A DNA stretch of 64,000 nucleotides from Paenibacillus sp. DCT19 (lineage in GTDB: Bacteria > Bacillota > Bacilli > Paenibacillales > Paenibacillaceae). The notes below the pieces were generated by a model. That model was not told where the DNA came from, did not search any database, and was given only the letters and a program-made list of their open reading frames with translations. The position numbers and the translations under genes are program-made. Below are positions 1 through 64,000 of this stretch, one piece after another (positions within the stretch are counted from its first letter, which is position 1; the number at the start of each line of letters is the position of its first letter). The stretch lies in assembly GCF_003268635.1 (NCBI RefSeq), contig NZ_CP029639.1, forward strand, positions 4,103,501 to 4,167,500, written 5' to 3'.

Positions 1-532
1 AAGATACACAATAGATGAAACCACGTGCACCCGAGACGATACGCTCAATTCTGGCATTGGACGTAGGTGCAACAAGTGGCACCAAATGCACGCCCGCCGC
101 TTCAGCACGACGACGCATCTCTTCGGCCTCTTCGATCGGAAGATCCGGGATAATCATGCCACTGATGTCATGCTTAAGCAATTCATTAAAAAATACATCA
201 AGACCTGTCTGAAGCACAGGATTATAATACGTAAATAAAACAAAAGGCATTTTCACTCCAGCTTCACGTGCCTTAGCTGCCGTCTCCATACATGTACGAA
301 TGGTGATCTGGCTTTTCAGTGCCCGCTCGGAAGCACGCTGAATAACAGGACCGTCGGCGAGTGGATCTGAGTATGGTACGCCTAGCTCTAGAATATCTGC
401 ACCCGCTTGTTCAAGCTCCTTAATAATCTCTACCGTTGTATCCACATTTGGATCTCCAACCGTTAGAAAAGGAATAAGTGCTGTACGATTCTGCTCTTTC
501 AATTGTTGGAAGGTTTGATCCATTAAATTCAT
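1..532 (-). CDS. trpA: Tryptophan synthase alpha chain (partial, C-terminus outside window)
   Basis: The alpha subunit cleaves indole-3-glycerol phosphate to indole and glyceraldehyde 3-phosphate and channels indole to TrpB. About 177 N-terminal codons are visible; the gene runs off the left edge. Seen in the translation: FLTVGDPN near residue 20, the catalytic-loop region [18 protein letters not shown] (contains the family's catalytic Glu and Asp) and [12 protein letters not shown]. The ATG at 532 overlaps the trpB stop as ATGA, implying translational coupling; a second in-frame ATG at 523 is possible. It is the last visible gene of trpEDCFBA. Confidence 0.97.
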
Positions 533-1728
533 GCGAATTGCCCTCCCGTATACTTCATGATGGATTCAACGTCCTTATCTCCACGACCTGATAGACAAAT
601 GACTACAATATCATCAGACGTGAGCTCGGGAGCAAGCTTAACTACCTGTGCAACGGCATGAGCAGACTCTAGAGCAGGTATGATTCCTTCGGTTCTGGAG
701 AGCAATTGCAGGGCATCCAACGCTTCCTGATCCGTGATCGGAACATATTTCGCGCGCTCGATATCTTTAAGATATGAATGCTCTGGCCCTACACCCGGAT
801 AATCTAATCCAGCAGAGATGGAGTGAGCCGGCTGAACCTGTCCATATTCATCCTGCAACAAATAGCTCATAGAGCCTTGGAATACGCCATGTGTTCCTTT
901 GCTCATCGTTGCCGCATGGAATTCAGTATCCACGCCTTTGCCTGCTGCTTCGACCCCTACAAGCTTCACATCTGCATCACCGATAAACGGATAGAACATA
1001 CCGATGGCATTGCTTCCGCCACCTACTGCTGCAACAATGACATCAGGCAGACGACCTTCAAGCTCTTGAATCTGACGACGAGTCTCATCCCCGATTACCC
1101 GCTGGAAGTTACGCACCATCATTGGATAAGGGTGTGGCCCTACAACTGAACCAAGGACATAGAATGTATCTTCTACATTACTAACCCAATATCGCAGAGC
1201 TTCATTCCCCGCATCCTTCAGCGTTCTCGTTCCTGACGTTACTGGAATTACTTCTGCACCGAGCAACTTCATCCGGAATACATTCAATTGTTGACGCTCG
1301 GTATCTTCCTCACCCATGAATACCTTACACTCTAAACCAAGCAAAGCAGCAACCGTTGCTGTAGCTACGCCATGTTGACCTGCTCCTGTTTCAGCAATGA
1401 CTTTCTTTTTGCCCATCCGTTTAGCAAGTAATCCTTGCCCGATGGCATTATTGATTTTATGTGCACCCGTGTGGTTCAGATCCTCGCGCTTCAGGTACAC
1501 CTTTGGCCCACCCAAACGACGAGAAAGTTGCTCTGCATAATACAGCGGAGTCTCCCGACCAGAATACTCACTTAGCAGATAGTTTAATTCTTTATTGAAT
1601 TCCTCATCTTCTGAAAAGCGGCTGTATGCTTCCTCTAGTTCGATTAATGCGTTCATTAATGTCTCAGGAACAAAGCGGCCTCCGAAGGAGCCGAAACGCC
1701 CGTGTTGATCCGGCAATTGATGTGTCAT
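529..1728 (-). CDS. trpB: Tryptophan synthase beta chain
   Basis: The PLP-dependent beta subunit condenses indole with serine to give tryptophan. It has 399 residues, the normal family length. The PLP lysine lies in the [10 protein letters not shown] motif (Lys about 91); [13 protein letters not shown] follows, and the glycine-rich phosphate-binding loop is [11 protein letters not shown]. Start and stop both sit in ATGA overlaps with trpF and trpA, so the three genes are translationally coupled. No frameshift is visible. Confidence 0.98.
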
Positions 1729-2465
1729 GCCTGCTTCACCCTCTCTACAAATGCTGTAATCTTAGCGATATCTTTAACACCGTCCGTCTCTACTCCACTT
1801 GATACGTCAACGCCATCCGGTGCATATGTCTGAATTAATTGTTGAACATTATCAGGCTTCAAACCACCAGCCACAAACAACTCAATACCGTGATTTCTCG
1901 CCCACTTCGCATAGGTTGGAATCCGTTCCCAAGCAAAGGTATGACCAGAACCACCAACATATTGAGGATCATACGTATCAAGCAATATAGCATCTATTGT
2001 GTGCACGTAATTATCAAGTGTCTTTAGCGTGGTATCAACCGCTTCGGTACCGGACTCATTTTTAGGAAAAGAAAAAGCTTTGAAGACTTCAGTCTGAAAG
2101 CGTTGCTTCACCTGCTCACAGAACGCTGGTGTTTCCTGTCCATGTAGCTGTATCACATCTAATGCTGCAGCGTCCATGACCTGTTCAAGCTCTTCCATAG
2201 TTGGATTAACAAATCCCCCGGTTAACTTCGGTCGATCAAATGTCGTCCACGCCAGCAATACTTCTTTTAATTCGGCAGCCTGCTTGGGTTCAATACGACG
2301 ACGGGATTTGGCAAAAACAACACCAACATAATCAACAGGCAAGTTTATCATCGATTTTAGCACTTCAACGTCCTGAATTCCACAAATTTTTACGGCCGCT
2401 GCCGGTTGCTGGTGCAGATTCATGTCTCTGCTTCCCGTACCGCCATTCGTATATTCATTCATCAT
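1725..2465 (-). CDS. trpF: Phosphoribosylanthranilate isomerase
   Basis: This TIM-barrel enzyme isomerises N-(5-phosphoribosyl)anthranilate to CdRP in tryptophan synthesis. The family's first strand VKICGIQ appears only at about residue 25, so the 246-residue reading starting at the ATGA overlap with trpC has an N-terminal extension; an internal ATG at 2423 (MNLHQQP...) would give a more typical protein. Other marks: [28 protein letters not shown] near the C-terminus (phosphate site). It lies between trpC and trpB in the operon with 4-nt overlaps at both ends. Confidence 0.95.
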
Positions 2466-3249
2466 CGAGAACCCATTAATTCGTTCACAGCCGCTTCAAC
2501 ATCATCCTTACGCATCAGATGCTCCCCAACGAGGATCCCGTGAACACCCGCTGTAATTAATTCCTCTAACCGCTCAGCACCATCAATACCACTTTCACTG
2601 ATAAGTGTCACCCCTGATGGGATCAGTTTCATAAGATCAAGTGTTGTATTCAGACTTGTCTCGAATGTTTTTAGATTCCGATTGTTAATCCCGATTAGCG
2701 TTGCCTGCGGAATCTCTAATACTTGCTCGAGTTCGGCTTGATCATGCACTTCAATTAAAGCATCCAGACCTATACTTTTGGCAAAATCCAAGTAACGTCG
2801 AATCTGATCTGGTGTCAAAATACTTGCAATCAGCAGAATTGCATCTGCTCCTAGCAGTCTTGCTTCGGCAATCTGCCGCTCATCTATAATAAAATCTTTG
2901 CGAAGCAATGGAATGTTCACCGCTTGATGGATTTCCTTCAAATACGCTGCACTTCCTTGAAAGTAAGAAACATCCGTGAGTACAGAGATGCAATCTGCTC
3001 CTGCTCTTTCATAAGCTAATGCAATGTTCACCGGATGAAAGTCCGGTCGAATTAATCCTTTGGACGGTGAAGCCTTCTTCACTTCGGCAATAAGCCCAGT
3101 TTTCGGTTACGCCCTTCTGCTAACGCTCGTTCAAACCCCCGTGTTGCTGGCAACTGCTCAATCTCTTTAAGCGCCTCATCCATGTTAAACGTTCGTGAGA
3201 GCACTTCGACTTCCTGCTGTTTGGTTGCAACGATTCGATCAAGATACAT
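2462..3249 (-). CDS. trpC: Indole-3-glycerol phosphate synthase, frameshifted in this sequence
   Basis: This enzyme closes the indole ring (CdRP to indole-3-glycerol phosphate). The N-terminus starts at ATG 3249 (MYLDRIVATKQQEVEVL), overlapping the trpD stop by 11 nt, and this frame hits a stop at 3079. The rest of the protein, from EVKKASPSKG (phosphate/catalytic Lys region) through GINNRNLKTF and LISESGI, is in the next frame. Adding one C to the CCC at 3095-3097 rejoins them as ...NRKLGLIAEVKKASPSKG and gives 262 residues, normal for the family. The remainder is well conserved, so this is read as one gene with a one-base deletion, probably a sequence error. Confidence 0.92.
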
Positions 3250-4330
3250 GACTGTACGCCTCCGTTGTGTATATTAACTGTTCCAGTTTCCCAGCAGCTT
3301 TTCCTGTATCTACAGCCTCAGCAGCCATAGTCACACCTTCCGCAATGCTATCCGCAAGACCAGACACATAGATACATGCCCCGGCATTCAGCAAAACAAC
3401 ATCACGATACGCGCTCCGCTCTCCCTGGAAGATCCGTTTAATAATTTCGGCATTTTGGGCTGCATCTCCTCCCAGTACCGCTTCAAGTGGGTGCAAGTTT
3501 AATCCCATACTGCGTGGATCAATGTCATATGTGTGTACTTCTCCATTTCTTAACTCCGATACTTGGGTAGGAGCAGAAATACTGATTTCATCCAAACCAT
3601 CATGGCTAGCAACTACCAATGCTCTCTTTAATCCCAGACGATTCAAAACCTCGGCAATCATTGGTGTGCGGCTGCGGTCGTACAAACCAAGCAGTTGACG
3701 ATCTGCACCCGCAGGGTTGGTTAACGGCCCAAGCATATTAAAGATTGTGCGAACACCTAGCTCTTTGCGTGGTGCAGCCGCATGTTTCATTGATGGATGA
3801 TACACTTGAGCAAAACAGAAACAGATTCCAATCTCTTCAAGACATTGTCTTGCTTGCTCTCCATTCAGATGAATATTAACCCCTAACGCCTCAAGCACAT
3901 CGGCGCTGCCTGCTTTACCTGATGCAGAACGATTGCCATGTTTGGCCACCCGAACAGAAACTGCTGATGCTATAATCGCCGAAGCCGTAGAGATATTAAA
4001 TTTGTGAATACCTGAGCCACCTGTACCACACGTATCTAACAGCCCATTACCATCGGTAAGAATTCTACCGCCTTGACCACGCATAGCCTCGGCAAAACCA
4101 GTGATTTCATCCACGGTTTCACCTTTCATCCGCAGCGCCATCAGCAAACCTCCGATTTGAGCCGGAGTCGCCTCACCTTTCATAATGGAGTACATCAGGT
4201 CACGTGCTTCCGCTTGCTGGAGATCATGTCCCTCCAAAATTTTAGCCAGACCTTGTTTCATCCCCTCTTCCGACTGAGGCTGTGAAGTCAGATGCTGCAA
4301 GTTGTCATTCATTACAGGGTTCATATTCAT
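3239..4330 (-). CDS. trpD: Anthranilate phosphoribosyltransferase
   Basis: It transfers phosphoribose from PRPP to anthranilate. Length is 363 residues, slightly longer than the usual 340 because of a short N-terminal extension before the GLAKILEGHDL helix. The PRPP-binding motif DTCGTGGSGIHKFNIST is at about residues 98-114, and KHGNRSASGKAGSADVLEALG and GVRTIFNMLGPLTNPA are typical. The ATG at 4330 is preceded by a GAGGAG Shine-Dalgarno 9 nt upstream. It follows trpE by 17 nt and overlaps trpC by 11 nt. Confidence 0.97.
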   Translation of the reverse strand: MNMNPVMNDNLQHLTSQPQSEEGMKQGLAKILEGHDLQQAEARDLMYSIMKGEATPAQIGGLLMALRMKGETVDEITGFAEAMRGQGGRILTDGNGLLDTCGTGGSGIHKFNISTASAIIASAVSVRVAKHGNRSASGKAGSADVLEALGVNIHLNGEQARQCLEEIGICFCFAQVYHPSMKHAAAPRKELGVRTIFNMLGPLTNPAGADRQLLGLYDRSRTPMIAEVLNRLGLKRALVVASHDGLDEISISAPTQVSELRNGEVHTYDIDPRSMGLNLHPLEAVLGGDAAQNAEIIKRIFQGERSAYRDVVLLNAGACIYVSGLADSIAEGVTMAAEAVDTGKAAGKLEQLIYTTEAYSHVS

Positions 4331-4347
4331 TTCCGGTCTCTCCTCTC

Positions 4348-5919
4348 TCAGTTTTCTGCGACGCCTGCCGGACTTACAAAATAATCAGCATTAGCAAGTT
4401 TCAATCCATGATGTTTGCTCTTGGCCGGGAACATCGCTTCCGCTGTTCGAATCGCCTTGAGCAGCGCTTTGGCTTTGTTCACCGTCTCTTCATATTCCTT
4501 CTCAGGCACTGAATCCCATACAATTCCTGCTCCAGCCTGCACATAAGCTTTTCCCTTTTTGAAAATAATGGTCCGGATCGTAATACAAGAATCCATATTG
4601 CCCGAGAAGCCAAGATAACCAATCGCTCCCGCGTACGCCCCACGTGCCTCACGCTCAAGCTCCGCAATAATCTCCATCGCACGCAGTTTTGGTGCACCAG
4701 ACACGGTTCCCGCAGGCAGACAGGATAGGAATGCATCGAAGAAATCCTTATCTTCTCTAAGCTCACCCGTTACATTCGACACCATGTGCATAACGTGAGA
4801 GTACCGCTCGATCTCCATAAACATGTCACACTTCACGGTGCCAAAGTTTGATACCCGTCCCAGATCGTTTCGACCCAAGTCAACCAGCATCAAATGCTCT
4901 GCACGCTCCTTCTCATCCTGTAACAGATCTGCTGCAAGTGCACGATCTTCACTCTCTGTTGCACCTCTTGGACGAGTCCCTGCAATGGGTCGTGTCGCCA
5001 CACGATTTCCATCTATTTTAACTAGCGCCTCAGGCGAGGTTCCTACGATAATCTCATCATCCATCTTCAGATAATACATATATGGTGATGGATTCAACGT
5101 TCTAAGCACTCTGTATACGTGAAGCGGAGAAACCTCGGTATCAATGTGAAAGCGCTGGGACAGCACCACTTGAAAAATATCTCCCGCGCGGATGTATTCT
5201 TTAGCCTGCTCCACATTGCCAATAAACTGCTCTTTCGTCAGATTGGAACGAACATCGCCAAGCTCAACATCACCCGGAATCGAACGTGGATTCAAGTTTT
5301 CACCTGGCCCTTGTTGCTGCAAACGCTCTGCAGCCTGCTCCAGCTTCTCAGAAGTCAGTGCATAAGCTTGGCGGATTTCGTCATCCGTAGCTCCATCTCG
5401 TACATGCACATTACCTACAAGCAGCATCTGTTGCTTCACATGGTCAAACACGATAATTTGGTCACAGAACATGAAGCGAATATCATCCATTTTTAGATCA
5501 TCCAGTGCGTGTGCCGGAAGCTTCTCATAATATTGCAGTAAGTCGTAACCGAAAAATCCAATCGCTCCGCCCGTAAACGGAGGAAGCTCATCATCTTTTG
5601 GGCTACGATACTTGCGCAAAAGAGCTTTCAGTTCTTCAATCGGCTTACCTGGAAGCTCCCGCGTTTGCCCAGCCTCTTCGACCACGATTCGGCCTTTTTT
5701 GGCGGAAATCATCAAGAACGGATCAGTACCGATAAAGGAATATCTCGCCCATTGAATTCCACCCTCAACACTTTCCAACAGGAATGCCCGGTCATTGTCG
5801 GCATAACGGCGGAAGATTCGGATTGGCGTCTCCATGTCAGCCAAGATCCGTTTAACAACGGGAATCAGATTATATTCATTTGACATTTTCAGTACTTGAT
5901 TAACGTTTGGCGTTATCAT
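4348..5919 (-). CDS. trpE: Anthranilate synthase component I
   Basis: First enzyme of tryptophan synthesis, converting chorismate to anthranilate with a glutamine amidotransferase partner. No trpG lies in the operon, so the partner must be encoded elsewhere (PabA serves both pathways in B. subtilis). The ATG at 5919 (MITPNVNQVL) is chosen because AAAGGA lies 9 nt upstream; this gives 523 residues. The C-terminal chorismate-binding domain shows TRPIAGTRPRGA, DLGRNDLGRVS, LPAGTVSGAPKLRAMEII and QAGAGIVWDS. It is the first gene after the leader terminator at 5955-5984, so its transcription depends on readthrough. Confidence 0.97.
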   Translation of the reverse strand: MITPNVNQVLKMSNEYNLIPVVKRILADMETPIRIFRRYADNDRAFLLESVEGGIQWARYSFIGTDPFLMISAKKGRIVVEEAGQTRELPGKPIEELKALLRKYRSPKDDELPPFTGGAIGFFGYDLLQYYEKLPAHALDDLKMDDIRFMFCDQIIVFDHVKQQMLLVGNVHVRDGATDDEIRQAYALTSEKLEQAAERLQQQGPGENLNPRSIPGDVELGDVRSNLTKEQFIGNVEQAKEYIRAGDIFQVVLSQRFHIDTEVSPLHVYRVLRTLNPSPYMYYLKMDDEIIVGTSPEALVKIDGNRVATRPIAGTRPRGATESEDRALAADLLQDEKERAEHLMLVDLGRNDLGRVSNFGTVKCDMFMEIERYSHVMHMVSNVTGELREDKDFFDAFLSCLPAGTVSGAPKLRAMEIIAELEREARGAYAGAIGYLGFSGNMDSCITIRTIIFKKGKAYVQAGAGIVWDSVPEKEYEETVNKAKALLKAIRTAEAMFPAKSKHHGLKLANADYFVSPAGVAEN

Positions 5920-5954
5920 TAGATCACGTCCTTTCAGATTAGGCACATATATAC

Positions 5955-5984
5955 AAAAAAACCTCTACCATCAGGTAGAGGTTT
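5955..5984 (-). terminator. trp leader attenuator (intrinsic terminator before trpE)
   Basis: On the minus strand an 11-bp perfect stem (AAACCTCTACC, loop TGAT, GGTAGAGGTTT) is followed by a T tract and ends 35 nt before the trpE start. A strong terminator upstream of the first gene of a biosynthetic operon is the hallmark of attenuation. The 5-prime arm is complementary (one bulge) to GTAGAGTTT at 6344-6336 in the TRAP-like site. Confidence 0.9.
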
Positions 5985-6263
5985 GGTTATAAGCTGTATT
6001 CAACAAGTTCGTGTTTTATAAATAACAAGTCCCTATACATCTTTTGCCGGATTCATCAGGTTATCGGTAGATTAAACGTAAATCCACTTGTACACATGTT
6101 CCGTTCAGGTGCACTAATCAAATCCCTTCATCCATGAGTATATTCATAGAATCTGGTCTCAATTTGACCAAGCTATACCAAAACAAAACGATGTCACTGG
6201 ACACGTCTCTTTCCCTAATCCTGTAATCCTATAGCGCGACGTACCGCGAATCAGTTGACCGGC
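5985..6263 (-). other. trp leader interval without a gene
   Basis: About 280 nt of untranslated leader lie between the (G/U)AG cluster and the terminator. Only very short, poorly initiated reading frames (for example MNILMDEGI) are present. No T-box consensus, tRNA or second terminator was recognised. Its length separates the TRAP-like site from the terminator much more than in B. subtilis. Confidence 0.5.
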
Positions 6264-6346
6264 CTATGTTTCTCCGGCTACCACCCGCTGGACTCTGCTA
6301 TTACTCCACTAGCTCAGCTGCTCTCAGCTCAATCTAAACTCTACTC
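6264..6346 (-). promoter_or_regulatory. TRAP-binding site: run of (G/U)AG triplets in the trp leader RNA
   Basis: On the minus strand triplets begin at 6346 GAG, 6341 GAG, 6336 TAG, 6330 GAG, 6325 GAG, 6320 CAG, 6315 GAG, 6311 TAG, 6306 GAG, 6300 TAG, 6295 GAG, 6290 CAG, 6280 TAG, 6274 GAG and 6266 TAG. Most steps are 5 or 6 nt, exactly the NAG-N2/N3 pattern bound by the 11-subunit TRAP ring. A TRAP gene (mtrB) is encoded 9.5 kb away in this window. The first triplet lies only about 5 nt after the predicted transcription start. Confidence 0.88.
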
Positions 6347-6357
6347 AACTGCTTATC

Positions 6358-6386
6358 ACTATACATGATTCCATTCGGTTTGACAA
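6358..6386 (-). promoter_or_regulatory. Sigma-A promoter of the trp operon
   Basis: Minus strand TTGTCA, 17-nt spacer, TATAGT. It sits directly downstream of the aroH stop (6396) and upstream of the TRAP-like site, so trpEDCFBA can be transcribed independently of the upstream aro genes. Predicted start about 6350. Confidence 0.8.
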
Positions 6387-6395
6387 CCACTGTAA

Positions 6396-6772
6396 TTATG
6401 AACCGGAAGGTGCTGCCAGATCCGGTCGCAATGCCTGCGCACCATTCAGGTAAACATGATTAATTTCATTCTGTGCTTTGGCTGTGTTCACATGCACCAT
6501 AAAACGAATGCATAGCGGCAACGCCCTTGTACTGGAACTTCCAGTGCGCACATTAGCGGCACAAGCTCCCAGCCTTCCAACTGGCGAATGGCCTTTGCAG
6601 GAAAAGCTGCATCCAAATCTCCCGTCATTGTAATCCAGACACTAGAGATATCTTCCGGCGTAATATCATTACGATCTACGATCTCTTGTAACAATATAGC
6701 CGTCTCCTGCAAAATATGTTCTTCGGTGTTAAGCGTGACTGTTGTAGCCCCGCGAATTCCGCGTGTCACCAT
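6396..6772 (-). CDS. aroH: Chorismate mutase (AroH class), frameshifted in this sequence
   Basis: Converts chorismate to prephenate for phenylalanine and tyrosine synthesis. The ATG at 6772 ([12 protein letters not shown]) has AAGGGAG upstream and follows aroB by 4 nt. The frame is normal through [14 protein letters not shown], then diverges at the CCC at 6523-6525; one extra C restores [14 protein letters not shown] and [14 protein letters not shown] to a stop at 6396, giving 125 residues, the usual AroH length (about 127). The conserved C-terminal HVYL...LRPDL is thus intact in the DNA but out of frame. Most likely a one-base sequence error. Confidence 0.9.
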
Positions 6773-6776
6773 GTTG

Positions 6777-7871
6777 TTAATCTCCCTTCTTAAGCAATTC
6801 AATCACTTCGATGACAACTGACACAGGCACGTCTTTTACAATTCGAGCTGCGCCAATGCGATCAGGAATAATGAAGACCATATGTCCTTCACGGAACTTC
6901 TTGTCATGCATCATCGCTTCCATTAATGCATCTGTACCTAGATGACTCGGTAATGTTACCGGAAGGCGCAAGGCACGGAGCATACGAACTGTATCATCAT
7001 ACAGCCCAGCTGGGGCTCCCAGCTTCTCTCCAAGCAATGCTGAGCCAGCCATACCGATCGAGATTGCTTCACCATGTAGGAATTCGCCGTATCCGGCAAT
7101 TGCTTCAATAGCATGACCAATCGTATGACCCAGGTTTAGCAGCGCTCGTTCTCCATTTTCGCGTTCATCTCTAGATACAATCTCTGCCTTAATTCCGCAC
7201 CCACGCTCAAGTCCATAGCCAAGTGCCTCTGGATCAAGAGCAAGTAGCTGCTCTGCATGCTCTTCACACCAATGCGCAAACGCTTCGTCACGAATCAAGC
7301 CATGTTTCAGCATCTCCGATAAACCAGCAGATACATCACGAGGTGGCAACGATTGCAGTGTATCCACATCGTAGAGTACAAGCTCCGGCTGATGGAATGC
7401 ACCGATCATATTTTTGGCAAGTGGATGATTGACAGCCACTTTACCGCCCACACTGCTGTCATGAGCCAGGATCGTTGTAGGGACTTGAACGAATTTGATT
7501 CCACGCATGTATGTAGCTGCAACGAATCCAGCCAGATCTCCTACCACGCCACCGCCCAGAGCAATAATGGCTGAGCTTCGATCTAGCTTGCCTTCAATTG
7601 CAGCTGTCATCATATCTTGATAAACGGATAATGACTTCGAGGTCTCACCAGCAGGAACAACGGCCGAGACAACTGTAAATCCAGCCGTGCTCAGCGTTTG
7701 TTCAAGCGCGGACAAATATTTAGGAGCCACATTTTCATCCGTAATAATCAGTAGCGGGCTTTTCTTCGTTAAACCATATTGCTCAAAAAATTGGGGTGCT
7801 TGTGCCAATAAACCAGAACCAATCAGAATCGGGTATGATCTTTCCTCTAATTGAACTGTTAACTGGCGCAT
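6777..7871 (-). CDS. aroB: 3-dehydroquinate synthase
   Basis: NAD- and metal-dependent second enzyme of the shikimate pathway (DAHP to 3-dehydroquinate). The ATG at 7871 (MRQLTVQLEERSYPI) is 1 nt after the aroC stop; 364 residues. NAD loop and metal/active-site motifs are visible: ALGGGVVGDLAGFVAATYMRG, GGKVAVNHPLAKNMIGAF, LNLGHTIGHAIE and FLHGEAISIGM, carrying the metal-ligand Glu and His residues. Middle gene of aroC-aroB-aroH. Confidence 0.97.
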   Translation of the reverse strand: MRQLTVQLEERSYPILIGSGLLAQAPQFFEQYGLTKKSPLLIITDENVAPKYLSALEQTLSTAGFTVVSAVVPAGETSKSLSVYQDMMTAAIEGKLDRSSAIIALGGGVVGDLAGFVAATYMRGIKFVQVPTTILAHDSSVGGKVAVNHPLAKNMIGAFHQPELVLYDVDTLQSLPPRDVSAGLSEMLKHGLIRDEAFAHWCEEHAEQLLALDPEALGYGLERGCGIKAEIVSRDERENGERALLNLGHTIGHAIEAIAGYGEFLHGEAISIGMAGSALLGEKLGAPAGLYDDTVRMLRALRLPVTLPSHLGTDALMEAMMHDKKFREGHMVFIIPDRIGAARIVKDVPVSVVIEVIELLKKGD

Positions 7872-7872
7872 T

Positions 7873-9042
7873 TTAGTAGTTCTCCAATTGAGCCTGGTAG
7901 CTTGCAACGTTCGCGCGGATTTCCTCCATGGAGTCTCCACCGAACTTCTCTAGGAACGCTTTTGCGATCTCCCATGCAACCACATGCTCCATAACAACAC
8001 TCGCTGCCGGAACTGCACATGCGTCGGAACGCTCAACTTGAGCCGAAAAAGCTTCCTTGGTATCGATATCCACGCTCTGAAGCGGCTTATAAAGGGTTGG
8101 AATTGGCTTCATTACGCCTCTTACAACAACAGGCATACCGTTAGTCATACCACCTTCGAATCCACCCAAACGATTCGTTGCACGATGATAGCCACGTTCA
8201 TCTGTATGCATAATCTCATCATGCACTTGGGATCCGCGAATCGTACCAGCTTCGAATCCGATACCAATCTCTACCCCTTTAAAGGCATTGATGGACATTA
8301 CACCTTGAGCAATTCGAGCATCCAATTTGCGGTCATACTGTACATGACTACCCAGACCAATAGGTACACCTTCAACGATACATTCAACAATACCGCCGAT
8401 CGAGTCGCCTTCTTGTTTGATCTGATCAATGTATGCTTCCATCTTCTTCTCAGTCTCTGCATCCGTTACACGTACTGACGAAGCTTCTGTTACCTCGATC
8501 AATTCATCAATTGGCAGATCGCGATACGGAGCCTCAATCTCTCCAATACGTAGGACACGTCCAGCAACTTTGATTCCGAATTCTGCAAGGAATTGTCTTG
8601 CAATTGCACCACATGCTACACGGACTGTAGTCTCACGTGCACTAGAGCGCTCCAGTACGTTACGCAAGTCCTTCAGATTATATTTGAGTCCACCGTTAAG
8701 ATCAGCATGTCCGGGACGTGGACGATGAACACGACGCTTCTCTTCGTCACTGCCTTCGATTGGCTCAATGTTCATAATCTTCTGCCAGTGCTTCCAGTCA
8801 TTATTTTCAACAACAAGTGCTACAGGTGCTCCTGTCGTATATCCATGGCGAATTCCACCAACAAATGTTGCCTGATCCTTCTCAATTTGCATCCGGCGTC
8901 CACGACCATACCCTTTTTGGCGGCGGTGAAGCTGGAAGTTCAGTTCTTCAAAGTCAATATTCAGATTGCTCGGTAATCCTTCAATAATAGCTGTCAATTG
9001 GGGTCCGTGCGTTTCCCCTGCGGTCAAATAACGTAAACTCAT
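7873..9042 (-). CDS. aroC: Chorismate synthase
   Basis: FMN-dependent enzyme that makes chorismate from EPSP, the branch point feeding trpE and aroH next door. The ATG at 9042 ([16 protein letters not shown]) follows AAAGGGGGAACGTATT; 389 residues. Signature regions: [43 protein letters not shown] and EGGMTNGMP. It is the first gene after a good sigma-A promoter at 9105-9133. The equivalent Bacillus gene is often called aroF. Confidence 0.97.
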
Positions 9043-9104
9043 AATACGTTCCCCCTTTAAACTGTTAAACTGCACATTGCTAAAATCCCATAATTTCTTT
9101 GCTC

Positions 9105-9133
9105 ATTATAGTATAGCTGACCCGCTTTGACAA
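9105..9133 (-). promoter_or_regulatory. Sigma-A promoter of aroC-aroB-aroH
   Basis: Minus strand TTGTCA, 17-nt spacer, perfect TATAAT, about 63 nt before the aroC start codon. The same -35 hexamer is used by the trp promoter. Confidence 0.8.
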
Positions 9134-9227
9134 GAAAGCACACGTTATCTTGCATCAAAACGGGTATATCACCCGTACAATCTTCCTAATAATAAACTGC
9201 TTCTTGATTCATTTTTCTGCGCTTTGC

Positions 9228-9279
9228 AAAATAACCGCCTGAGCACACATATTAGCATGTGTAACCCAGACGGTTATCA
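9228..9279 (-). terminator. Long hairpin downstream of cheR
   Basis: Inverted arms ATAACCG-CTG-ACACAT and the complement pair around a short loop, followed on the minus strand by TTTTGC. It separates cheR from the aroC promoter. Confidence 0.65.
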
Positions 9280-9306
9280 ACAATATTTTGTATTTATGAT
9301 ATCAAC

Positions 9307-10101
9307 TTATTTTTTGCGATAAAAGAACGTCTCTGCTGTCTCCAAGCCATACTGTCCAGGAGAGAAAATCTGCTCCGTGCTGCCCACGAACAAAACACCG
9401 CCTGGTCGCAAACTTGCTGCAAACTTGTGGTACAACAGGTTTTTAGCTTCCTCGGTAAAATAGATCATTACGTTCCGGCATACAATCAGATCGTACCCGT
9501 CATCGAAACGGTCCAACAACAGATTTTGCTTCACAAACTTAACCGAACTTTTGAGCTTCTCATCAATTCGGTACACCAAGCCATCTTGCTTGAAGTAACG
9601 CTCAGCCGTTTCCTTAGGTACATCTTTAAGAGAACGCTCCATATAACGACCTTCTTTGGCTTTGGCTATTGCTCCTTCGTCCAAATCACTTGCTGTAATC
9701 GAGCTATCCTTGAGAATCCCCATTGTATCCAGAATCATAGCTAACGTATACGGTTCTTCACCTGTTGAACAAGCCGCACTCCATACCTTCGCTTTACGCT
9801 TGGAACCGACCAGTTCAGGTAATATCTGATCCCGAAGGACTTCCCAGCGGTTCGGATTACGCCAGAATTCAGATACGTTGATCGTCATACGATCCAAAAA
9901 TTCATAGAATAGGGACTTATCCTTTTGCATAGCATCAAAAAAAATAGAAAATGTATTAAATCCATTTTTGTTGCGAAGTGTGGTCAGCCGTCTTTTCATC
10001 TGGCCTTCCTTGTATTGAGCAAGGTCAATGCCCGTGCTCTCTTTGATTTTACGAATGAATCCGGCATAATCCGGGTCTAGTTGTTGTTCCTGCTCCAGCA
10101 T
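9307..10101 (-). CDS. cheR: Chemotaxis protein methyltransferase CheR
   Basis: S-adenosylmethionine-dependent enzyme that methylates glutamates of chemoreceptors. 264 residues: N-terminal helical domain (about 10-80), then the Rossmann methyltransferase domain with [19 protein letters not shown] (SAM-binding motif I), [10 protein letters not shown] and [12 protein letters not shown], ending in LFVGSTEQI. Position between ndk and aroC is the same as in B. subtilis. ATG at 10101 follows AGAAGGGTG. Confidence 0.97.
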
Positions 10102-10125
10102 CGTATCACCCTTCTGGTTAATAAA

Positions 10126-10569
10126 TTACAACCAGGCTGCGATGCTCTTGTCGTACGTTACCAATTCCTCAGAACCAAAGAAGTTTGCTGCTTCACGGGT
10201 AGCACTTTCCGGCGAATCTGCCCCATGAATTAGGTTATGCGGTGTGTGACTAGCAAAATCTCCACGAATAGTACCTGGAGCTGCTTCCTTTACATTGGTC
10301 TTGCCGATTACGATCCGCGCTAATGCCACGATATCGTCACCTTCCCAAACCATCGCAAATACAGGCCCAGATGTAATAAATCCTACTAATTCATCGAAGA
10401 ACGGCTTGCCTTCATGCTCGGCATAATGCCGCTTAGCCTGATCCTCAGTCATCTGAACCAGCTTGCCCGCAACCATTTTAAACCCTTTGTCTTCCAGACG
10501 GCTAACGATACGCCCTATCAAACCACGCTGCACACCATCAGGCTTCACCATCAAAAATGTACGATCCAT
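10126..10569 (-). CDS. ndk: Nucleoside diphosphate kinase
   Basis: Transfers the gamma-phosphate of ATP to NDPs through a phosphohistidine. The ATG at 10569 ([16 protein letters not shown]) follows AGGAGTGAGCCA; 147 residues, full length. The catalytic histidine is in [12 protein letters not shown] (about residue 115). It lies 25 nt upstream of cheR. Confidence 0.97.
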
Positions 10570-10729
10570 TGGCTCACTCCTCACTCACGGTTCAAAGTTA
10601 TTTCAATATGTAGACGCAATCCCTTTGATTGTAACATACAAGAGCAATTCCTCCCAATGAGGATTGTCACTCCTACATTCGTGCATGAGTCATTCAACTG
10701 CCAATCCTGAATTGAATCGACAACTGAAA

Positions 10730-11704
10730 TTAATGAGTACGTTTAACTACAAAATGAGCAATATCACGCAAATTTTTGCTGGTCTTGATGTTAGGTAGTT
10801 GATCCAGAGCATCGAGCGCTTTCTTCATATATCGGTCAGCGAGTGCTTCAGCTTTAGCGATTCCTTGACTTTGGCGAATCATTCCAATGGCATCTGATGC
10901 GCTTGCACGTCCGTCCTCATGCTGTACACGAGCAATTTCTTCTAGTAGCGGTTCACGTAACTGCTGTTCTTGTAATGCATAGAGCACGGGCAACGTAATG
11001 TTTCCCTGCTTCATATCACTGCCCGGAGGCTTGCCCAGTTGCTTCTCTGTTCCGATCAGATCCAATACATCATCCTGAATCTGAAACGCCATGCCCACAT
11101 TGTATCCGTAGGTATACAGCAGAGAGGATACTTCCTTAGGCGCACGAGTCGCTAAAGCTCCCAATTGACAACTTACTGCAATCAGCAACGCCGTTTTACG
11201 CCGAATACGAAGGAGATAATTACGCACACTTTGTCCTGTGTTAAAAAAGTCGCGAATCTGCTCCATCTCGCCAATGGACATCTGCACCATCGCCTTCGCC
11301 AGAATACGATGAATTGCCGGATCAGATAAGCCAGCTGTCATTTGCAGCGCTTTCCCGTAAATATAATCCCCGGTGTACATAGCAATCCGATTATCCCACT
11401 TGGATTTCACTGTTGGCTTGCCCCTACGTGTTGCCGCATTATCAATGACATCATCATGCACAAGGGAGGCTGAATGTATCAATTCGAGCGGAACCGCAAT
11501 GAGCTTCAGTCGCTCAATATCATATGTACCGTATTTCCCACCAAGCAGCACAAATACTGGGCGTAAACGTTTCCCACCAGCTTTGAGCAAGTGAAGTGAA
11601 GTTTCACTCAGCAACTTTTGTTCCCCTTGAACACTGCGATATAACTCTTTTTCAATGTAATCCATATCTTTTTTTAACAACCCGAAAATATCTAATAGTT
11701 TCAT
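10730..11704 (-). CDS. hepT: Heptaprenyl diphosphate synthase component II
   Basis: Catalytic trans-prenyltransferase subunit that, with HepS, builds the menaquinone side chain. 324 residues with both aspartate-rich motifs: DDVIDNAATRRG (about 84) and DDVLD in FQIQDDVLDLIG, plus GGKRLRP for IPP binding. The ATG at 11704 overlaps the stop of a 14-codon mini-ORF as ATGA and has only a weak Shine-Dalgarno of its own. Unlike B. subtilis, ubiX and ubiA-type genes sit between hepT and menG. Confidence 0.96.
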   Translation of the reverse strand: MKLLDIFGLLKKDMDYIEKELYRSVQGEQKLLSETSLHLLKAGGKRLRPVFVLLGGKYGTYDIERLKLIAVPLELIHSASLVHDDVIDNAATRRGKPTVKSKWDNRIAMYTGDYIYGKALQMTAGLSDPAIHRILAKAMVQMSIGEMEQIRDFFNTGQSVRNYLLRIRRKTALLIAVSCQLGALATRAPKEVSSLLYTYGYNVGMAFQIQDDVLDLIGTEKQLGKPPGSDMKQGNITLPVLYALQEQQLREPLLEEIARVQHEDGRASASDAIGMIRQSQGIAKAEALADRYMKKALDALDQLPNIKTSKNLRDIAHFVVKRTH

Positions 11705-11745
11705 TCGTTCACCCGTATCAGCGTATTGTCAGTCCAAAAATCCAT
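11701..11745 (-). CDS. 14-codon mini-ORF coupled to hepT
   Basis: MDFWTDNTLIRVNE is preceded by GGAGGGAAGG and its stop overlaps the hepT start (ATGA). It could be a coupling leader that loads ribosomes for hepT, or the remnant tail of a lost upstream gene. No homologue is recognised. Confidence 0.35.
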   Translation of the reverse strand: MDFWTDNTLIRVNE

Positions 11746-11806
11746 GCTTACCTTCCCTCCAGCAATTCCGGCCTGCAGGCATAACGAAAGCCCGGGCTCG
11801 CCGTCC

Positions 11807-11947
11807 CTACTTGTGTTCTGTATATGTCGTACACTTTTCTTCGAATGCCATGACCGACATCCGGGATTTAAACTCTTCGACGTATTCTGAAACAAGGATA
11901 CAGAAGTTGCCGGAGTATGGGTCAAGGCTGTGTGTCATTTCGATCAT
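11807..11947 (-). CDS. Small hypothetical protein, 46 residues
   Basis: A reading frame from ATG 11947 to TAG 11807 encodes MIEMTHSLDPYSGNFCILV followed by an acidic/basic stretch ending in CTTYTEHK. GGTGAG lies 9 nt upstream of the start. The composition looks protein-like (balanced charges, hydrophobic patch FCILV) and it occupies most of the 335-bp gap between ubiX and hepT in the operon direction. Not recognised; comparative conservation would decide whether it is real. Confidence 0.4.
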   Translation of the reverse strand: MIEMTHSLDPYSGNFCILVSEYVEEFKSRMSVMAFEEKCTTYTEHK

Positions 11948-12039
11948 TCATCAGCACTCACCAATACCCCGGGTGTGGGGCAACAACTCGAAGCTTAATC
12001 TCTTCTTACTAGTCAATGGATGTGACCAGCTTCCAGTTG

Positions 12040-12657
12040 TTAACCCCGTTCATCCGGTTCTCCCCATCGCTTGAAGAGCTGATGCGGTATGCGCAAATTA
12101 TCCAGCACTTTGCCTACCAAAAACATAATCAACTCTTCCATACTTTGAGGTTTGTAATAAAATGCCGGCATCGCCGGAATCATGCGTACACCTAGTCTGG
12201 AGAGCTTCAACATGTTCTCCAAATGGATTGCATGCAGCGGCGTCTCTCGTGGAACGAGAATTAACGGTCTCGCTTCCTTCATCATCACATCGGCTGCGCG
12301 AGACATCAGATTGTCAGATGAACCTTGCGCAATGGATGAGAGAGTTCCCATAGAGCAAGGCATGATGATCATACCATCAGCAAGATATGATCCACTTGCA
12401 ATGGATGCTCCAATATCACTAACGGGATGGTAGATAAGTGAGCCGGAATGACCGCCGAATTTTTCTTCAAGCACAGCGTCACGGCTCGTAATATCCCAGT
12501 CCATTTCCTCTCTTAATACACGCCAGCCCGCATTAGAAATCACGAGATGTACGGTGTAGTTCAGATCAAGTAACGTTTCAATCAGCCTAATGCCATAAAT
12601 GCTTCCACTGGCTCCAGTTATACCAACGACGAGGCGTTTATTGTCCGGCTGCTGCAT
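12040..12657 (-). CDS. ubiX: Flavin prenyltransferase UbiX-like (MqnM type)
   Basis: Makes prenylated FMN, the cofactor of UbiD-type decarboxylases. 205 residues with GITGASGSIYGIRLIETL at the N-terminus, MIIMPCSMGTLSSIAQGSSDNL and LILVPRETPLHAIHLENML, all typical of UbiX. It follows the UbiA-type gene by 2 nt. In organisms using the futalosine pathway this enzyme and a UbiD partner perform the late decarboxylation; the UbiD-like partner is not in this window. Confidence 0.94.
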   Translation of the reverse strand: MQQPDNKRLVVGITGASGSIYGIRLIETLLDLNYTVHLVISNAGWRVLREEMDWDITSRDAVLEEKFGGHSGSLIYHPVSDIGASIASGSYLADGMIIMPCSMGTLSSIAQGSSDNLMSRAADVMMKEARPLILVPRETPLHAIHLENMLKLSRLGVRMIPAMPAFYYKPQSMEELIMFLVGKVLDNLRIPHQLFKRWGEPDERG

Positions 12658-12659
12658 CG

Positions 12660-13526
12660 TTACTTCACCGCCAGATCAATCAAAGTGAACGTAAACACTA
12701 CAAGACTTAGCACACTATTCATCGTAAAGAATGCCGTTTGAACTCGGCTCATGTCATTAGGTGAAACAATGTAATGCTCATAGAATAGAATACCGTACGT
12801 AATCAACATACCGGCACCATACCACCAGCTAAGATCAGTCATTAACAAAAGTGCTAAGAAACCAATCGCCGTAATGATATGGAAGAATTTTGCGATCTTC
12901 AGTGACTTAATCAATCCAAAGCGAGAAGGAATGGAATGCAAGCCCTCTCCCTGATCAAACTCCAAATCTTGACATGCATAGATGATATCGAAGCCCGCTG
13001 TCCAGAATACAATCGTAACGTAGAGTACAATCGCTGTCCAATCCATCGAACCCGTAACCGCGACCCAGCCCCCAAGTGGAGCCAAACCAATCGTCATACC
13101 AAGCACGATATGACATAACCAGGTGAAACGTTTGGTATATGAATACAGTACTAGCATAAACACAGCAATAGGCAACAATTGCATGGATAACACATTAAGA
13201 TTGGATGATGCCCAGAATAACAATATAAACGATACGATAATGAAAATAACTACTTCGCCGTTCTTCAGCAATCCAGCAGGAATAGCTCGCATTGCCGTAC
13301 GTGGGTTCTTACCGTCAATGGCTTGGTCAATAATACGATTGAGACCAAATGCTGCACTTCGCGCACCTACCATAGCGAGTAATACCCAGAAGATTTGCAT
13401 CCAGGATGGAAACGTGCCGTTGACTAACATGGAACCGAGAATAGCTCCCATAAAAGCAAAAGGTAATGCAAAAAGCGTGTGTTCAATCTTGATCATTTCT
13501 AAAAAGATACGAATTTTCCTAAACAT
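12660..13526 (-). CDS. mqnP: UbiA-type prenyltransferase (probable MqnP)
   Basis: Integral membrane aromatic prenyltransferase attaching the heptaprenyl chain to the menaquinone precursor. The ATG at 13526 ([19 protein letters not shown]) follows AAGGAG; 288 residues with about eight membrane segments. Both aspartate motifs are present: [15 protein letters not shown] (about 65-80) and [11 protein letters not shown]. Neighbouring ubiX, menG and hepS/hepT indicate menaquinone synthesis; similarity is to UbiA/MqnP rather than MenA. It overlaps menG by 8 nt. Confidence 0.88.
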
Positions 13527-14247
13527 GCTGATTCTCCTTGGTTCCAATATGCAGTGCCGCGATGCCTCCGGTCAGAGGATAGGCCTGCACTTGCTGTAAT
13601 CCGGTTTCTTCGAAAATGCTCGCCAGTTCCTTTCTTCCCGGAAATAGTGCCAGCGAGTCTGGTAGCCATTTGTACTGCTCATAACGTTTAGCAAATAGTT
13701 TGGCCAGATTAGGCAACATATGTTCAAAATAAAAATAATAAATGCCTTTAAAAGGCTGCCATGTTGGCTTGGATAGCTCTAGACATACCACTTTGCCTCC
13801 CGGCTTCACCACACGTTGCATCTCAGACAGAACCTGTCTCAGATCCGGTACATTCCGAAGACCAAAACCGATCGTCACGTAGTCGAACGTATTATCTTCA
13901 AACGGTAGTGACATCGCATTTCCCTGTACAAGTGTGATCTGCTTCTCGCGATTCACAGCATTAATCTTCGTCTGACCTACCTCAAGCATGTTACTGCTAA
14001 AGTCCAGACCATGCATGTGACCCGTTTCACTTGCTTCCGCCATGGCAAGCGTCCAGTCGCAGGTTCCGCAGCATAGATCAAGCCCTGTATCTCCTTGGGA
14101 CATGTTCATCTTTTTCATGGTGAATTTACGCCAAGCTTTGTGCCTACGAAAACTTAGGATATCATTCATGACATCGTATTTACCTGCAATACTCTGAAAA
14201 ACCGAATGGACAAATTCTTCTTTCGGTTTGGTCTCTGTGCTACCCAT
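13519..14247 (-). CDS. menG: Demethylmenaquinone methyltransferase
   Basis: SAM-dependent C-methylation of demethylmenaquinone, last step of menaquinone synthesis (also ubiE/menH/gerCB). 242 residues, with [17 protein letters not shown] near the N-terminus, the SAM motif [16 protein letters not shown] (about 55-70), and [15 protein letters not shown]. The second glycine of the usual GTGD motif is replaced (CCGTCDW), as is common in Bacillota. It sits between hepS and the UbiA-type gene. Confidence 0.96.
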
Positions 14248-14258
14248 TCGTCTCCCCC

Positions 14259-15122
14259 TCAGTCTTCCCTAACTACCGCATGCGAAGGCTGCAAATAAGT
14301 GAGGTAAGGTTCCAAAATAGTCTGCACTTCATGCAGTCCTTCCCCCTCCACCTTATCTTGCAATAATTGCTGTATGCGGTGTGTACTATTACGAAGCTTG
14401 TCCAACAAGATTTCACCAATTCGATACTTCAGAACCAGTCCAGCCCATACACGCATATCCGGCTCAGGTTGAAGAAGAACCTTCCGTTCCTCATCACTGC
14501 CCTGCTCATAGATACTCCAGAAGGCATAACTGTAGACAAAGCATTTCTCATCATTTAGCTTCTGCAATTCTTCCACAATGTTCTCACAGGTACTAAATTC
14601 AGCAAGCAGATGCTCCCAGATAGACTGTTCCTTTTCACCAATTATGTCTGTAAAAGAAAGAAACAGCTGCATTTTCAGCTGTACCGTTTCACGTAAGTAT
14701 TCATCAGGCGAAACGACAAGCTTCTTCATACGTTCATATAATGACATCTTACCCACGTTAACCTCAGCGACTGCACCACTAAGTTTACCAATCATTTCGA
14801 TCCGGTCGGCATGGGCAAGCAGTTGATAGAATCGACTACTGAAATAATCGCCAGCGAGTACATTCAACTGACGTGAACGCATCTCCTGTTCTTTACGTGC
14901 TCCGGATAAAGTATCAATACGATCATGCGTATCCATGGCCAACTGAACGAGCGAGGTAGCTAGAGCATATATTTCATTATGCTGCTTCTCATCCGTGCGG
15001 CTCACAAACACCTGCAACAGACGCGCTCGGCTATCCGGAAACGGTGGTATTTCCGTATGTTGTCGAATCATGTCGTAATCCGTATATTTTTTTGCTAGTT
15101 GGGGTACGCGATATGAATTCAT
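14259..15122 (-). CDS. hepS: Heptaprenyl diphosphate synthase component I
   Basis: Non-catalytic, all-helical partner of HepT. The ATG at 15122 ([19 protein letters not shown]) has GGAGG 7 nt upstream; 287 residues. Recognised from [22 protein letters not shown] and [16 protein letters not shown], which are typical of the HepS/HEPPP synthase I family. Function is also supported by the gene order hepS-menG-...-hepT. Confidence 0.93.
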
Positions 15123-15225
15123 TCTCCAGCCTCCGAGACTTTGCATTGTTAAACCTTTTTCTGCACTACAATCTTATATATTATAGCATATGTTTATCTG
15201 ACACGCACTGAATCCTGCTATTCTA

Positions 15226-15775
15226 TTACCCCTGGTTCAACATTTCGAATTGCTTCCTCCAGAGTTCCGTCTCCATAATATGAAACCATGCTTTTAATTC
15301 GCCAGATAACGCTGGACTATTCCAATTTCGAAGGGCATCAATGGCTTCCAAAGGCCATTCATTTCGGCGAATATCCGCAGCAAGTAACAGATGTTGCTTA
15401 TGCAGCCATTCATCCTCTGCCATGACACGAAGCAATACTTGTTCCACATTGTCCAAGCTACGAAAACTGAGCTCAGCCACAGCAGCCATGTTGGCGTATA
15501 TTTCACTATGGCTTGTTCCCGTTCCAATCACCTTTAAGTCGAGCTTCAAAATGGATTGCTTCCATTCTACTCTTGCGATAGGAGTTGTTAAATGCATAGA
15601 ATGTAGCACATCGACCAAGTTTTTATCGGACAATTCATCTGGTGCTTTGGTCGCTGTGACTGGTAGTACGTGATCCCCCCCATGTACGTGTATGTAAGTT
15701 CTGTATCGCTACAAGCAGAAAAACAACCGCAACCGTTGCTAACACTGAAGTTGTAAGGATCATTCCGGGTTTCAT
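15226..15775 (-). CDS. Membrane-anchored hypothetical protein, frame broken at a G7 run
   Basis: The ATG at 15775 follows GGGAGG and encodes a single N-terminal membrane segment (MKPGMILTTSVLATVAVVFL...). After HTRTWG the frame is lost at a run of seven C on the plus strand (15675-15681); with six (or nine) the protein continues as DHVLPVTATKAPDEL into the long soluble domain ending KQFEMLNQG, 182 residues. The soluble part is rich in helix-forming residues and Trp. No family is recognised. It lies between mtrB and hepS. Confidence 0.65.
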
Positions 15776-15843
15776 AAATGCCTCCCTGCCCTCACCTGTT
15801 AGTGTAGTCTGTCCGGTAAAGGCTCATACCTCATTGTACAATG

Positions 15844-15865
15844 AAAAAAAGCAGGCTATGCCTGC
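15844..15865 (-). terminator. Terminator of mtrB
   Basis: Minus strand GCAGGC-ATA-GCCTGC followed by seven T, 9 nt after the mtrB stop. It makes mtrB a separate transcription unit from the genes below it. Confidence 0.85.
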
Positions 15866-15873
15866 AATTTTCA

Positions 15874-16095
15874 TTATTCGGACTGAATTTCACCATGCTT
15901 GGTAATCAGCGTAGCCTTGCCTCGGATTTTGATGGCAGAAGTATGATTCGTGAATTGAGCAAACATCACTTCTCCCTTATCGAGCTTTTCTGTATGATGA
16001 AAACGCGTGTCTTGGCCCCGAGTTAAGCCGATTACCTGTACACCGTTCTCCTCCGCTCGAATGACAATATAATCACTGCCGGTTGGATGGTCCAT
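15874..16095 (-). CDS. mtrB: Tryptophan RNA-binding attenuation protein (TRAP)
   Basis: TRAP is an 11-subunit ring which, when loaded with tryptophan, binds (G/U)AG-rich leader RNA and attenuates trp expression. The 73-residue product aligns along its length with B. subtilis [51 protein letters not shown]. With the ATG at 16095 the three RNA-binding residues fall at Lys37, Lys56 and Arg58, all retained. A GTG one codon upstream (16098) is an alternative start. The usual upstream partner folE (mtrA) is not adjacent. Its predicted target is the leader at 6264-6346. Confidence 0.95.
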
Positions 16096-16130
16096 CACGT
16101 AACGTCCCCTCTCCTAGTTCAATAGCGTTA

Positions 16131-16159
16131 ATGATGATTAAAATTTTTGCATTTGTCAA
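16131..16159 (-). promoter_or_regulatory. Possible sigma-A promoter of mtrB
   Basis: Minus strand TTGACA (consensus), 17-nt spacer, CATCAT (weak -10), about 36 nt before the mtrB start. Confidence 0.4.
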
Positions 16160-16243
16160 CAGAGTCCTATCCATATGGAACGCAACAATTATTAAATGCT
16201 GGGTCATACTACAAAGTATCTAGATTCAGAAAGGAGAATTCAT

Positions 16244-16405
16244 CTGAAATATACTCCAGCAACGCTCACAGAAGAGCATGTGCATCAGATTCAAGAGATT
16301 GAACAGCATCTCTCTGAAGCCGCAGGCAAAGAATTGATTTTAATTGCTTATGCCCTGCAGCCCGAAGAAGCTAATCCGTCAGACAATCGTTCAGATCCTC
16401 TTTAA
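16244..16405 (+). CDS. Small hypothetical protein, 53 residues, non-ATG start
   Basis: The frame reads LKYTPATLTEEHVHQIQEI...LILIAYALQPEEANPSDN and looks like an authentic small helical protein. AAGGAG lies 7 nt before the CTG at 16244, which is therefore the best start despite being rare; no ATG or GTG lies nearby in frame downstream. The plus-strand gene converges on hbs and shares a bidirectional terminator with it. It occupies the position where folE stands in B. subtilis. Function unknown. Confidence 0.6.
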   Translation: MKYTPATLTEEHVHQIQEIEQHLSEAAGKELILIAYALQPEEANPSDNRSDPL

Positions 16406-16416
16406 AAAGGCAAAAG

Positions 16417-16446
16417 AAAAGGCCGTGAACAAGTCACGGTCTTTTT
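16417..16446. terminator. Bidirectional terminator between the small ORF and hbs
   Basis: GGCCGTGA-acaag-TCACGGTC hairpin with a T tract to the right (plus strand) and an A-rich flank to the left (T tract on the minus strand), between two convergent genes. Confidence 0.8.
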
Positions 16447-16472
16447 GTCGACATATGGAATATGTAGAAATC

Positions 16473-16745
16473 TTATTTAATTCCGTCTTTGAGCGCTTTA
16501 CCTGGTTTGAATGCAGGAATTTTGCTCGCAGGAATTTCGATTTCTTCACCTGTTTGCGGGTTACGTCCTTTACGAGCAGAACGTTCGCGAACTTCGAAGT
16601 TCCCAAAACCAACCAATTGTACTTTGTCTCCGCTTTGAAGAGCCTCAGAGATTGCTTCGAATACGGCATCAACCGCTTTCGTTACATCCTTCTTGGACAG
16701 TTCAGTAGCTTCAGACACGTGTGTAATCAAGTCTGATTTATTCAT
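16473..16745 (-). CDS. hbs: DNA-binding protein HU
   Basis: Histone-like protein that binds and bends DNA as a dimer. 90 residues, starting [19 protein letters not shown]; the DNA-binding arm carries the signature [21 protein letters not shown] and [11 protein letters not shown]. The Shine-Dalgarno AGGAGGTGA lies 7 nt upstream. The 219-bp upstream interval holds the promoter; TTGCGT-17-GATAAA is a possible match. Confidence 0.98.
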
Positions 16746-16964
16746 TTGTTTTTCACCTCCTGAATCAATGTCCTGAATGTTATACTGTGTTTCCGTTTTA
16801 TCGCGAAATATACGTTCATACGCAAAAAATCTACGTAAATCTTGAGCGTGATGAACACCATTCTCCGCTTGCGGTTAACAGTTCTTTCCGGCAGAATGCC
16901 GCCTGAAACCAAGCGCGCTCCATACGCGGAACAAATTTTATACTAATACAGACAGCACACAATT

Positions 16965-17951
16965 TCAAGTGCGGTTGCGGTTTAACACGTAAAATGTAAC
17001 AGCCAAGGCTAGTACAAGAACGCCACCTTTTACAATATCGTGTGTAAAATACTGTACATTCATCATCGTCAAACCATTCACTAAAACGCCGATTAACACG
17101 GAACCTATAAATGTTCCAATAACGTTTGGTTTACCCGCCCCGAACACCGAAAACCCTACAAACACCGCCGCCACCGATTCCATTAACAACGGAGAACCAG
17201 CATCGATCTGTCCTGAACCAACCTTGGACGCATAGATAATACCACCGATTGCAGCAAACACGCCTGCTGCCACATAGGCTAGTGTTCTTACCTTTTTCAC
17301 CTTGATTCCAGACAATCTTGCAGCCTCTTCATTGCCTCCAGTAATGTACATTTGACGACCGTATTTCGTATACGTTAAAAAGATGTGAACGCCGATTACC
17401 GCAATGAGCAAAAGGATGACCGAAATCGGCATGCCCAGCCATTTTCCCTGCCCAAGCTGCAGAAACGTTGGATCCATCTCCCCCGCTGCTTTGCTTCCAT
17501 CCGGAAATTGCATATGATTATAGATCGTGTAACCTTGTGCGTACGTTTTGTGAATTCCACCAATAATGTACATCGTGGCTAGTGTAGCCAGCAGGTCAGG
17601 GATACGCAGTTTCACAATAAGCAGCGCATTAAGAAGACCAATGACAGCCCCGATCACCAGCGGAACGATGATAACGACTGCTAACGGCTGTTGGTACCAG
17701 ATCATTAAAGAGGCAGTAACCACCGTCGTTAGTGATACAGTTGCACCTACAGAGAGGTCGAATCCATCAACAATTAGAGATAATGTGACACCAATCGCCA
17801 CAAACGTCACGATCGAGATGGAACCTAGAATATCGGTTAAGTTGCTGTACGTAAAGAAATAAGGCAATTTAATGCCGAAAAATGCAATAACACCAATAAT
17901 AACGATAATCGCTCCATAACGGAACGCAAAATCTAATGATTTGTCCTTCAT
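16965..17951 (-). CDS. Sugar-type ABC transporter permease (RbsC family)
   Basis: Membrane component of a ribose/simple-sugar ABC importer. 328 residues with about eight to ten hydrophobic segments; the BPD_transp_2 family pattern GVTLSLIVDGFDLSVGATVSL (about 55-75), ALLIVKLRIPDLLATLATMY and TGGNEEAARLSGIKVKKV are present. Its ATG overlaps the ATPase stop (ATGA). The substrate cannot be deduced from the permease. Confidence 0.92.
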   Translation of the reverse strand: MKDKSLDFAFRYGAIIVIIGVIAFFGIKLPYFFTYSNLTDILGSISIVTFVAIGVTLSLIVDGFDLSVGATVSLTTVVTASLMIWYQQPLAVVIIVPLVIGAVIGLLNALLIVKLRIPDLLATLATMYIIGGIHKTYAQGYTIYNHMQFPDGSKAAGEMDPTFLQLGQGKWLGMPISVILLLIAVIGVHIFLTYTKYGRQMYITGGNEEAARLSGIKVKKVRTLAYVAAGVFAAIGGIIYASKVGSGQIDAGSPLLMESVAAVFVGFSVFGAGKPNVIGTFIGSVLIGVLVNGLTMMNVQYFTHDIVKGGVLVLALAVTFYVLNRNRT

Positions 17952-19464
17952 GCTTGCACCTCTTGTCCACCGCTTGCGTAGTATAGCAGCTGTTCTTGGT
18001 TAGTTTCGCCTCGTTTGAATTCCTTCACAATCTCACCTTCACACATCACTGCAATGCGGTCGCCGATTCCAAGTCCCTCATCCAATTCACATGTGAAATA
18101 AATGACCGCTTTTCCTGCCAGAGCCAGTTGGTTAATAATTCGAAAAATATCACTTTTGGCTCCAATGTCTACACCTTTTGTTGGCTCATCGAATATGAAC
18201 ACTTCAGCATCCGCGTTTAACCATTTGCCAATGGCTACCTTTTGCTGGTTACCCCCACTTAAATACTTGACCTCCTGACGAACAGAAGAGGTTTTAATAC
18301 CAAGTTGCTGAATCAACGTTTCCGCATTCTCACGTTCCCTTTTACGGCTTACAAAACCAAGCCTGCTGAGTCTGCTGAGCAACGGCAAACTTAAGTTGCG
18401 TTCAACATTCTCATGAATTAGGATACCCTGTTTACGACGCTCTTCAGGTACGGAGACGATTCCCAATGCCGCAGCATCAGCGGGTTCAGCCATGCGAAGC
18501 TTGTTGTTGTTCAAACGAACCTCTCCTGCCTCCAGCCGGTCTGCTCCAATCAAAAGGCGTGAACATTCCGTTTTGCCCGCACCAACAAGTCCTACTACAG
18601 CAAGCACCTCACCGCGGTGTACAGATAGATCAACGCCTTTGACCTTAAGCCCACGCCGGAGTCCACGTGCTTCAAGCAACAGATCACCGATTGGCGCTTC
18701 AATCTTAGGAAATTCCTCATCAAAAGACTTACCTAACATCTGGGTGACTAGATCGTTAATCGTAAGTCCACGAGTATCCCCCGTAAACACATGCTGACCA
18801 TCTCTCATCACCGTTACCCGATCACAATGACCCGTGACTTCAACCAGGCGGTGTGTAATGAAAATACATGCAACTCCACGATCCTTCAACAAATGCACAA
18901 TGCGGAAAAAAGCATCTGTCTCTTCCTGACTAAGTGGTGCAGTTGGCTCATCAAAAATAATAACCTTCGCTTCCTGAACCAGAATACGCGCGAGCAAAAT
19001 CATCTGTTTCTCTGCAAGTGTGAGATCAGCCACTTTCTTATGCACAGAAAAGTCTGCTCCCAACTGCTTCAACACCTCACTAGCGCGCTGCTGCAATTTT
19101 CGAGGACTCTTCCACCAGCCCCAGCAGAAGACGCAAGTTGATCTAACATAATATTCTCTGCAGCAGTTAATTGAGGTACTAGGGCTGCATCCACTTCCTG
19201 ATACACACAGTGGATCCCCTGGCTTTTGGCATCTCCAGGAGAGGTCAGACGCAGGATCTGCCCGTTCAGGTTAATCGTGCCCTGATCTAGCGGATAGGCA
19301 CCGGACAGAATCTTCATTAGTGTACTCTTTCCGGCTCCATTAGCTCCAAGAAGAGCATGAATCTCTCCACCTTTTACAGAGAAATTCACATCTTTAAGTG
19401 CAGGAACGCCTGCAAACTGTTTATGGATATGTTCCATTGTCAGCAGAATAGATGCCGTTGTCAT
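17948..19464 (-). CDS. Sugar ABC transporter ATPase (RbsA family, two ATPase domains), frameshifted
   Basis: Energises the adjacent permease. The ATG at 19464 (MTTASILLTMEHIHKQF) has GGAGG 8 nt upstream. Domain 1 has Walker A GANGAGKST (about 37) and VYQEVD; the frame then breaks at the CCCC at 19119-19122. One extra C joins ...QLASSAGGWWKSPRKLQQRASEV to the second part, with Walker B VIIFDEPTAPLS, second Walker-like GLVGAGKTE, signature YLSGGNQQKVAIGKWL and VFIFDEPTKGVDIGAK. Restored length 505 residues, the family norm. Domain 1's signature is the degenerate LTLAEKQ, as usual in RbsA proteins. Confidence 0.9.
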
Positions 19465-19561
19465 GATGTATACCTCCAATCTCTTCCCATGGGAGTATTC
19501 GTCTTTTTCTTATTTCATCGGTAAGCCCATTATCCAGTACGCGTCATGTCTGTAGTTGCTG

Positions 19562-19587
19562 GAAAAAGCGCGCCTGACGGCGCGCTC
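19562..19587 (-). terminator. Terminator between the binding-protein gene and the ATPase gene
   Basis: Minus strand GAGCGCGCC-GTCA-GGCGCGC followed by TTTTTC. It lies inside the transporter cluster, 39 nt after the binding-protein stop, and probably lowers expression of the ATPase and permease relative to the abundant binding lipoprotein. Confidence 0.85.
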
Positions 19588-19625
19588 GACTAACGCTTGT
19601 TGGTGCTATTGATGTACAACAGTGC

Positions 19626-20720
19626 TTATTTGGCAGTAATGCCGTAATCCTTCATCCAATCCTTGATACCCTGCGTACTTCCACCCCAGCCTTCTACATA
19701 CTCTGACAGCTCGGAAGTAGAAATTTGTTTCTCAGGCAATGCTTCACGTTGTACATAAACCGGATTGAGTACCACTGCATCCTCTGTCTCGTCACCATTA
19801 ATCTTTTGGTAAGCGTAACGAACTTGTACCCGTCCAATGTCCGTTGGATCAACTGCTGCGGATGCAACCCATGGATTTTTAGGATCTTGAATCATTTGCA
19901 AGTCTTCATCACTCATATCGATACCGTAAACTTTAATTTCATCACGGCCAGCTTGTTGAATTGCACGTGCTGCACCTTTAGCAAATTCATCCCATGCCGT
20001 CCACACTGCAGTAATTTCACCTTTTGGATATTGCTTCAGAATTGCTTCCATTTTCGCTTGTGTATCAAGCGCTGGATTTTGAGCTGAACCAAATGTTGCA
20101 ATCTCTTTAATATCAGGGTTTTCGCTCATAAACTTAGCGTATGACACCTGGCGGCGTTCCATCGGTGCAAATCCAGCTACCCATACTTTAACAATATTGC
20201 CTTGACCGTTAATGTCCTTTTTCATTTGTTCTAAGGTAAGCTCAGCCATCTTCTGATCATCCTGGGACAACACTGTAGCACCAGGAACGCTGATATCCGC
20301 ATCAAATACAACAACTGGGATGTTTTGTTCTACAGCCTTTTTGACACCTGGTTCAAGCAAAGAATCACCATGGTCCGTCAGAATCGCATCAAACTTTTGG
20401 TTAATTGCACTATCAAGCAATGATACCATTTTCGCTTTATCGTTATCGGCAACAAACGTCGTCAGCGTGCCACCGAATTTTTCAATCTCTTCTCGAACAC
20501 CTTGCACATATTGTTGTGAGAATGTACCTGTGTTGAATTCCATAATCAGAGCAACCCGTTTACCACTTAGCGGGCCAGTCACCGCCTCAGTCGCAGGCTT
20601 GTCCTCCGCTCCAGAAGCTGGTGTTGCTGCTGGCTCTTTTTTGATTCCGCATGCGGACAGTGCCAATGTAAACACGAGCAGTACACTTAACCAAACCCAT
20701 TTCGTAGCTTTTCTCTTCAT
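19626..20720 (-). CDS. Sugar ABC transporter substrate-binding lipoprotein
   Basis: Extracytoplasmic receptor of the transporter. 364 residues; lipoprotein signal with positively charged MKRKATKWVW, hydrophobic core and lipobox LALSACG (Cys about 25). After a low-complexity Ala/Pro linker comes a type-I periplasmic binding fold: GKRVALIMEFNTGTFSQQYV, AINQKFDAILTDHGDSLLEP, IPVVVFDADISVPGATVL. The ribose-binding family is clear, the ligand is not. It has its own promoter and a CRP/FNR-like palindrome upstream. Confidence 0.9.
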   Translation of the reverse strand: MKRKATKWVWLSVLLVFTLALSACGIKKEPAATPASGAEDKPATEAVTGPLSGKRVALIMEFNTGTFSQQYVQGVREEIEKFGGTLTTFVADNDKAKMVSLLDSAINQKFDAILTDHGDSLLEPGVKKAVEQNIPVVVFDADISVPGATVLSQDDQKMAELTLEQMKKDINGQGNIVKVWVAGFAPMERRQVSYAKFMSENPDIKEIATFGSAQNPALDTQAKMEAILKQYPKGEITAVWTAWDEFAKGAARAIQQAGRDEIKVYGIDMSDEDLQMIQDPKNPWVASAAVDPTDIGRVQVRYAYQKINGDETEDAVVLNPVYVQREALPEKQISTSELSEYVEGWGGSTQGIKDWMKDYGITAK

Positions 20721-20747
20721 CTCTATTCCCCCTAGTCATTCTCTCTC

Positions 20748-20763
20748 TGTGATCTCGATCACA
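20748..20763. promoter_or_regulatory. CRP/FNR-like palindromic operator
   Basis: TGTGATCTCGATCACA is a 16-bp site with perfect 7-bp arms around TC/GA centre, matching the TGTGA-N6-TCACA pattern of CRP/FNR-family regulators. It lies about 14 nt downstream of the predicted -10 box of the transporter promoter and 28 nt before the start codon, a position expected for repression rather than activation. Confidence 0.7.
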
Positions 20764-20776
20764 ATAGTTGAATATT

Positions 20777-20805
20777 AATATAACGGCTAATCCCTAGTAT
20801 GTAAA
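20777..20805 (-). promoter_or_regulatory. Probable sigma-A promoter of the sugar transporter
   Basis: Minus strand TTTACA, 17-nt spacer, TATATT, about 57 nt before the binding-protein start. Confidence 0.6.
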
Positions 20806-20899
20806 TGGGTTTTAGCAATTTAAAGCTAAAACTCGCTAAGTTTTTTTGAAAAGGCTAATCTTCCATCCATATCCTCCATAATTAAGAAAAAATTAACAC

Positions 20900-20932
20900 G
20901 AAAAAGACCGCAAGGCATCCCTTGCGGTCTTT
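20900..20932 (-). terminator. Terminator of spoIVA
   Basis: Minus strand AAAGACCGCAAGG-loop-CCTTGCGGTCTTT followed by TTCG; 13-bp stem directly after the spoIVA stop at 20937. Confidence 0.9.
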
Positions 20933-20936
20933 GATT

Positions 20937-22415
20937 TTACAGTATGATGGCGATTAATCCGCCCGATCCTTCGTTAATGATTCTTCCGAGCGTTTCCTGA
21001 AGCTTATAACGGGCATTATCCGGCATCATAGCAATCTTGCCCTGAATACCTTCTCTTACGATGGAATGCAATGAACGCCCGAACATATCTGAATCCCATA
21101 CCTTGATCGGATCATTTTCGAAGTCCTGCATCAGATATCTCACCAGTTCCTCACTCTGCTTCTCCGTACCGATAATCGGTGCGAATTCAGACTCCACATC
21201 GACTCTAATCATATGGATGGAAGGTGCGGTTGCCTTTAAGCGTACTCCGAATTTAGTTCCCTGACGAATCAGTTCAGGTTCATCCAATGCCATCTCAGCC
21301 AGAGAAGGTGCCGCAATGCCGTAACCGGTCGTTTTGACCATCTCCAGCGCTTCAGCGAAGCGATCATACTCTCTTTTGGCATGAGAGAACTCTTGCATCA
21401 GTTGTAACAGATGATCTTTGCCTCGAATCTCAATCCCCACAACTTCCACGAGGATCTGATCGTATAACTCATCCGGTGCATACAGATCAATCTCGGCTAC
21501 GCCCTGACCCATATTCATTCCGCTTAGTCCAGCACGGTCAATGAATTCGTATTCCATGAACTGGGATACAACGCGATCCACATCACGCAAACGACGAATA
21601 TCCTTCACCGTGTCACGAACAGAATTTTCATAGTTGCTACGCAACCAGTGTGTATCATTCAATACCATAACCCAGCTCGGTAAATTCACATTCACCTCAT
21701 GTACTGGGAACTCATACAATACTTCACGAAGGACACCTGTCACATCGTCTTCTGTCATTGTCGCTGCACTCAGGGTCATCACTGGGATGTCATATTTCGC
21801 TGCAAGCTCGTTACGCAATTGAAGAGCCTCTTCACTGCGTGGACGAGTAGAGTTGATGACCAGTACAAACGGCTTACCCACTTCCTTCAGTTCAGCGATG
21901 ACACGCTCTTCGGACTCTACATAGGAACTCCGTGCAATCTCTGCGATTGTACCATCCGTTGTAACAACAACGCCCAGTGTGGAATGTTCCTGAATGACTT
22001 TCCGCGTGCCAATCTCTGCCGCTTCCTGGAACGGAATTGGCTCATCGAACCAAGGCGTGGAGATCATGCGTGGCCCATTCTCATCCTCATATCCCTTGGC
22101 ACCTTCCACAGCGTAACCTACACAGTCCACAAGACGTACATTGACATCCAATCCTTCGGCAACTTTAATCTGAACCGCATTATTCGGTACGAATTTCGGT
22201 TCGGTGGTCATGATCGTTTTACCTGCTGCACTCTGTGGAAGTTCATCCACTGCACGGGCACGATCAGCCTCACTTGCGATGTTAGGCAATACGATCGTTT
22301 CCATGAATCGTTTAATAAATGTTGATTTCCCCGTCCGGACTGCGCCGACAACCCCGAGATAGATATCCCCTCCGGTCCGCTCAGCAATGTCCTTAAAAAT
22401 GTCTACTTTCTCCAA
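20937..22415 (-). CDS. spoIVA: Stage IV sporulation protein A (spore coat basement-layer ATPase)
   Basis: SpoIVA polymerises on the forespore surface using ATP and anchors the coat. 492 residues, the family length. Walker A GAVRTGKSTFIKRFME is at about 23-38, switch region VDCVGYAVEGAKG and IAEIARSSY follow, and the C-terminal polymer/anchoring region ends GSGGLIAIIL. The TTG at 22415 is the start, with GGGAGGGG 7 nt upstream. A sigma-E-like promoter is at 22613-22642. Confidence 0.98.
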   Translation of the reverse strand: MEKVDIFKDIAERTGGDIYLGVVGAVRTGKSTFIKRFMETIVLPNIASEADRARAVDELPQSAAGKTIMTTEPKFVPNNAVQIKVAEGLDVNVRLVDCVGYAVEGAKGYEDENGPRMISTPWFDEPIPFQEAAEIGTRKVIQEHSTLGVVVTTDGTIAEIARSSYVESEERVIAELKEVGKPFVLVINSTRPRSEEALQLRNELAAKYDIPVMTLSAATMTEDDVTGVLREVLYEFPVHEVNVNLPSWVMVLNDTHWLRSNYENSVRDTVKDIRRLRDVDRVVSQFMEYEFIDRAGLSGMNMGQGVAEIDLYAPDELYDQILVEVVGIEIRGKDHLLQLMQEFSHAKREYDRFAEALEMVKTTGYGIAAPSLAEMALDEPELIRQGTKFGVRLKATAPSIHMIRVDVESEFAPIIGTEKQSEELVRYLMQDFENDPIKVWDSDMFGRSLHSIVREGIQGKIAMMPDNARYKLQETLGRIINEGSGGLIAIIL

Positions 22416-22612
22416 TGAAATCCCCTCCCTAAATTACTCCGAAGGAAAAATGCTAAAGAGCATCCGCTTCGTTTTTTCAATCAGAAGACTGAAATCCCTG
22501 CAACGGTAGAGCCGCCTTTGTGAGTGCCCGGAAGTCGTCCGCCGCCGAACGTTGCATTCTGATGAAACCGGCGAAAGCGGCGTTAACTCGTACATGCAAT
22601 TGGACTAGTATC

Positions 22613-22642
22613 ATCTTATGTATCCGTATGCAGCATTATGAC
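22613..22642 (-). promoter_or_regulatory. Sigma-E-like promoter of spoIVA
   Basis: Minus strand GTCATAAT, 14-nt spacer, CATAAGAT, close to the mother-cell sigma-E consensus (GTCATATT, 13-15, CATACAAT). It would give a leader of about 190 nt before spoIVA, which is known to be sigma-E dependent in B. subtilis. Confidence 0.6.
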
Positions 22643-22758
22643 GCGTATTTTTGTTTTTTTCTTAAGGTTTTTATCTCAAGAAATTGCCCGGCTCCCGGAC
22701 TGCGCGTCTTTATTACAGTCTACCTTATGAACACTCTGCGATAATTATGCCGTTTTGA

Positions 22759-22887
22759 ATTTTTAGATTTCATGAAGGTGCGTTCAAGTACATTGAAGAA
22801 GCCATCCGTCAAGGGACTCAACGTCATACCATCAACGTATACCAAAAAGGGAGATATTCCTTAGAACGGAATTCTCCTTTTAAGTAA
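22759..22887 (+). other. Protein-like plus-strand reading frame without a clear start
   Basis: In the 489-bp gap between spoIVA and the next gene, the plus strand reads ...FHEGAFKYIEEAIRQG, then VYQKGRYSLERNSPFK to a TAA at 885-887 (22885-22887). The amino-acid pattern looks coding and unlike a shadow, since no gene lies opposite. No ATG, GTG or TTG and no Shine-Dalgarno fits; the frame is closed by a TGA at 22756. It may be a small gene with a damaged 5-prime end or a gene fragment. Confidence 0.4.
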
Positions 22888-22904
22888 AACATATATCATT
22901 TAAA

Positions 22905-23675
22905 TTATAATGAATTGCTTTTTGCTACAGGAGTATTGCTCTCCCAAGCATAAGTGACTGATTTTACAGGTACAAAATACGAGTGTTCCAACAGAAAGTC
23001 ACGTACGTCCATTGTTTCCGTTGGCGATTTTTCTGATTTCTCCACCGCCTGCATAATGTCAAAAGCATAATCGACATATACGTTACCTGCCTCATCCACT
23101 ATAAAGGGTAGTTCTTGCCCCGAGTACACACTGTTAAGCGTAACCTCAGGTGCGCCAGCAACAGCAGCTTCTTTCATATCTACAACATGCAGACCAGGAT
23201 ATAACTCATCTCCTATGGGTAACTTGCCATTATGTACGGATTTATACTGATTAACCATTCGTTGCACATCATTAACCTTTTGCACAGTCTGCAGATCCAT
23301 GACTTTGATTGTAGGCTCTACCTCTTCGTTCTGAATTAAGAAGTAAGCGCTACCACCGTTCTCAAAAGCCGTTGCTGGTATTTCATCAATGAATCCTTGC
23401 TGCTTCAACTTAGCCAGATCAACTCTGAACTTTTCGAATTTGGGCGTAGCTTCATCCGCATTCAGGATAGGCAATATCCCTTGATCTTTCTGAAAGGCTT
23501 CTACTGCAAGCTGTATTCGGTTAACACTTTCCCGATAAGCGACTTTGGGATCTGCACCACTTTGGGATTGATACATGCAACCACTACCCACAAAAGTAAA
23601 TAATAAAAATACCAGCAGACCGCTGATTCGCTGTTTTCTTCCACTCCACTGCGTGTTATACGTGTTCTTGATCAT
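22905..23675 (-). CDS. yphF: YphF-like lipoprotein of unknown function
   Basis: 256 residues with a hydrophobic N-terminal segment after the basic SGRKQRISG and a lipobox-like VGSGCMYQ (Cys about 33), so probably a membrane-anchored lipoprotein. The mature part begins KVAYRESVNRIQLAVEAFQ and is soluble and repetitive in motif (two segments start with a helix followed by LPI). The position next to spoIVA and the length match B. subtilis yphF. GGAGG lies 6 nt before the ATG. Molecular function is unknown. Confidence 0.7.
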   Translation of the reverse strand: MIKNTYNTQWSGRKQRISGLLVFLLFTFVGSGCMYQSQSGADPKVAYRESVNRIQLAVEAFQKDQGILPILNADEATPKFEKFRVDLAKLKQQGFIDEIPATAFENGGSAYFLIQNEEVEPTIKVMDLQTVQKVNDVQRMVNQYKSVHNGKLPIGDELYPGLHVVDMKEAAVAGAPEVTLNSVYSGQELPFIVDEAGNVYVDYAFDIMQAVEKSEKSPTETMDVRDFLLEHSYFVPVKSVTYAWESNTPVAKSNSL

Positions 23676-23756
23676 CCGTATCCTCCTTGGATCTCATGAA
23701 GTACAACGTAATTAACTAAACGAAATTGTTAGATGGCTGGCTCCCACAGTAGATTT

Positions 23757-24110
23757 TTAGAACCAGTCATCTTCCTCCTGTTGCTGACGCTCCAGCTGTT
23801 TGCGAATTGCGGCTTTGAGGGGATCTTCAGGCACATGTACAGACAACGAAGCCCGAACCTTGGCTTGACACGCCAGTCTCGTTCCTTGTTCCAATAACTG
23901 CCCCAGTTTACGTTTTTCTGCATCGGTCGGAGGGTGCAACGCATGAGCATCAGCTTCATCTACTCTCACCTTGCACATCAGGCAAGCGGCCTTGCCATCA
24001 CATCGTATCGTTATTTTTACGCCTGCACGACGTGCGGCATTCAGTAAGTTTACGCCTGCTTTCAATCGAATGCTCTTCCGATCAGGCAAAAATGTAATGA
24101 GCTGCTCCAT
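23757..24110 (-). CDS. 2Fe-2S ferredoxin-type protein
   Basis: Small electron carrier. The ATG at 24110 (MEQLITFLPDRKSIRL) gives 117 residues. The cluster-binding loop RCDGKAACLMCKV (C-x5-C-x2-C) and a fourth Cys in RLACQAKV match the adrenodoxin/ferredoxin fold. A charged C-terminal tail (KQLERQQQEEDDWF) is added. It lies 17 nt downstream of the nucleotidyltransferase-like gene. Redox partner unknown. Confidence 0.85.
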   Translation of the reverse strand: MEQLITFLPDRKSIRLKAGVNLLNAARRAGVKITIRCDGKAACLMCKVRVDEADAHALHPPTDAEKRKLGQLLEQGTRLACQAKVRASLSVHVPEDPLKAAIRKQLERQQQEEDDWF

Positions 24111-24127
24111 ATGCTCCCTCCCATCTA

Positions 24128-24744
24128 TTAAGAATACCAATCGAACCCTACTAGATCTTTAACCTCGGAATGAAAACGACTTGTCCACATATTTTGCTCG
24201 CTGAGTAACATCATTAGAGGTTGATGTTGATCTGGTTGCTTTCGAATCTGCTTCGCGATTGCCTCATACCGATCAACGCGTCCCCTCAACACGTTAAATA
24301 ACAGTTCATGAGCTAATGGCATTAATTGGACTGAGTATGAACCAATCTGAATACAAGGCGCATGCTTAGCAAGTAAACGATCGATTTCAACCCGATACCA
24401 GCTATTTCTTGCCCAGATCTCAAAACCACCGACTAGTTCCAACGCACACTCTCCCACCTGGTAATGGCTAAGTAAGGAAGCGTACGGCCCTGTCTTATCA
24501 ACCTGCGGTTCGTCCAGAACTGTCCCAGGTGCAGTTCTATGTAATCTTTTGGCCGCAGCAATATCCGCGTAAATATCAATGTCTCTTGGCGCTTGTTGCA
24601 ATTCTACCTCCTGAAATAGTAACCCACAACTCCCGCCGAGCAGCCATGTGTAAGGTTCATTGCTCCAGACCTTCGCCGTTTCTAGCAGAGCAGCATGTAA
24701 TTCCGGATAATCTGCTGTTCGTTCCCCATTTTATTCAGCTCCAT
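24128..24744 (-). CDS. Nucleotidyltransferase-like protein, frameshifted near the N-terminus
   Basis: The ATG at 24744 (MELNKMG) follows AAGGTGAG; the frame breaks at the CCCC at 24724-24727 and with one more C continues as ERTADYPELHAALLETAKVW, WLLGGSCGLLFQEVEL and PRDIDIYADIA, to 205 residues. GGS plus the spaced D-I-D motif resembles the catalytic core of nucleotidyltransferases (AbiEii or antibiotic-NTase type). The later part has ELVGGFEIWARN and a helical tail. Substrate unknown; not obviously paired with an antitoxin. Confidence 0.65.
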
Positions 24745-24831
24745 CCGGGCTCACCTTCTTTCATCCGTGTTCATTGTGTCAGTTCTTATGATGTGCTTAT
24801 TCGGATGTTATCCCTCAGGCTCTGGATAGGC

Positions 24832-25011
24832 TCAGGTTAGAGAAGCAATTCCGCCGAAAAAGCCAATTAACATAATCAGAAATGCAATAAGGGACAATAC
24901 TCCGCGTATAATACCTTTCGTTTTGGCACGAGCAAATGTAATCAGGAATACAGATAAACCCATAATCAGAATCGCAACCAATGACAGCCACATCTTGTCC
25001 ATTGCGCTCAT
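24832..25011 (-). CDS. yphE: Small membrane protein, YphE-like (DUF2768)
   Basis: 59 residues from ATG 25011: MSAMDKMWLSLVAILIMGLS, a short basic loop RAKTKG, and a second hydrophobic segment ending GFFGGIASLT. Two transmembrane helices joined by a positive loop are typical of the DUF2768/YphE family, and the neighbourhood (yphF, gpsA, der) is the same as in B. subtilis. GGGGAGA lies 10 nt upstream. Function unknown, probably linked to sporulation. Confidence 0.75.
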   Translation of the reverse strand: MSAMDKMWLSLVAILIMGLSVFLITFARAKTKGIIRGVLSLIAFLIMLIGFFGGIASLT

Positions 25012-25112
25012 AATCCAACAGTCTCCCCTTCAGTCCGTTAATTCATCACTGACACCGTGACAATTGGTTTTATTATAACATGAAATTCAACGTTTTTTTC
25101 CAATAAAAAGAC

Positions 25113-25146
25113 AAAAAGCAAGCTGGCAGAAGCCAGCTCACTTTTT
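25113..25146 (-). terminator. Terminator of the SpoVIF-like gene
   Basis: Stem AGCTGGC-loop-GCCAGCT with T tracts on both strands, 38 nt downstream of the gene end at 25184. Confidence 0.85.
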
Positions 25147-25183
25147 CATCTTATTCATCCACAGCCTATGCAGGCATGATCAA

Positions 25184-25459
25184 TTATTTTTTCATCATCA
25201 TTTTCATAAGTGATTCCATGCTGTTTGGGTTCAATCCGCTCTTCTTGACCGCACTTACAATATCCTGAACCGTATCTTCAGACACCGGAACTTTCGCCAT
25301 GGCGGATACCTGCTTAATCAATTGGCGCAACTGAGCTTCATTCTGCATCGTGGATGGTTTCACTGTGCTAGCCAATTTCTTGACCGCACCTTCCGTAATC
25401 GTTTTGCCTGTTTTTTTGTTGATCGCTTTCAGTGCATCCTTAGAAATATTGTTACCCAT
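25184..25459 (-). CDS. spoVIF: Stage VI sporulation protein F-like
   Basis: 91 residues: MGNNISKDALKAINKKTGKT, then helical repeats with ASTVKPSTMQNEAQLRQLI and VPVSEDTVQDIVSAVKKSG, ending in LMKMMMKK. Size and the helix-turn pattern with NEAQLRQLI and a final Met/Lys-rich segment fit the SpoVIF (YjcC) family needed for late coat assembly. The assignment rests on overall resemblance only. GGAGG lies upstream of the ATG. Confidence 0.6.
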   Translation of the reverse strand: MGNNISKDALKAINKKTGKTITEGAVKKLASTVKPSTMQNEAQLRQLIKQVSAMAKVPVSEDTVQDIVSAVKKSGLNPNSMESLMKMMMKK

Positions 25460-25556
25460 TCGTCTCCCCTCCTCCGGTAATACTCATGTGTATAGTATGA
25501 GTGCACCAGAGAAAAGGTGAATAAGCTTCAAGTCTGCGTTTGAAAAGATACAACGA

Positions 25557-26600
25557 TTAAGAGTGCCATTGCTCCCATGTTTCAAGCTTCATAACTTCCA
25601 TTTCAGTTTTAGGATCTCGTCCCATCAGCGCCTCAACCGCATCTCGTGGCAGCCTTTCCTGAAAAAGAACATGATACAATTGATCAGCAATTGGCATTTG
25701 CACATTATACTTTTGAGAAATAAAATAGGCAGCCTGTGTCGTACGAATTCCCTCAACCACCATGCCCATGGAGTTCAAGACATCGTCTAATTTCTTACCT
25801 TGACCCAGCATAGAGCCTGCTCTCCAGTTCCGACTGTGCTGACTGGTAGCTGTAACTACCAGATCGCCGATCCCTGCCAAACCAGAGAACGTGAGTGGAT
25901 TCGCACCCATCTCCACACCGATGCGTGTAATTTCAGCAAGACCACGTGTTAATAATGCCGCTTTGGCATTATCACCAAACTGAAGTCCATCGGACATTCC
26001 CGCACCTAGTGCAATAATATTTTTGAAAGCTCCTGCCAATTCAACACCAAGCATATCTCGGTTCGTATACACCCGGAAATAGGCATTCATAAACAATCCT
26101 TGGGCTGACTCAGCAGCAGTCTTGTCTAATGATGCGACAACTACTGTTGTCGGGCAACGCTTAACCACTTCCTCCGCATGACTCGGACCAGAGAGGACAA
26201 CGACTTGCCCTTCTTCGCATTCCAGTTCTTCGGCGATAACGGTTGACATACGTTTCAAACTTTCTGTCTCAAACCCTTTGGTTGCATGAATAACGAGCAT
26301 GTCCGGCTTGTAGTGAGCCTTAAGTTGATGTGCCACCGCTCTCATTGCTGAAGAAGGTGCAACAATAAGTACTGCCGATGCCCCTTCAACCGCAGCACCC
26401 ATATCTGTCGTTGCCCGAATCAGCGAAGAAAGTTTAGCACCAGGAAGAAAGCGAGCATTCGTATGCTGCTCATTAATTTCAGCAGCCTGTTCTTCCCCAC
26501 GTGTCCACATCATTACATCCAACTGATTCGCAGCGAGCACACTAGCAAGAGCAGTTCCCCAACTGCCCGCAACCAGTACAGCAACTTTTTTAGACAACAC
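25557..26600 (-). CDS. gpsA: Glycerol-3-phosphate dehydrogenase [NAD(P)+]
   Basis: Reduces dihydroxyacetone phosphate to sn-glycerol 3-phosphate for phospholipids, feeding PlsY encoded next to it. Start GTG 26600 has GGAGG 8 nt upstream (a TTG follows at 26597); 347 residues. Nucleotide-binding loop reads VAVLVAGSWGTALA, with Val where the usual first Gly of GAGSWG stands. Other marks: ATKGFE, LSGPSHAEEVVK, and catalytic Lys in ELAGAFKNIIALGAGM. It overlaps the plsY 3-prime end by 11 nt. Confidence 0.96.
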   Translation of the reverse strand: MLSKKVAVLVAGSWGTALASVLAANQLDVMMWTRGEEQAAEINEQHTNARFLPGAKLSSLIRATTDMGAAVEGASAVLIVAPSSAMRAVAHQLKAHYKPDMLVIHATKGFETESLKRMSTVIAEELECEEGQVVVLSGPSHAEEVVKRCPTTVVVASLDKTAAESAQGLFMNAYFRVYTNRDMLGVELAGAFKNIIALGAGMSDGLQFGDNAKAALLTRGLAEITRIGVEMGANPLTFSGLAGIGDLVVTATSQHSRNWRAGSMLGQGKKLDDVLNSMGMVVEGIRTTQAAYFISQKYNVQMPIADQLYHVLFQERLPRDAVEALMGRDPKTEMEVMKLETWEQWHS

Positions 26601-27211
26601 GTTTTCCCCCTCCAGGGTTTTTCGATCCCAATTTATTTTCCTGTCCTTTGGCGAGCTTCGCAATATTGGTACGATGTCTCCAGAATGCAAACAGACAAAT
26701 AATCAGACTCCCCAGAAGATAGTCATTGAATATCCGGGTAAAACAAGAATAAAGATAGGTGTCAATGCAACAAAGATCAATGATCCCAATGAAACATACC
26801 GTGTCAATACGATGGACAGGATTGCGACAACTCCGGCGCACAATGCAGGAACAAGAGAGAGCGTCACAAGTACACCAATTGCCGTTGCAATTCCTTTTCC
26901 TCCACGGAAACGGAAGTATAGTGGCCAGTTATGCCCCGCAATAGCTGCTATACCACAGATCGCTGGAATCCATTCCGAACCGCCGCTAAGCCACACTCCG
27001 ATCCATACTGCAGCAATCCCTTTGAGCACATCAAGGAGCAGAACCAGAATAGCTGGCCCTTTCCCAAGAATACGCAATGTATTCGTAGCTCCAGCGTTAC
27101 CGCTGCCGTGTTGACGGATATCGATCCCCGAATCGCCTTGGCAAGGAGGACACTAAAGCTGATTGAACCGAGTAGATAACTCAGTACAATCGCTGCGATT
27201 TGTAAAATCAC
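26590..27211 (-). CDS. plsY: Acyl-phosphate:glycerol-3-phosphate acyltransferase, two frameshifts
   Basis: Membrane acyltransferase for the first step of phospholipid synthesis, essential in most Bacillota. MILQIAAIVLSYLLGSISF starts at 27211. Frame 1 breaks at CCCC 27126-27129; one more C gives AIRGIDIRQHGSGNAGATNTL (conserved GSGNxGATN). Frame 2 breaks at CCCC 26710-26713; one more C joins SMTIFWGSLIICLFAFWRHR (RHRxN motif) to the C-terminal tail. Restored length 207 residues with HNWPLYFRFRGGKGIAT intact. Two independent breaks of the same type in an essential gene point to sequence errors. Confidence 0.93.
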
Positions 27212-27222
27212 AAACTTCTCCC

Positions 27223-28545
27223 CTAACTTTCGTCGGACTTCTTCCGAGTAAATATGCGAATTGGCGTACCTTCAAAGTCAAACGCACCACGGATTTTGTT
27301 CTCCAGGTACCGCTCATATGAGAAGTGCATCAACTCTGGGTCGTTTACGAAAATAACCATTGTTGGCGGTTTAACCGCTACCTGTGTTACATAGTTAATT
27401 CTCATTCTGCGACCTTTATCCGTTGGTGGTGGATTGATTGCAACAGCATCAGACACCACATCATTAAGAAGATGCGTCTGAATACGCAATGCATGCTGCT
27501 GAGCCACATGCTGAACAACCGGTAGCAATTTTTGTAAGCGTTGTTTTGTTTTGGCTGACAAAAAGACCACGGGAGCGTACGTCATAAACAAGAAATGATC
27601 CCGAATTTTTTTCTCAAATTCATTCATCGTCTTGTCTGTCTTGTCGACAACATCCCATTTATTCACAACAAACAGCGAAGCTTTACCTGCTTCAAATGCA
27701 TAACCTGCAATATGCTTGTCTTGTTCAATAATGCCCTCTTCACCATTAATGACGATCAATACAACATCGGCACGTTCAATGGCACGCATCGCTCGCATAA
27801 CGCTATACTTCTCGGTCGTTTCGTACACTTTACCACGTTTGCGCATACCTGCTGTATCGATTAATACATAACGCTGACCATCCTTTTCAAACGGGGTATC
27901 AATGGCATCACGCGTAGTTCCCGCAACATCACTAACAATAACCCGTTCCTCGCCCAGAATCGCATTCACAAGGGAGGATTTACCTACATTCGGACGTCCG
28001 ATCAGTGCTACACGAATAACATCATCATCATACGTCTCTTCTTCAAGTTCCGGTAATTTCTCCACGATCGCGTCAAGCAGATCGCCAATACCGGTACCGT
28101 GACTACCGGATACCCCAATTGGATCGCCAAAACCGAAGCCATAAAACTCATAAATCAATTCACTGCGCCCAATGTTATCCACTTTGTTCACGGCTACAAC
28201 GATTGGTTTACCTGAGCGGTATAGCATCTCTGCAACTTCTTCGTCAGACTGCGTAATCCCCGCCTTGGCATCACACATAAATACAATAACATCCGCTTCT
28301 TCAATCGCAAGTTCCGCCTGCATGCGGATGGATTTCATAATGACGTCCTCGCCGTCAATCTCGATACCACCTGTATCAATAATACTGAAAGCTTTACCGT
28401 TCCATTCACCGATTCCGTAAATCCGGTCACGGGTAATGCCCGGCTTGTCTTCCACAATGGCCAGTCTGTCGCCGATAACCCGATTAAATATAGTGGATTT
28501 ACCCACGTTCGGTCGTCCGACAATTGCCACAACGGGTCTTGCCAT
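27223..28545 (-). CDS. der: Ribosome-assembly GTPase Der (EngA)
   Basis: Essential GTPase with two tandem G domains and a KH-like C-terminal domain, needed for 50S maturation. ATG 28545 ([18 protein letters not shown]) follows GGAGG; 440 residues. First G domain: [20 protein letters not shown]. Second: [30 protein letters not shown]-terminus ends FTRKKSDES. It lies 12 nt upstream of plsY. Confidence 0.98.
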
Positions 28546-28643
28546 ACATTCCACTCCTCCTGTCCATACTTTACGATACTCATCATAGCAAAAAACACCT
28601 GTCTTGGCTAACCTTTCGTACCGATATTCTCGTAATAACAACA

Positions 28644-28672
28644 ATCGGCGAACCCGCCTTGGGCTCGCCGAT
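28644..28672 (-). terminator. Hairpin downstream of ypfD
   Basis: ATCGGCGA ... TCGCCGAT arms with internal GCCC/GGGT pairing between ypfD and der; the U tract on the minus strand (TTGTTGTTATT) is imperfect. Confidence 0.55.
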
Positions 28673-28731
28673 CTTGCTTTTATTGTTCAGCAAAATATGC
28701 AGTATATAACTTAGAACCATGCACAGATAAC

Positions 28732-29946
28732 TTATTTGAATTTGCTGAGTTTGTCACCAAACAGTTCGCCAAGCGTAGTGCTCATACCTTGATTGCTCAG
28801 GGAAACGTTAGGATTGTTGATTTCTTCACGTGGAGCGTTGTTTCTAGCAGGTCTTTCTGCTTTAGGTTCTTGTGCTGGAGCTTCTTCTGTTTCCTTGATG
28901 CTCAAGCTAACACGTTGTTCAGCAGGGTTCATGTCCAAGATTTTAACTTGAACTTCTTGTCCTTCTTTCAACACTTCATGTGGAGTGCCGATGTGTTTGT
29001 GGGAGATTTGTGAGATATGCACAAGTCCCTCAACGCCAGGAGCGATTTCAACGAATGCACCGAAGTCAACAAGGCGTTTTACAACACCTGTTACGATATC
29101 GCTAGCATTGAATTGGTCGCCAGCTGTTTCCCAAGGACCTGGTTGAACAGCTTTCATGCTTAGGCTGATTTTACCTTTTTCAGGGTCAACTTTGAGCACT
29201 TTCACGTTAACTTTGTCACCTTCGGACAGAACATCGGAAGGTTTGTCTACGTGAGTCCAAGCTAGCTCGGATACGTGAACCAAGCCATCAACTCCACCTA
29301 CATCAACAAATGCACCAAATTGTGTCAAACGTTGAACTGTACCTTCGATAACTTGACCTTCTTGCAATCCAGCCATAACCTCAGCTTTGTTTGCTTCGAA
29401 TTCTTGCTCCAATACGTCTTTTTGGGAAAGGATCACTTTATTGTTCTCACGGTCGATCTCTTTCACTTTAACACGCAGTGTGCGGCCTTTGTAGTCGCTG
29501 AAGTCTTCAACGAAATGGCGCTCAACCATGGATGCTGGAATGAATCCACGCACGCCAACGTCTGCAACCAAACCGCCTTTAACTACATCAGCTACAACAA
29601 CTTCGAATACGTCTTGGTCTTCAAAATGCTTTTGCAATTGTTCCCAAGCGTTTTCGCTGTCGATTGCACGCTTAGACAGAACGAGTTTTTCTTTCTCGTC
29701 GTCAATAGTGAGGACTTTTGCCTCAACTTCTTGCCCAACTTCAACTGCATCAGACGCGCTGTCTACATGCAAAGAGGACAATTCACGAATTGGAATAACA
29801 CCGTCATATTTATATCCAATGCTTACATAAGCTTGGTTATCTTCCAATTTGACGATGGTTCCTTTTACGGTATCTCCCTTTTTCAAGGAAACGAATTGAT
29901 CCAACTCATCTTGGGTTGCTTCTTGATTTTTAATTTCTTCCGACAT
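28732..29946 (-). CDS. ypfD: S1 domain protein (ribosomal protein S1 homologue)
   Basis: RNA-binding protein of four S1/OB domains. ATG 29946 (MSEEIKNQEATQDELDQF) with GAGGAGG upstream; 404 residues. Each S1 repeat shows the pattern G-x-V-x-G-F-V-D/G-L-V-H-x-S: GTIVKLEDNQAYVSIGYKYDG, VVKGGLVADVGVRGFIP, QFGAFVDVGGVDGLVHVSEL, DFGAFVEIAPGVEGLVHISQI. The C-terminal tail is acidic then disordered. Bacillus-type S1 homologues are not firmly part of the ribosome. Confidence 0.95.
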   Translation of the reverse strand: MSEEIKNQEATQDELDQFVSLKKGDTVKGTIVKLEDNQAYVSIGYKYDGVIPIRELSSLHVDSASDAVEVGQEVEAKVLTIDDEKEKLVLSKRAIDSENAWEQLQKHFEDQDVFEVVVADVVKGGLVADVGVRGFIPASMVERHFVEDFSDYKGRTLRVKVKEIDRENNKVILSQKDVLEQEFEANKAEVMAGLQEGQVIEGTVQRLTQFGAFVDVGGVDGLVHVSELAWTHVDKPSDVLSEGDKVNVKVLKVDPEKGKISLSMKAVQPGPWETAGDQFNASDIVTGVVKRLVDFGAFVEIAPGVEGLVHISQISHKHIGTPHEVLKEGQEVQVKILDMNPAEQRVSLSIKETEEAPAQEPKAERPARNNAPREEINNPNVSLSNQGMSTTLGELFGDKLSKFK

Positions 29947-30088
29947 GTCAAATACCCTCCTCAATTCAAAAACCCCATTATATTCAAACCTGCCTATAGC
30001 AGAGTTCAAAACACTTTCAGTACCAGGCGCTTCTATAGCTTCCCACATGTAAAATGGAAACATACACCCAGCAATTCAGGTCATAACC

Positions 30089-30676
30089 TTATTTACTTGG
30101 TACGCCTGTATTCACCATTTCGTTGATTTTGGACATAATTTTCTCAGTTGCTCTTTCGAGTGCATCACCCGATGGATCTTCTTTGAACTCGTCCAAATTC
30201 ACAGGTGCGCCATACACCACTTTCATCTTACGAAAAAGCTTGTAGTTACCGATAATAGCAGTAGGGATCACAGTAGCACCACTCCGAAGAGCAAAGCTCG
30301 CTGCACCTTTTTTACCAATTCCACCATCATTGTGGCGACTTCCCGAAGGAAAAATCCCCAGAACTTCACCATCACGCAAAATATTGAGCGAGGTTTTGAT
30401 GGATTCCTTGCTTACGCCTCCCCGCTTAACGGGAAAGGCTCCTACAGCCTTAATAATACGGCCGAAGACGGGAATATCGAACAATTCGCTTTTGGCCATG
30501 AAACGAACCTGACGACGAATTTTGATTCCCACTGTTGGTGGATCAAAGTTACTAATATGATTGGAACATAAAAGTACGCCGCCTTCTTGCGGGATATTCT
30601 CCCGACCAACTGCTTCAAGACGGAAAAGAATGGTGTAAATGATCCGCAGTAAAGTGCTGCAAAATGTGTAAATCAT
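30089..30676 (-). CDS. plsC: 1-acyl-sn-glycerol-3-phosphate acyltransferase
   Basis: Acylates lysophosphatidic acid to phosphatidic acid. ATG 30676 overlaps the cmk stop (ATGA); 195 residues. Catalytic NHxxxxD box: CSNHISNFDPPT (about 36-47); second motif FPVKRGG; third GIFPSGSR, fourth VIPTAIIGNY. An N-terminal hydrophobic segment (STLLRIIYTILF) anchors it to the membrane. The neighbours gpsA and plsY work in the same pathway. Confidence 0.94.
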   Translation of the reverse strand: MIYTFCSTLLRIIYTILFRLEAVGRENIPQEGGVLLCSNHISNFDPPTVGIKIRRQVRFMAKSELFDIPVFGRIIKAVGAFPVKRGGVSKESIKTSLNILRDGEVLGIFPSGSRHNDGGIGKKGAASFALRSGATVIPTAIIGNYKLFRKMKVVYGAPVNLDEFKEDPSGDALERATEKIMSKINEMVNTGVPSK

Positions 30677-31377
30677 AGACCGATCTCTCCTCTGACCATT
30701 GTGCAATAAGATACGATTTTGTCAACCACTTCATGGATGCTCATCTCAGTTGTGTCAAGAACAGTGGCGTCCTCTGCACACCGAAGTGGGGAAATTTCCC
30801 TCTCTTCATCCAATTTGTCACGGGTGGCAATGTCTCGCTCCAGTTGCTCCAACGTCAGTCCTTCAGAGGGATCCAGCTCTTTGTAGCGGCGAAGTGCACG
30901 CTCTTCCACACTGGCAGTCATGAAGATTTTCACTTCCGCATCGGGCAGTACTGTCGTTCCGATATCGCGTCCATCCATAACGACGCCCTTGCGCAAAGCC
31001 ATTTGCCGCTGAGTATCCACTAATTGTGTACGCAGCCCCTCGATTTGCGCATATCGTGACACGATTCCCGTTACTTCACGGGAGCGGATTTCCGAGGTTA
31101 CTTCCTCCCCATTACAGAACACTTTCTGTCCGTCGGGATCCGGTTGTAATTCAATGACCAGCTTCTGGGCTTCCTGAAGCACCTCTGCAACATGCTCCGG
31201 TTTAATTTCCTTCCGAATCATGTGAAGAGTTACCGCACGGTACATCGCGCCAGTGTCAACGTAAATGTACGCGAGCGCCTCTGCAACTAAACGAGCCACC
31301 GTGCTTTTCCCGGCACCGGCAGGACCGTCAATTGCGACGTTCATTTTCCCGTTCTCTGATGTGTTCTGGCTTGCCAA
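30673..31377 (-). CDS. cmk: Cytidylate kinase
   Basis: Phosphorylates CMP and dCMP. P-loop AIDGPAGAGKSTVAR near the N-terminus, then YVDTGAMYRAVTLH, DGRDIGTTVLPDAEVKIF and the LID arginines RALRRYKEL. Start is uncertain: TTG 31377 has GAGGAGG at proper spacing, whereas the ATG at 31344 (MNVAIDGPAG) has only a weak site. Overlap of the stop with plsC indicates an operon. Confidence 0.95.
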   Translation of the reverse strand: MASQNTSENGKMNVAIDGPAGAGKSTVARLVAEALAYIYVDTGAMYRAVTLHMIRKEIKPEHVAEVLQEAQKLVIELQPDPDGQKVFCNGEEVTSEIRSREVTGIVSRYAQIEGLRTQLVDTQRQMALRKGVVMDGRDIGTTVLPDAEVKIFMTASVEERALRRYKELDPSEGLTLEQLERDIATRDKLDEEREISPLRCAEDATVLDTTEMSIHEVVDKIVSYCTMVRGEIGL

Positions 31378-31410
31378 CGGGGCATTCCTCCTCAAACGTT
31401 AAGCCTCAAT

Positions 31411-31432
31411 AAAAAAACAGGCATTGCCTGCA
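31411..31432 (-). terminator. Terminator between the ypfB-like gene and cmk
   Basis: Minus strand CAGGCA-ATGCCTG stem followed by seven T, 49 nt after the ypfB-like stop. Confidence 0.75.
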
Positions 31433-31480
31433 TCGTGAAAATTATACCACACTATAAAGAGGGATGCAAAAACAGGCAAA

Positions 31481-31717
31481 TCAATGATTTTGTTGCCATG
31501 TCGAGATTTGGTTCTGAATCGGCGTTCCTTCCATGTGGTCGATTATCGTCATTTTATTTCTCAAATAAGGGAATTGTAGAAGCAATTGATATATGATCAG
31601 CAGTAAACAAAGTACCGCAATCAGTTTGAGAAATCTTTTTTCCATACGCTGAGACCACACGTAATAGAGCCGTTCGAATCTTAGGGAATTCCGGCGGTTA
31701 TCCATAACACACTCCAC
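31481..31717 (-). CDS. ypfB: Small membrane protein, YpfB-like
   Basis: 78 residues: basic N-terminus (NRRNSLRFERLYYVWSQRMEKR), one transmembrane helix (FLKLIAVLCLLLIIYQLLLQF), and a polar tail. Position between ypfA and cmk equals B. subtilis ypfB (DUF5359), which is the basis of the name. The first ATG at 31717 could be replaced by one at 31705 (MDNRRN). Function unknown. Confidence 0.6.
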   Translation of the reverse strand: MECVMDNRRNSLRFERLYYVWSQRMEKRFLKLIAVLCLLLIIYQLLLQFPYLRNKMTIIDHMEGTPIQNQISTWQQNH

Positions 31718-31772
31718 TGTTTTTCCATTACATTACCCACGGCAATCCCTATTTATCCAACATTACACATAT

Positions 31773-32425
31773 TTATTTGGTACGGTAATCGAGTTGTCGC
31801 TCGAAACAAAATTTAATGATCTTCTGCCGCTCAGAATCCGTGATTTGCACAAACTTCAGCATACAGAGATGTCTGCCTGTCTCTAATTCTTTGATTCGCA
31901 CGACTTCCGCCTCAAAAGCAACATGTTCAATTGTAGAGTTGCGATAGGGAACGAGTAACCAACAATTCAACTTTTGGCCTTCAACCAGCGAGAAGTTAGG
32001 TTCACCGTAGATGGATAATCCCCACCACCAATATCCTCAGTCAGCGCTACTACTCTCGTCAGATCCTCAGCTTGAATGGCTAATTCAAGATTTGCGTGAA
32101 CACGTAAGAAGCTTCGGCGCTGGATTTTGGAAATTTCATCAGGTAAAGGTTTGCGGATACGCACAAGTCGAACGACATCTTCTTCAAATCCAGTAACATA
32201 CGTATTAAAATAATGCCGAACGCCATCCTCAGTAATATAATAAATTGATAATTCCTCACCAAAGAAGAGCCTTTTCAATCGACTGCTTCCTTGCTGCATC
32301 GGAACTTCAATCAGGAAACTGTTATCTTCTACATCAGCAATACGGGATTTGTATTCTTTGATCGCTTCTTTTTCATCTGCTGAGGCTATTTGAATGAATA
32401 AGATTTCATTTACTTTGGGATACAC
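31773..32425 (-). CDS. ypfA: PilZ-domain c-di-GMP receptor (flagellar brake, YpfA/MotI), frameshifted
   Basis: In B. subtilis this family binds c-di-GMP and stalls the flagellar motor. GTG 32425 (MYPKVNEILFIQ); an N-terminal YcgR-like domain is followed by the PilZ motif start RRSFLRV (RxxxR). The frame is lost at CCCC 32020-32023; one more C restores TEDIGGGGLSIYGEPNFSLV and LNCWLLVPYRNSTIEHVAF, to 217 residues. The break sits in the PilZ motif itself, yet everything after it is conserved, so an error is likely. Confidence 0.88.
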
Positions 32426-32509
32426 GACTACTCACCGTCACTTTATGTTTTGTCTTCATATGTACAAGGACCATTATACCATGACCTTTATCATAGTGAA
32501 TAACAAAAT

Positions 32510-32541
32510 AAAAGAACAGACCCCTTAGGATCTGTTCTTTC
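32510..32541 (-). terminator. Terminator of ypeB
   Basis: Minus strand AAGAACAGATCC-TAAG-GGGTCTGTTCTT with following TTTATTTTG, 40 nt after the ypeB stop. Confidence 0.85.
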
Positions 32542-32580
32542 TTTTGGTTCCAAGATTTGATTCATTCTAACTTCAATCTG

Positions 32581-33927
32581 CTATGAAGTAGCATTCACCG
32601 GTTTAATTTCCTCAACAGCTTCCTCTGTGCCTGTGTCCGCATTAATATAGATTCGATATCTGGTTCCGTTGATCCGTCCACCGAATTCGTAACATAGCAC
32701 TTCCTTACTGAATTCATTCTCAATCAATGATTTACGGGCATAATTTTCTTCAAAATCAGGATTCAATTTCTTCCGTGCTTGTTCAGCTGTAAGGCGTGCC
32801 TTGGGAATGTTGCGTTGATCTTTATGTTCGTTGACAAAGTCACTTGCTTGAAAGCCTGTTACTTCGCCTGTGTCCAGACCAGCACGAACTGAAATTTTCT
32901 CAGGATAAATCAAGGTATCCCCTTGTTTACGTACATAGGTCAAGTTAGCCAAATTCCCATACTCATCGTAATTGACAGCTTTCATGTCTTTATAGCCTTT
33001 ATCAGCCAAAAAATGTTCCGCTTTAGTCATAACCTCTTTACGTGAAACCTTTTTTGTTCCAATCGGACGTGTGTCGCTATACGAGATTAGCAATCCACCA
33101 TTGCGCGTAAAATCCATCATGAGTTTACTGTCATTAGCCTGTGCGACAGACGCAGTAAATGATTCCCAATCTGTGCCTTTACCATTTTCTTGCACTTGGA
33201 TGTTACTGGCTGATTTATTGGAGAACTTGGCAGCTTTATGCTGAATCTGCTCTTTGGTCATCGGAATTCCATCAAGCTTCTTCACTGTTCGTTTGGTATA
33301 CATACTAGAAACTGACGGTCCCCAGTCCAATTCAGGGTATTGTTGAACCTTTTGGTTCACGGATCTGAATCCATCCACAATTGTATTATCATTAACTTTA
33401 CCCTGAGCGGCCATAGCCGTTTCTGCATCCATCCAGCGCAGGCGATCCGATAGAACCTTTTGCTGCACATCTTTCAGATTCTTCGTGAGCTCAGATGAAT
33501 TCTGGTACAACTGCTTCAGATTGCCCAGTTCCTTTTCACTCAATGGTTCATTCGTTAGATCTCGCATCGACGCCTTATACGCAAAGTTAGAGATTCGCGA
33601 AAGAAAATCATCGGTTTCATGGAAAGGTAGCATCGTCAAAGGCAGCTGACTAATCTCATTTTGAGCCTCACTCGTAAGTCGCCATACGTTCATCAGACCT
33701 TTACGATGCATTCCGAGTGAGCTTGTGTGAACAGCTAGTGTGTTACCAATTTCGGAATGCAACTTATCCATATGGAAAGATAGATCGTGAAATGCACGTT
33801 GGTATTGATTTTCCGCTTTAATTAAAATCGCATTTTTCTCTTGATTTTCTTGGTAACCCCAAACGAGAGCACCGATCAACAGGACTGCGACGATCGGAAA
33901 CATGACTGAACTTAAACGTTTATACAT
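32581..33927 (-). CDS. ypeB: Germination protein YpeB
   Basis: Inner-spore-membrane protein that in Bacillus stabilises and localises the cortex-lytic enzyme SleB. 448 residues: N-terminal membrane helix (MFPIVAVLLIGALVWGYQ), a helical domain with LSFHMDKLHSEIGN and SSLGMHRKGLMNVWRLTSEA, then three PepSY-like domains ending FGGRINGTRYRIYINADTG. The sleB gene normally next to it is absent from this window. Mother genes upstream are a small Cys-rich ORF and prsW. Confidence 0.95.
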   Translation of the reverse strand: MYKRLSSVMFPIVAVLLIGALVWGYQENQEKNAILIKAENQYQRAFHDLSFHMDKLHSEIGNTLAVHTSSLGMHRKGLMNVWRLTSEAQNEISQLPLTMLPFHETDDFLSRISNFAYKASMRDLTNEPLSEKELGNLKQLYQNSSELTKNLKDVQQKVLSDRLRWMDAETAMAAQGKVNDNTIVDGFRSVNQKVQQYPELDWGPSVSSMYTKRTVKKLDGIPMTKEQIQHKAAKFSNKSASNIQVQENGKGTDWESFTASVAQANDSKLMMDFTRNGGLLISYSDTRPIGTKKVSRKEVMTKAEHFLADKGYKDMKAVNYDEYGNLANLTYVRKQGDTLIYPEKISVRAGLDTGEVTGFQASDFVNEHKDQRNIPKARLTAEQARKKLNPDFEENYARKSLIENEFSKEVLCYEFGGRINGTRYRIYINADTGTEEAVEEIKPVNATS

Positions 33928-34033
33928 CGGAAGTCTCCTTTCTTCTGAACCACTATCTATATTGTGGATCGAAGAAAGACCTCTTATGCATCGAATTTCC
34001 AGTACAGTAATATAACTGAGAGAACATACTTAC

Positions 34034-34204
34034 TTAATTCAGTTGCACCAATGAAGCTCTGCCCTCTTCTTCTATCTCGAATTGATCCCGATTGTCACAC
34101 AAACATTGCTTAAAACCCGTTTCAATTCGACCTCTTTCCTTCTTTCCCCTTAACGTAAAACGCTCTCCACACTGCTTGCATCTAATTTTAATTTTGATCC
34201 GCAT
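34034..34204 (-). CDS. Small cysteine-rich protein, possible zinc ribbon
   Basis: 56 residues from ATG 34204: MRIKIKIRCKQCGERFTLRG, then a basic stretch and KQCLCDNRDQFEIEEEG. Cys-x2-Cys and Cys-x-Cys pairs suggest a single zinc site. The start is unsure because the Shine-Dalgarno is weak; the frame is open 22 codons further upstream (34270). It fills the place where sleB stands in B. subtilis. The remaining parts of the 397-bp gap (33928-34324) hold only a terminator. Confidence 0.5.
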   Translation of the reverse strand: MRIKIKIRCKQCGERFTLRGKKERGRIETGFKQCLCDNRDQFEIEEEGRASLVQLN

Positions 34205-34260
34205 CGTAAGCTCAATCCCCGTTTCTGTTAGTTTCCCCCGGAGATTTCTGTCTTCAAAAC

Positions 34261-34316
34261 AAAAAAACACACCGGAGGCATTGTGCGCAGCTTGCGCTTC
34301 ATGTCCACCAGTGTGT
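34261..34316 (-). terminator. Terminator of prsW
   Basis: Minus strand ACACACTGGTGG and CCTCCGGTGTGT pair around an inner hairpin and are followed by seven T, directly after the prsW stop. Confidence 0.75.
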
Positions 34317-34324
34317 CCGTATTT

Positions 34325-35020
34325 CTATAATTTAATCTCTTCCTCTCGCTTCACAAAACGAAATGGAGAACGATTATTGGCTCGTGTAATTTTGCCGATT
34401 GCACCATACCACAATCCCGCCATAAGTGGAGCAATAAACCATAACCAGTGATTAACCATTGTATTCATAATCACATCGTAGAGCGCATGCCAGAAAAAAG
34501 GTAAGATCAAGGATAACATTAGATACCAACGCTTTTTCTTACCATCGGTAAACTTAGCTCGACCCATGTAATATCCCATGATCACTGCGAACATCGCATG
34601 ACCGGAAACTGGGAGCAGTGCACGGAGAAACATCGCTGAGACTGAGGCATTCCCCGCAAAGGCATACAACACATTCTCAACCGTTGCAAATCCGAGCGAT
34701 ACCGCTACTGAATACAATATCCCATCATAAGGTTCATCAAACTCGGTGTGGTTATAAATGATGTGATAAATCACAAACCATTTGATAAATTCTTCGACAC
34801 CACCAGAGATCAGGATGGATTCAAGATAAGGATTGTCTCCGAGCCAGATCATCATCCCACGTTGAATGATCATGATAGGCAACACCATCAGCACACCCAT
34901 CACAAACACTCTTAGTACCATGTGAAGTGGCTCAGAGTCGTAACGGTCTTTCAGATAAAAATATGTTAACAAGGCGAGACCCGGAGCTACTGCTGCCGCT
35001 AATACCGAGAACAAAAGCAC
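34325..35020 (-). CDS. prsW: Intramembrane protease PrsW
   Basis: Site-1 glutamic-type membrane protease; in B. subtilis it cuts the anti-sigma factor RsiW. GTG 35020 with GGAGG 9 nt upstream; 231 residues, about seven membrane segments. Active-site motifs: GGVEEFIKW (EE, about 79-80), DEPYDGILYSVAVSLGFATVEN, and a late HAMFAVIMGYYMG. No rsiW/sigW pair is in the window, so the substrate here is not known. Confidence 0.93.
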   Translation of the reverse strand: MLLFSVLAAAVAPGLALLTYFYLKDRYDSEPLHMVLRVFVMGVLMVLPIMIIQRGMMIWLGDNPYLESILISGGVEEFIKWFVIYHIIYNHTEFDEPYDGILYSVAVSLGFATVENVLYAFAGNASVSAMFLRALLPVSGHAMFAVIMGYYMGRAKFTDGKKKRWYLMLSLILPFFWHALYDVIMNTMVNHWLWFIAPLMAGLWYGAIGKITRANNRSPFRFVKREEEIKL

Positions 35021-35064
35021 CGAAAATTCCCTCCTCTGACTAAGACGCGATTACAATGATGAAC

Positions 35065-35679
35065 TTAATCTTGACGTTTGAAATGTGTGCAGATAACTTC
35101 AATGGCTTGTTCAGGAATGATCACTTTCCCGTACTCTTCCATCACTGCCGGTGTTACGGATGATCCCTCACCAAATTCAGCAAGCAATGCAATCAATGCA
35201 GCATGTTTGGTTGAATCAACATCATCGGGCTCCAAGTGCAGGAACCATTTGTCTTTATATGAATACAGTGTTCCGGCATTAGTAACATGTTGACGCAGCA
35301 TATGCGCTGCTTCAATGAGCACCTCGAAATCTTTGAAGGCGTAAACGATCGTATCGCTCTGTTCAAGCGTAACTTCCATCTCATATACTTCCTCAGGAAG
35401 ATCATCCTCGTTGCCTGAGCCATATTGTTGCGGATCATATTTCCCACGGGTAACAATGACAACCATGCCTTGAGCGGGAAGTGCGAATACTTCGACAGCA
35501 AGTGGACCAGTGGCATCAAATCCAAGTTCGGAATAAGCCTGATCCATCATTTCAGTGAACAGTTCATGAACTTTAGGTATTTCCTGCCACATATCTTCTT
35601 TTTGTATTCCGCGCTCGCTCAGATCGTCAAAGGTCAGGAAAATCCGTATCTTATCGTGACTTAATCGTTCTATTTTCAT
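35065..35679 (-). CDS. mecA: MecA-family adaptor protein (YpbH-like)
   Basis: Adaptor that delivers substrates to ClpC/ClpP. ATG 35679 (MKIERLSHDKIRIFLTFDDL) follows GGGGAGA; 204 residues. N-terminal substrate-binding domain with DLSERGIQKEDMW, an acidic linker (GSGNEDDLPEEVYEME), and the C-terminal ClpC-binding domain with FKDFEVLIEAAHML and YSYKDKWFLHLEPDD. The position near prsW and ypeB matches ypbH, the MecA paralogue in B. subtilis, so it may be that one rather than MecA. Confidence 0.9.
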   Translation of the reverse strand: MKIERLSHDKIRIFLTFDDLSERGIQKEDMWQEIPKVHELFTEMMDQAYSELGFDATGPLAVEVFALPAQGMVVIVTRGKYDPQQYGSGNEDDLPEEVYEMEVTLEQSDTIVYAFKDFEVLIEAAHMLRQHVTNAGTLYSYKDKWFLHLEPDDVDSTKHAALIALLAEFGEGSSVTPAVMEEYGKVIIPEQAIEVICTHFKRQD

Positions 35680-35805
35680 ACAGGATCTCCCCTTTATAAG
35701 CAAGTCTTATAACAGATTATGAAGCACAAAACAATATGTGCTGAAAATAAATCTATGTAGTTATGTTATCATTTTATACCTGTAAATGCACGAAGTAAAA
35801 TCGAC

Positions 35806-35851
35806 AAAAAAAAGAATCAACCCACAGCAAATATAGTCTGCGGTTGATTCT
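35806..35851 (-). terminator. Terminator downstream of the 35868-36221 gene
   Basis: Minus strand AGAATCAACCG ... GGGTTGATTCT followed by eight T. Confidence 0.85.
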
Positions 35852-35867
35852 AAACAGAAGTTTTGGT

Positions 35868-36221
35868 TTATAAACCCGGTACAGTTGTGTGTGTTTGACT
35901 CAAAATCTGCTCAACTTCGCTTTTAACTTCTGGATTTGAACGAATAAAATCCTTAAGCATGCTCATATTTTCTTCTTTTTCTTGAGGTGTAACCACTCTT
36001 GCTTCTTTCTTCAACGAACTCTTATGGTTGTCGCTATGTGCATTAGGTTTAACACTGAATCCGTCCATGCCCGGAAATGTCATTTCCATCATTTTATGCT
36101 TAGCCTGATCCATCATGTTACGTGACGAACCAGAAGACAGCATGGGTACTTTGCCTCTGGCAATCCATGAGCTAGCAGCAACGCCAACGACGAGTCCCCA
36201 GAAAAAGGATGAACCCTTCAT
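35868..36221 (-). CDS. Hypothetical protein with N-terminal membrane segment
   Basis: 117 residues. A short hydrophobic start (GSSFFWGLVVGVAASSWIA) precedes a methionine-rich region (DQAKHKMMEMTFPGMDGF) and a charged C-terminus (TPQEKEENMSMLKDFIRSN). The GxxxGxxxAS-type N-terminus recalls YtxH-like small membrane proteins, but no family is certain. GGAGG lies upstream of the ATG. It is divergent from the deacetylase gene, the two starts being 95 nt apart. Confidence 0.65.
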   Translation of the reverse strand: MKGSSFFWGLVVGVAASSWIARGKVPMLSSGSSRNMMDQAKHKMMEMTFPGMDGFSVKPNAHSDNHKSSLKKEARVVTPQEKEENMSMLKDFIRSNPEVKSEVEQILSQTHTTVPGL

Positions 36222-36316
36222 TCCACCAACCTCCTCTAAATGTTAAAATCATAACTATTGTTTGCTGGATGACAGCATCTCATTCCGCATAAATACAGGA
36301 AAGTGAGTTGTTACTG

Positions 36317-37225
36317 ATGTTTAGACGAACTGCGACATGCTTAATCGCCATCTGCTTGCTTCTGACAGCTTGTGGCAACGAAACAGAAACTGTTCTTCAA
36401 AATGCAAATAATACGCCTAGTCCATCTGTTAATCCGACCAATAACTCCATTGAAACCGAGAATACTGATCAAGTTAACAATACTGATAAGCCTGCGCCAT
36501 CGGTGCCTTCTTCTTCGGAAAGTTCCGGTGAAGAAGATTCCGATACTATGCAGAATGCCGAAATCGAATCAATACAAGAAGAGATCCCAAAAATGTATCA
36601 TATGAATGAAAATTATTTTATTAAGCCCAATGACGAATCAGTAGAGAAAAAGGTGGTCTTGTTGACATTTGACGATGGCCCCAAAGAAGAAGGCATGATT
36701 AATCAATTAATCGACACACTGGATAAACATAATGCAAAAGCAATTTTCTTCGTTAATGGTTATCGAGTCAAAAACAATCCTGATCTACTTAAACTCATCC
36801 ATGAACGAGGTCAAATTATAGGTAATCATGCATGGGATCATGAAGATCTGAAAAAAATGTCCAATGCTGATGCAGCGAAACAGGTAGAAGACGTTCAAGA
36901 CATCGTTAAAGATACGATTGGTGTAACACCTCAATTTTTCCGTCCGCCCTTCGGGTCTGGAAATGATGCTCTCAAAGCAGTTGTCGATAAAAATGAGATG
37001 CTGTACATGACCTGGTCTAACGGATCGCTGGATTGGGATAAAAGCACCAAGGATCAACCGGATAAAGTGATCCAAAATGTGTTAGATCAACTGAACCCTG
37101 GAAGCAACATATTAATGCATGAGTTGCCTTGGACTGCCGAAGCTTTAGATGGGCTACTCATTAAACTTAAAGAAAAAGGCTACTCCTTCGTAGATCCTCG
37201 CTCGATTGAACTGAAAATTCGATAA
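36317..37225 (+). CDS. Polysaccharide deacetylase lipoprotein (NodB homology domain)
   Basis: Predicted peptidoglycan or chito-oligosaccharide N-deacetylase exported as a lipoprotein: signal TCLIAICLLLTACGNE with lipobox LLTAC. A long Asn/Ser/Thr-rich linker (residues 25-100) leads to the NodB domain. Motif 1 LTFDDGPKEEG (catalytic and metal Asp), motif 2 HAWDHEDL (metal His pair), motif 3 RPPFGSGN, motif 4 SLDWDK, motif 5 ILMHELPWT. All catalytic residues are present. The ATG at 36317 is taken; an upstream TTG at 36308 is possible. It is one of few plus-strand genes. Confidence 0.9.
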   Translation: MFRRTATCLIAICLLLTACGNETETVLQNANNTPSPSVNPTNNSIETENTDQVNNTDKPAPSVPSSSESSGEEDSDTMQNAEIESIQEEIPKMYHMNENYFIKPNDESVEKKVVLLTFDDGPKEEGMINQLIDTLDKHNAKAIFFVNGYRVKNNPDLLKLIHERGQIIGNHAWDHEDLKKMSNADAAKQVEDVQDIVKDTIGVTPQFFRPPFGSGNDALKAVVDKNEMLYMTWSNGSLDWDKSTKDQPDKVIQNVLDQLNPGSNILMHELPWTAEALDGLLIKLKEKGYSFVDPRSIELKIR

Positions 37226-37238
37226 AATAATACAAAAA

Positions 37239-37268
37239 AACAGCCTAATTAACGCTAGGCTGTTTTCT
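37239..37268. terminator. Terminator between convergent deacetylase and 37.3-kb gene
   Basis: AACAGCCTA-loop-TAGGCTGTT stem, T-rich on the plus-strand side and preceded by seven A, so usable from both directions. Confidence 0.85.
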
Positions 37269-37297
37269 TTTCTTTTATTCATATGAGGATAAAGCGA

Positions 37298-37752
37298 CTA
37301 CCCCAGCCAAGGTAAGAACGTATGCAGAGGTGGCGCTCCTTTTACTCCCCACCACACTAAACTAGCCGTGAGAAGGACGAATAAAAAAATAAGCGAATTT
37401 ACAAAACGTTTGCTTAGTCGCAAACGGCGAGAAGGATGAAGCTCTGTACGTGTAGGAAGTGAACCTGCTTCCGATACGCTTTCTTCTCCATTCTGCTTCT
37501 GTGATGCTTTGGAACGTGCTGGAGCACGGCTTGGAAGTACCGGACTCTCCAGTGATGCTGACAAGGGTTTGCGTTTGGATCTAGGTAAAGAGATCGCGGT
37601 AATCGGTGCTGCTCCCCCTGATCAACAGTTACAGCCGCCTCAACAAAAATGTTCAATTCTGGCGTCAGAATAGGCTCGGATTTCTCTTTTTGCTCCAAGT
37701 TTCGATGACGCTGACTTCCGTATGTTTTCATTCTACTCAATTGCTGGTTCAT
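37298..37752 (-). CDS. Hypothetical single-pass membrane protein, frameshifted
   Basis: The ATG at 37752 overlaps the CPBP gene stop (ATGA). The first part (MNQQLSRMKTYGSQRHRN ... FVEAAVTVDQGG) breaks at the C5 run at 37614-37618; one more C continues as AAPITAISLPRSKRKPLSAS into a Ser/Pro-rich region and a C-terminal membrane helix (FVNSLIFLFVLLTASLVWW), 151 residues. This is a disordered cytoplasmic tail plus one C-terminal anchor. No family is recognised. Confidence 0.65.
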
Positions 37753-38342
37753 GATCCCCTCCGAAAACGTATCGCTAATCCGGACACCAAATCAATTAAA
37801 AAGTGACATAGTATAGGCGCCCACAATGTGCCGGATTGCAAGTATATCCAACCCAAACCATAGCTCGAAACAAACACCCACCCTGTTGGAATCCAATGCC
37901 GTAAGTAACGTATGTGGATCACTGCAAATAAAATACTTGTCCAGTACGGACCGATTACATGCTGTATAGCTCCACGGAATAACAGTTCTTCACATATCGC
38001 TACAACAGCTGCAATACATACAATGTGCCAAATGGGTCGATTTCTGAACAGCATATCATTAATACCGCCATCATCCATGCTTTCCTGAGGAATGACATAG
38101 GACAAAATCAGATCCATTACAAGCATGGCCCCTGCAAGACCAAGTCCCCACCAGATAAAATGAAGAGTATCAGGTAATGCAAGCACTTCGAACAAATTTC
38201 TCTTCTGTAATAAAATCCACACAACTCCAATAATTAAAGTCAAACCTTGTGTAAAGTATAAATTGATCAGAAGTAAGCGCTCGGTAAGCTGTTGGGGTTC
38301 AGCCTTCTGAATCTTGAACTTGGGAAACTTTGGTTTTTTCAT
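37749..38342 (-). CDS. CPBP family intramembrane protease (Abi/CAAX-type)
   Basis: 197 residues with about five or six membrane segments after a basic start (MKKPKFPKFKIQKAEPQQ). Active-site motif 1 AICEELLFRGAIQHV (EExxxR, about 116), motif 2 FAVIHIRYLRH (His) and motif 3 LCHFLIDLVSG (H/D) are all visible. Bacterial members process or degrade membrane proteins, or give immunity to bacteriocins; no bacteriocin gene lies nearby. Confidence 0.88.
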   Translation of the reverse strand: MKKPKFPKFKIQKAEPQQLTERLLLINLYFTQGLTLIIGVVWILLQKRNLFEVLALPDTLHFIWWGLGLAGAMLVMDLILSYVIPQESMDDGGINDMLFRNRPIWHIVCIAAVVAICEELLFRGAIQHVIGPYWTSILFAVIHIRYLRHWIPTGWVFVSSYGLGWIYLQSGTLWAPILCHFLIDLVSGLAIRFRRGS

Positions 38343-38638
38343 TGACTGTGTCTATCCTCTTAACATAAATTTGATGGATAAAAAACGGCGATCCAATAGG
38401 ATCGTACACTAAATGATAGCCAAAAAAACAAATTGGTTCAAGACCTGCCCCAAGTCCCGGTTTAGGAACCCCCTAGACTGATATAAGCACAAAAACGAAT
38501 TTTGAAAACTTATTTCGTAAAACAGTTAGTAAACACACTGAATTTCTGCTGTAAATCGCCATATTTATAAAAGATAGTTCGGATTCTCCTGATTAAGCAA
38601 ACTGTTTCGATACTTTCAAAGTAAAACATTTTAGCCTA
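38343..38638. other. Intergenic region between the CPBP gene and the serA promoter
   Basis: About 296 bp separating divergent units. Apart from a short CGATCC-aata-GGATCG hairpin near 38388 and the upstream start region of the CPBP gene, nothing is recognised. Confidence 0.4.
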
Positions 38639-38668
38639 TTGACACGGTCATGTTAGCCATGATACATT
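38639..38668 (+). promoter_or_regulatory. Sigma-A promoter of serA
   Basis: Consensus TTGACA, 18-nt spacer, TACATT. It starts the T-box leader that follows. Confidence 0.75.
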
Positions 38669-38950
38669 ATGAAAAAATTAGTCACGTTAAACACGATGAT
38701 GGAAAAAAGATGTTGCTTCGTCTTTCAGAGAGCCGATGGTTGGTGAGAATCGGTGGCTGGCAAATGATCTTGAGCGTTCCTGAGTTATTGCATTGAAAAG
38801 TAGAGTAGGTGCAATCGGTTTAGAGCCGTTATCCTCTTCGGTCTTCATTGACCGCTAAGACTGTCGTTGCGAAACGGCGGTGAATTAGGGTGGTACCACG
38901 ACAACTCTCGTCCCTTATTGCGCAAGCAGTATGTGGATTGAGAGTTTTTT
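38669..38950 (+). ncRNA. T-box riboswitch (serA leader, probably tRNA-Ser)
   Basis: The T-box sequence AGGGTGGTACCACG is at 38887-38900. Upstream Stem I shows the conserved AGAGAGCCGATGGTTGGTG distal region (38728-38746). Downstream, AACTCTCGTCCC pairs with GAGAGTT (38941-38947) plus a T tract to make the terminator; the T-box bulge would make the antiterminator instead when uncharged tRNA binds. Serine triplets AGC and TCC occur where the specifier loop is expected (GAGCGTTCC, 38772-38780); I cannot choose between them. The downstream gene is serA, so tRNA-Ser is the likely effector. Confidence 0.92.
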
Positions 38951-39041
38951 GATTATTTTGGGAATATTGACGTGGAAATCACCCTATTGTTACATCCTCT
39001 CCCTTTGTTGCGACACCGCGTTGTTGGAGGGAAGGATTCAA

Positions 39042-39104
39042 ATGGTTTTAAGGAATTCCTCTACGATGAGGAGCAGCCTTGACGATAAAGATACACATAC
39101 CTAA
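39042..39104 (+). CDS. 20-codon serine-rich upstream ORF before serA
   Basis: ATG 39042, preceded by GGAGGGAAGG, encodes MVLRNSSTMRSSLDDKDTHT with two pairs of Ser codons (TCC TCT, AGC AGC). Its TAA abuts the serA Shine-Dalgarno (TAAGGAGG), and serA starts 13 nt later. It lies after the T-box terminator, so is transcribed only on readthrough. It may couple translation to serA or sense Ser-tRNA supply; this is inference. Confidence 0.45.
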   Translation: MVLRNSSTMRSSLDDKDTHT

Positions 39105-39117
39105 GGAGGAAGAAACC

Positions 39118-40710
39118 ATGTACAAAGTGTTAGTGTCGGATCCGATTAGTGATCTGGGGATTCAGCAATTGGTGGAAGCAAATGATGTAGTTGTTGAAAA
39201 GAAAACCGGTCTTAGTGAAGATGAGCTTGTTGCCATTATTGGGGAATATGATGCCCTACTCGTTCGAAGCCAGACACGTGTTACCGATCGTATTATGACT
39301 GCTGGTACCAACCTTAAAGTAATTGGCCGTGCGGGCGTGGGTGTAGATAACATTGATCTGGAAGCTGCTACACAACGCGGTATTATTGTAATTAATGCAC
39401 CTGACGGTAATACAATTACGACATGTGAGCATACCTTTGCAATGATGATGGCGCTCGCACGTCATATTCCTCAAGCTTATGCCAAAACAATTCAAGGTAC
39501 ATGGGATCGCAAAACTTTCTTAGGTGTGGAATTACGGAATAAAACTTTGGGTGTCCTTGGTATGGGCCGGATCGGTAGTGAGGTAGCCAAGCGTGCAAAA
39601 GCATTCGGTATGGATATTCTTGCTTATGATCCATTCCTTACACAAGAGCGTGCAGAGAAGCTGCAAGTTAAGCTAGCAAGCGTTGATGATATCATTCGCA
39701 ATGCAGACTTTATGACCGTACACACGCCGTTAACACCTGAGACTCGTCATATGATTTCGCGCCCTCAATTTGAAGTCATGAAAAAAGGTATGCGCATTGT
39801 AAACTGTGCCCGCGGTGGGGTTGTTGATGAGATGGCACTCGTGGAAGCTATTGATGAAGGTATCGTTGCCGGTGCAGCCTTTGACGTGTTCGAAAGCGAA
39901 CCACCAGCAGCAGATCATCCTTTCCTCAATCATCCTAGCATCATCGTTACACCACATTTAGGTGCATCCACAGTAGAGGCACAAGAAAATGTTGCGATTG
40001 ATGTATCGGAACAAGTGCTTCATATTTTGCGTAATGAGCCGTTCAAAAATGCAGTGAACATGCCTGCGGTAGCTCCTACGGTTATGAACAAATTGCAGCC
40101 TTACTTTAAACTGGGCGAAACATTGGGTAGTTTTGCAGCTCAAATTACTCAAAATGCCGTTCAAGAAATCCGAATCGATTATGCGGGTGATCTGTCTGAG
40201 GTCGATACTTCACCATTAACTCGTTATATTGTCAAAGGCATCCTTGCTAGACATCTGGGCGGAGAAGCGAATATCGTTAACTCCATGCATTTGGCTAAAA
40301 CAAGAGATCTGAACGTTGTAGTTAGCCAAACGTCTACGACAAAAGGATTCACCAACTTGATCACCGTTACTCTGGTGACAACACAAGAAGCTGAGGAACG
40401 CCGCGTTGCAGGTACGCTCCTTGCAGGTTACGGTGAGCGGATCGTGCGTCTGGATAAATTCCCAGTAGATATCGCTCCAGAAAGTCATCAAATCCTCATT
40501 TCCCACAACGATAAACCGGGAATTATCGGACGTGTGGGAACCTTGCTTGGTCAAAACGACGTTAATATCGCATCCATGCAAGTAGGACGTAAAATTATCG
40601 GTGGTGCAGCCATCATGATCCTTACTGTTGATAAAGAAGTTCCAAAAGATGTACTTGTTCAACTCACGGCTCTGCCAGAATTAAATACAGCGGTTGAGAT
40701 TGTTCTGTAA
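39118..40710 (+). CDS. serA: D-3-phosphoglycerate dehydrogenase
   Basis: First enzyme of serine synthesis, NAD-dependent. ATG 39118 (MYKVLVSDPISDLGIQQL) with AAGGAGG 8 nt upstream; 530 residues, the long type with an ACT domain. NAD-binding GVLGMGRIGSEVA (about 146), catalytic Arg/Glu/His in NCARGGVVDE and VTPHLGAST. Intervening domain about 315-450; C-terminal ACT domain with HNDKPGIIGRVGTLLG, the site of serine feedback in many species. Expression is controlled by the T-box upstream. No frameshift. Confidence 0.98.
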   Translation: MYKVLVSDPISDLGIQQLVEANDVVVEKKTGLSEDELVAIIGEYDALLVRSQTRVTDRIMTAGTNLKVIGRAGVGVDNIDLEAATQRGIIVINAPDGNTITTCEHTFAMMMALARHIPQAYAKTIQGTWDRKTFLGVELRNKTLGVLGMGRIGSEVAKRAKAFGMDILAYDPFLTQERAEKLQVKLASVDDIIRNADFMTVHTPLTPETRHMISRPQFEVMKKGMRIVNCARGGVVDEMALVEAIDEGIVAGAAFDVFESEPPAADHPFLNHPSIIVTPHLGASTVEAQENVAIDVSEQVLHILRNEPFKNAVNMPAVAPTVMNKLQPYFKLGETLGSFAAQITQNAVQEIRIDYAGDLSEVDTSPLTRYIVKGILARHLGGEANIVNSMHLAKTRDLNVVVSQTSTTKGFTNLITVTLVTTQEAEERRVAGTLLAGYGERIVRLDKFPVDIAPESHQILISHNDKPGIIGRVGTLLGQNDVNIASMQVGRKIIGGAAIMILTVDKEVPKDVLVQLTALPELNTAVEIVL

Positions 40711-40737
40711 GTTCGGGATCATAATCAATCGGATTGA

Positions 40738-40773
40738 AAAGAGACGAACCTTCGCAGGTTCGCCTCTTTTTTT
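40738..40773. terminator. Bidirectional terminator between serA and the collagen-like gene
   Basis: AAAGAGACGAACC-loop-GGTTCGCCTCTTT stem with T tracts on both strands, between convergent genes. Confidence 0.9.
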
Positions 40774-40813
40774 CATTTTAAAATTGCCTGCAACTATTAC
40801 ACAGTTACAAAAA

Positions 40814-46695
<5,882 letters not shown>

Positions 46696-46837
46696 GCGTA
46701 TTTCACTCCTCCTTCAAATGATCTTGTTTTTCAAGCATATGAGCTTGTGGAAGGAAAATTATCTTGGACACATGTTTTGCTCAATAAATTGACATCATTT
46801 GTTCCACGTTGAACAAGATTAAACGGTAGACTTCAAC

Positions 46838-46864
46838 AAAAAAACACCCTCCACAGGAGGATGT
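46838..46864 (-). terminator. Terminator of resE
   Basis: Minus strand ACATCCTCC-TGT-GGAGGGTGT followed by seven T, 27 nt after the restored resE stop at 46891. Confidence 0.85.
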
Positions 46865-46890
46865 CTTCGCACTTTTTGTATAAAATAAAT

Positions 46891-48371
46891 CTATTTCGGA
46901 GAATCAACAGGAAACTGCATCATAAATTCGGTTCCTTCGCCAAGAATGCTATTCACCTGTATCGTTCCATGATGAGCATCTACAATGTTTTTCACAATAG
47001 CAAGTCCCAGACCCGTGCCTACACTTTCCCACGAACACGAGCTTTATCGGCTTTGTAGAACCGTTCAAAAATGAATGGTAAATCCGATGTTGGGATGCCT
47101 ACTCCCTCGTCCTTGATCGAGATTTTGGCTGCAGGAATTCGACTATCTGTTACAAGCTTTGCCGTGATTATAACGTTTCTATTCGTAGGGGTATGTCGAA
47201 AGGCATTGTCTAATAGATTGGTGAAGACCTGCTCAAGTCGATCCTCATCTGCGTGATGCAGCTTGATGGATGATTGTGCACAGTCCAGGTGCAGCGTGAT
47301 CCCTTGTTCTTTGGAACGTACCGAGAATTTGCGATAAACTCGTTCAAGTACTTCCACCAGATCCACTTCTCTCATCGCCATATCTGTATGACCTGCTTCC
47401 ATTCTTGCCAGATCCAATAGGTCTTTAACCAATCTTCCCATACGAAGAGACTCGTCATGAATAACCTGAATCAATTCTTCGCTCTCTTCTGGAGATGCTG
47501 CCATACCATCCAAAAGCGCTTCACTGTAGCCCTGCATCATAGATAAAGGCGTACGTATTTCATGAGACACATTCGCAACAAAGTCCCGACGCATCTTCTC
47601 CAGGCGGACTTCCTCTGTCACGTCACGAAGGACAGCAACAGCTCCTCGTATCACGCTATCCGCATATAGCGGCGTCATCTGAACAGACCAAACTCCTTGT
47701 TGAACGTGAACGTTGGAACTTTGATCTCCGCCTCGCTCCATAACGAGCTTGAACAGAGGAATGAGCGGTTCTGGTACATCCCGAGAAGCACTTGCTCGTT
47801 CAGATGTATCATCCGTATCCGCTTGTGACCAATCTAGGTCGCACCAAACCTGCATAATCTTCTCGCCTGGAGGATTGGTTAGAATTACTTTACCTTCACC
47901 ATCAAACGTAACTACTGCATCTGTCATGCTTCGGAGCACACTAGCTAGATGCTCTTTTTCATGATTCAGATTCCGGATATTATCTTCCAACTGTGCAGCC
48001 ATATGGTTGAAGGTGTTTGCCAATTCACCAATTTCATCACTTGTCACGAGTGATAGACGGGTATCATAATTTCCTTTTCGGATGGAGTTAGCTGCTTGGA
48101 TTAATTGCTGCATTGGCTGAGTGATTTTAGTAAAGAGAAATAACGCAAAGAATGTCGTCAGACTGAAGCCGATAATACAGACATACGTAAATAATCTCTT
48201 GATATCCCTCGACTCAGATTCAGCAAAATTGGTATCAATGTAAGGCAGCAAAAAAAGCCCCAGCGCTATGAGTACACAGCCCACAAGGAAAATAATCGTA
48301 ATCCATAACTTGCCAACGAGCGATCTCCAGAACGCAAAACTATTTCGGTACTTCCAGTTTATAGCCCACAC
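46891..48371 (-). CDS. resE: Sensor histidine kinase ResE, frameshifted near the C-terminus
   Basis: Kinase of the ResDE pair controlling aerobic and anaerobic respiration genes. Two membrane segments flank a short extracytoplasmic part (about 20-75), then HAMP (about 75-130), a PAS region, DHp box with phospho-acceptor [14 protein letters not shown], and HATPase_c N box [20 protein letters not shown]1 DEGVGIP. After [11 protein letters not shown] the frame is lost at CCC 47028-47030; one more C restores [20 protein letters not shown] (G2 box) to a TAG at 46891, 493 residues. The GTG at 48371 overlaps resD by 32 nt and is the only available start. Confidence 0.93.
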
Positions 48372-49056
48372 CCCAAACTGTCGTAATCATCGCCGCCGAT
48401 TCAGGCGAAACCTTGTTTAATTTTTCACGAAGACGCTTAACATGAGTATCTACAGTACGGAGATCACCGAAAAATTCATAATTCCAAACATCTTTGAGAA
48501 GCTCTTCTCTGGAAAAAACCTTATCTGGAGAAGTAGCCAAATAATGCAACAGCTCATATTCTTTTGGCGTAAGACTAATCTCTTCGCCGCCTGCTGTTAC
48601 CCGATGAGCATCATGTTCAATAACCAAGTGTGGGAATACGATGTTGTTGCTTGAGTTACTCTCTTTGGATAAGTACGCTGTTGCAGATGAACGACGTAAT
48701 ATCGCCTTAACTCGGTATATCACTTCGCGTGGACTAAATGGCTTGACCACATAATCATCAGCTCCAACTTCAAAGCCCTGAACCCGATTAATTTCCTCAC
48801 CTTTTGCTGTCAGCATCAATACAGGAGTGGATTTAACCTGACGTAGTCGCGTGCATACTTCAACGCCATCCATTCCTGGCAGCATGACATCCAGCAGGAT
48901 CAGTCCATAATCTCCTGCTGTAGCCTTCCGAAGAGCGGTCTCTCCGTCCTCTGCCTCATCAATTTCGTAGCCTTCTTTTTCAAGATACATTTTCAAAAGT
49001 CTGCGGATTCGTTCTTCATCATCCACAACGAGAATTCGATTCTCATGCTCTGCCAT
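48340..49056 (-). CDS. resD: Response regulator ResD (OmpR family)
   Basis: Partner of ResE. ATG 49056 (MAEHENRILVVDDEERI) follows GGAGTTGGA; 238 residues. Receiver domain: acidic pair DDEE, phospho-acceptor Asp in LILLDVMLPGMDG (about 57), Lys in DDYVVKPFSP. C-terminal winged helix with LTPKEYELLHYLATSPDKVF and VDTHVKRLREKL. Located directly after resC, as in Bacillus. Confidence 0.96.
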   Translation of the reverse strand: MAEHENRILVVDDEERIRRLLKMYLEKEGYEIDEAEDGETALRKATAGDYGLILLDVMLPGMDGVEVCTRLRQVKSTPVLMLTAKGEEINRVQGFEVGADDYVVKPFSPREVIYRVKAILRRSSATAYLSKESNSSNNIVFPHLVIEHDAHRVTAGGEEISLTPKEYELLHYLATSPDKVFSREELLKDVWNYEFFGDLRTVDTHVKRLREKLNKVSPESAAMITTVWGVGYKLEVPK

Positions 49057-49200
49057 TCCAACTCCAGCCCCTTTGCAATAACTGCTCGTCACTTCTATTA
49101 TGTTCGATCTGGCGAACAATATTTGAATGCCCACTTTTACCGTGAGGGCTCACACCTGTGTTTCATGGGTTTCTCTCCAGAACGTTATGAAACAACCGCC

Positions 49201-50463
49201 TTAATCTGCCCCAGCATAAGAGTGCAGCCCTGCGATGATCAGATTGACACCAACCAATGTAAACATCACAACCAAGAAGCCTAACACTGCTAACCAAGCA
49301 GATTTCCGTCCCTGCCATCCTCGAGATAAACGTAAATGTAAGTATACACTATAATAAAGCCACGTTATTAATGCCCAGACTTCCTTCGGATCCCAGCCCC
49401 AGAAACGACTCCAAGCAATCTGAGCCCATATCATAGCAAATATCAACGCGCCCAACGTAAAAATCGGAAAACCAATGGCAATAGCTCGATAACTAATCTC
49501 ATCCAGATCATCAGCATCAATACCATCTAGTGCGGGTTGCAGGACTTGTCCAAGTGGTCTTCTTACAATTAAACGAATAATGCCATAAAGGATCAAACCA
49601 ACAATGACAGACCAAACTACGGTGTTCAGCTTACGTCCAGCATTTACCCCGTTCATCCAAGATGGTGTCTCAAGTAACGGTTCTTTCATGCCAAGAAACG
49701 GTTTTATGCTCTCTACCTCACTCTGATACGGTGCAAAAATAGGAGGCATGCGATAAATCACTTTCTCTATTGTACTATTTCCCTGTACCTCTGTGTCAAT
49801 GCTAGCTGTTTCTTTGACGAACACCGCTTCATACCCAGACGCACGAAAAGCAAATACGGTACCGATAAATCCAATGACAACCACAATCGTGATCAGTGTG
49901 AATTCGACCCATCCACGCTGACGTCTAGAGGATTTATCCTTGCCACTAAAATCAACGGTACGTAGCAGATACATAAACCCTGCCGCAAAGCCCACTGCAA
50001 AGAAGGCTTCACCTAGTGCTGCCAAGGTGACATGAATTTTCAACCAAATGGATTGTAGCGCAGGAATAAGTGGTTGTACTTCCTGTGGAAATACGGCTGC
50101 ATACGCCATAATAATAATGGTAAGTGGTAACGCGAAAAGTCCAATCAATGTCTTACGATAAATGGCATAGACCACGATGAAAGCCACCATAATCATCATC
50201 GATAAAAAGCTCATGAATTCATACATATTGCTTACAGGAATGTGTCCTGCACCTGCCCACCGGGTGAAGAAAAAGATAAGATGCGCTGCAAGGGCTATCG
50301 TTGAGGCAATAAAGGCTCTCTTGCCCCATTTTTCAACATGAGCCTGAGGATCACGATTACTCCACTTTTTGCCCATAACCGCCACACCATATAACATAAA
50401 CGCTGCACTATAGAGAAAAAAAGATACAATAAATGCGTCGCTGCTGAAATCCAATAAACTCAT
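49201..50463 (-). CDS. resC: Cytochrome c biogenesis protein ResC (CcsA/CcsB family)
   Basis: Haem-handling membrane protein of the system II pathway. ATG 50463 (MSLLDFSSDAFIV); 420 residues and about eight membrane helices. The haem-binding WWD-type signature is WSRFWGWDPKEVWALITW (about 345-362), with conserved membrane histidines (IKVHVTLAALGEAFF, LHLRL...). Its start overlaps the native resB stop (ATGA) after restoration of one base. Confidence 0.94.
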   Translation of the reverse strand: MSLLDFSSDAFIVSFFLYSAAFMLYGVAVMGKKWSNRDPQAHVEKWGKRAFIASTIALAAHLIFFFTRWAGAGHIPVSNMYEFMSFLSMMIMVAFIVVYAIYRKTLIGLFALPLTIIIMAYAAVFPQEVQPLIPALQSIWLKIHVTLAALGEAFFAVGFAAGFMYLLRTVDFSGKDKSSRRQRGWVEFTLITIVVVIGFIGTVFAFRASGYEAVFVKETASIDTEVQGNSTIEKVIYRMPPIFAPYQSEVESIKPFLGMKEPLLETPSWMNGVNAGRKLNTVVWSVIVGLILYGIIRLIVRRPLGQVLQPALDGIDADDLDEISYRAIAIGFPIFTLGALIFAMIWAQIAWSRFWGWDPKEVWALITWLYYSVYLHLRLSRGWQGRKSAWLAVLGFLVVMFTLVGVNLIIAGLHSYAGAD

Positions 50464-52132
50464 GCTTGGTTCCCCCGTTATCCAACGACTTCTCATCTAC
50501 TTCCACATTCATCTGTTTTAGCACAGTTGCAACCTCGCGCCTAAAGCCAAACCAATTTTTGTTGGTATGACCTCCAAGCGTAAGATGACCATCATCAATA
50601 CGAATCCATATACGGCGGTGATGCCAGTAGAAGCCCATAATCAGACCCAACATGACAATTCCAGCCCCTACCCAGACAAAAGGCATCGCCTTATCAATTC
50701 GGATATTGAGATAACTTACCGATTGAATGATGTCTACTTTATCCATGCTATCCACTTCTAGCTGAAAAGGGATTGGATCGCCAGAGAGCTGTTTGTTGAT
50801 CGCATCTTGTTGAAAACGCTCTTTGTCAATCTGCTTGGCAAAATATAAATACTGAATGCCCCCTTCAGGCAACTCTGGGCCGGTAATCAAGAATAAGAAG
50901 GCCGGCGCATTGGGTGAGGGCGACTTTGAAGTGGGTTTACCTTGCGCATCCAAAGCAAAGTCCATAAATTTATTTTTGACCTCTAACGTGTATGGACCAA
51001 CTTGGAAGCTTGGCTGTGTATCCACCATATCAATCTGCAGTTCCCCAATTTTCTCACCTGTCTGAGCATTAACCAAGTCAGGAGTCACCGATCGAATGGT
51101 CGGGGTTAGATCGTAATCAAACTGATATGCCTTCAGCCCGTTATAGTTCAGTGGATGATTCACTCGCACATCATGTCTTGCAACCTCAGCCAACTGAGGT
51201 TTTTTGGTTAAGTCCGAACAATCAGCAGTACATTCATACAGTACAACTTTGGTCTCAAAGAGCTTCGGAACCATCCGGTTCAAATTACGAAATTGTTCCG
51301 TTATCTCTTCCTCACTGTAGAACTCTACATTAAATTGTTCATTCTTCAGATACATAGATGTATTCGGAATCTTCTTAATCTCGCCTTCAGGAAACGCCAC
51401 ATGTTCATCCAGATTCAGTCCCGGTAAGCCCCGAGCAAGCACAGCTAGTAAAAATATGATAAGTCCAATGTGGATGACATAAGGCCCCCACCGGCTGAAT
51501 CGCTGTTTCTCAGCAAGTAATGCATCACCTTCGGTATGTACGCGGTACCCCTTCTTTTTGAGCGGCGTAACCGCTTTCTTAATCCAATCTGCAGAATCAC
51601 CCTCAATTGTACCTTGGTAGACCAGACGTTGCCGGGTAAGAAACTGCATATGCTTTCGGATTTTCTGCTTATTCAGCGCTTTGTAAAGTGGGAGTACTCG
51701 GTCGAGGCTGCATATGACTAGTGAGGCACCGATCAACACAAGTAAAAGTATAAACCACCAGGATTCGTATGTATGGGATAAGCCCAGTAGATAATAGATA
51801 TGACCTAATTGCCCATACGTCTCTTTGTAGTACACGGAAGGGTCAATATTTAGAAACGTACTTTCTTGAGGATAGATTGTCCCAAGTATAGATCCAAGTA
51901 GCGTAAGCACAATCATGTACACAGCAATTTTTACAGATGAGAAAAAGTTCCATATTTTATCAATGATATTAGGATTGCTGCGCTGTGAACGTCGAGCCAT
52001 TCCATCGTAACGCATTTCAAGCACTTCATCCGATTTGGCCTCAGCTTCAAGCAGCGGCTTACCACAGGCTTCACACAGCACTGTGCCTACTGGATTTTGG
52101 TGTCCACACTCACATTTTGTGTTTTGAAACAC
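50460..52132 (-). CDS. resB: Cytochrome c biogenesis protein ResB, tail probably shifted
   Basis: Membrane partner of ResC in apocytochrome c haem ligation. GTG 52132 with GGAGG 7 nt upstream. An N-terminal zinc-ribbon-like segment KCECGHQNPVGTVLCEACGKPL[...] (two Cys pairs) precedes four membrane segments and a large extracytoplasmic domain. As written, the frame runs 52 nt into resC and ends in an unrelated tail (...QQRRIYCIFFSL). One more C in CCCCC 50472-50476 gives ...DNGGNQA and a stop overlapping the resC ATG as ATGA, 557 residues. Confidence 0.9.
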
Positions 52133-52146
52133 GACTAGACCTCCGT

Positions 52147-52674
52147 TCAGGGCTGTTTAGCCAGTTGTGAAATTTGAGCGTCAAGTGTGCCTAAATCTAG
52201 TTGACCAATGTGAATGGTAGAAATTTTGCCCGTATTTGACACGAAGAATGTAGTCGGCATCGGAGATATTCCATAGTCTCGAACTGAATTTTTATCACGA
52301 TCGAGCATTATCGGGAATGTCACACCAACCTGCTTTACAAAATGCTCTACGGTCATCTGATCTTCCCCTACATTGATACCTATAAATTGAACACCCTGAT
52401 CTTTCCACTTGTCAGCTTGTGCTTGAAGAGCAGGCATCTCCTTCACACAAGGCTCACACCAAGTGCCCCAGAAATTGATGACTAGTGCCTTACCCTTGTA
52501 TTCCTCAGACGTATGCACTTGACCATCCAAGCCCAGCAGTTCAAAAGAAGGTGCTTGATCTCCTTCTTTTGGCTTGCCATTTGAGCCGGATACGGATGTA
52601 CTAATCGCATAACCGCCCAACACCAGGATCAAAAACAAAATGACGATCTGCACCGGTCTTCTTGATTTCCCCAT
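52147..52674 (-). CDS. resA: Thiol-disulfide oxidoreductase ResA
   Basis: Membrane-anchored thioredoxin-fold protein that reduces apocytochrome c haem-site cysteines. 175 residues: N-terminal anchor (IVILFLILVLGGYAIS), then the redox motif FWGTWCEPCVKEMPALQ with the family's CEPC active site (about 76-79) and cis-Pro loop GISPMPTTFFV. First gene of resABCDE; AAAAGGAGAGCC precedes the ATG. Confidence 0.97.
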   Translation of the reverse strand: MGKSRRPVQIVILFLILVLGGYAISTSVSGSNGKPKEGDQAPSFELLGLDGQVHTSEEYKGKALVINFWGTWCEPCVKEMPALQAQADKWKDQGVQFIGINVGEDQMTVEHFVKQVGVTFPIMLDRDKNSVRDYGISPMPTTFFVSNTGKISTIHIGQLDLGTLDAQISQLAKQP

Positions 52675-52698
52675 GTACGGCTCTCCTTTTTAAGGTGA

Positions 52699-52768
52699 CT
52701 ATATAAATTGAACTAAAGAATGCTCACACATGTGCCACTCGTGTAAATGTTTAGTCCAATTTATATAG
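52699..52768. promoter_or_regulatory. Large imperfect inverted repeat in the resA upstream region
   Basis: Arms CTATATAAATTGAACTAAA (52699-52717) and the reverse complement at 52750-52768 match in 18 of 19 positions around a 32-bp centre that contains CACATGTG. It lies 25-94 nt before the resA start. It may be an operator for a dimeric regulator or a leader stem-loop; TTGGAC and TATATAG elements within it could be promoter parts. Confidence 0.55.
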
Positions 52769-52877
52769 ATTATTCGCAATCGTAACTGTTCCAGATATCT
52801 GTGAACATCCTATGAACAATTATAGCGAATTCCGTCACAAAATTGCGGCAGTTTTATGAAAATTATGTGTCCTTACA

Positions 52878-53636
52878 TTACCTTTTTTTCATTTTTCTGG
52901 CTGGTTCCGATTTTGCAAGCTGAATAAGGTTATTGACTTCTTCTTTAGATAGATTGCGAGTCAGTCCTCGTTTCAGGTTTTGTAGCAAAATCCCACCAAA
53001 TGCAATACGTTTCAAGCGAGTTACCGGATGGTTAATCGCTTCAAACATCCGTCTAACCTGACGATTGCGTCCTTCGTAAATGGTGATGGAAATAACAGCT
53101 TCATTGCTCGCAGTGTCTACATCCTTGTATTCAACCTCAGCTGGAGCAGTCATACCGTCGTCTAGCATAATCCCTGTCTTTAGTTTCTCTAGAGCTGATC
53201 CATGCGGGACGCCTTTGACTGTTGCCAAATACGTTTTGGGTACATGGTGCTTAGGATGCGTCAGCAAATGTGCAAACTCGCCGTCATTGGTAAGAATCAA
53301 TAAACCTTCCGTATCATAGTCCAGTCTTCCTACTGGATACACACGTTCTTTGACCCCTTTAAGGTAATCGGAAACAATTTTCCGTCCCTCTGGGTCAGAT
53401 GCACTTGTAATAACACCTTTTGGTTTGTTCATAAGCAAGTACACTTTTTTCTCACTGCGGATTGGCTTCCCGTTTACCGTAATGATATCCTCTTCAGGGT
53501 TCGCTTTCGTGCCGAGTTCGGTCACGACCTCCCCATTGACTTCTACCTTGCCAGACTGGATCAATTCCTCGCTTTTGCGACGGGATGCAATGCCAGCTTG
53601 AGCAATAATTTTTTGTAATCTTTCCATGTTTGTCAT
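52878..53636 (-). CDS. rluB: Pseudouridine synthase RluB
   Basis: RsuA/RluB/RluE-type enzyme that modifies 23S rRNA. 252 residues: S4 RNA-binding domain at the N-terminus (ERLQKIIAQAGIASRRKSEE), then the catalytic domain with YPVGRLDYDTEGLLILTNDG (catalytic Asp in GRLDYDT), HPKHHVPKTYL and EGRNRQVRRMFEAI. A basic tail PARKMKKR ends it. Start may be 53636 or the ATG at 53627. Typical neighbour of resA. Confidence 0.95.
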   Translation of the reverse strand: MTNMERLQKIIAQAGIASRRKSEELIQSGKVEVNGEVVTELGTKANPEEDIITVNGKPIRSEKKVYLLMNKPKGVITSASDPEGRKIVSDYLKGVKERVYPVGRLDYDTEGLLILTNDGEFAHLLTHPKHHVPKTYLATVKGVPHGSALEKLKTGIMLDDGMTAPAEVEYKDVDTASNEAVISITIYEGRNRQVRRMFEAINHPVTRLKRIAFGGILLQNLKRGLTRNLSKEEVNNLIQLAKSEPARKMKKR

Positions 53637-53752
53637 GTCACCTCACACTAATGATACCCATCAAGGAGGGAAATCACAAGGATAATCCAAGGAAAATGTA
53701 AACAGAGGCTTGATTTAGCTGTTTGGAGTACTAATCAAATCACTTTTAACTC

Positions 53753-53800
53753 AAAAAAACTCACCCTTCCTATCTCTGTTTCCAGAAAAAGAAGGATGAG
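53753..53800 (-). terminator. Terminator of the serine protease gene
   Basis: Minus strand CTCATCCTTC ... GAAGGGTGAG followed by seven T. Confidence 0.85.
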
Positions 53801-53859
53801 CCGCGTGCAACTATAGGCATTAGTCCGATCTACTTTTAGAACTCATAAGTACAATTAAA

Positions 53860-54678
53860 TTAATTGGATACTTTGCCTGCAACAACAACTGGCTTTCTCG
53901 CATGTGTTGCACTGCCTTTAATAAAGTCTTGCAGAGTTTGTGATGTAATGAAGTACGTTCTTGATCCGTAGACAAAAGTCATCATGCCAATGACTTGATT
54001 GTTTTGATCCAATACAGGCCCACCAGAGTTACCTTGTGCCATAGATTTTACAATACTGCCAATACCTTTTCGACCTGGTACATCGGTAGCATCAGGGCTC
54101 GAAACCCGACTTTTGGCAATTGTATTGTATGTAGCAGGGAATTCTTCATCAAGGATAACTAAATCCCCGTCTGGGTTTTTGGGAAAACCGATCGTATAGA
54201 CCAGTTGATTATCCCTCGCATTTGCAAATGTCACCGGCTGTGCATTTATTTCTTCGTCCAGCTTCAGCAGCGCCATATCCGTTACCGGATCTGTCTTCAC
54301 AATTTTGGCTTTGATCGGACGCTTTAGCTCGCCTGGACTGGCAACGGTTAATGTTCCCTCATCCCCCTTCGCAAGCTCCGCATATTCCTGAACGACATGA
54401 TAATTCGTAAGCACTTCATCCTTGGATATCAGAATGGAAGTCCCCACATCATAATAAACCACATCTGGTTCATCCTGCTTGACTAAGCGAACGTTAACGA
54501 CTGGAAAGGAATCTGCGGTAACCGCAAACTTGTCTCGTAACTGTTTATCGAAGTATCCAGTAAAATGTATCGTGTTAACTGCCTGAGCATCGGCCATACC
54601 CATTTGTCCAGTTAGCAAACCTACCGCCATCACGCCTGACAACGCGAACTGAAGTACCTTTTTCCATCTTTTATGCAT
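53860..54678 (-). CDS. Secreted trypsin-like serine protease
   Basis: ATG 54678 (MHKRWKKVLQFALSGVMAVG) with GGAGGAGAG upstream starts a signal peptide likely cut after ADAQA. 272 residues. Catalytic triad: His in LTNYHVVQ, Asp in PVTDMALLKL, Ser in QGNSGGPVLD. It lacks a PDZ domain and a membrane anchor, so is a free extracellular or periplasm-like protease rather than HtrA. Located between rluB and spmB; substrate unknown. Confidence 0.88.
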   Translation of the reverse strand: MHKRWKKVLQFALSGVMAVGLLTGQMGMADAQAVNTIHFTGYFDKQLRDKFAVTADSFPVVNVRLVKQDEPDVVYYDVGTSILISKDEVLTNYHVVQEYAELAKGDEGTLTVASPGELKRPIKAKIVKTDPVTDMALLKLDEEINAQPVTFANARDNQLVYTIGFPKNPDGDLVILDEEFPATYNTIAKSRVSSPDATDVPGRKGIGSIVKSMAQGNSGGPVLDQNNQVIGMMTFVYGSRTYFITSQTLQDFIKGSATHARKPVVVAGKVSN

Positions 54679-54777
54679 GTGCGACTCTCCTCCCGCTATC
54701 CATTCTAGCATATCTAGTATATCGGAAGAAGAAAGCCACTTGGTTAACTATATTTATAGAAGACATTGAAATGAAAC

Positions 54778-55311
54778 TTATCCAAAAACGATCAAGCAGA
54801 TAACAAGTGCTGCGATGAAGCCCACCACATCTGAAAACAGACCGACTTTGAGCGCATAACGACCGTTCCGGATGCCTACTGCACCAAAATATACGGTCAG
54901 TACATAAAGCGTTGTATCCGTGCTTCCTTGGATTGTAGAGGCCATACGCCCGATCATCGAGTCGGGGCCGTAGGTTTTGATTAGATCGGTTGTAAAGGCT
55001 AGAGAGCCTGTCCCTGTCAGAGGACGGAGAATCCCCAGTGGCAGGACTTCTCCTGGTACACCCATCCAGGATACGAGTGGTGCGAACAGACTAATCACAA
55101 AATCCAGTGCACCAGACGCACGAAATACACTTATCGCAACCATCATTCCCACGAGATGAGGAATAATGCTAATCGCAGTGGAGAACCCCTCTTTTGCCCC
55201 ATCAACGAAGGATTCATAGACCGGAACCTTCTTGGTAAACGCATATAATGGAACAAACGCGATAATAACCGGAATGGCCCAGACAGAGATCCAGTTGACG
55301 AAGGTTAGCAA
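54778..55311 (-). CDS. spmB: Spore maturation protein B
   Basis: Membrane protein needed, with SpmA, for spore core dehydration and heat resistance. TTG 55311 with AAAGGATGAG upstream; 177 residues with about five membrane segments. Family marks: GFSTAISIIPHLVGMMVAI (nucleoside-recognition Gate-like domain) and RPLTGTGSLAF, IQGSTDTTLYVLTVYFG. Six nt after spmA. Confidence 0.95.
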   Translation of the reverse strand: MLTFVNWISVWAIPVIIAFVPLYAFTKKVPVYESFVDGAKEGFSTAISIIPHLVGMMVAISVFRASGALDFVISLFAPLVSWMGVPGEVLPLGILRPLTGTGSLAFTTDLIKTYGPDSMIGRMASTIQGSTDTTLYVLTVYFGAVGIRNGRYALKVGLFSDVVGFIAALVICLIVFG

Positions 55312-55317
55312 GGTTTC

Positions 55318-55943
55318 TCATCCTTTCATGCCAGGAGTGCCGTTTTTCACGATACGTGGCGGTTTGTTCAGCGTTCTATTTCTGTACCAGCGATCTGCCA
55401 TAATGGCTGCCAGTGTGGCTATAATTGTCGCAATTAGCGTTGTTCCCACAATCTCTGTTGCATTGGCGGATTGATAATTCAACCGAATCGCGATAAGCGT
55501 CGTAGGAATCAACGTAATACTTGCCGTATTTAACGCGAGTAATGTACACATTGCTGGGGATGCCGTCTGTTTATCGGGGTTGAGTTCCTGTAGCTGTTGC
55601 ATTGCCTTAATCCCCATTGGTGTAGCAGCATTCCCTAGACCCAACAGGTTCGCACTCATATTGGATAAGATGTAGCCCATGGCTGGATGATTGCGAGGCA
55701 CGTCAGGAAATAAAAAAGCTACAACTGGACCAAGAAGCTTAGCAATTTTGCTAAGCAGTCCAGCATCCTCACCTATTTTCATCATGCCCATCCAAAATAC
55801 AAGCACACTGATTAGACCAAAACATACCGTAACTCCTGTAGCCGCCCATCAAAGGCCGCTTGTGTGACCACTTCAATTTTTCCGTTCACTGCTGCAAAAA
55901 CAAATCCAATTACAATCATTAGTAGCCAAATTAGATTAATCAA
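55318..55943 (-). CDS. spmA: Spore maturation protein A, frameshifted
   Basis: Partner of SpmB. TTG 55943 with AAAGGAGG 8 nt upstream and an 8-nt overlap with dacB: MINLIWLLMIVIGFVFAAVN, then ...TQAAFDG. The frame fails at CCC 55845-55847; one more C gives GAATGVTVCFGLISVLVFWM and the rest of the protein, 208 residues. Gate domain marks: MGMMKIGEDAGLL, NMSANLLGLGNAATPMGI and LLALNTASITLIPTT. Confidence 0.93.
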
Positions 55944-57144
55944 CCAGGAAACCTCCTTTAAGGGACAACAAGTGACTTATCACGGCACGCCATGCGGCTG
56001 CCCAAGTTGTAATTTCACCTATCCCAGCAAATGCAGCTTCTTGCATTTCAGGTTGGGGAGGAATATAACTTCCTTTGTGATAAACAGGAATGGTGCCAAT
56101 CAACTTTCCATCCAGTTGCATCTCAATGCGACCAGCTAGCCCAAATGAATGATCATTCGATACACTATTATTTTGCGAATCATTTTGGCTACGATTAGCT
56201 GTTAGAATCAGCTTCTTGCTGATCGAGGCTACCTCGCTCTCAGCCAGTGGATATTGGAATCCACGTCCTGTAACGACGGAGGTATTCGCCACAGGCTGTT
56301 CTTTTTTGGCGATCTCCCTCAAGGGAAAGTTCTCAAATCCGAAATCCAGCATACGTGCATGATCGTTCCAATCGTCTCCATCGTTTAGCGTTACAGCCGC
56401 TAGCTGTTGCCCGTCTCTCGTTGCAGAGCTTACCAGGCACCTAAAGGCTTTTTTTGTATAACCGGTCTTAACCCCGTCAGCGCCTTCATACAATCGCAGC
56501 ATTTTATTTTTGTTGTGCCATGAGTATTCCCAGCTTTCATTTGGATTCGGTGCCGATTTGTCCTCTGTTGCGACGATTCGCTTGAACACAGGATTATGGA
56601 GCGCATAAGCCGTTAAACGTGCCAGATCATTCGCCGTTGAATAATGTCCCTCGGCATCCAAGCCATGAGGATTCATGAAGTGTGAACGCGTTAACCCGAT
56701 CTCCTCTGCCTTCTTATTCATCAGAAGCACAAAGCCTTCCTCTGAGCCACCTACATGCTCGGCAATAGCCGAGGCTGCATCATTACCAGAACGTAACATG
56801 AGTCCATACAACATGTTCTCCAGGGTCATCTCTTCACCAAGTTTGAGATACAGCGATGATCCTTCCTTCGCAAACGATGAAGCTGTCACCTTCACCTTAT
56901 CTTGTAGATTCCCATGTTCAATAGCAACGATCGCTGTCATGATCTTGGTCAAACTGGCAATACGCAACTCTTGATCCCCATCTTTGCTGTACAAAATCCG
57001 CCCAGACGTCACATCAATTAATGCTGCACTCTGAGCATGAGTCGATGGGCTTGGAATCGTTCCAGATGCATCGGCAATACCAACTGAAGACAACAGGAAT
57101 AACGGAATCAGGACACTCGCAATGACTTTCGTTAACATTTTCAT
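55936..57144 (-). CDS. dacB: Sporulation D-alanyl-D-alanine carboxypeptidase
   Basis: Penicillin-binding protein acting on spore cortex peptidoglycan (PBP5* type), by context with spmA and spmB. 402 residues; signal peptide MLTKVIASVLIPLFLLSS...; active-site SxxK in IASLTKIMTA (about 64), SGN in RSGNDAASA, KTG in GVKTGYTKKA. A C-terminal beta domain and a final amphipathic helix (WAAAWRAVISHLLSLKGG) anchor it. ATG 57144 follows GGAGGAATGG. Confidence 0.95.
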   Translation of the reverse strand: MKMLTKVIASVLIPLFLLSSVGIADASGTIPSPSTHAQSAALIDVTSGRILYSKDGDQELRIASLTKIMTAIVAIEHGNLQDKVKVTASSFAKEGSSLYLKLGEEMTLENMLYGLMLRSGNDAASAIAEHVGGSEEGFVLLMNKKAEEIGLTRSHFMNPHGLDAEGHYSTANDLARLTAYALHNPVFKRIVATEDKSAPNPNESWEYSWHNKNKMLRLYEGADGVKTGYTKKAFRCLVSSATRDGQQLAAVTLNDGDDWNDHARMLDFGFENFPLREIAKKEQPVANTSVVTGRGFQYPLAESEVASISKKLILTANRSQNDSQNNSVSNDHSFGLAGRIEMQLDGKLIGTIPVYHKGSYIPPQPEMQEAAFAGIGEITTWAAAWRAVISHLLSLKGGFLVD

Positions 57145-57228
57145 TCAACCATTCCTCCGGGTCACTTGGAATCTTGTACTACTTTATGTCTGGACAACCT
57201 GAAGTATGTCCCAGTGTTGCAAAACAAC

Positions 57229-57263
57229 AAAAAAATCCCTCTCGCTTGAGTAGCGGAAGGGAT
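57229..57263 (-). terminator. Terminator of ytfJ
   Basis: Minus strand ATCCCT-TCCGC-loop-GCGAG-AGGGAT followed by seven T, 17 nt after the ytfJ stop. Confidence 0.85.
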
Positions 57264-57280
57264 CTATTACATCCTTCATT

Positions 57281-57763
57281 TTAGCTGTAAGTAGATGGAT
57301 CAGGATTGTGATTCGGAGTTTGGTCTTGGACTGTACTCGTCGCCGGGTTACGACGAAACATCTCTTGAATTCGATCCATAACGTATGGCGTTGAATCGAT
57401 TAATTTCTCAAACAGATGCGTCGAATTATCAAGTGGTACAATATGAACCCCCTGTTTCCCTACCACCAGGAAAGCGATCGGACGAATGGACACACCACCC
57501 CCGCTACCTCCACCGAATGGAGAGGAGACTTTGGCTGAGCTAGCGTGTTCCGCAGTAGTTCCTGAATTCTCTTTATGTTTATCCACATTCACGTTAAAAT
57601 CACTACCGCCTGCCGCAAAACCGAATCCAACCCGGCTTATTGGTAAAATTACGGTGCCATCAGGTGTTTCAACTGCGTCACCAACAATGGTATTCACATC
57701 AACCATACCTTTGATATTTTCCATTGCGGTTTCCATTAGACCTTGTATTGGATGATCTGACAT
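57281..57763 (-). CDS. ytfJ: Sporulation protein YtfJ (GerW family)
   Basis: 160 residues from ATG 57763 (MSDHPIQGLMETAMENIKGM). Family marks: IVGDAVETPDGTVILPISRV, GFGFAAGGSDF, a Gly-rich patch FGGGSGGGVSIRPIAFLVV and a C-terminal helix. In Bacillus it is a forespore-made protein required for correct germination. Its usual neighbour ytfI (DUF2953) lies beyond the inserted TetR/VOC pair. Confidence 0.93.
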   Translation of the reverse strand: MSDHPIQGLMETAMENIKGMVDVNTIVGDAVETPDGTVILPISRVGFGFAAGGSDFNVNVDKHKENSGTTAEHASSAKVSSPFGGGSGGGVSIRPIAFLVVGKQGVHIVPLDNSTHLFEKLIDSTPYVMDRIQEMFRRNPATSTVQDQTPNHNPDPSTYS

Positions 57764-57939
57764 GTAAGTTCCCTCCAGTTTCAATTTAACTAGTTTAATC
57801 TAAACCATATCATCCCCAAACTTGAAGGGACTTATGTAAAGCAGCCATTTAATATACCGTAATCCATCCCAGACCACTTGCTTGGCAAAATATAGATTGT
57901 ACGATAAAATAACAGTGTTATTTTATTAATTTTAAGGAG

Positions 57940-58605
57940 GTGCCTCCCATCGCAACGACCAAAGCTGAAATGACGGAACAGAAGCTGCTGTCCTGCGCCA
58001 AATCTGAATTTTTGGAAAAAGGATTCCTCGGTGCCAGCATGCGCTCTATAGCACAAAAAGCAAGCATGACTACTGGCGCCATTTACCGATATTTCCCTGA
58101 CAAAAATGCATTGTTTGAAGCTGTGGTTAAGCCAACTGCGGATGAAATTAGCGCTTATTTTGAAGAGATATCCAGTTACCAATTACAACTGCTGGAATAC
58201 AACGAAACAGTTTTGGAGTATGAGTCTATGCAAAAAGGTATGCTGCAGATTGTTGATTTTATATACGATCGATTCGACATATTTGACCTATTAATAAACG
58301 GTTCCAATGGCTCAAACAAAGAGCATTATATCGACTCTTTAATGGAACTTGACCTCTCGTCTACCCAAGCCTACATCCATAAACTATCACAATTAAACAT
58401 TCTGCAACATAGTCCACCAGCTCATCTACTCTCCATTCTTGTTAAACAAAGTTACCGACAAGTACTGGAAATCGTTGTATCCAGAATGAATCGTGAAGAA
58501 GCATTTGAATACATGCAGCTCCTTATCCCTTTTTTGTATGCAGGCTGGACTAGTTTATTGGAAACACAAAATAATTCAAACAAAGCAAAGGAGGAGAAAC
58601 AATGA
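57940..58605 (+). CDS. TetR family transcriptional regulator
   Basis: 221 residues. N-terminal helix-turn-helix: AKSEFLEKGFLGASMRSIAQ and TTGAIYRYFPDKNALFEAV (about 20-65); the C-terminal ligand domain is all-helical and unlike known subfamilies. The start is unclear: GTG 57940 sits within AAGGAGGTG, and the next ATG in frame is at 57970 (MTEQKLL). The stop overlaps the start of the VOC gene (ATGA), so both form one operon, the regulator probably acting on it. Confidence 0.9.
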   Translation: MPPIATTKAEMTEQKLLSCAKSEFLEKGFLGASMRSIAQKASMTTGAIYRYFPDKNALFEAVVKPTADEISAYFEEISSYQLQLLEYNETVLEYESMQKGMLQIVDFIYDRFDIFDLLINGSNGSNKEHYIDSLMELDLSSTQAYIHKLSQLNILQHSPPAHLLSILVKQSYRQVLEIVVSRMNREEAFEYMQLLIPFLYAGWTSLLETQNNSNKAKEEKQ

Positions 58606-59390
58606 ATCGTTTCGCAATTGGACATGTTTTAATACAAACCCGACGGTTGGAACAAGCTGTGGAAAATTTTCGTGCACTCGGTTTCACCGTAACTTACCGA
58701 ACAGACCCCGCCAAGGCACATAATGCGCTCATCTATTTGCAGGATGGCTCGTTTCTTGAATTGTTTAACCCCAAGCCCATCAACCTCCCTGATTCGCTTC
58801 TCACAACCGTATTTCAGCTTCTGCGGCCATTTCATCCAGCAATGGTCAATCGTTTCCTCTATTACCTGAACAGCCCGGAGGGCTTAAATGATTATGCGCT
58901 CGATAGCATCAATCCTGCACAAGCTATGATAAACATCAACTACATCAAGCAGCAAGGTGCGAAACTGGGCAAAACCATAAACATGAGTAAAACATTAGCT
59001 ACTGGACAAAAGCAGACTTGGTGGACGGCAGTTCCACGAGAACCGCGTCTTCCATTTTTCATGAGTGATTATGAGCCAGCAGTGACCTGCACAACAGAAG
59101 AAGTCACTCATCGTAATGGTGCACTTGGTATACATAAACTAGTAATCGATGTACCTGATCTAGAGGCTTGGATGTCTAAATACACCCCTTTCATCGGAGA
59201 AGCAATGAGCGTTAAAACCGAAGAAACATGTACAATCACGATAGGTAAAAATCACATCATTCTATTACGACAAGCCAATCAGTATGGTATATCTGAAATT
59301 CACTTACTAACATCACACCAAATGGAGAATCCAATCCAACTTGCACCTAATCATGCTCTTGGTTCAGCCATCTTCATGACATCTATATAG
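58602..59390 (+). CDS. VOC-like (glyoxalase) domain protein
   Basis: 262 residues: MNRFAIGHVLIQTRRLEQAV and FRALGFTVTYRTDPAKAHNA start a vicinal oxygen chelate beta-alpha-beta module; a second module follows around LGIHKLVIDVPDLEAW. His in GHVLI, Glu in SFLELFNP and His in IHKLVI could be metal ligands. The fold family (Glyoxalase_3-like) covers isomerases, dioxygenases and resistance proteins, so the reaction cannot be stated. Coupled to the TetR gene. Confidence 0.8.
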   Translation: MNRFAIGHVLIQTRRLEQAVENFRALGFTVTYRTDPAKAHNALIYLQDGSFLELFNPKPINLPDSLLTTVFQLLRPFHPAMVNRFLYYLNSPEGLNDYALDSINPAQAMININYIKQQGAKLGKTINMSKTLATGQKQTWWTAVPREPRLPFFMSDYEPAVTCTTEEVTHRNGALGIHKLVIDVPDLEAWMSKYTPFIGEAMSVKTEETCTITIGKNHIILLRQANQYGISEIHLLTSHQMENPIQLAPNHALGSAIFMTSI

Positions 59391-59418
59391 TAATTACATT
59401 TGGACAATACAACCGTGG

Positions 59419-60150
59419 CTAAACGTGGGATTTACTGTGTTGTCCCTTGAGCTTATGCTTTCGTCTGTCCCGTTGCTGCTGTAACAGTCGGAACCACATG
59501 CGCCATCCACCTTCAACTTGAAGCACACGGGTAAGCAGCGTAATCCCAGCAACACAAAGTGCTGTCATCCGAATCTTTATTCTGCCATCAAGCTCTGTTC
59601 TGAATTCCATTTCGTCTGACCACACCGGCATAACCTGAAGTACGGGTGTTTGATCAAAACGAATCTGATATGTGAGATAACCAATGATAATGGACTTGAT
59701 ACTCCAGACCCAACCGATCAGTACCGCTGTGTATGGTGCATCGCCAATCCCGATATGGGTAGTCCAGGAGAGCCCAGTCATATGTACATGTGTGAGTGTT
59801 TGCTTGAGCCAAAGCTTTAGCGCATCGGTCGCCCGCAACATTACCTTTACATCTTTCGCCCATTTCTTAACTTTACGTTTGTTAACCCGTTCACTTCCCT
59901 GAGTTTCCCCTCTGGAATGGTTCATGGATTGCTCCGTCTTGACCAGAAAACCTTCCTTCATATTGCGAAAAACAATGCTAGGGATCTCATAGTTCATTCG
60001 CACAATCCCATAGAGAAGTCGGACATTAATATTGGCGTAATCATCATTTTTATGTTTACGGAATGTAAAATGTACATGAACATTTGAGATGAGGACTGCG
60101 ACAATCAGCAATACGAACAACAAACCGATTCCTCCAAGCCAAATCCACAC
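59419..60150 (-). CDS. ytfI: DUF2953 membrane protein (YtfI-like)
   Basis: GTG 60150 has GGAGG 8 nt upstream, giving 243 residues (the frame is open upstream without a good start). N-terminal membrane helix (WIWLGGIGLLFVLLIVAVLI), a soluble segment with VHVHFTFRKHKNDDYANI and VRLLYGIVRMNYEIPS typical of DUF2953, and a later hydrophobic part (YTAVLIGWVWSIKSIIIGYL). The tail is very basic (QQQRDRRKHKLKGQHSK). In Bacillus it neighbours ytfJ. Function unknown, sporulation-linked by context. Confidence 0.85.
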   Translation of the reverse strand: MWIWLGGIGLLFVLLIVAVLISNVHVHFTFRKHKNDDYANINVRLLYGIVRMNYEIPSIVFRNMKEGFLVKTEQSMNHSRGETQGSERVNKRKVKKWAKDVKVMLRATDALKLWLKQTLTHVHMTGLSWTTHIGIGDAPYTAVLIGWVWSIKSIIIGYLTYQIRFDQTPVLQVMPVWSDEMEFRTELDGRIKIRMTALCVAGITLLTRVLQVEGGWRMWFRLLQQQRDRRKHKLKGQHSKSHV

Positions 60151-60287
60151 AGGCCTTACCTCCAAGGCTACAATTCTTTTCCTGTTTAGTATGACACTAT
60201 ATATTGGAAAAAATTCATAGCTCATAGAAAAACCGCTGAACGTAAACAGTCCAAGCTTTATCCTCTTCCGCGACAAGAAAACACGAA

Positions 60288-60323
60288 TAGACCGAAACCT
60301 TTATGTACAAAGGAATCGGTCTA
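60288..60323 (-). terminator. Hairpin downstream of scpB
   Basis: TAGACCGAAACCTTT pairs with AAAGGAATCGGTCTA (one mismatched region) around a 6-nt loop. The following T tract is weak, so termination is probable but not certain. Confidence 0.5.
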
Positions 60324-60359
60324 CATATTCGAGTAAGACGTTAACATCGGTTCAATCAT

Positions 60360-61043
60360 TTACTTATTTTCGTAATCTCCGTCATCCAAGTCCTCTGCAA
60401 TGTCTAATTCATTATTATCGATTACCTCATCAAATGAATCCGTCTGATCATTCATATCCAAGTTTACTTGCTGACCATCCAGCTTATCGAACAAGAGCTG
60501 CGTCTCTTCCTCCAGGTTCTCCGTATCCTCGAATAAGCCCGGCTCAGGAAGATCCTTAATTGTAGCAAGTCCGAAATAATCCAAGAATGACTTGGTTGTC
60601 CCATACAGGATGGGACGTCCAATAGCCTCTGCTCGTCCCACTTCATGAATCAAATCCTTGTTCACTAACGTATGAATGGCACGTTCAGACTTCACGCCGC
60701 GAATCTCTTCAATCTCCACCCGAGTAATCGGCTGACGATATGCCACGATCGCAAGCGTCTCCAGGGCTGCCTGAGATAACGAAGTACGCGCTGGAGAATA
60801 GGCAAGCTTCTCAAAATAAGAGGCATGTTCCGGCAATGTACCGAGCTGCACTACACCTGCCAGTTTGAGAATCTGAACCCCTCTTCCCTGATTTGCAAAA
60901 TCAGCGACCATTTCCTCCACCGCATCAGACACCCGTTCCGGTTGTTGATCTACAATTTCGGCAATTTGTTTGATACTCAGACCTTCTTCTCCGGACAAAA
61001 ACAGCAGGCCTTCAATAATCGACTTCAATTTCGGAAAATCCAT
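60360..61043 (-). CDS. scpB: Segregation and condensation protein B
   Basis: Accessory subunit of the SMC-ScpAB condensin; ScpB dimers bind ScpA. ATG 61043 (MDFPKLKSIIEGLLFLSGEE) overlaps scpA by 32 nt; 227 residues. Two winged-helix domains: SIKQIAEIVDQQPERVSDAV and SLSQAALETLAIVAYRQPIT, with IEEIRGVKSERAIHTLV. An acidic tail (DNNELDIAEDLDDGDYENK) ends it, as usual. Confidence 0.97.
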   Translation of the reverse strand: MDFPKLKSIIEGLLFLSGEEGLSIKQIAEIVDQQPERVSDAVEEMVADFANQGRGVQILKLAGVVQLGTLPEHASYFEKLAYSPARTSLSQAALETLAIVAYRQPITRVEIEEIRGVKSERAIHTLVNKDLIHEVGRAEAIGRPILYGTTKSFLDYFGLATIKDLPEPGLFEDTENLEEETQLLFDKLDGQQVNLDMNDQTDSFDEVIDNNELDIAEDLDDGDYENK

Positions 61044-61812
61044 GATTCCTTGCTTCCCCTCTCCACTCCATAACAATATCCTCAAACATCCGTTCCTGAT
61101 AACAGACGATCTGCTTCATCTTCATAAGCTCCAAGATCGCAAGAAAGGTAACGACGATTTCATGCCGATAGATCTGATCATCTAACAGCTTCGAAAACAA
61201 CAACTTACCTCCTGGCCCTACACGCTCCAGAGCACCCACAACATCACGAATACGATCCTTAACCGATATTTCATCGCGTTGAATACGAGCAACAGTCGTT
61301 CTCTTCTCAGCCTTACGTAACGCCTTCTGAAAAGCAGCGATGAGATCCGAGGTATGAAGACCCTGTACCGGATTCGATTGTGTCTCCACAGGCATATAAG
61401 GTCTAAGATCTTCAGGCTCCTTGGAGAAAATGAGGCTGCGCTCCCACTCTCGCTCATGCAAATGTCGTGCAATTCCTTTGTACTTGCGATATTCAATCAG
61501 ACGTGCAATCAGTTCAGCACGTGGATCATAATCTTCATCTTCGATATAATCATAATCCTCAAAATCCTCAATTACCGGTGGCTTGGGCAGTAATAGCTTG
61601 CTTTTGATTGACAAAAGTGTTGCAGCCATTACGAGAAATTCACTTGTAATATCAAGCTCCAATTCTTGCATCGAATGCAGATACGCCATATATTGATCGG
61701 TAATATCGCTGATGGGAATATCCTGGATTTGAATCTCTGCCTTGTCGATCAAGTGAAGCAGCAGATCCAAAGGCCCTTCAAAAGTCTCCAGTTTGTATGT
61801 AACTACCGTCAC
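61012..61812 (-). CDS. scpA: Segregation and condensation protein A
   Basis: Kleisin subunit of bacterial condensin. GTG 61812 with GGAGG 9 nt upstream starts TVVTYKLETFEGPLDLLLHL; 266 residues. N-terminal domain with DIPISDITDQYMAYL and SEFLVMAATLLSIKSKLLLP binds SMC; the C-terminal winged helix (LLFSKLLDDQIYRHEIVVTF) binds SMC at the other head. Overlap with scpB suggests coupling. Confidence 0.97.
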   Translation of the reverse strand: MTVVTYKLETFEGPLDLLLHLIDKAEIQIQDIPISDITDQYMAYLHSMQELELDITSEFLVMAATLLSIKSKLLLPKPPVIEDFEDYDYIEDEDYDPRAELIARLIEYRKYKGIARHLHEREWERSLIFSKEPEDLRPYMPVETQSNPVQGLHTSDLIAAFQKALRKAEKRTTVARIQRDEISVKDRIRDVVGALERVGPGGKLLFSKLLDDQIYRHEIVVTFLAILELMKMKQIVCYQERMFEDIVMEWRGEARNHGFSEIEVDY

Positions 61813-61840
61813 TAGACGAATCCTCCCGCCAGAAAAATAC

Positions 61841-61896
61841 AAAACCCTGCTAAGCCGCCGAATTCGGTCTCCCGTTTTCGTCTGCGCAGAGCAGGG
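61841..61896 (-). terminator. Terminator of the rib operon
   Basis: Minus strand GCCCTGCT ... AGCAGGG stem with inner pairing, then TTTTG, 20 nt after the ribH stop. Confidence 0.75.
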
Positions 61897-61914
61897 CACT
61901 ACATTAAATAAGCA

Positions 61915-62382
61915 CTATTTTAGCTGTTTCGTCAAGTTCGCCATTTCAATTGCTGCCGTAGCCGCATCCCAACCTTTGTTGCCCGCCTTCGTTCCAGCGC
62001 GTTCAATAGCTTGCTCAATGTTCTCTGTAGTAACGAGACCAAAGATCGTTGGCACGCCTGTTTTGAGGTTAATTGCTGCAACACCTTTTGCCATTTCATT
62101 ACATACATAATCGTAATGAGTTGTTGATCCACGAATGACTGTTCCTAAAGTGATAACCGCATCATACTTGCCACTCTCGGCCATTTTTTGTGCAATAAGC
62201 GGGATTTCAAAGGCTCCTGGAACCCACGCCACATCTACTTCATTGTCTTGCACGCCATGGCGTTTGAAAGCATCAAGTGCACCGCTAAGCAATTTACTCG
62301 TAATAAATTCGTTGAAACGTCCTACCACTACTCCATATTTTAATCCTTCTGACACTAAATGTCCTTCAAAAAAGTTTGGCAT
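61915..62382 (-). CDS. ribH: 6,7-dimethyl-8-ribityllumazine synthase
   Basis: Penultimate riboflavin enzyme, forming an icosahedral capsid of 60 subunits in Bacillus. 155 residues: [38 protein letters not shown] and [22 protein letters not shown] with the phosphate-binding Arg and catalytic His, then GVLTTEN-like [18 protein letters not shown]. 91 nt downstream of ribBA. Confidence 0.98.
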
Positions 62383-62472
62383 TATTAGTCAACTCCTATA
62401 ATTAGTATGAGATATAACCGAGATAACTTATTAATTTTTTCTTCCACAAATTACATATGAATCGAAGTTCAA

Positions 62473-63704
62473 TTATTTTTCATTTTGCTCGATATCGTCA
62501 AACTTCAGCATGTGTCCCAGCTTCGCTTGTTTCGTATGCAGGTACAGCGTATTATCCTCATTTTCTTGCATCTGAATCGGTACCCGTTCAACCACTTCTA
62601 GGCCGTATCCTTCTAAGCCTTTGATCTTGCGTGGATTATTGGTCAACAATCGAATCTGGCGAACCCCAAGGTCTTTGAGGATCTGAGCTCCTATTCCATA
62701 ATCACGAAGATCCGCAGCGAACCCAAGCTTCAGGTTGGCATCGACTGTGTCTAACCCTTCTTCTTGCAACTTATAGGCTTTGAGCTTATTAATTAGTCCA
62801 ATGCCTCGACCTTCCTGCCTCATATAGAGTAGAATGCCATTGCCCTCTTCATCAATCTGTCTGAGCGCCGCATCGAATTGAGGCCCACAGTCACAGCGAT
62901 GAGAGTGGAATACATCCCCTGTAAGGCATTCGGAGTGTACGCGTACCAATACAGGCTTGGAACCGTCAATCTCCCCTTAACAAGGGCTACATGTTCCTTA
63001 TTATCCACCGCATTGGTGTATGCAACTGCCTGGAATTCACCAAAATCCGTCGGCATCCGCACAGCCACCTCGCGCTGTACCAGCTGTTCCTTCTCATTCC
63101 GGTACCGAATCATGTCCTGAATGCTGATTAGCTTCAGATCATGTTTACGCGCGATTTCCTGTAGATCAGGCAATCTCGCCATCGTACCATCTTCCTTAAT
63201 TACCTCACAGATCACGCCTGCAGGGTATGAACCACACATGATTGCCAGATCAACCGCAGCTTCCGTGTGTCCAGCACGACGCAGTACCCCGCCTTCTTTG
63301 GCGATGAGCGGGAACATGTGACCCGGTTTGCGGAAATCCGTACTTTTCGCATCAGGATCTATTAAGCCTTTCACCGTAACGGAACGTTCAAACGCAGAAA
63401 TGCCGGTTGTTGTATCTTTGTGATCAACTGACACGGTGAATGCCGTTCCATGAAAGTCCGTGTTTTGCTGAACCATTGGTTTGAGGTTAAGTTCGTCCGC
63501 ACGTTGTTGTGTAATCGGTACGCAGACCAGACCTCTACCCTCGGTGATCATGAAATTAATGACTTCAGGCGTAGCTTTATCTGCCAAAGCGATGAAATCA
63601 CCTTCATTTTCCCGGTCTTCATCATCCACAACGATTACGGGTTTCCCTCGCATCAGATCATAGATGGCTTCCTCGATTGGATCGAGAATGGATTGCTCTG
63701 TCAT
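62473..63704 (-). CDS. ribBA: Bifunctional DHBP synthase / GTP cyclohydrolase II, frameshifted
   Basis: RibB domain (residues 1-200) makes 3,4-dihydroxy-2-butanone 4-phosphate: [32 protein letters not shown]. RibA domain (about 205-410) opens GTP: after HVALVKG the frame breaks at CCCC 62973-62976; one more C gives [20 protein letters not shown], Zn-site [18 protein letters not shown] and [15 protein letters not shown]. Restored length 410 residues. Start ATG 63704 with GGAGGGAGA upstream. Confidence 0.94.
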
Positions 63705-63772
63705 ACGTCTCCCTCCAATTCTTTTATCTGTCTTCTCCGTTCTCGTGTAAAAAGATTATTCATACCTATATT

Positions 63773-64000
63773 TTACGCAAAGCCGTGATTAGCTAGAAAC
63801 TCTTCACTTAACCTTTTAGGTTTTGTTTCTGTCGAGCTGGAGTGACCCCTTCCATATTGAAGCAAATGATCTACATATTTACCCAAGATGTCACATTCAA
63901 TATTGATGGTATCTCCAGTTTTCTTAAAATTCAGCACAGTCTCTCCGATTGTGTGAGGAATAATGGAGACCGTGAATGATCCAGAAGAGGTGTTCACAAC
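63773..64000 (-). CDS. ribE: Riboflavin synthase alpha chain (C-terminal part)
   Basis: Dismutates two ribityllumazines to riboflavin. The last 75 codons are visible; the gene begins beyond the right edge. The second repeat ends with SIIPHTIGETVLNFKKTGD and INIECDILGKYVDHLL, diagnostic of RibE, then a polar tail to FLANHGFA. Gene order ribE-ribBA-ribH matches Bacillus; an FMN riboswitch, if present, would lie outside the window. Confidence 0.93.
   Translation of the reverse strand, partial: VVNTSSGSFTVSIIPHTIGETVLNFKKTGDTINIECDILGKYVDHLLQYGRGHSSSTETKPKRLSEEFLANHGFA

Follow-up and report, generated by a model that had tools for sequence, protein, structure and literature searches.

A probable TRAP-controlled attenuator leader with a distant terminator upstream of trpE in Paenibacillus sp. 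DCT19

We found that the minus-strand segment 6351-5920 of the analysed DNA, situated immediately ahead of trpE, probably serves the trp operon as a TRAP-controlled attenuator leader, in which a distant terminator would be governed via a long-range antiterminator. All coordinates refer to the window, i.e., the whole stretch of 64,000 nt that was analysed, taken from a genome consisting of a single contig of 6.67 Mb. As a sequence feature the TRAP leader is real and conserved: its array, its terminator, the mtrB gene and their shared layout can be read directly from the genomes compared. The distant terminator, which lies outside the interval covered by the initial sequence-only reading of this DNA, is the more unusual and the most informative feature of the leader.

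Gene setting and the MtrB protein

The minus-strand gene order is mtrB, ..., aroB, aroH, trpE and further trp genes; trpE, aroH and mtrB were confirmed by profile, and the other gene names were assigned from sequence. The trpE gene (4348-5919, with its ATG at 5919) matches TIGR00564 with 593 bits. The gene encoding the TRAP protein, mtrB (15874-16098, minus strand), scores 139.4 bits with NF009724 (cut-off 117) and is single-copy in the genome. Its presence in the same window, on which the sequence-only reading had relied, is thus genuine, and the encoded protein retains F, E, K, D, K and R at all six RNA-contact positions when aligned to TRAP of Bacillus subtilis, where F32, E36, K37, D39, K56 and R58 are given as the RNA-binding residues (PMC3184956). 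Of 149 Paenibacillales genomes, 146 carry mtrB, and the FEKDKR set was seen in 71 of 72 MtrB loci, some of which share one genome. According to the same source, TRAP of a Paenibacillus sp. is a probable 12-mer, as judged from K15 and T72 (PMC3184956). In our collection, 35 of the order's 51 MtrB loci possess the K15/T72 pair, and E and S occupy these positions in the window protein and in three further loci; TRAP ring size may vary within the order.

Judged by its trpE, the genome belongs to Paenibacillus: among the 80 further trpE loci fetched for comparison, the best 80 of 560, the nearest is that of Paenibacillus sp. Root52 (L016), and P. taichungensis with other members of its group comes next. 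To these we added 40 stretches beside mtrB from the order and the class, 28 of which carry trpE (18 from the order and 10 outgroups); the 12 with no trpE match were dropped. The window copy of aroH (6488-6802, minus strand) ends prematurely because the reading frame shifts close to the 3' end, giving 94 residues from the aligned start vs. 122-125 in 16/16 close relatives, which may reflect either an error of sequencing or a genuine defect. Elsewhere in the window, a T-box leader (38687-38918, plus strand, 109.8 bits) is located upstream of a phosphoglycerate dehydrogenase-like ORF (39079-40710), the latter named from sequence.

The triplet array and the predicted transcript start

A triplet chain scan delimited a core array at 6293-6346 (minus strand), whose in-register triplets, 10 (G/U)AG and one CAG, follow one another every 4-6 nt. 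It has the make-up of a TRAP leader site, for which some 11 NAG triplets, predominantly GAG or UAG, separated by 2-3-nt spacers and located upstream of trpE are typical; one spacer measures 1 nt, as one step is of 4 nt. The sequence-only reading had counted at least 13 (G/U)AG triplets at 5-6-nt steps, a figure which has to be reduced to the in-register core, for the further triplets at 6264-6292 (CAG 6290, TAG 6280, GAG 6274 and TAG 6266) are irregular. Counted with overlaps, 15 (G/U)AG are found between 6346 and 6264. The chain score of the array is 9.0, while the runner-up in the 64 kb reaches 3.0 and the maximum in 100 dinucleotide shuffles is 6, both strands included. The spacer TA is commoner at array steps 2 (19/48) and 8 (13/47) than overall (87/535), which is suggestive.

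We observed a dense (G/U)AG stretch upstream of trpE in all 99 Paenibacillales leaders, window included, with 8-15 (G/U)AG per 60 nt (median 12) and at most 7 on the opposite strand; shuffled leaders have a mean of 6.3 and a maximum of 12, and 16% of them attain at least 8. Unusually long arrays, with 18 NAG per chain, 17 of them (G/U)AG, were noted upstream of trpE in L040 and L042. As for further TRAP targets in the window's own genome, a fixed-step triplet pattern (one mismatch allowed) gave 7 matches, as compared with 26 when the pattern was reversed, and chains at the matched loci did not exceed 4, but this search is a weak one, since the variable-step trp array itself was missed by it. 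In the same genome, no regular array was found at the pabA/trpG start and no match to TrpP was obtained; a loose irregular (G/U)AG cluster is located where pabB ends, ahead of pabA (1352-1411 of L089). The Rfam search of the leader returned a single match far below the gathering score (E 0.27) and no family at threshold, and the plasmid collection gave no match.

The array is preceded by a predicted promoter, TTGTCA-17-TATAGT (6386-6358, minus strand), with 10/12 consensus matches. It is present as the sequence-only reading had described it, and when the +1 is placed at the seventh base after the -10 (6351), the first GAG (6346) follows 5 nt later, also in agreement with that reading. The proposal that the trp transcript carries a TRAP-type site at its predicted 5' end is supported, and the array is far beyond chance. 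The description of the promoter as lying just after aroH suits the close relatives, in 16/16 of which the -35 is found 8-19 nt past the aroH stop, but has to be qualified for the window, where aroH ends early.

The promoter match is weak when taken alone, because 2.3 such matches (sd 1.5) would be expected by chance in a 1.2-kb stretch and one was found. Together with the upstream aro genes, which are close by and on the same strand, this leaves some room for a real TRAP site that is internal rather than 5'-terminal, the main trp transcript starting elsewhere, e.g., by read-through from aro. We consider this unlikely, since TATAGT is the best-scoring -10 before the array in 75/81 Paenibacillaceae trpE leaders, with a TTG-type -35 and at a fixed short distance that is kept across distant clades.

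In B. subtilis, the TRAP site begins near nt 36. The sequence-only reading had stated that the leader has no room for a 5' stem-loop, which holds for the window if the +1 is as predicted, 5 nt then preceding the first GAG, but is no rule in the order. By automatic call, the array lies at most 20 nt from the predicted start in 70/81 Paenibacillaceae leaders and in 15/18 of those taken beside mtrB in the order. After hand checks, 84/99 leaders of the order possess a 5'-terminal array and 13/99 a hairpin before the array, with two (L068, L075) undecided. In Paenibacillaceae, a hairpin between promoter and array was recognized in 10/81 leaders (8 automatically, L046 and L061 by hand), L046, one of the 70 above, being reassigned on account of a strong hairpin ahead of its main array. 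In total, automatic hairpin labels were altered by hand at 7 loci (L046, L061, L126, L128, L146, L152, and L161) on the basis of their folds, in each case before the tree count; outgroups with a 5'-terminal array numbered 4/10 automatically and 2/10 after hand checks. On a TrpE tree of 109 rows, built quickly, without bootstrap and carrying a long-branch warning, the 21 rows labelled as hairpin-bearing require 9 changes, of which no fewer than 8 fall on well-supported branches, vs. 19.5 for shuffled labels. Given the 13/99 hairpins and the 9 changes, lack of the 5' stem-loop is the usual, but not a fixed, state in the order. A stem-loop of the type GGATTGAACC...GGTTAATCC, common to one clade (L024, L036, L041, L046, and L051), is located directly upstream of the array and resembles the 5' stem-loop of B. 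subtilis in place. As to the view that TRAP control of trp is well supported for the genus, the same layout was indeed seen in most relatives examined.

The distant terminator and a candidate antiterminator

Between the array and trpE, where a TRAP leader has its terminator, we identified a terminator hairpin beside trpE (5959-5984, minus strand), with 11 pairs (5 G-C), the 5' arm AAACCTCTACC at 5984-5974 and a continuous tract of 7 U, three of which lie inside the stem. For comparison, the B. subtilis attenuator stem is described as consisting of 6 A-U and 4 G-C pairs with an interrupted U run (PMC3913778). By its 11 pairs, 5 of them G-C, and its unbroken U run, the window terminator looks the better one. 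Terminator-like hairpins were found upstream of trpE in 81/81 leaders. The 5' arm reads CTCTAC in 83/97 leaders, a count that is not independent, because the arm types searched came from earlier listings, and from which two of 99 leaders (L125, L139), having no terminator with the searched arm types, were dropped.

In the window, 308 nt separate the last in-register triplet from the terminator stem. The array-terminator distance in Paenibacillales amounts to 47-446 nt (median 177; 97 leaders) when counted from where the densest 75 nt end. By comparison, it is 19-37 nt in 8/10 Bacillales outgroups, no terminator being found in the other two; for the outgroups, as for the window, distances were counted from the last in-register triplet and subtracted by hand. 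In L002 and L014, the terminator is located 269-271 nt from trpE vs. 65-119 nt in other members of the window's clade, with around 190 extra bases between the two.

A TRAP ring at the 5' array might itself stop RNA polymerase shortly after the array, the terminator beside trpE being a separate element. Indeed, B. subtilis TRAP is reported to induce termination without the attenuator, provided that an A+U-rich sequence lies just after its site (PMC3913778). In the window, however, the sequence directly past the array is rich in G+C, which by a manual count make up about 37 of the 59 bases that follow 6293. The hairpin beside trpE, moreover, is kept in every one of the 81 leaders, mostly with the same arm, at distances that vary widely, and so we regard a direct stop as distinctly unlikely. 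TRAP might also bind the array and act on trpE translation or on the life of the transcript rather than on termination. TRAP of B. subtilis does repress trpE translation as well (PMC12288461), and a ring at the 5' end could conceivably alter transcript decay. Yet, no hairpin hiding the trpE ribosome-binding site is prominent in folds of 89 nt (z 0.24) and 51 nt (z -1.20), and this explanation, which assigns no function to the conserved terminator, appears very unlikely. Finally, that the triplets form a chance run in a purine-rich stretch is hardly conceivable, for although 16% of shuffled leaders reach the lowest density observed (8), the window array surpasses the shuffle maximum in score and an array precedes trpE in every leader.

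Attenuation at the distant terminator, the reading that we prefer, is consistent with the predicted folds. When the leader is ended at the terminator 5' arm, GUAGAGUUU of the array (+8 to +16) is placed on the arm and the rest forms a long rod (z -3.6); when the terminator is included, it forms instead (z -4.0). The 5' side of the candidate antiterminator is thus predicted to be the array segment GTAGAGTTT (6336-6344, minus strand), partner of the terminator 5' arm. At the array end, GAGTCC (6290-6295) is predicted from folds and hexamer counts to pair with GGACTT (6032-6027), and the stretch in between (6034-6289) to fold as a single long rod. The array 3' part has its predicted partner in GGGACTTGTTATT (6021-6033), a strand before the terminator that is conserved in 14 close relatives. 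Among these, the intervening stretch is variable in the middle and conserved at both ends, and the long-range helix of the array 3' part with GGGACTTGTTATT shows little variation, with one pair changed on two sides (in one sequence), four changed on one side and three broken in one sequence each. At least six arm bases pair upstream in the folds of 67/81 leaders, a count without a shuffled control of its own that used the earlier of two passes of promoter calls, which differ for L024, L049, L050, and L051. Ten of 12 shortened leaders fold with a z below -2 relative to shuffles, the exceptions being L072 and L080, which fold no better than shuffles (z -1.1 and 0.1).

Between clades, changes at the end of the array seem to be accompanied, to a modest extent, by changes in the strand that precedes the terminator. 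Counted as sequences and not as events, the complement of GAGTCC is present in 17/22 strands of the own type vs. 11/73 others, and that of GAGTGC in 9/15 vs. 21/80; 15 hexamer types were compared in all, and the other 13 are either rare or without a clear difference. In 40 clades, drawn by hand from the TrpE tree, own array-strand pairs beat inter-clade swaps in 2000/2000 draws (mean -27.0 vs. -24.5), a result that must partly reflect base composition, as the excess over shuffles is small: a narrower duplex test on 41 clade representatives gave a mean z of -0.47 (se 0.16), with 6/41 below -1.64. In a first and less refined test, the duplex energy of the array with the strand before the terminator showed no excess over dinucleotide shuffles (3/81 leaders in the best 5%), nor was the longest array-strand helix longer than in shuffles for the 41 clade representatives (8.98 vs. 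8.83). The terminator arm class does not covary with the array in the 97 leaders, L130 excepted. Compared with shuffled arms, the arm itself does mildly better (mean z -0.70; 61/97 in the best quarter, only 3/97 in the best 5%). We take the candidate long-range antiterminator, which would overlap the TRAP site and preclude the terminator, to be likely.

A possible mechanism and its relation to known TRAP leaders

In the mechanism that we propose, transcription would start almost at the first triplet and, with tryptophan plentiful, a TRAP ring would bind the array once about 60 nt have been made. The bound ring would keep the array from pairing with the strand some 260-360 nt further on (GGACTT and the terminator 5' arm AAACCTCTAC), so that the terminator beside trpE could form and transcription would stop. 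In the absence of tryptophan, the free array would pair over the distance, the terminator arm would be taken up and trpE would be transcribed; the intervening stretch, folding into a rod, would bring both ends together. Since polymerase would have around 300 nt left to transcribe once the site is made, TRAP should have time to bind without a pause, but by the time the terminator is reached it would be remote from the polymerase, except if the RNA folds back on itself. We infer, as we do the start site, TRAP binding and the long-range antiterminator, that this long interval from binding to decision takes the place of the 5' stem-loop and the pauses of B. subtilis.

For Paenibacillales in general, we put forward more tentatively, as a possibility that may well fail, that TRAP at the 5' end decides a remote terminator (roughly 50-450 nt away) by RNA refolding alone, with the delay in place of stem-loop, pauses and polymerase push. 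The interest of a leader with TRAP remote from the terminator is that it could separate refolding from action on RNA polymerase: should such a leader attenuate, remote refolding would be enough.

As to earlier descriptions, a Paenibacillus trp leader appeared in no title or abstract found among open-licence papers, and mtrB is mentioned in a P. polymyxa genome paper (PMC7773762). For B. subtilis, array and terminator are proposed to be mutually exclusive through an antiterminator, the attenuator being weak and close to the TRAP site (+108 to +133 in a 203-nt leader), and TRAP is argued to do more than refold the RNA, helping to dislodge the polymerase (PMC3913778); pauses dependent on NusA and NusG give TRAP time to bind and are argued to be required for this (PMC12288461). 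The window leader is like that of B. subtilis in its array upstream of trpE, its terminator before trpE and an mtrB in the same region. It differs in that the B. subtilis site is preceded by a 5' stem-loop, whereas here the array begins at about +5 of the predicted start, and in that the terminator is not near the site but 308 nt away.

Bacillus halodurans, with 19 NAG and a 12-subunit TRAP, has triplets beyond the need of an 11-mer, as have L040 and L042 with 18. The B. halodurans stem is described as weak (PMC3913778). The 12-mer residues K15/T72 (PMC3184956) are not both present in the window MtrB, which has E and S. Finally, the other TRAP-bearing Bacillales (10 outgroups, among L145-L162) share with the window the mtrB-trpE neighbourhood and the array upstream of trpE, but differ by a hairpin between promoter and array in 8/10 (hand-checked; 5/10 automatically) and by the short distance to the terminator seen in 8/10. 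With both the pre-array hairpin and the array-terminator distance varying between relatives, the order Paenibacillales offers a natural series.
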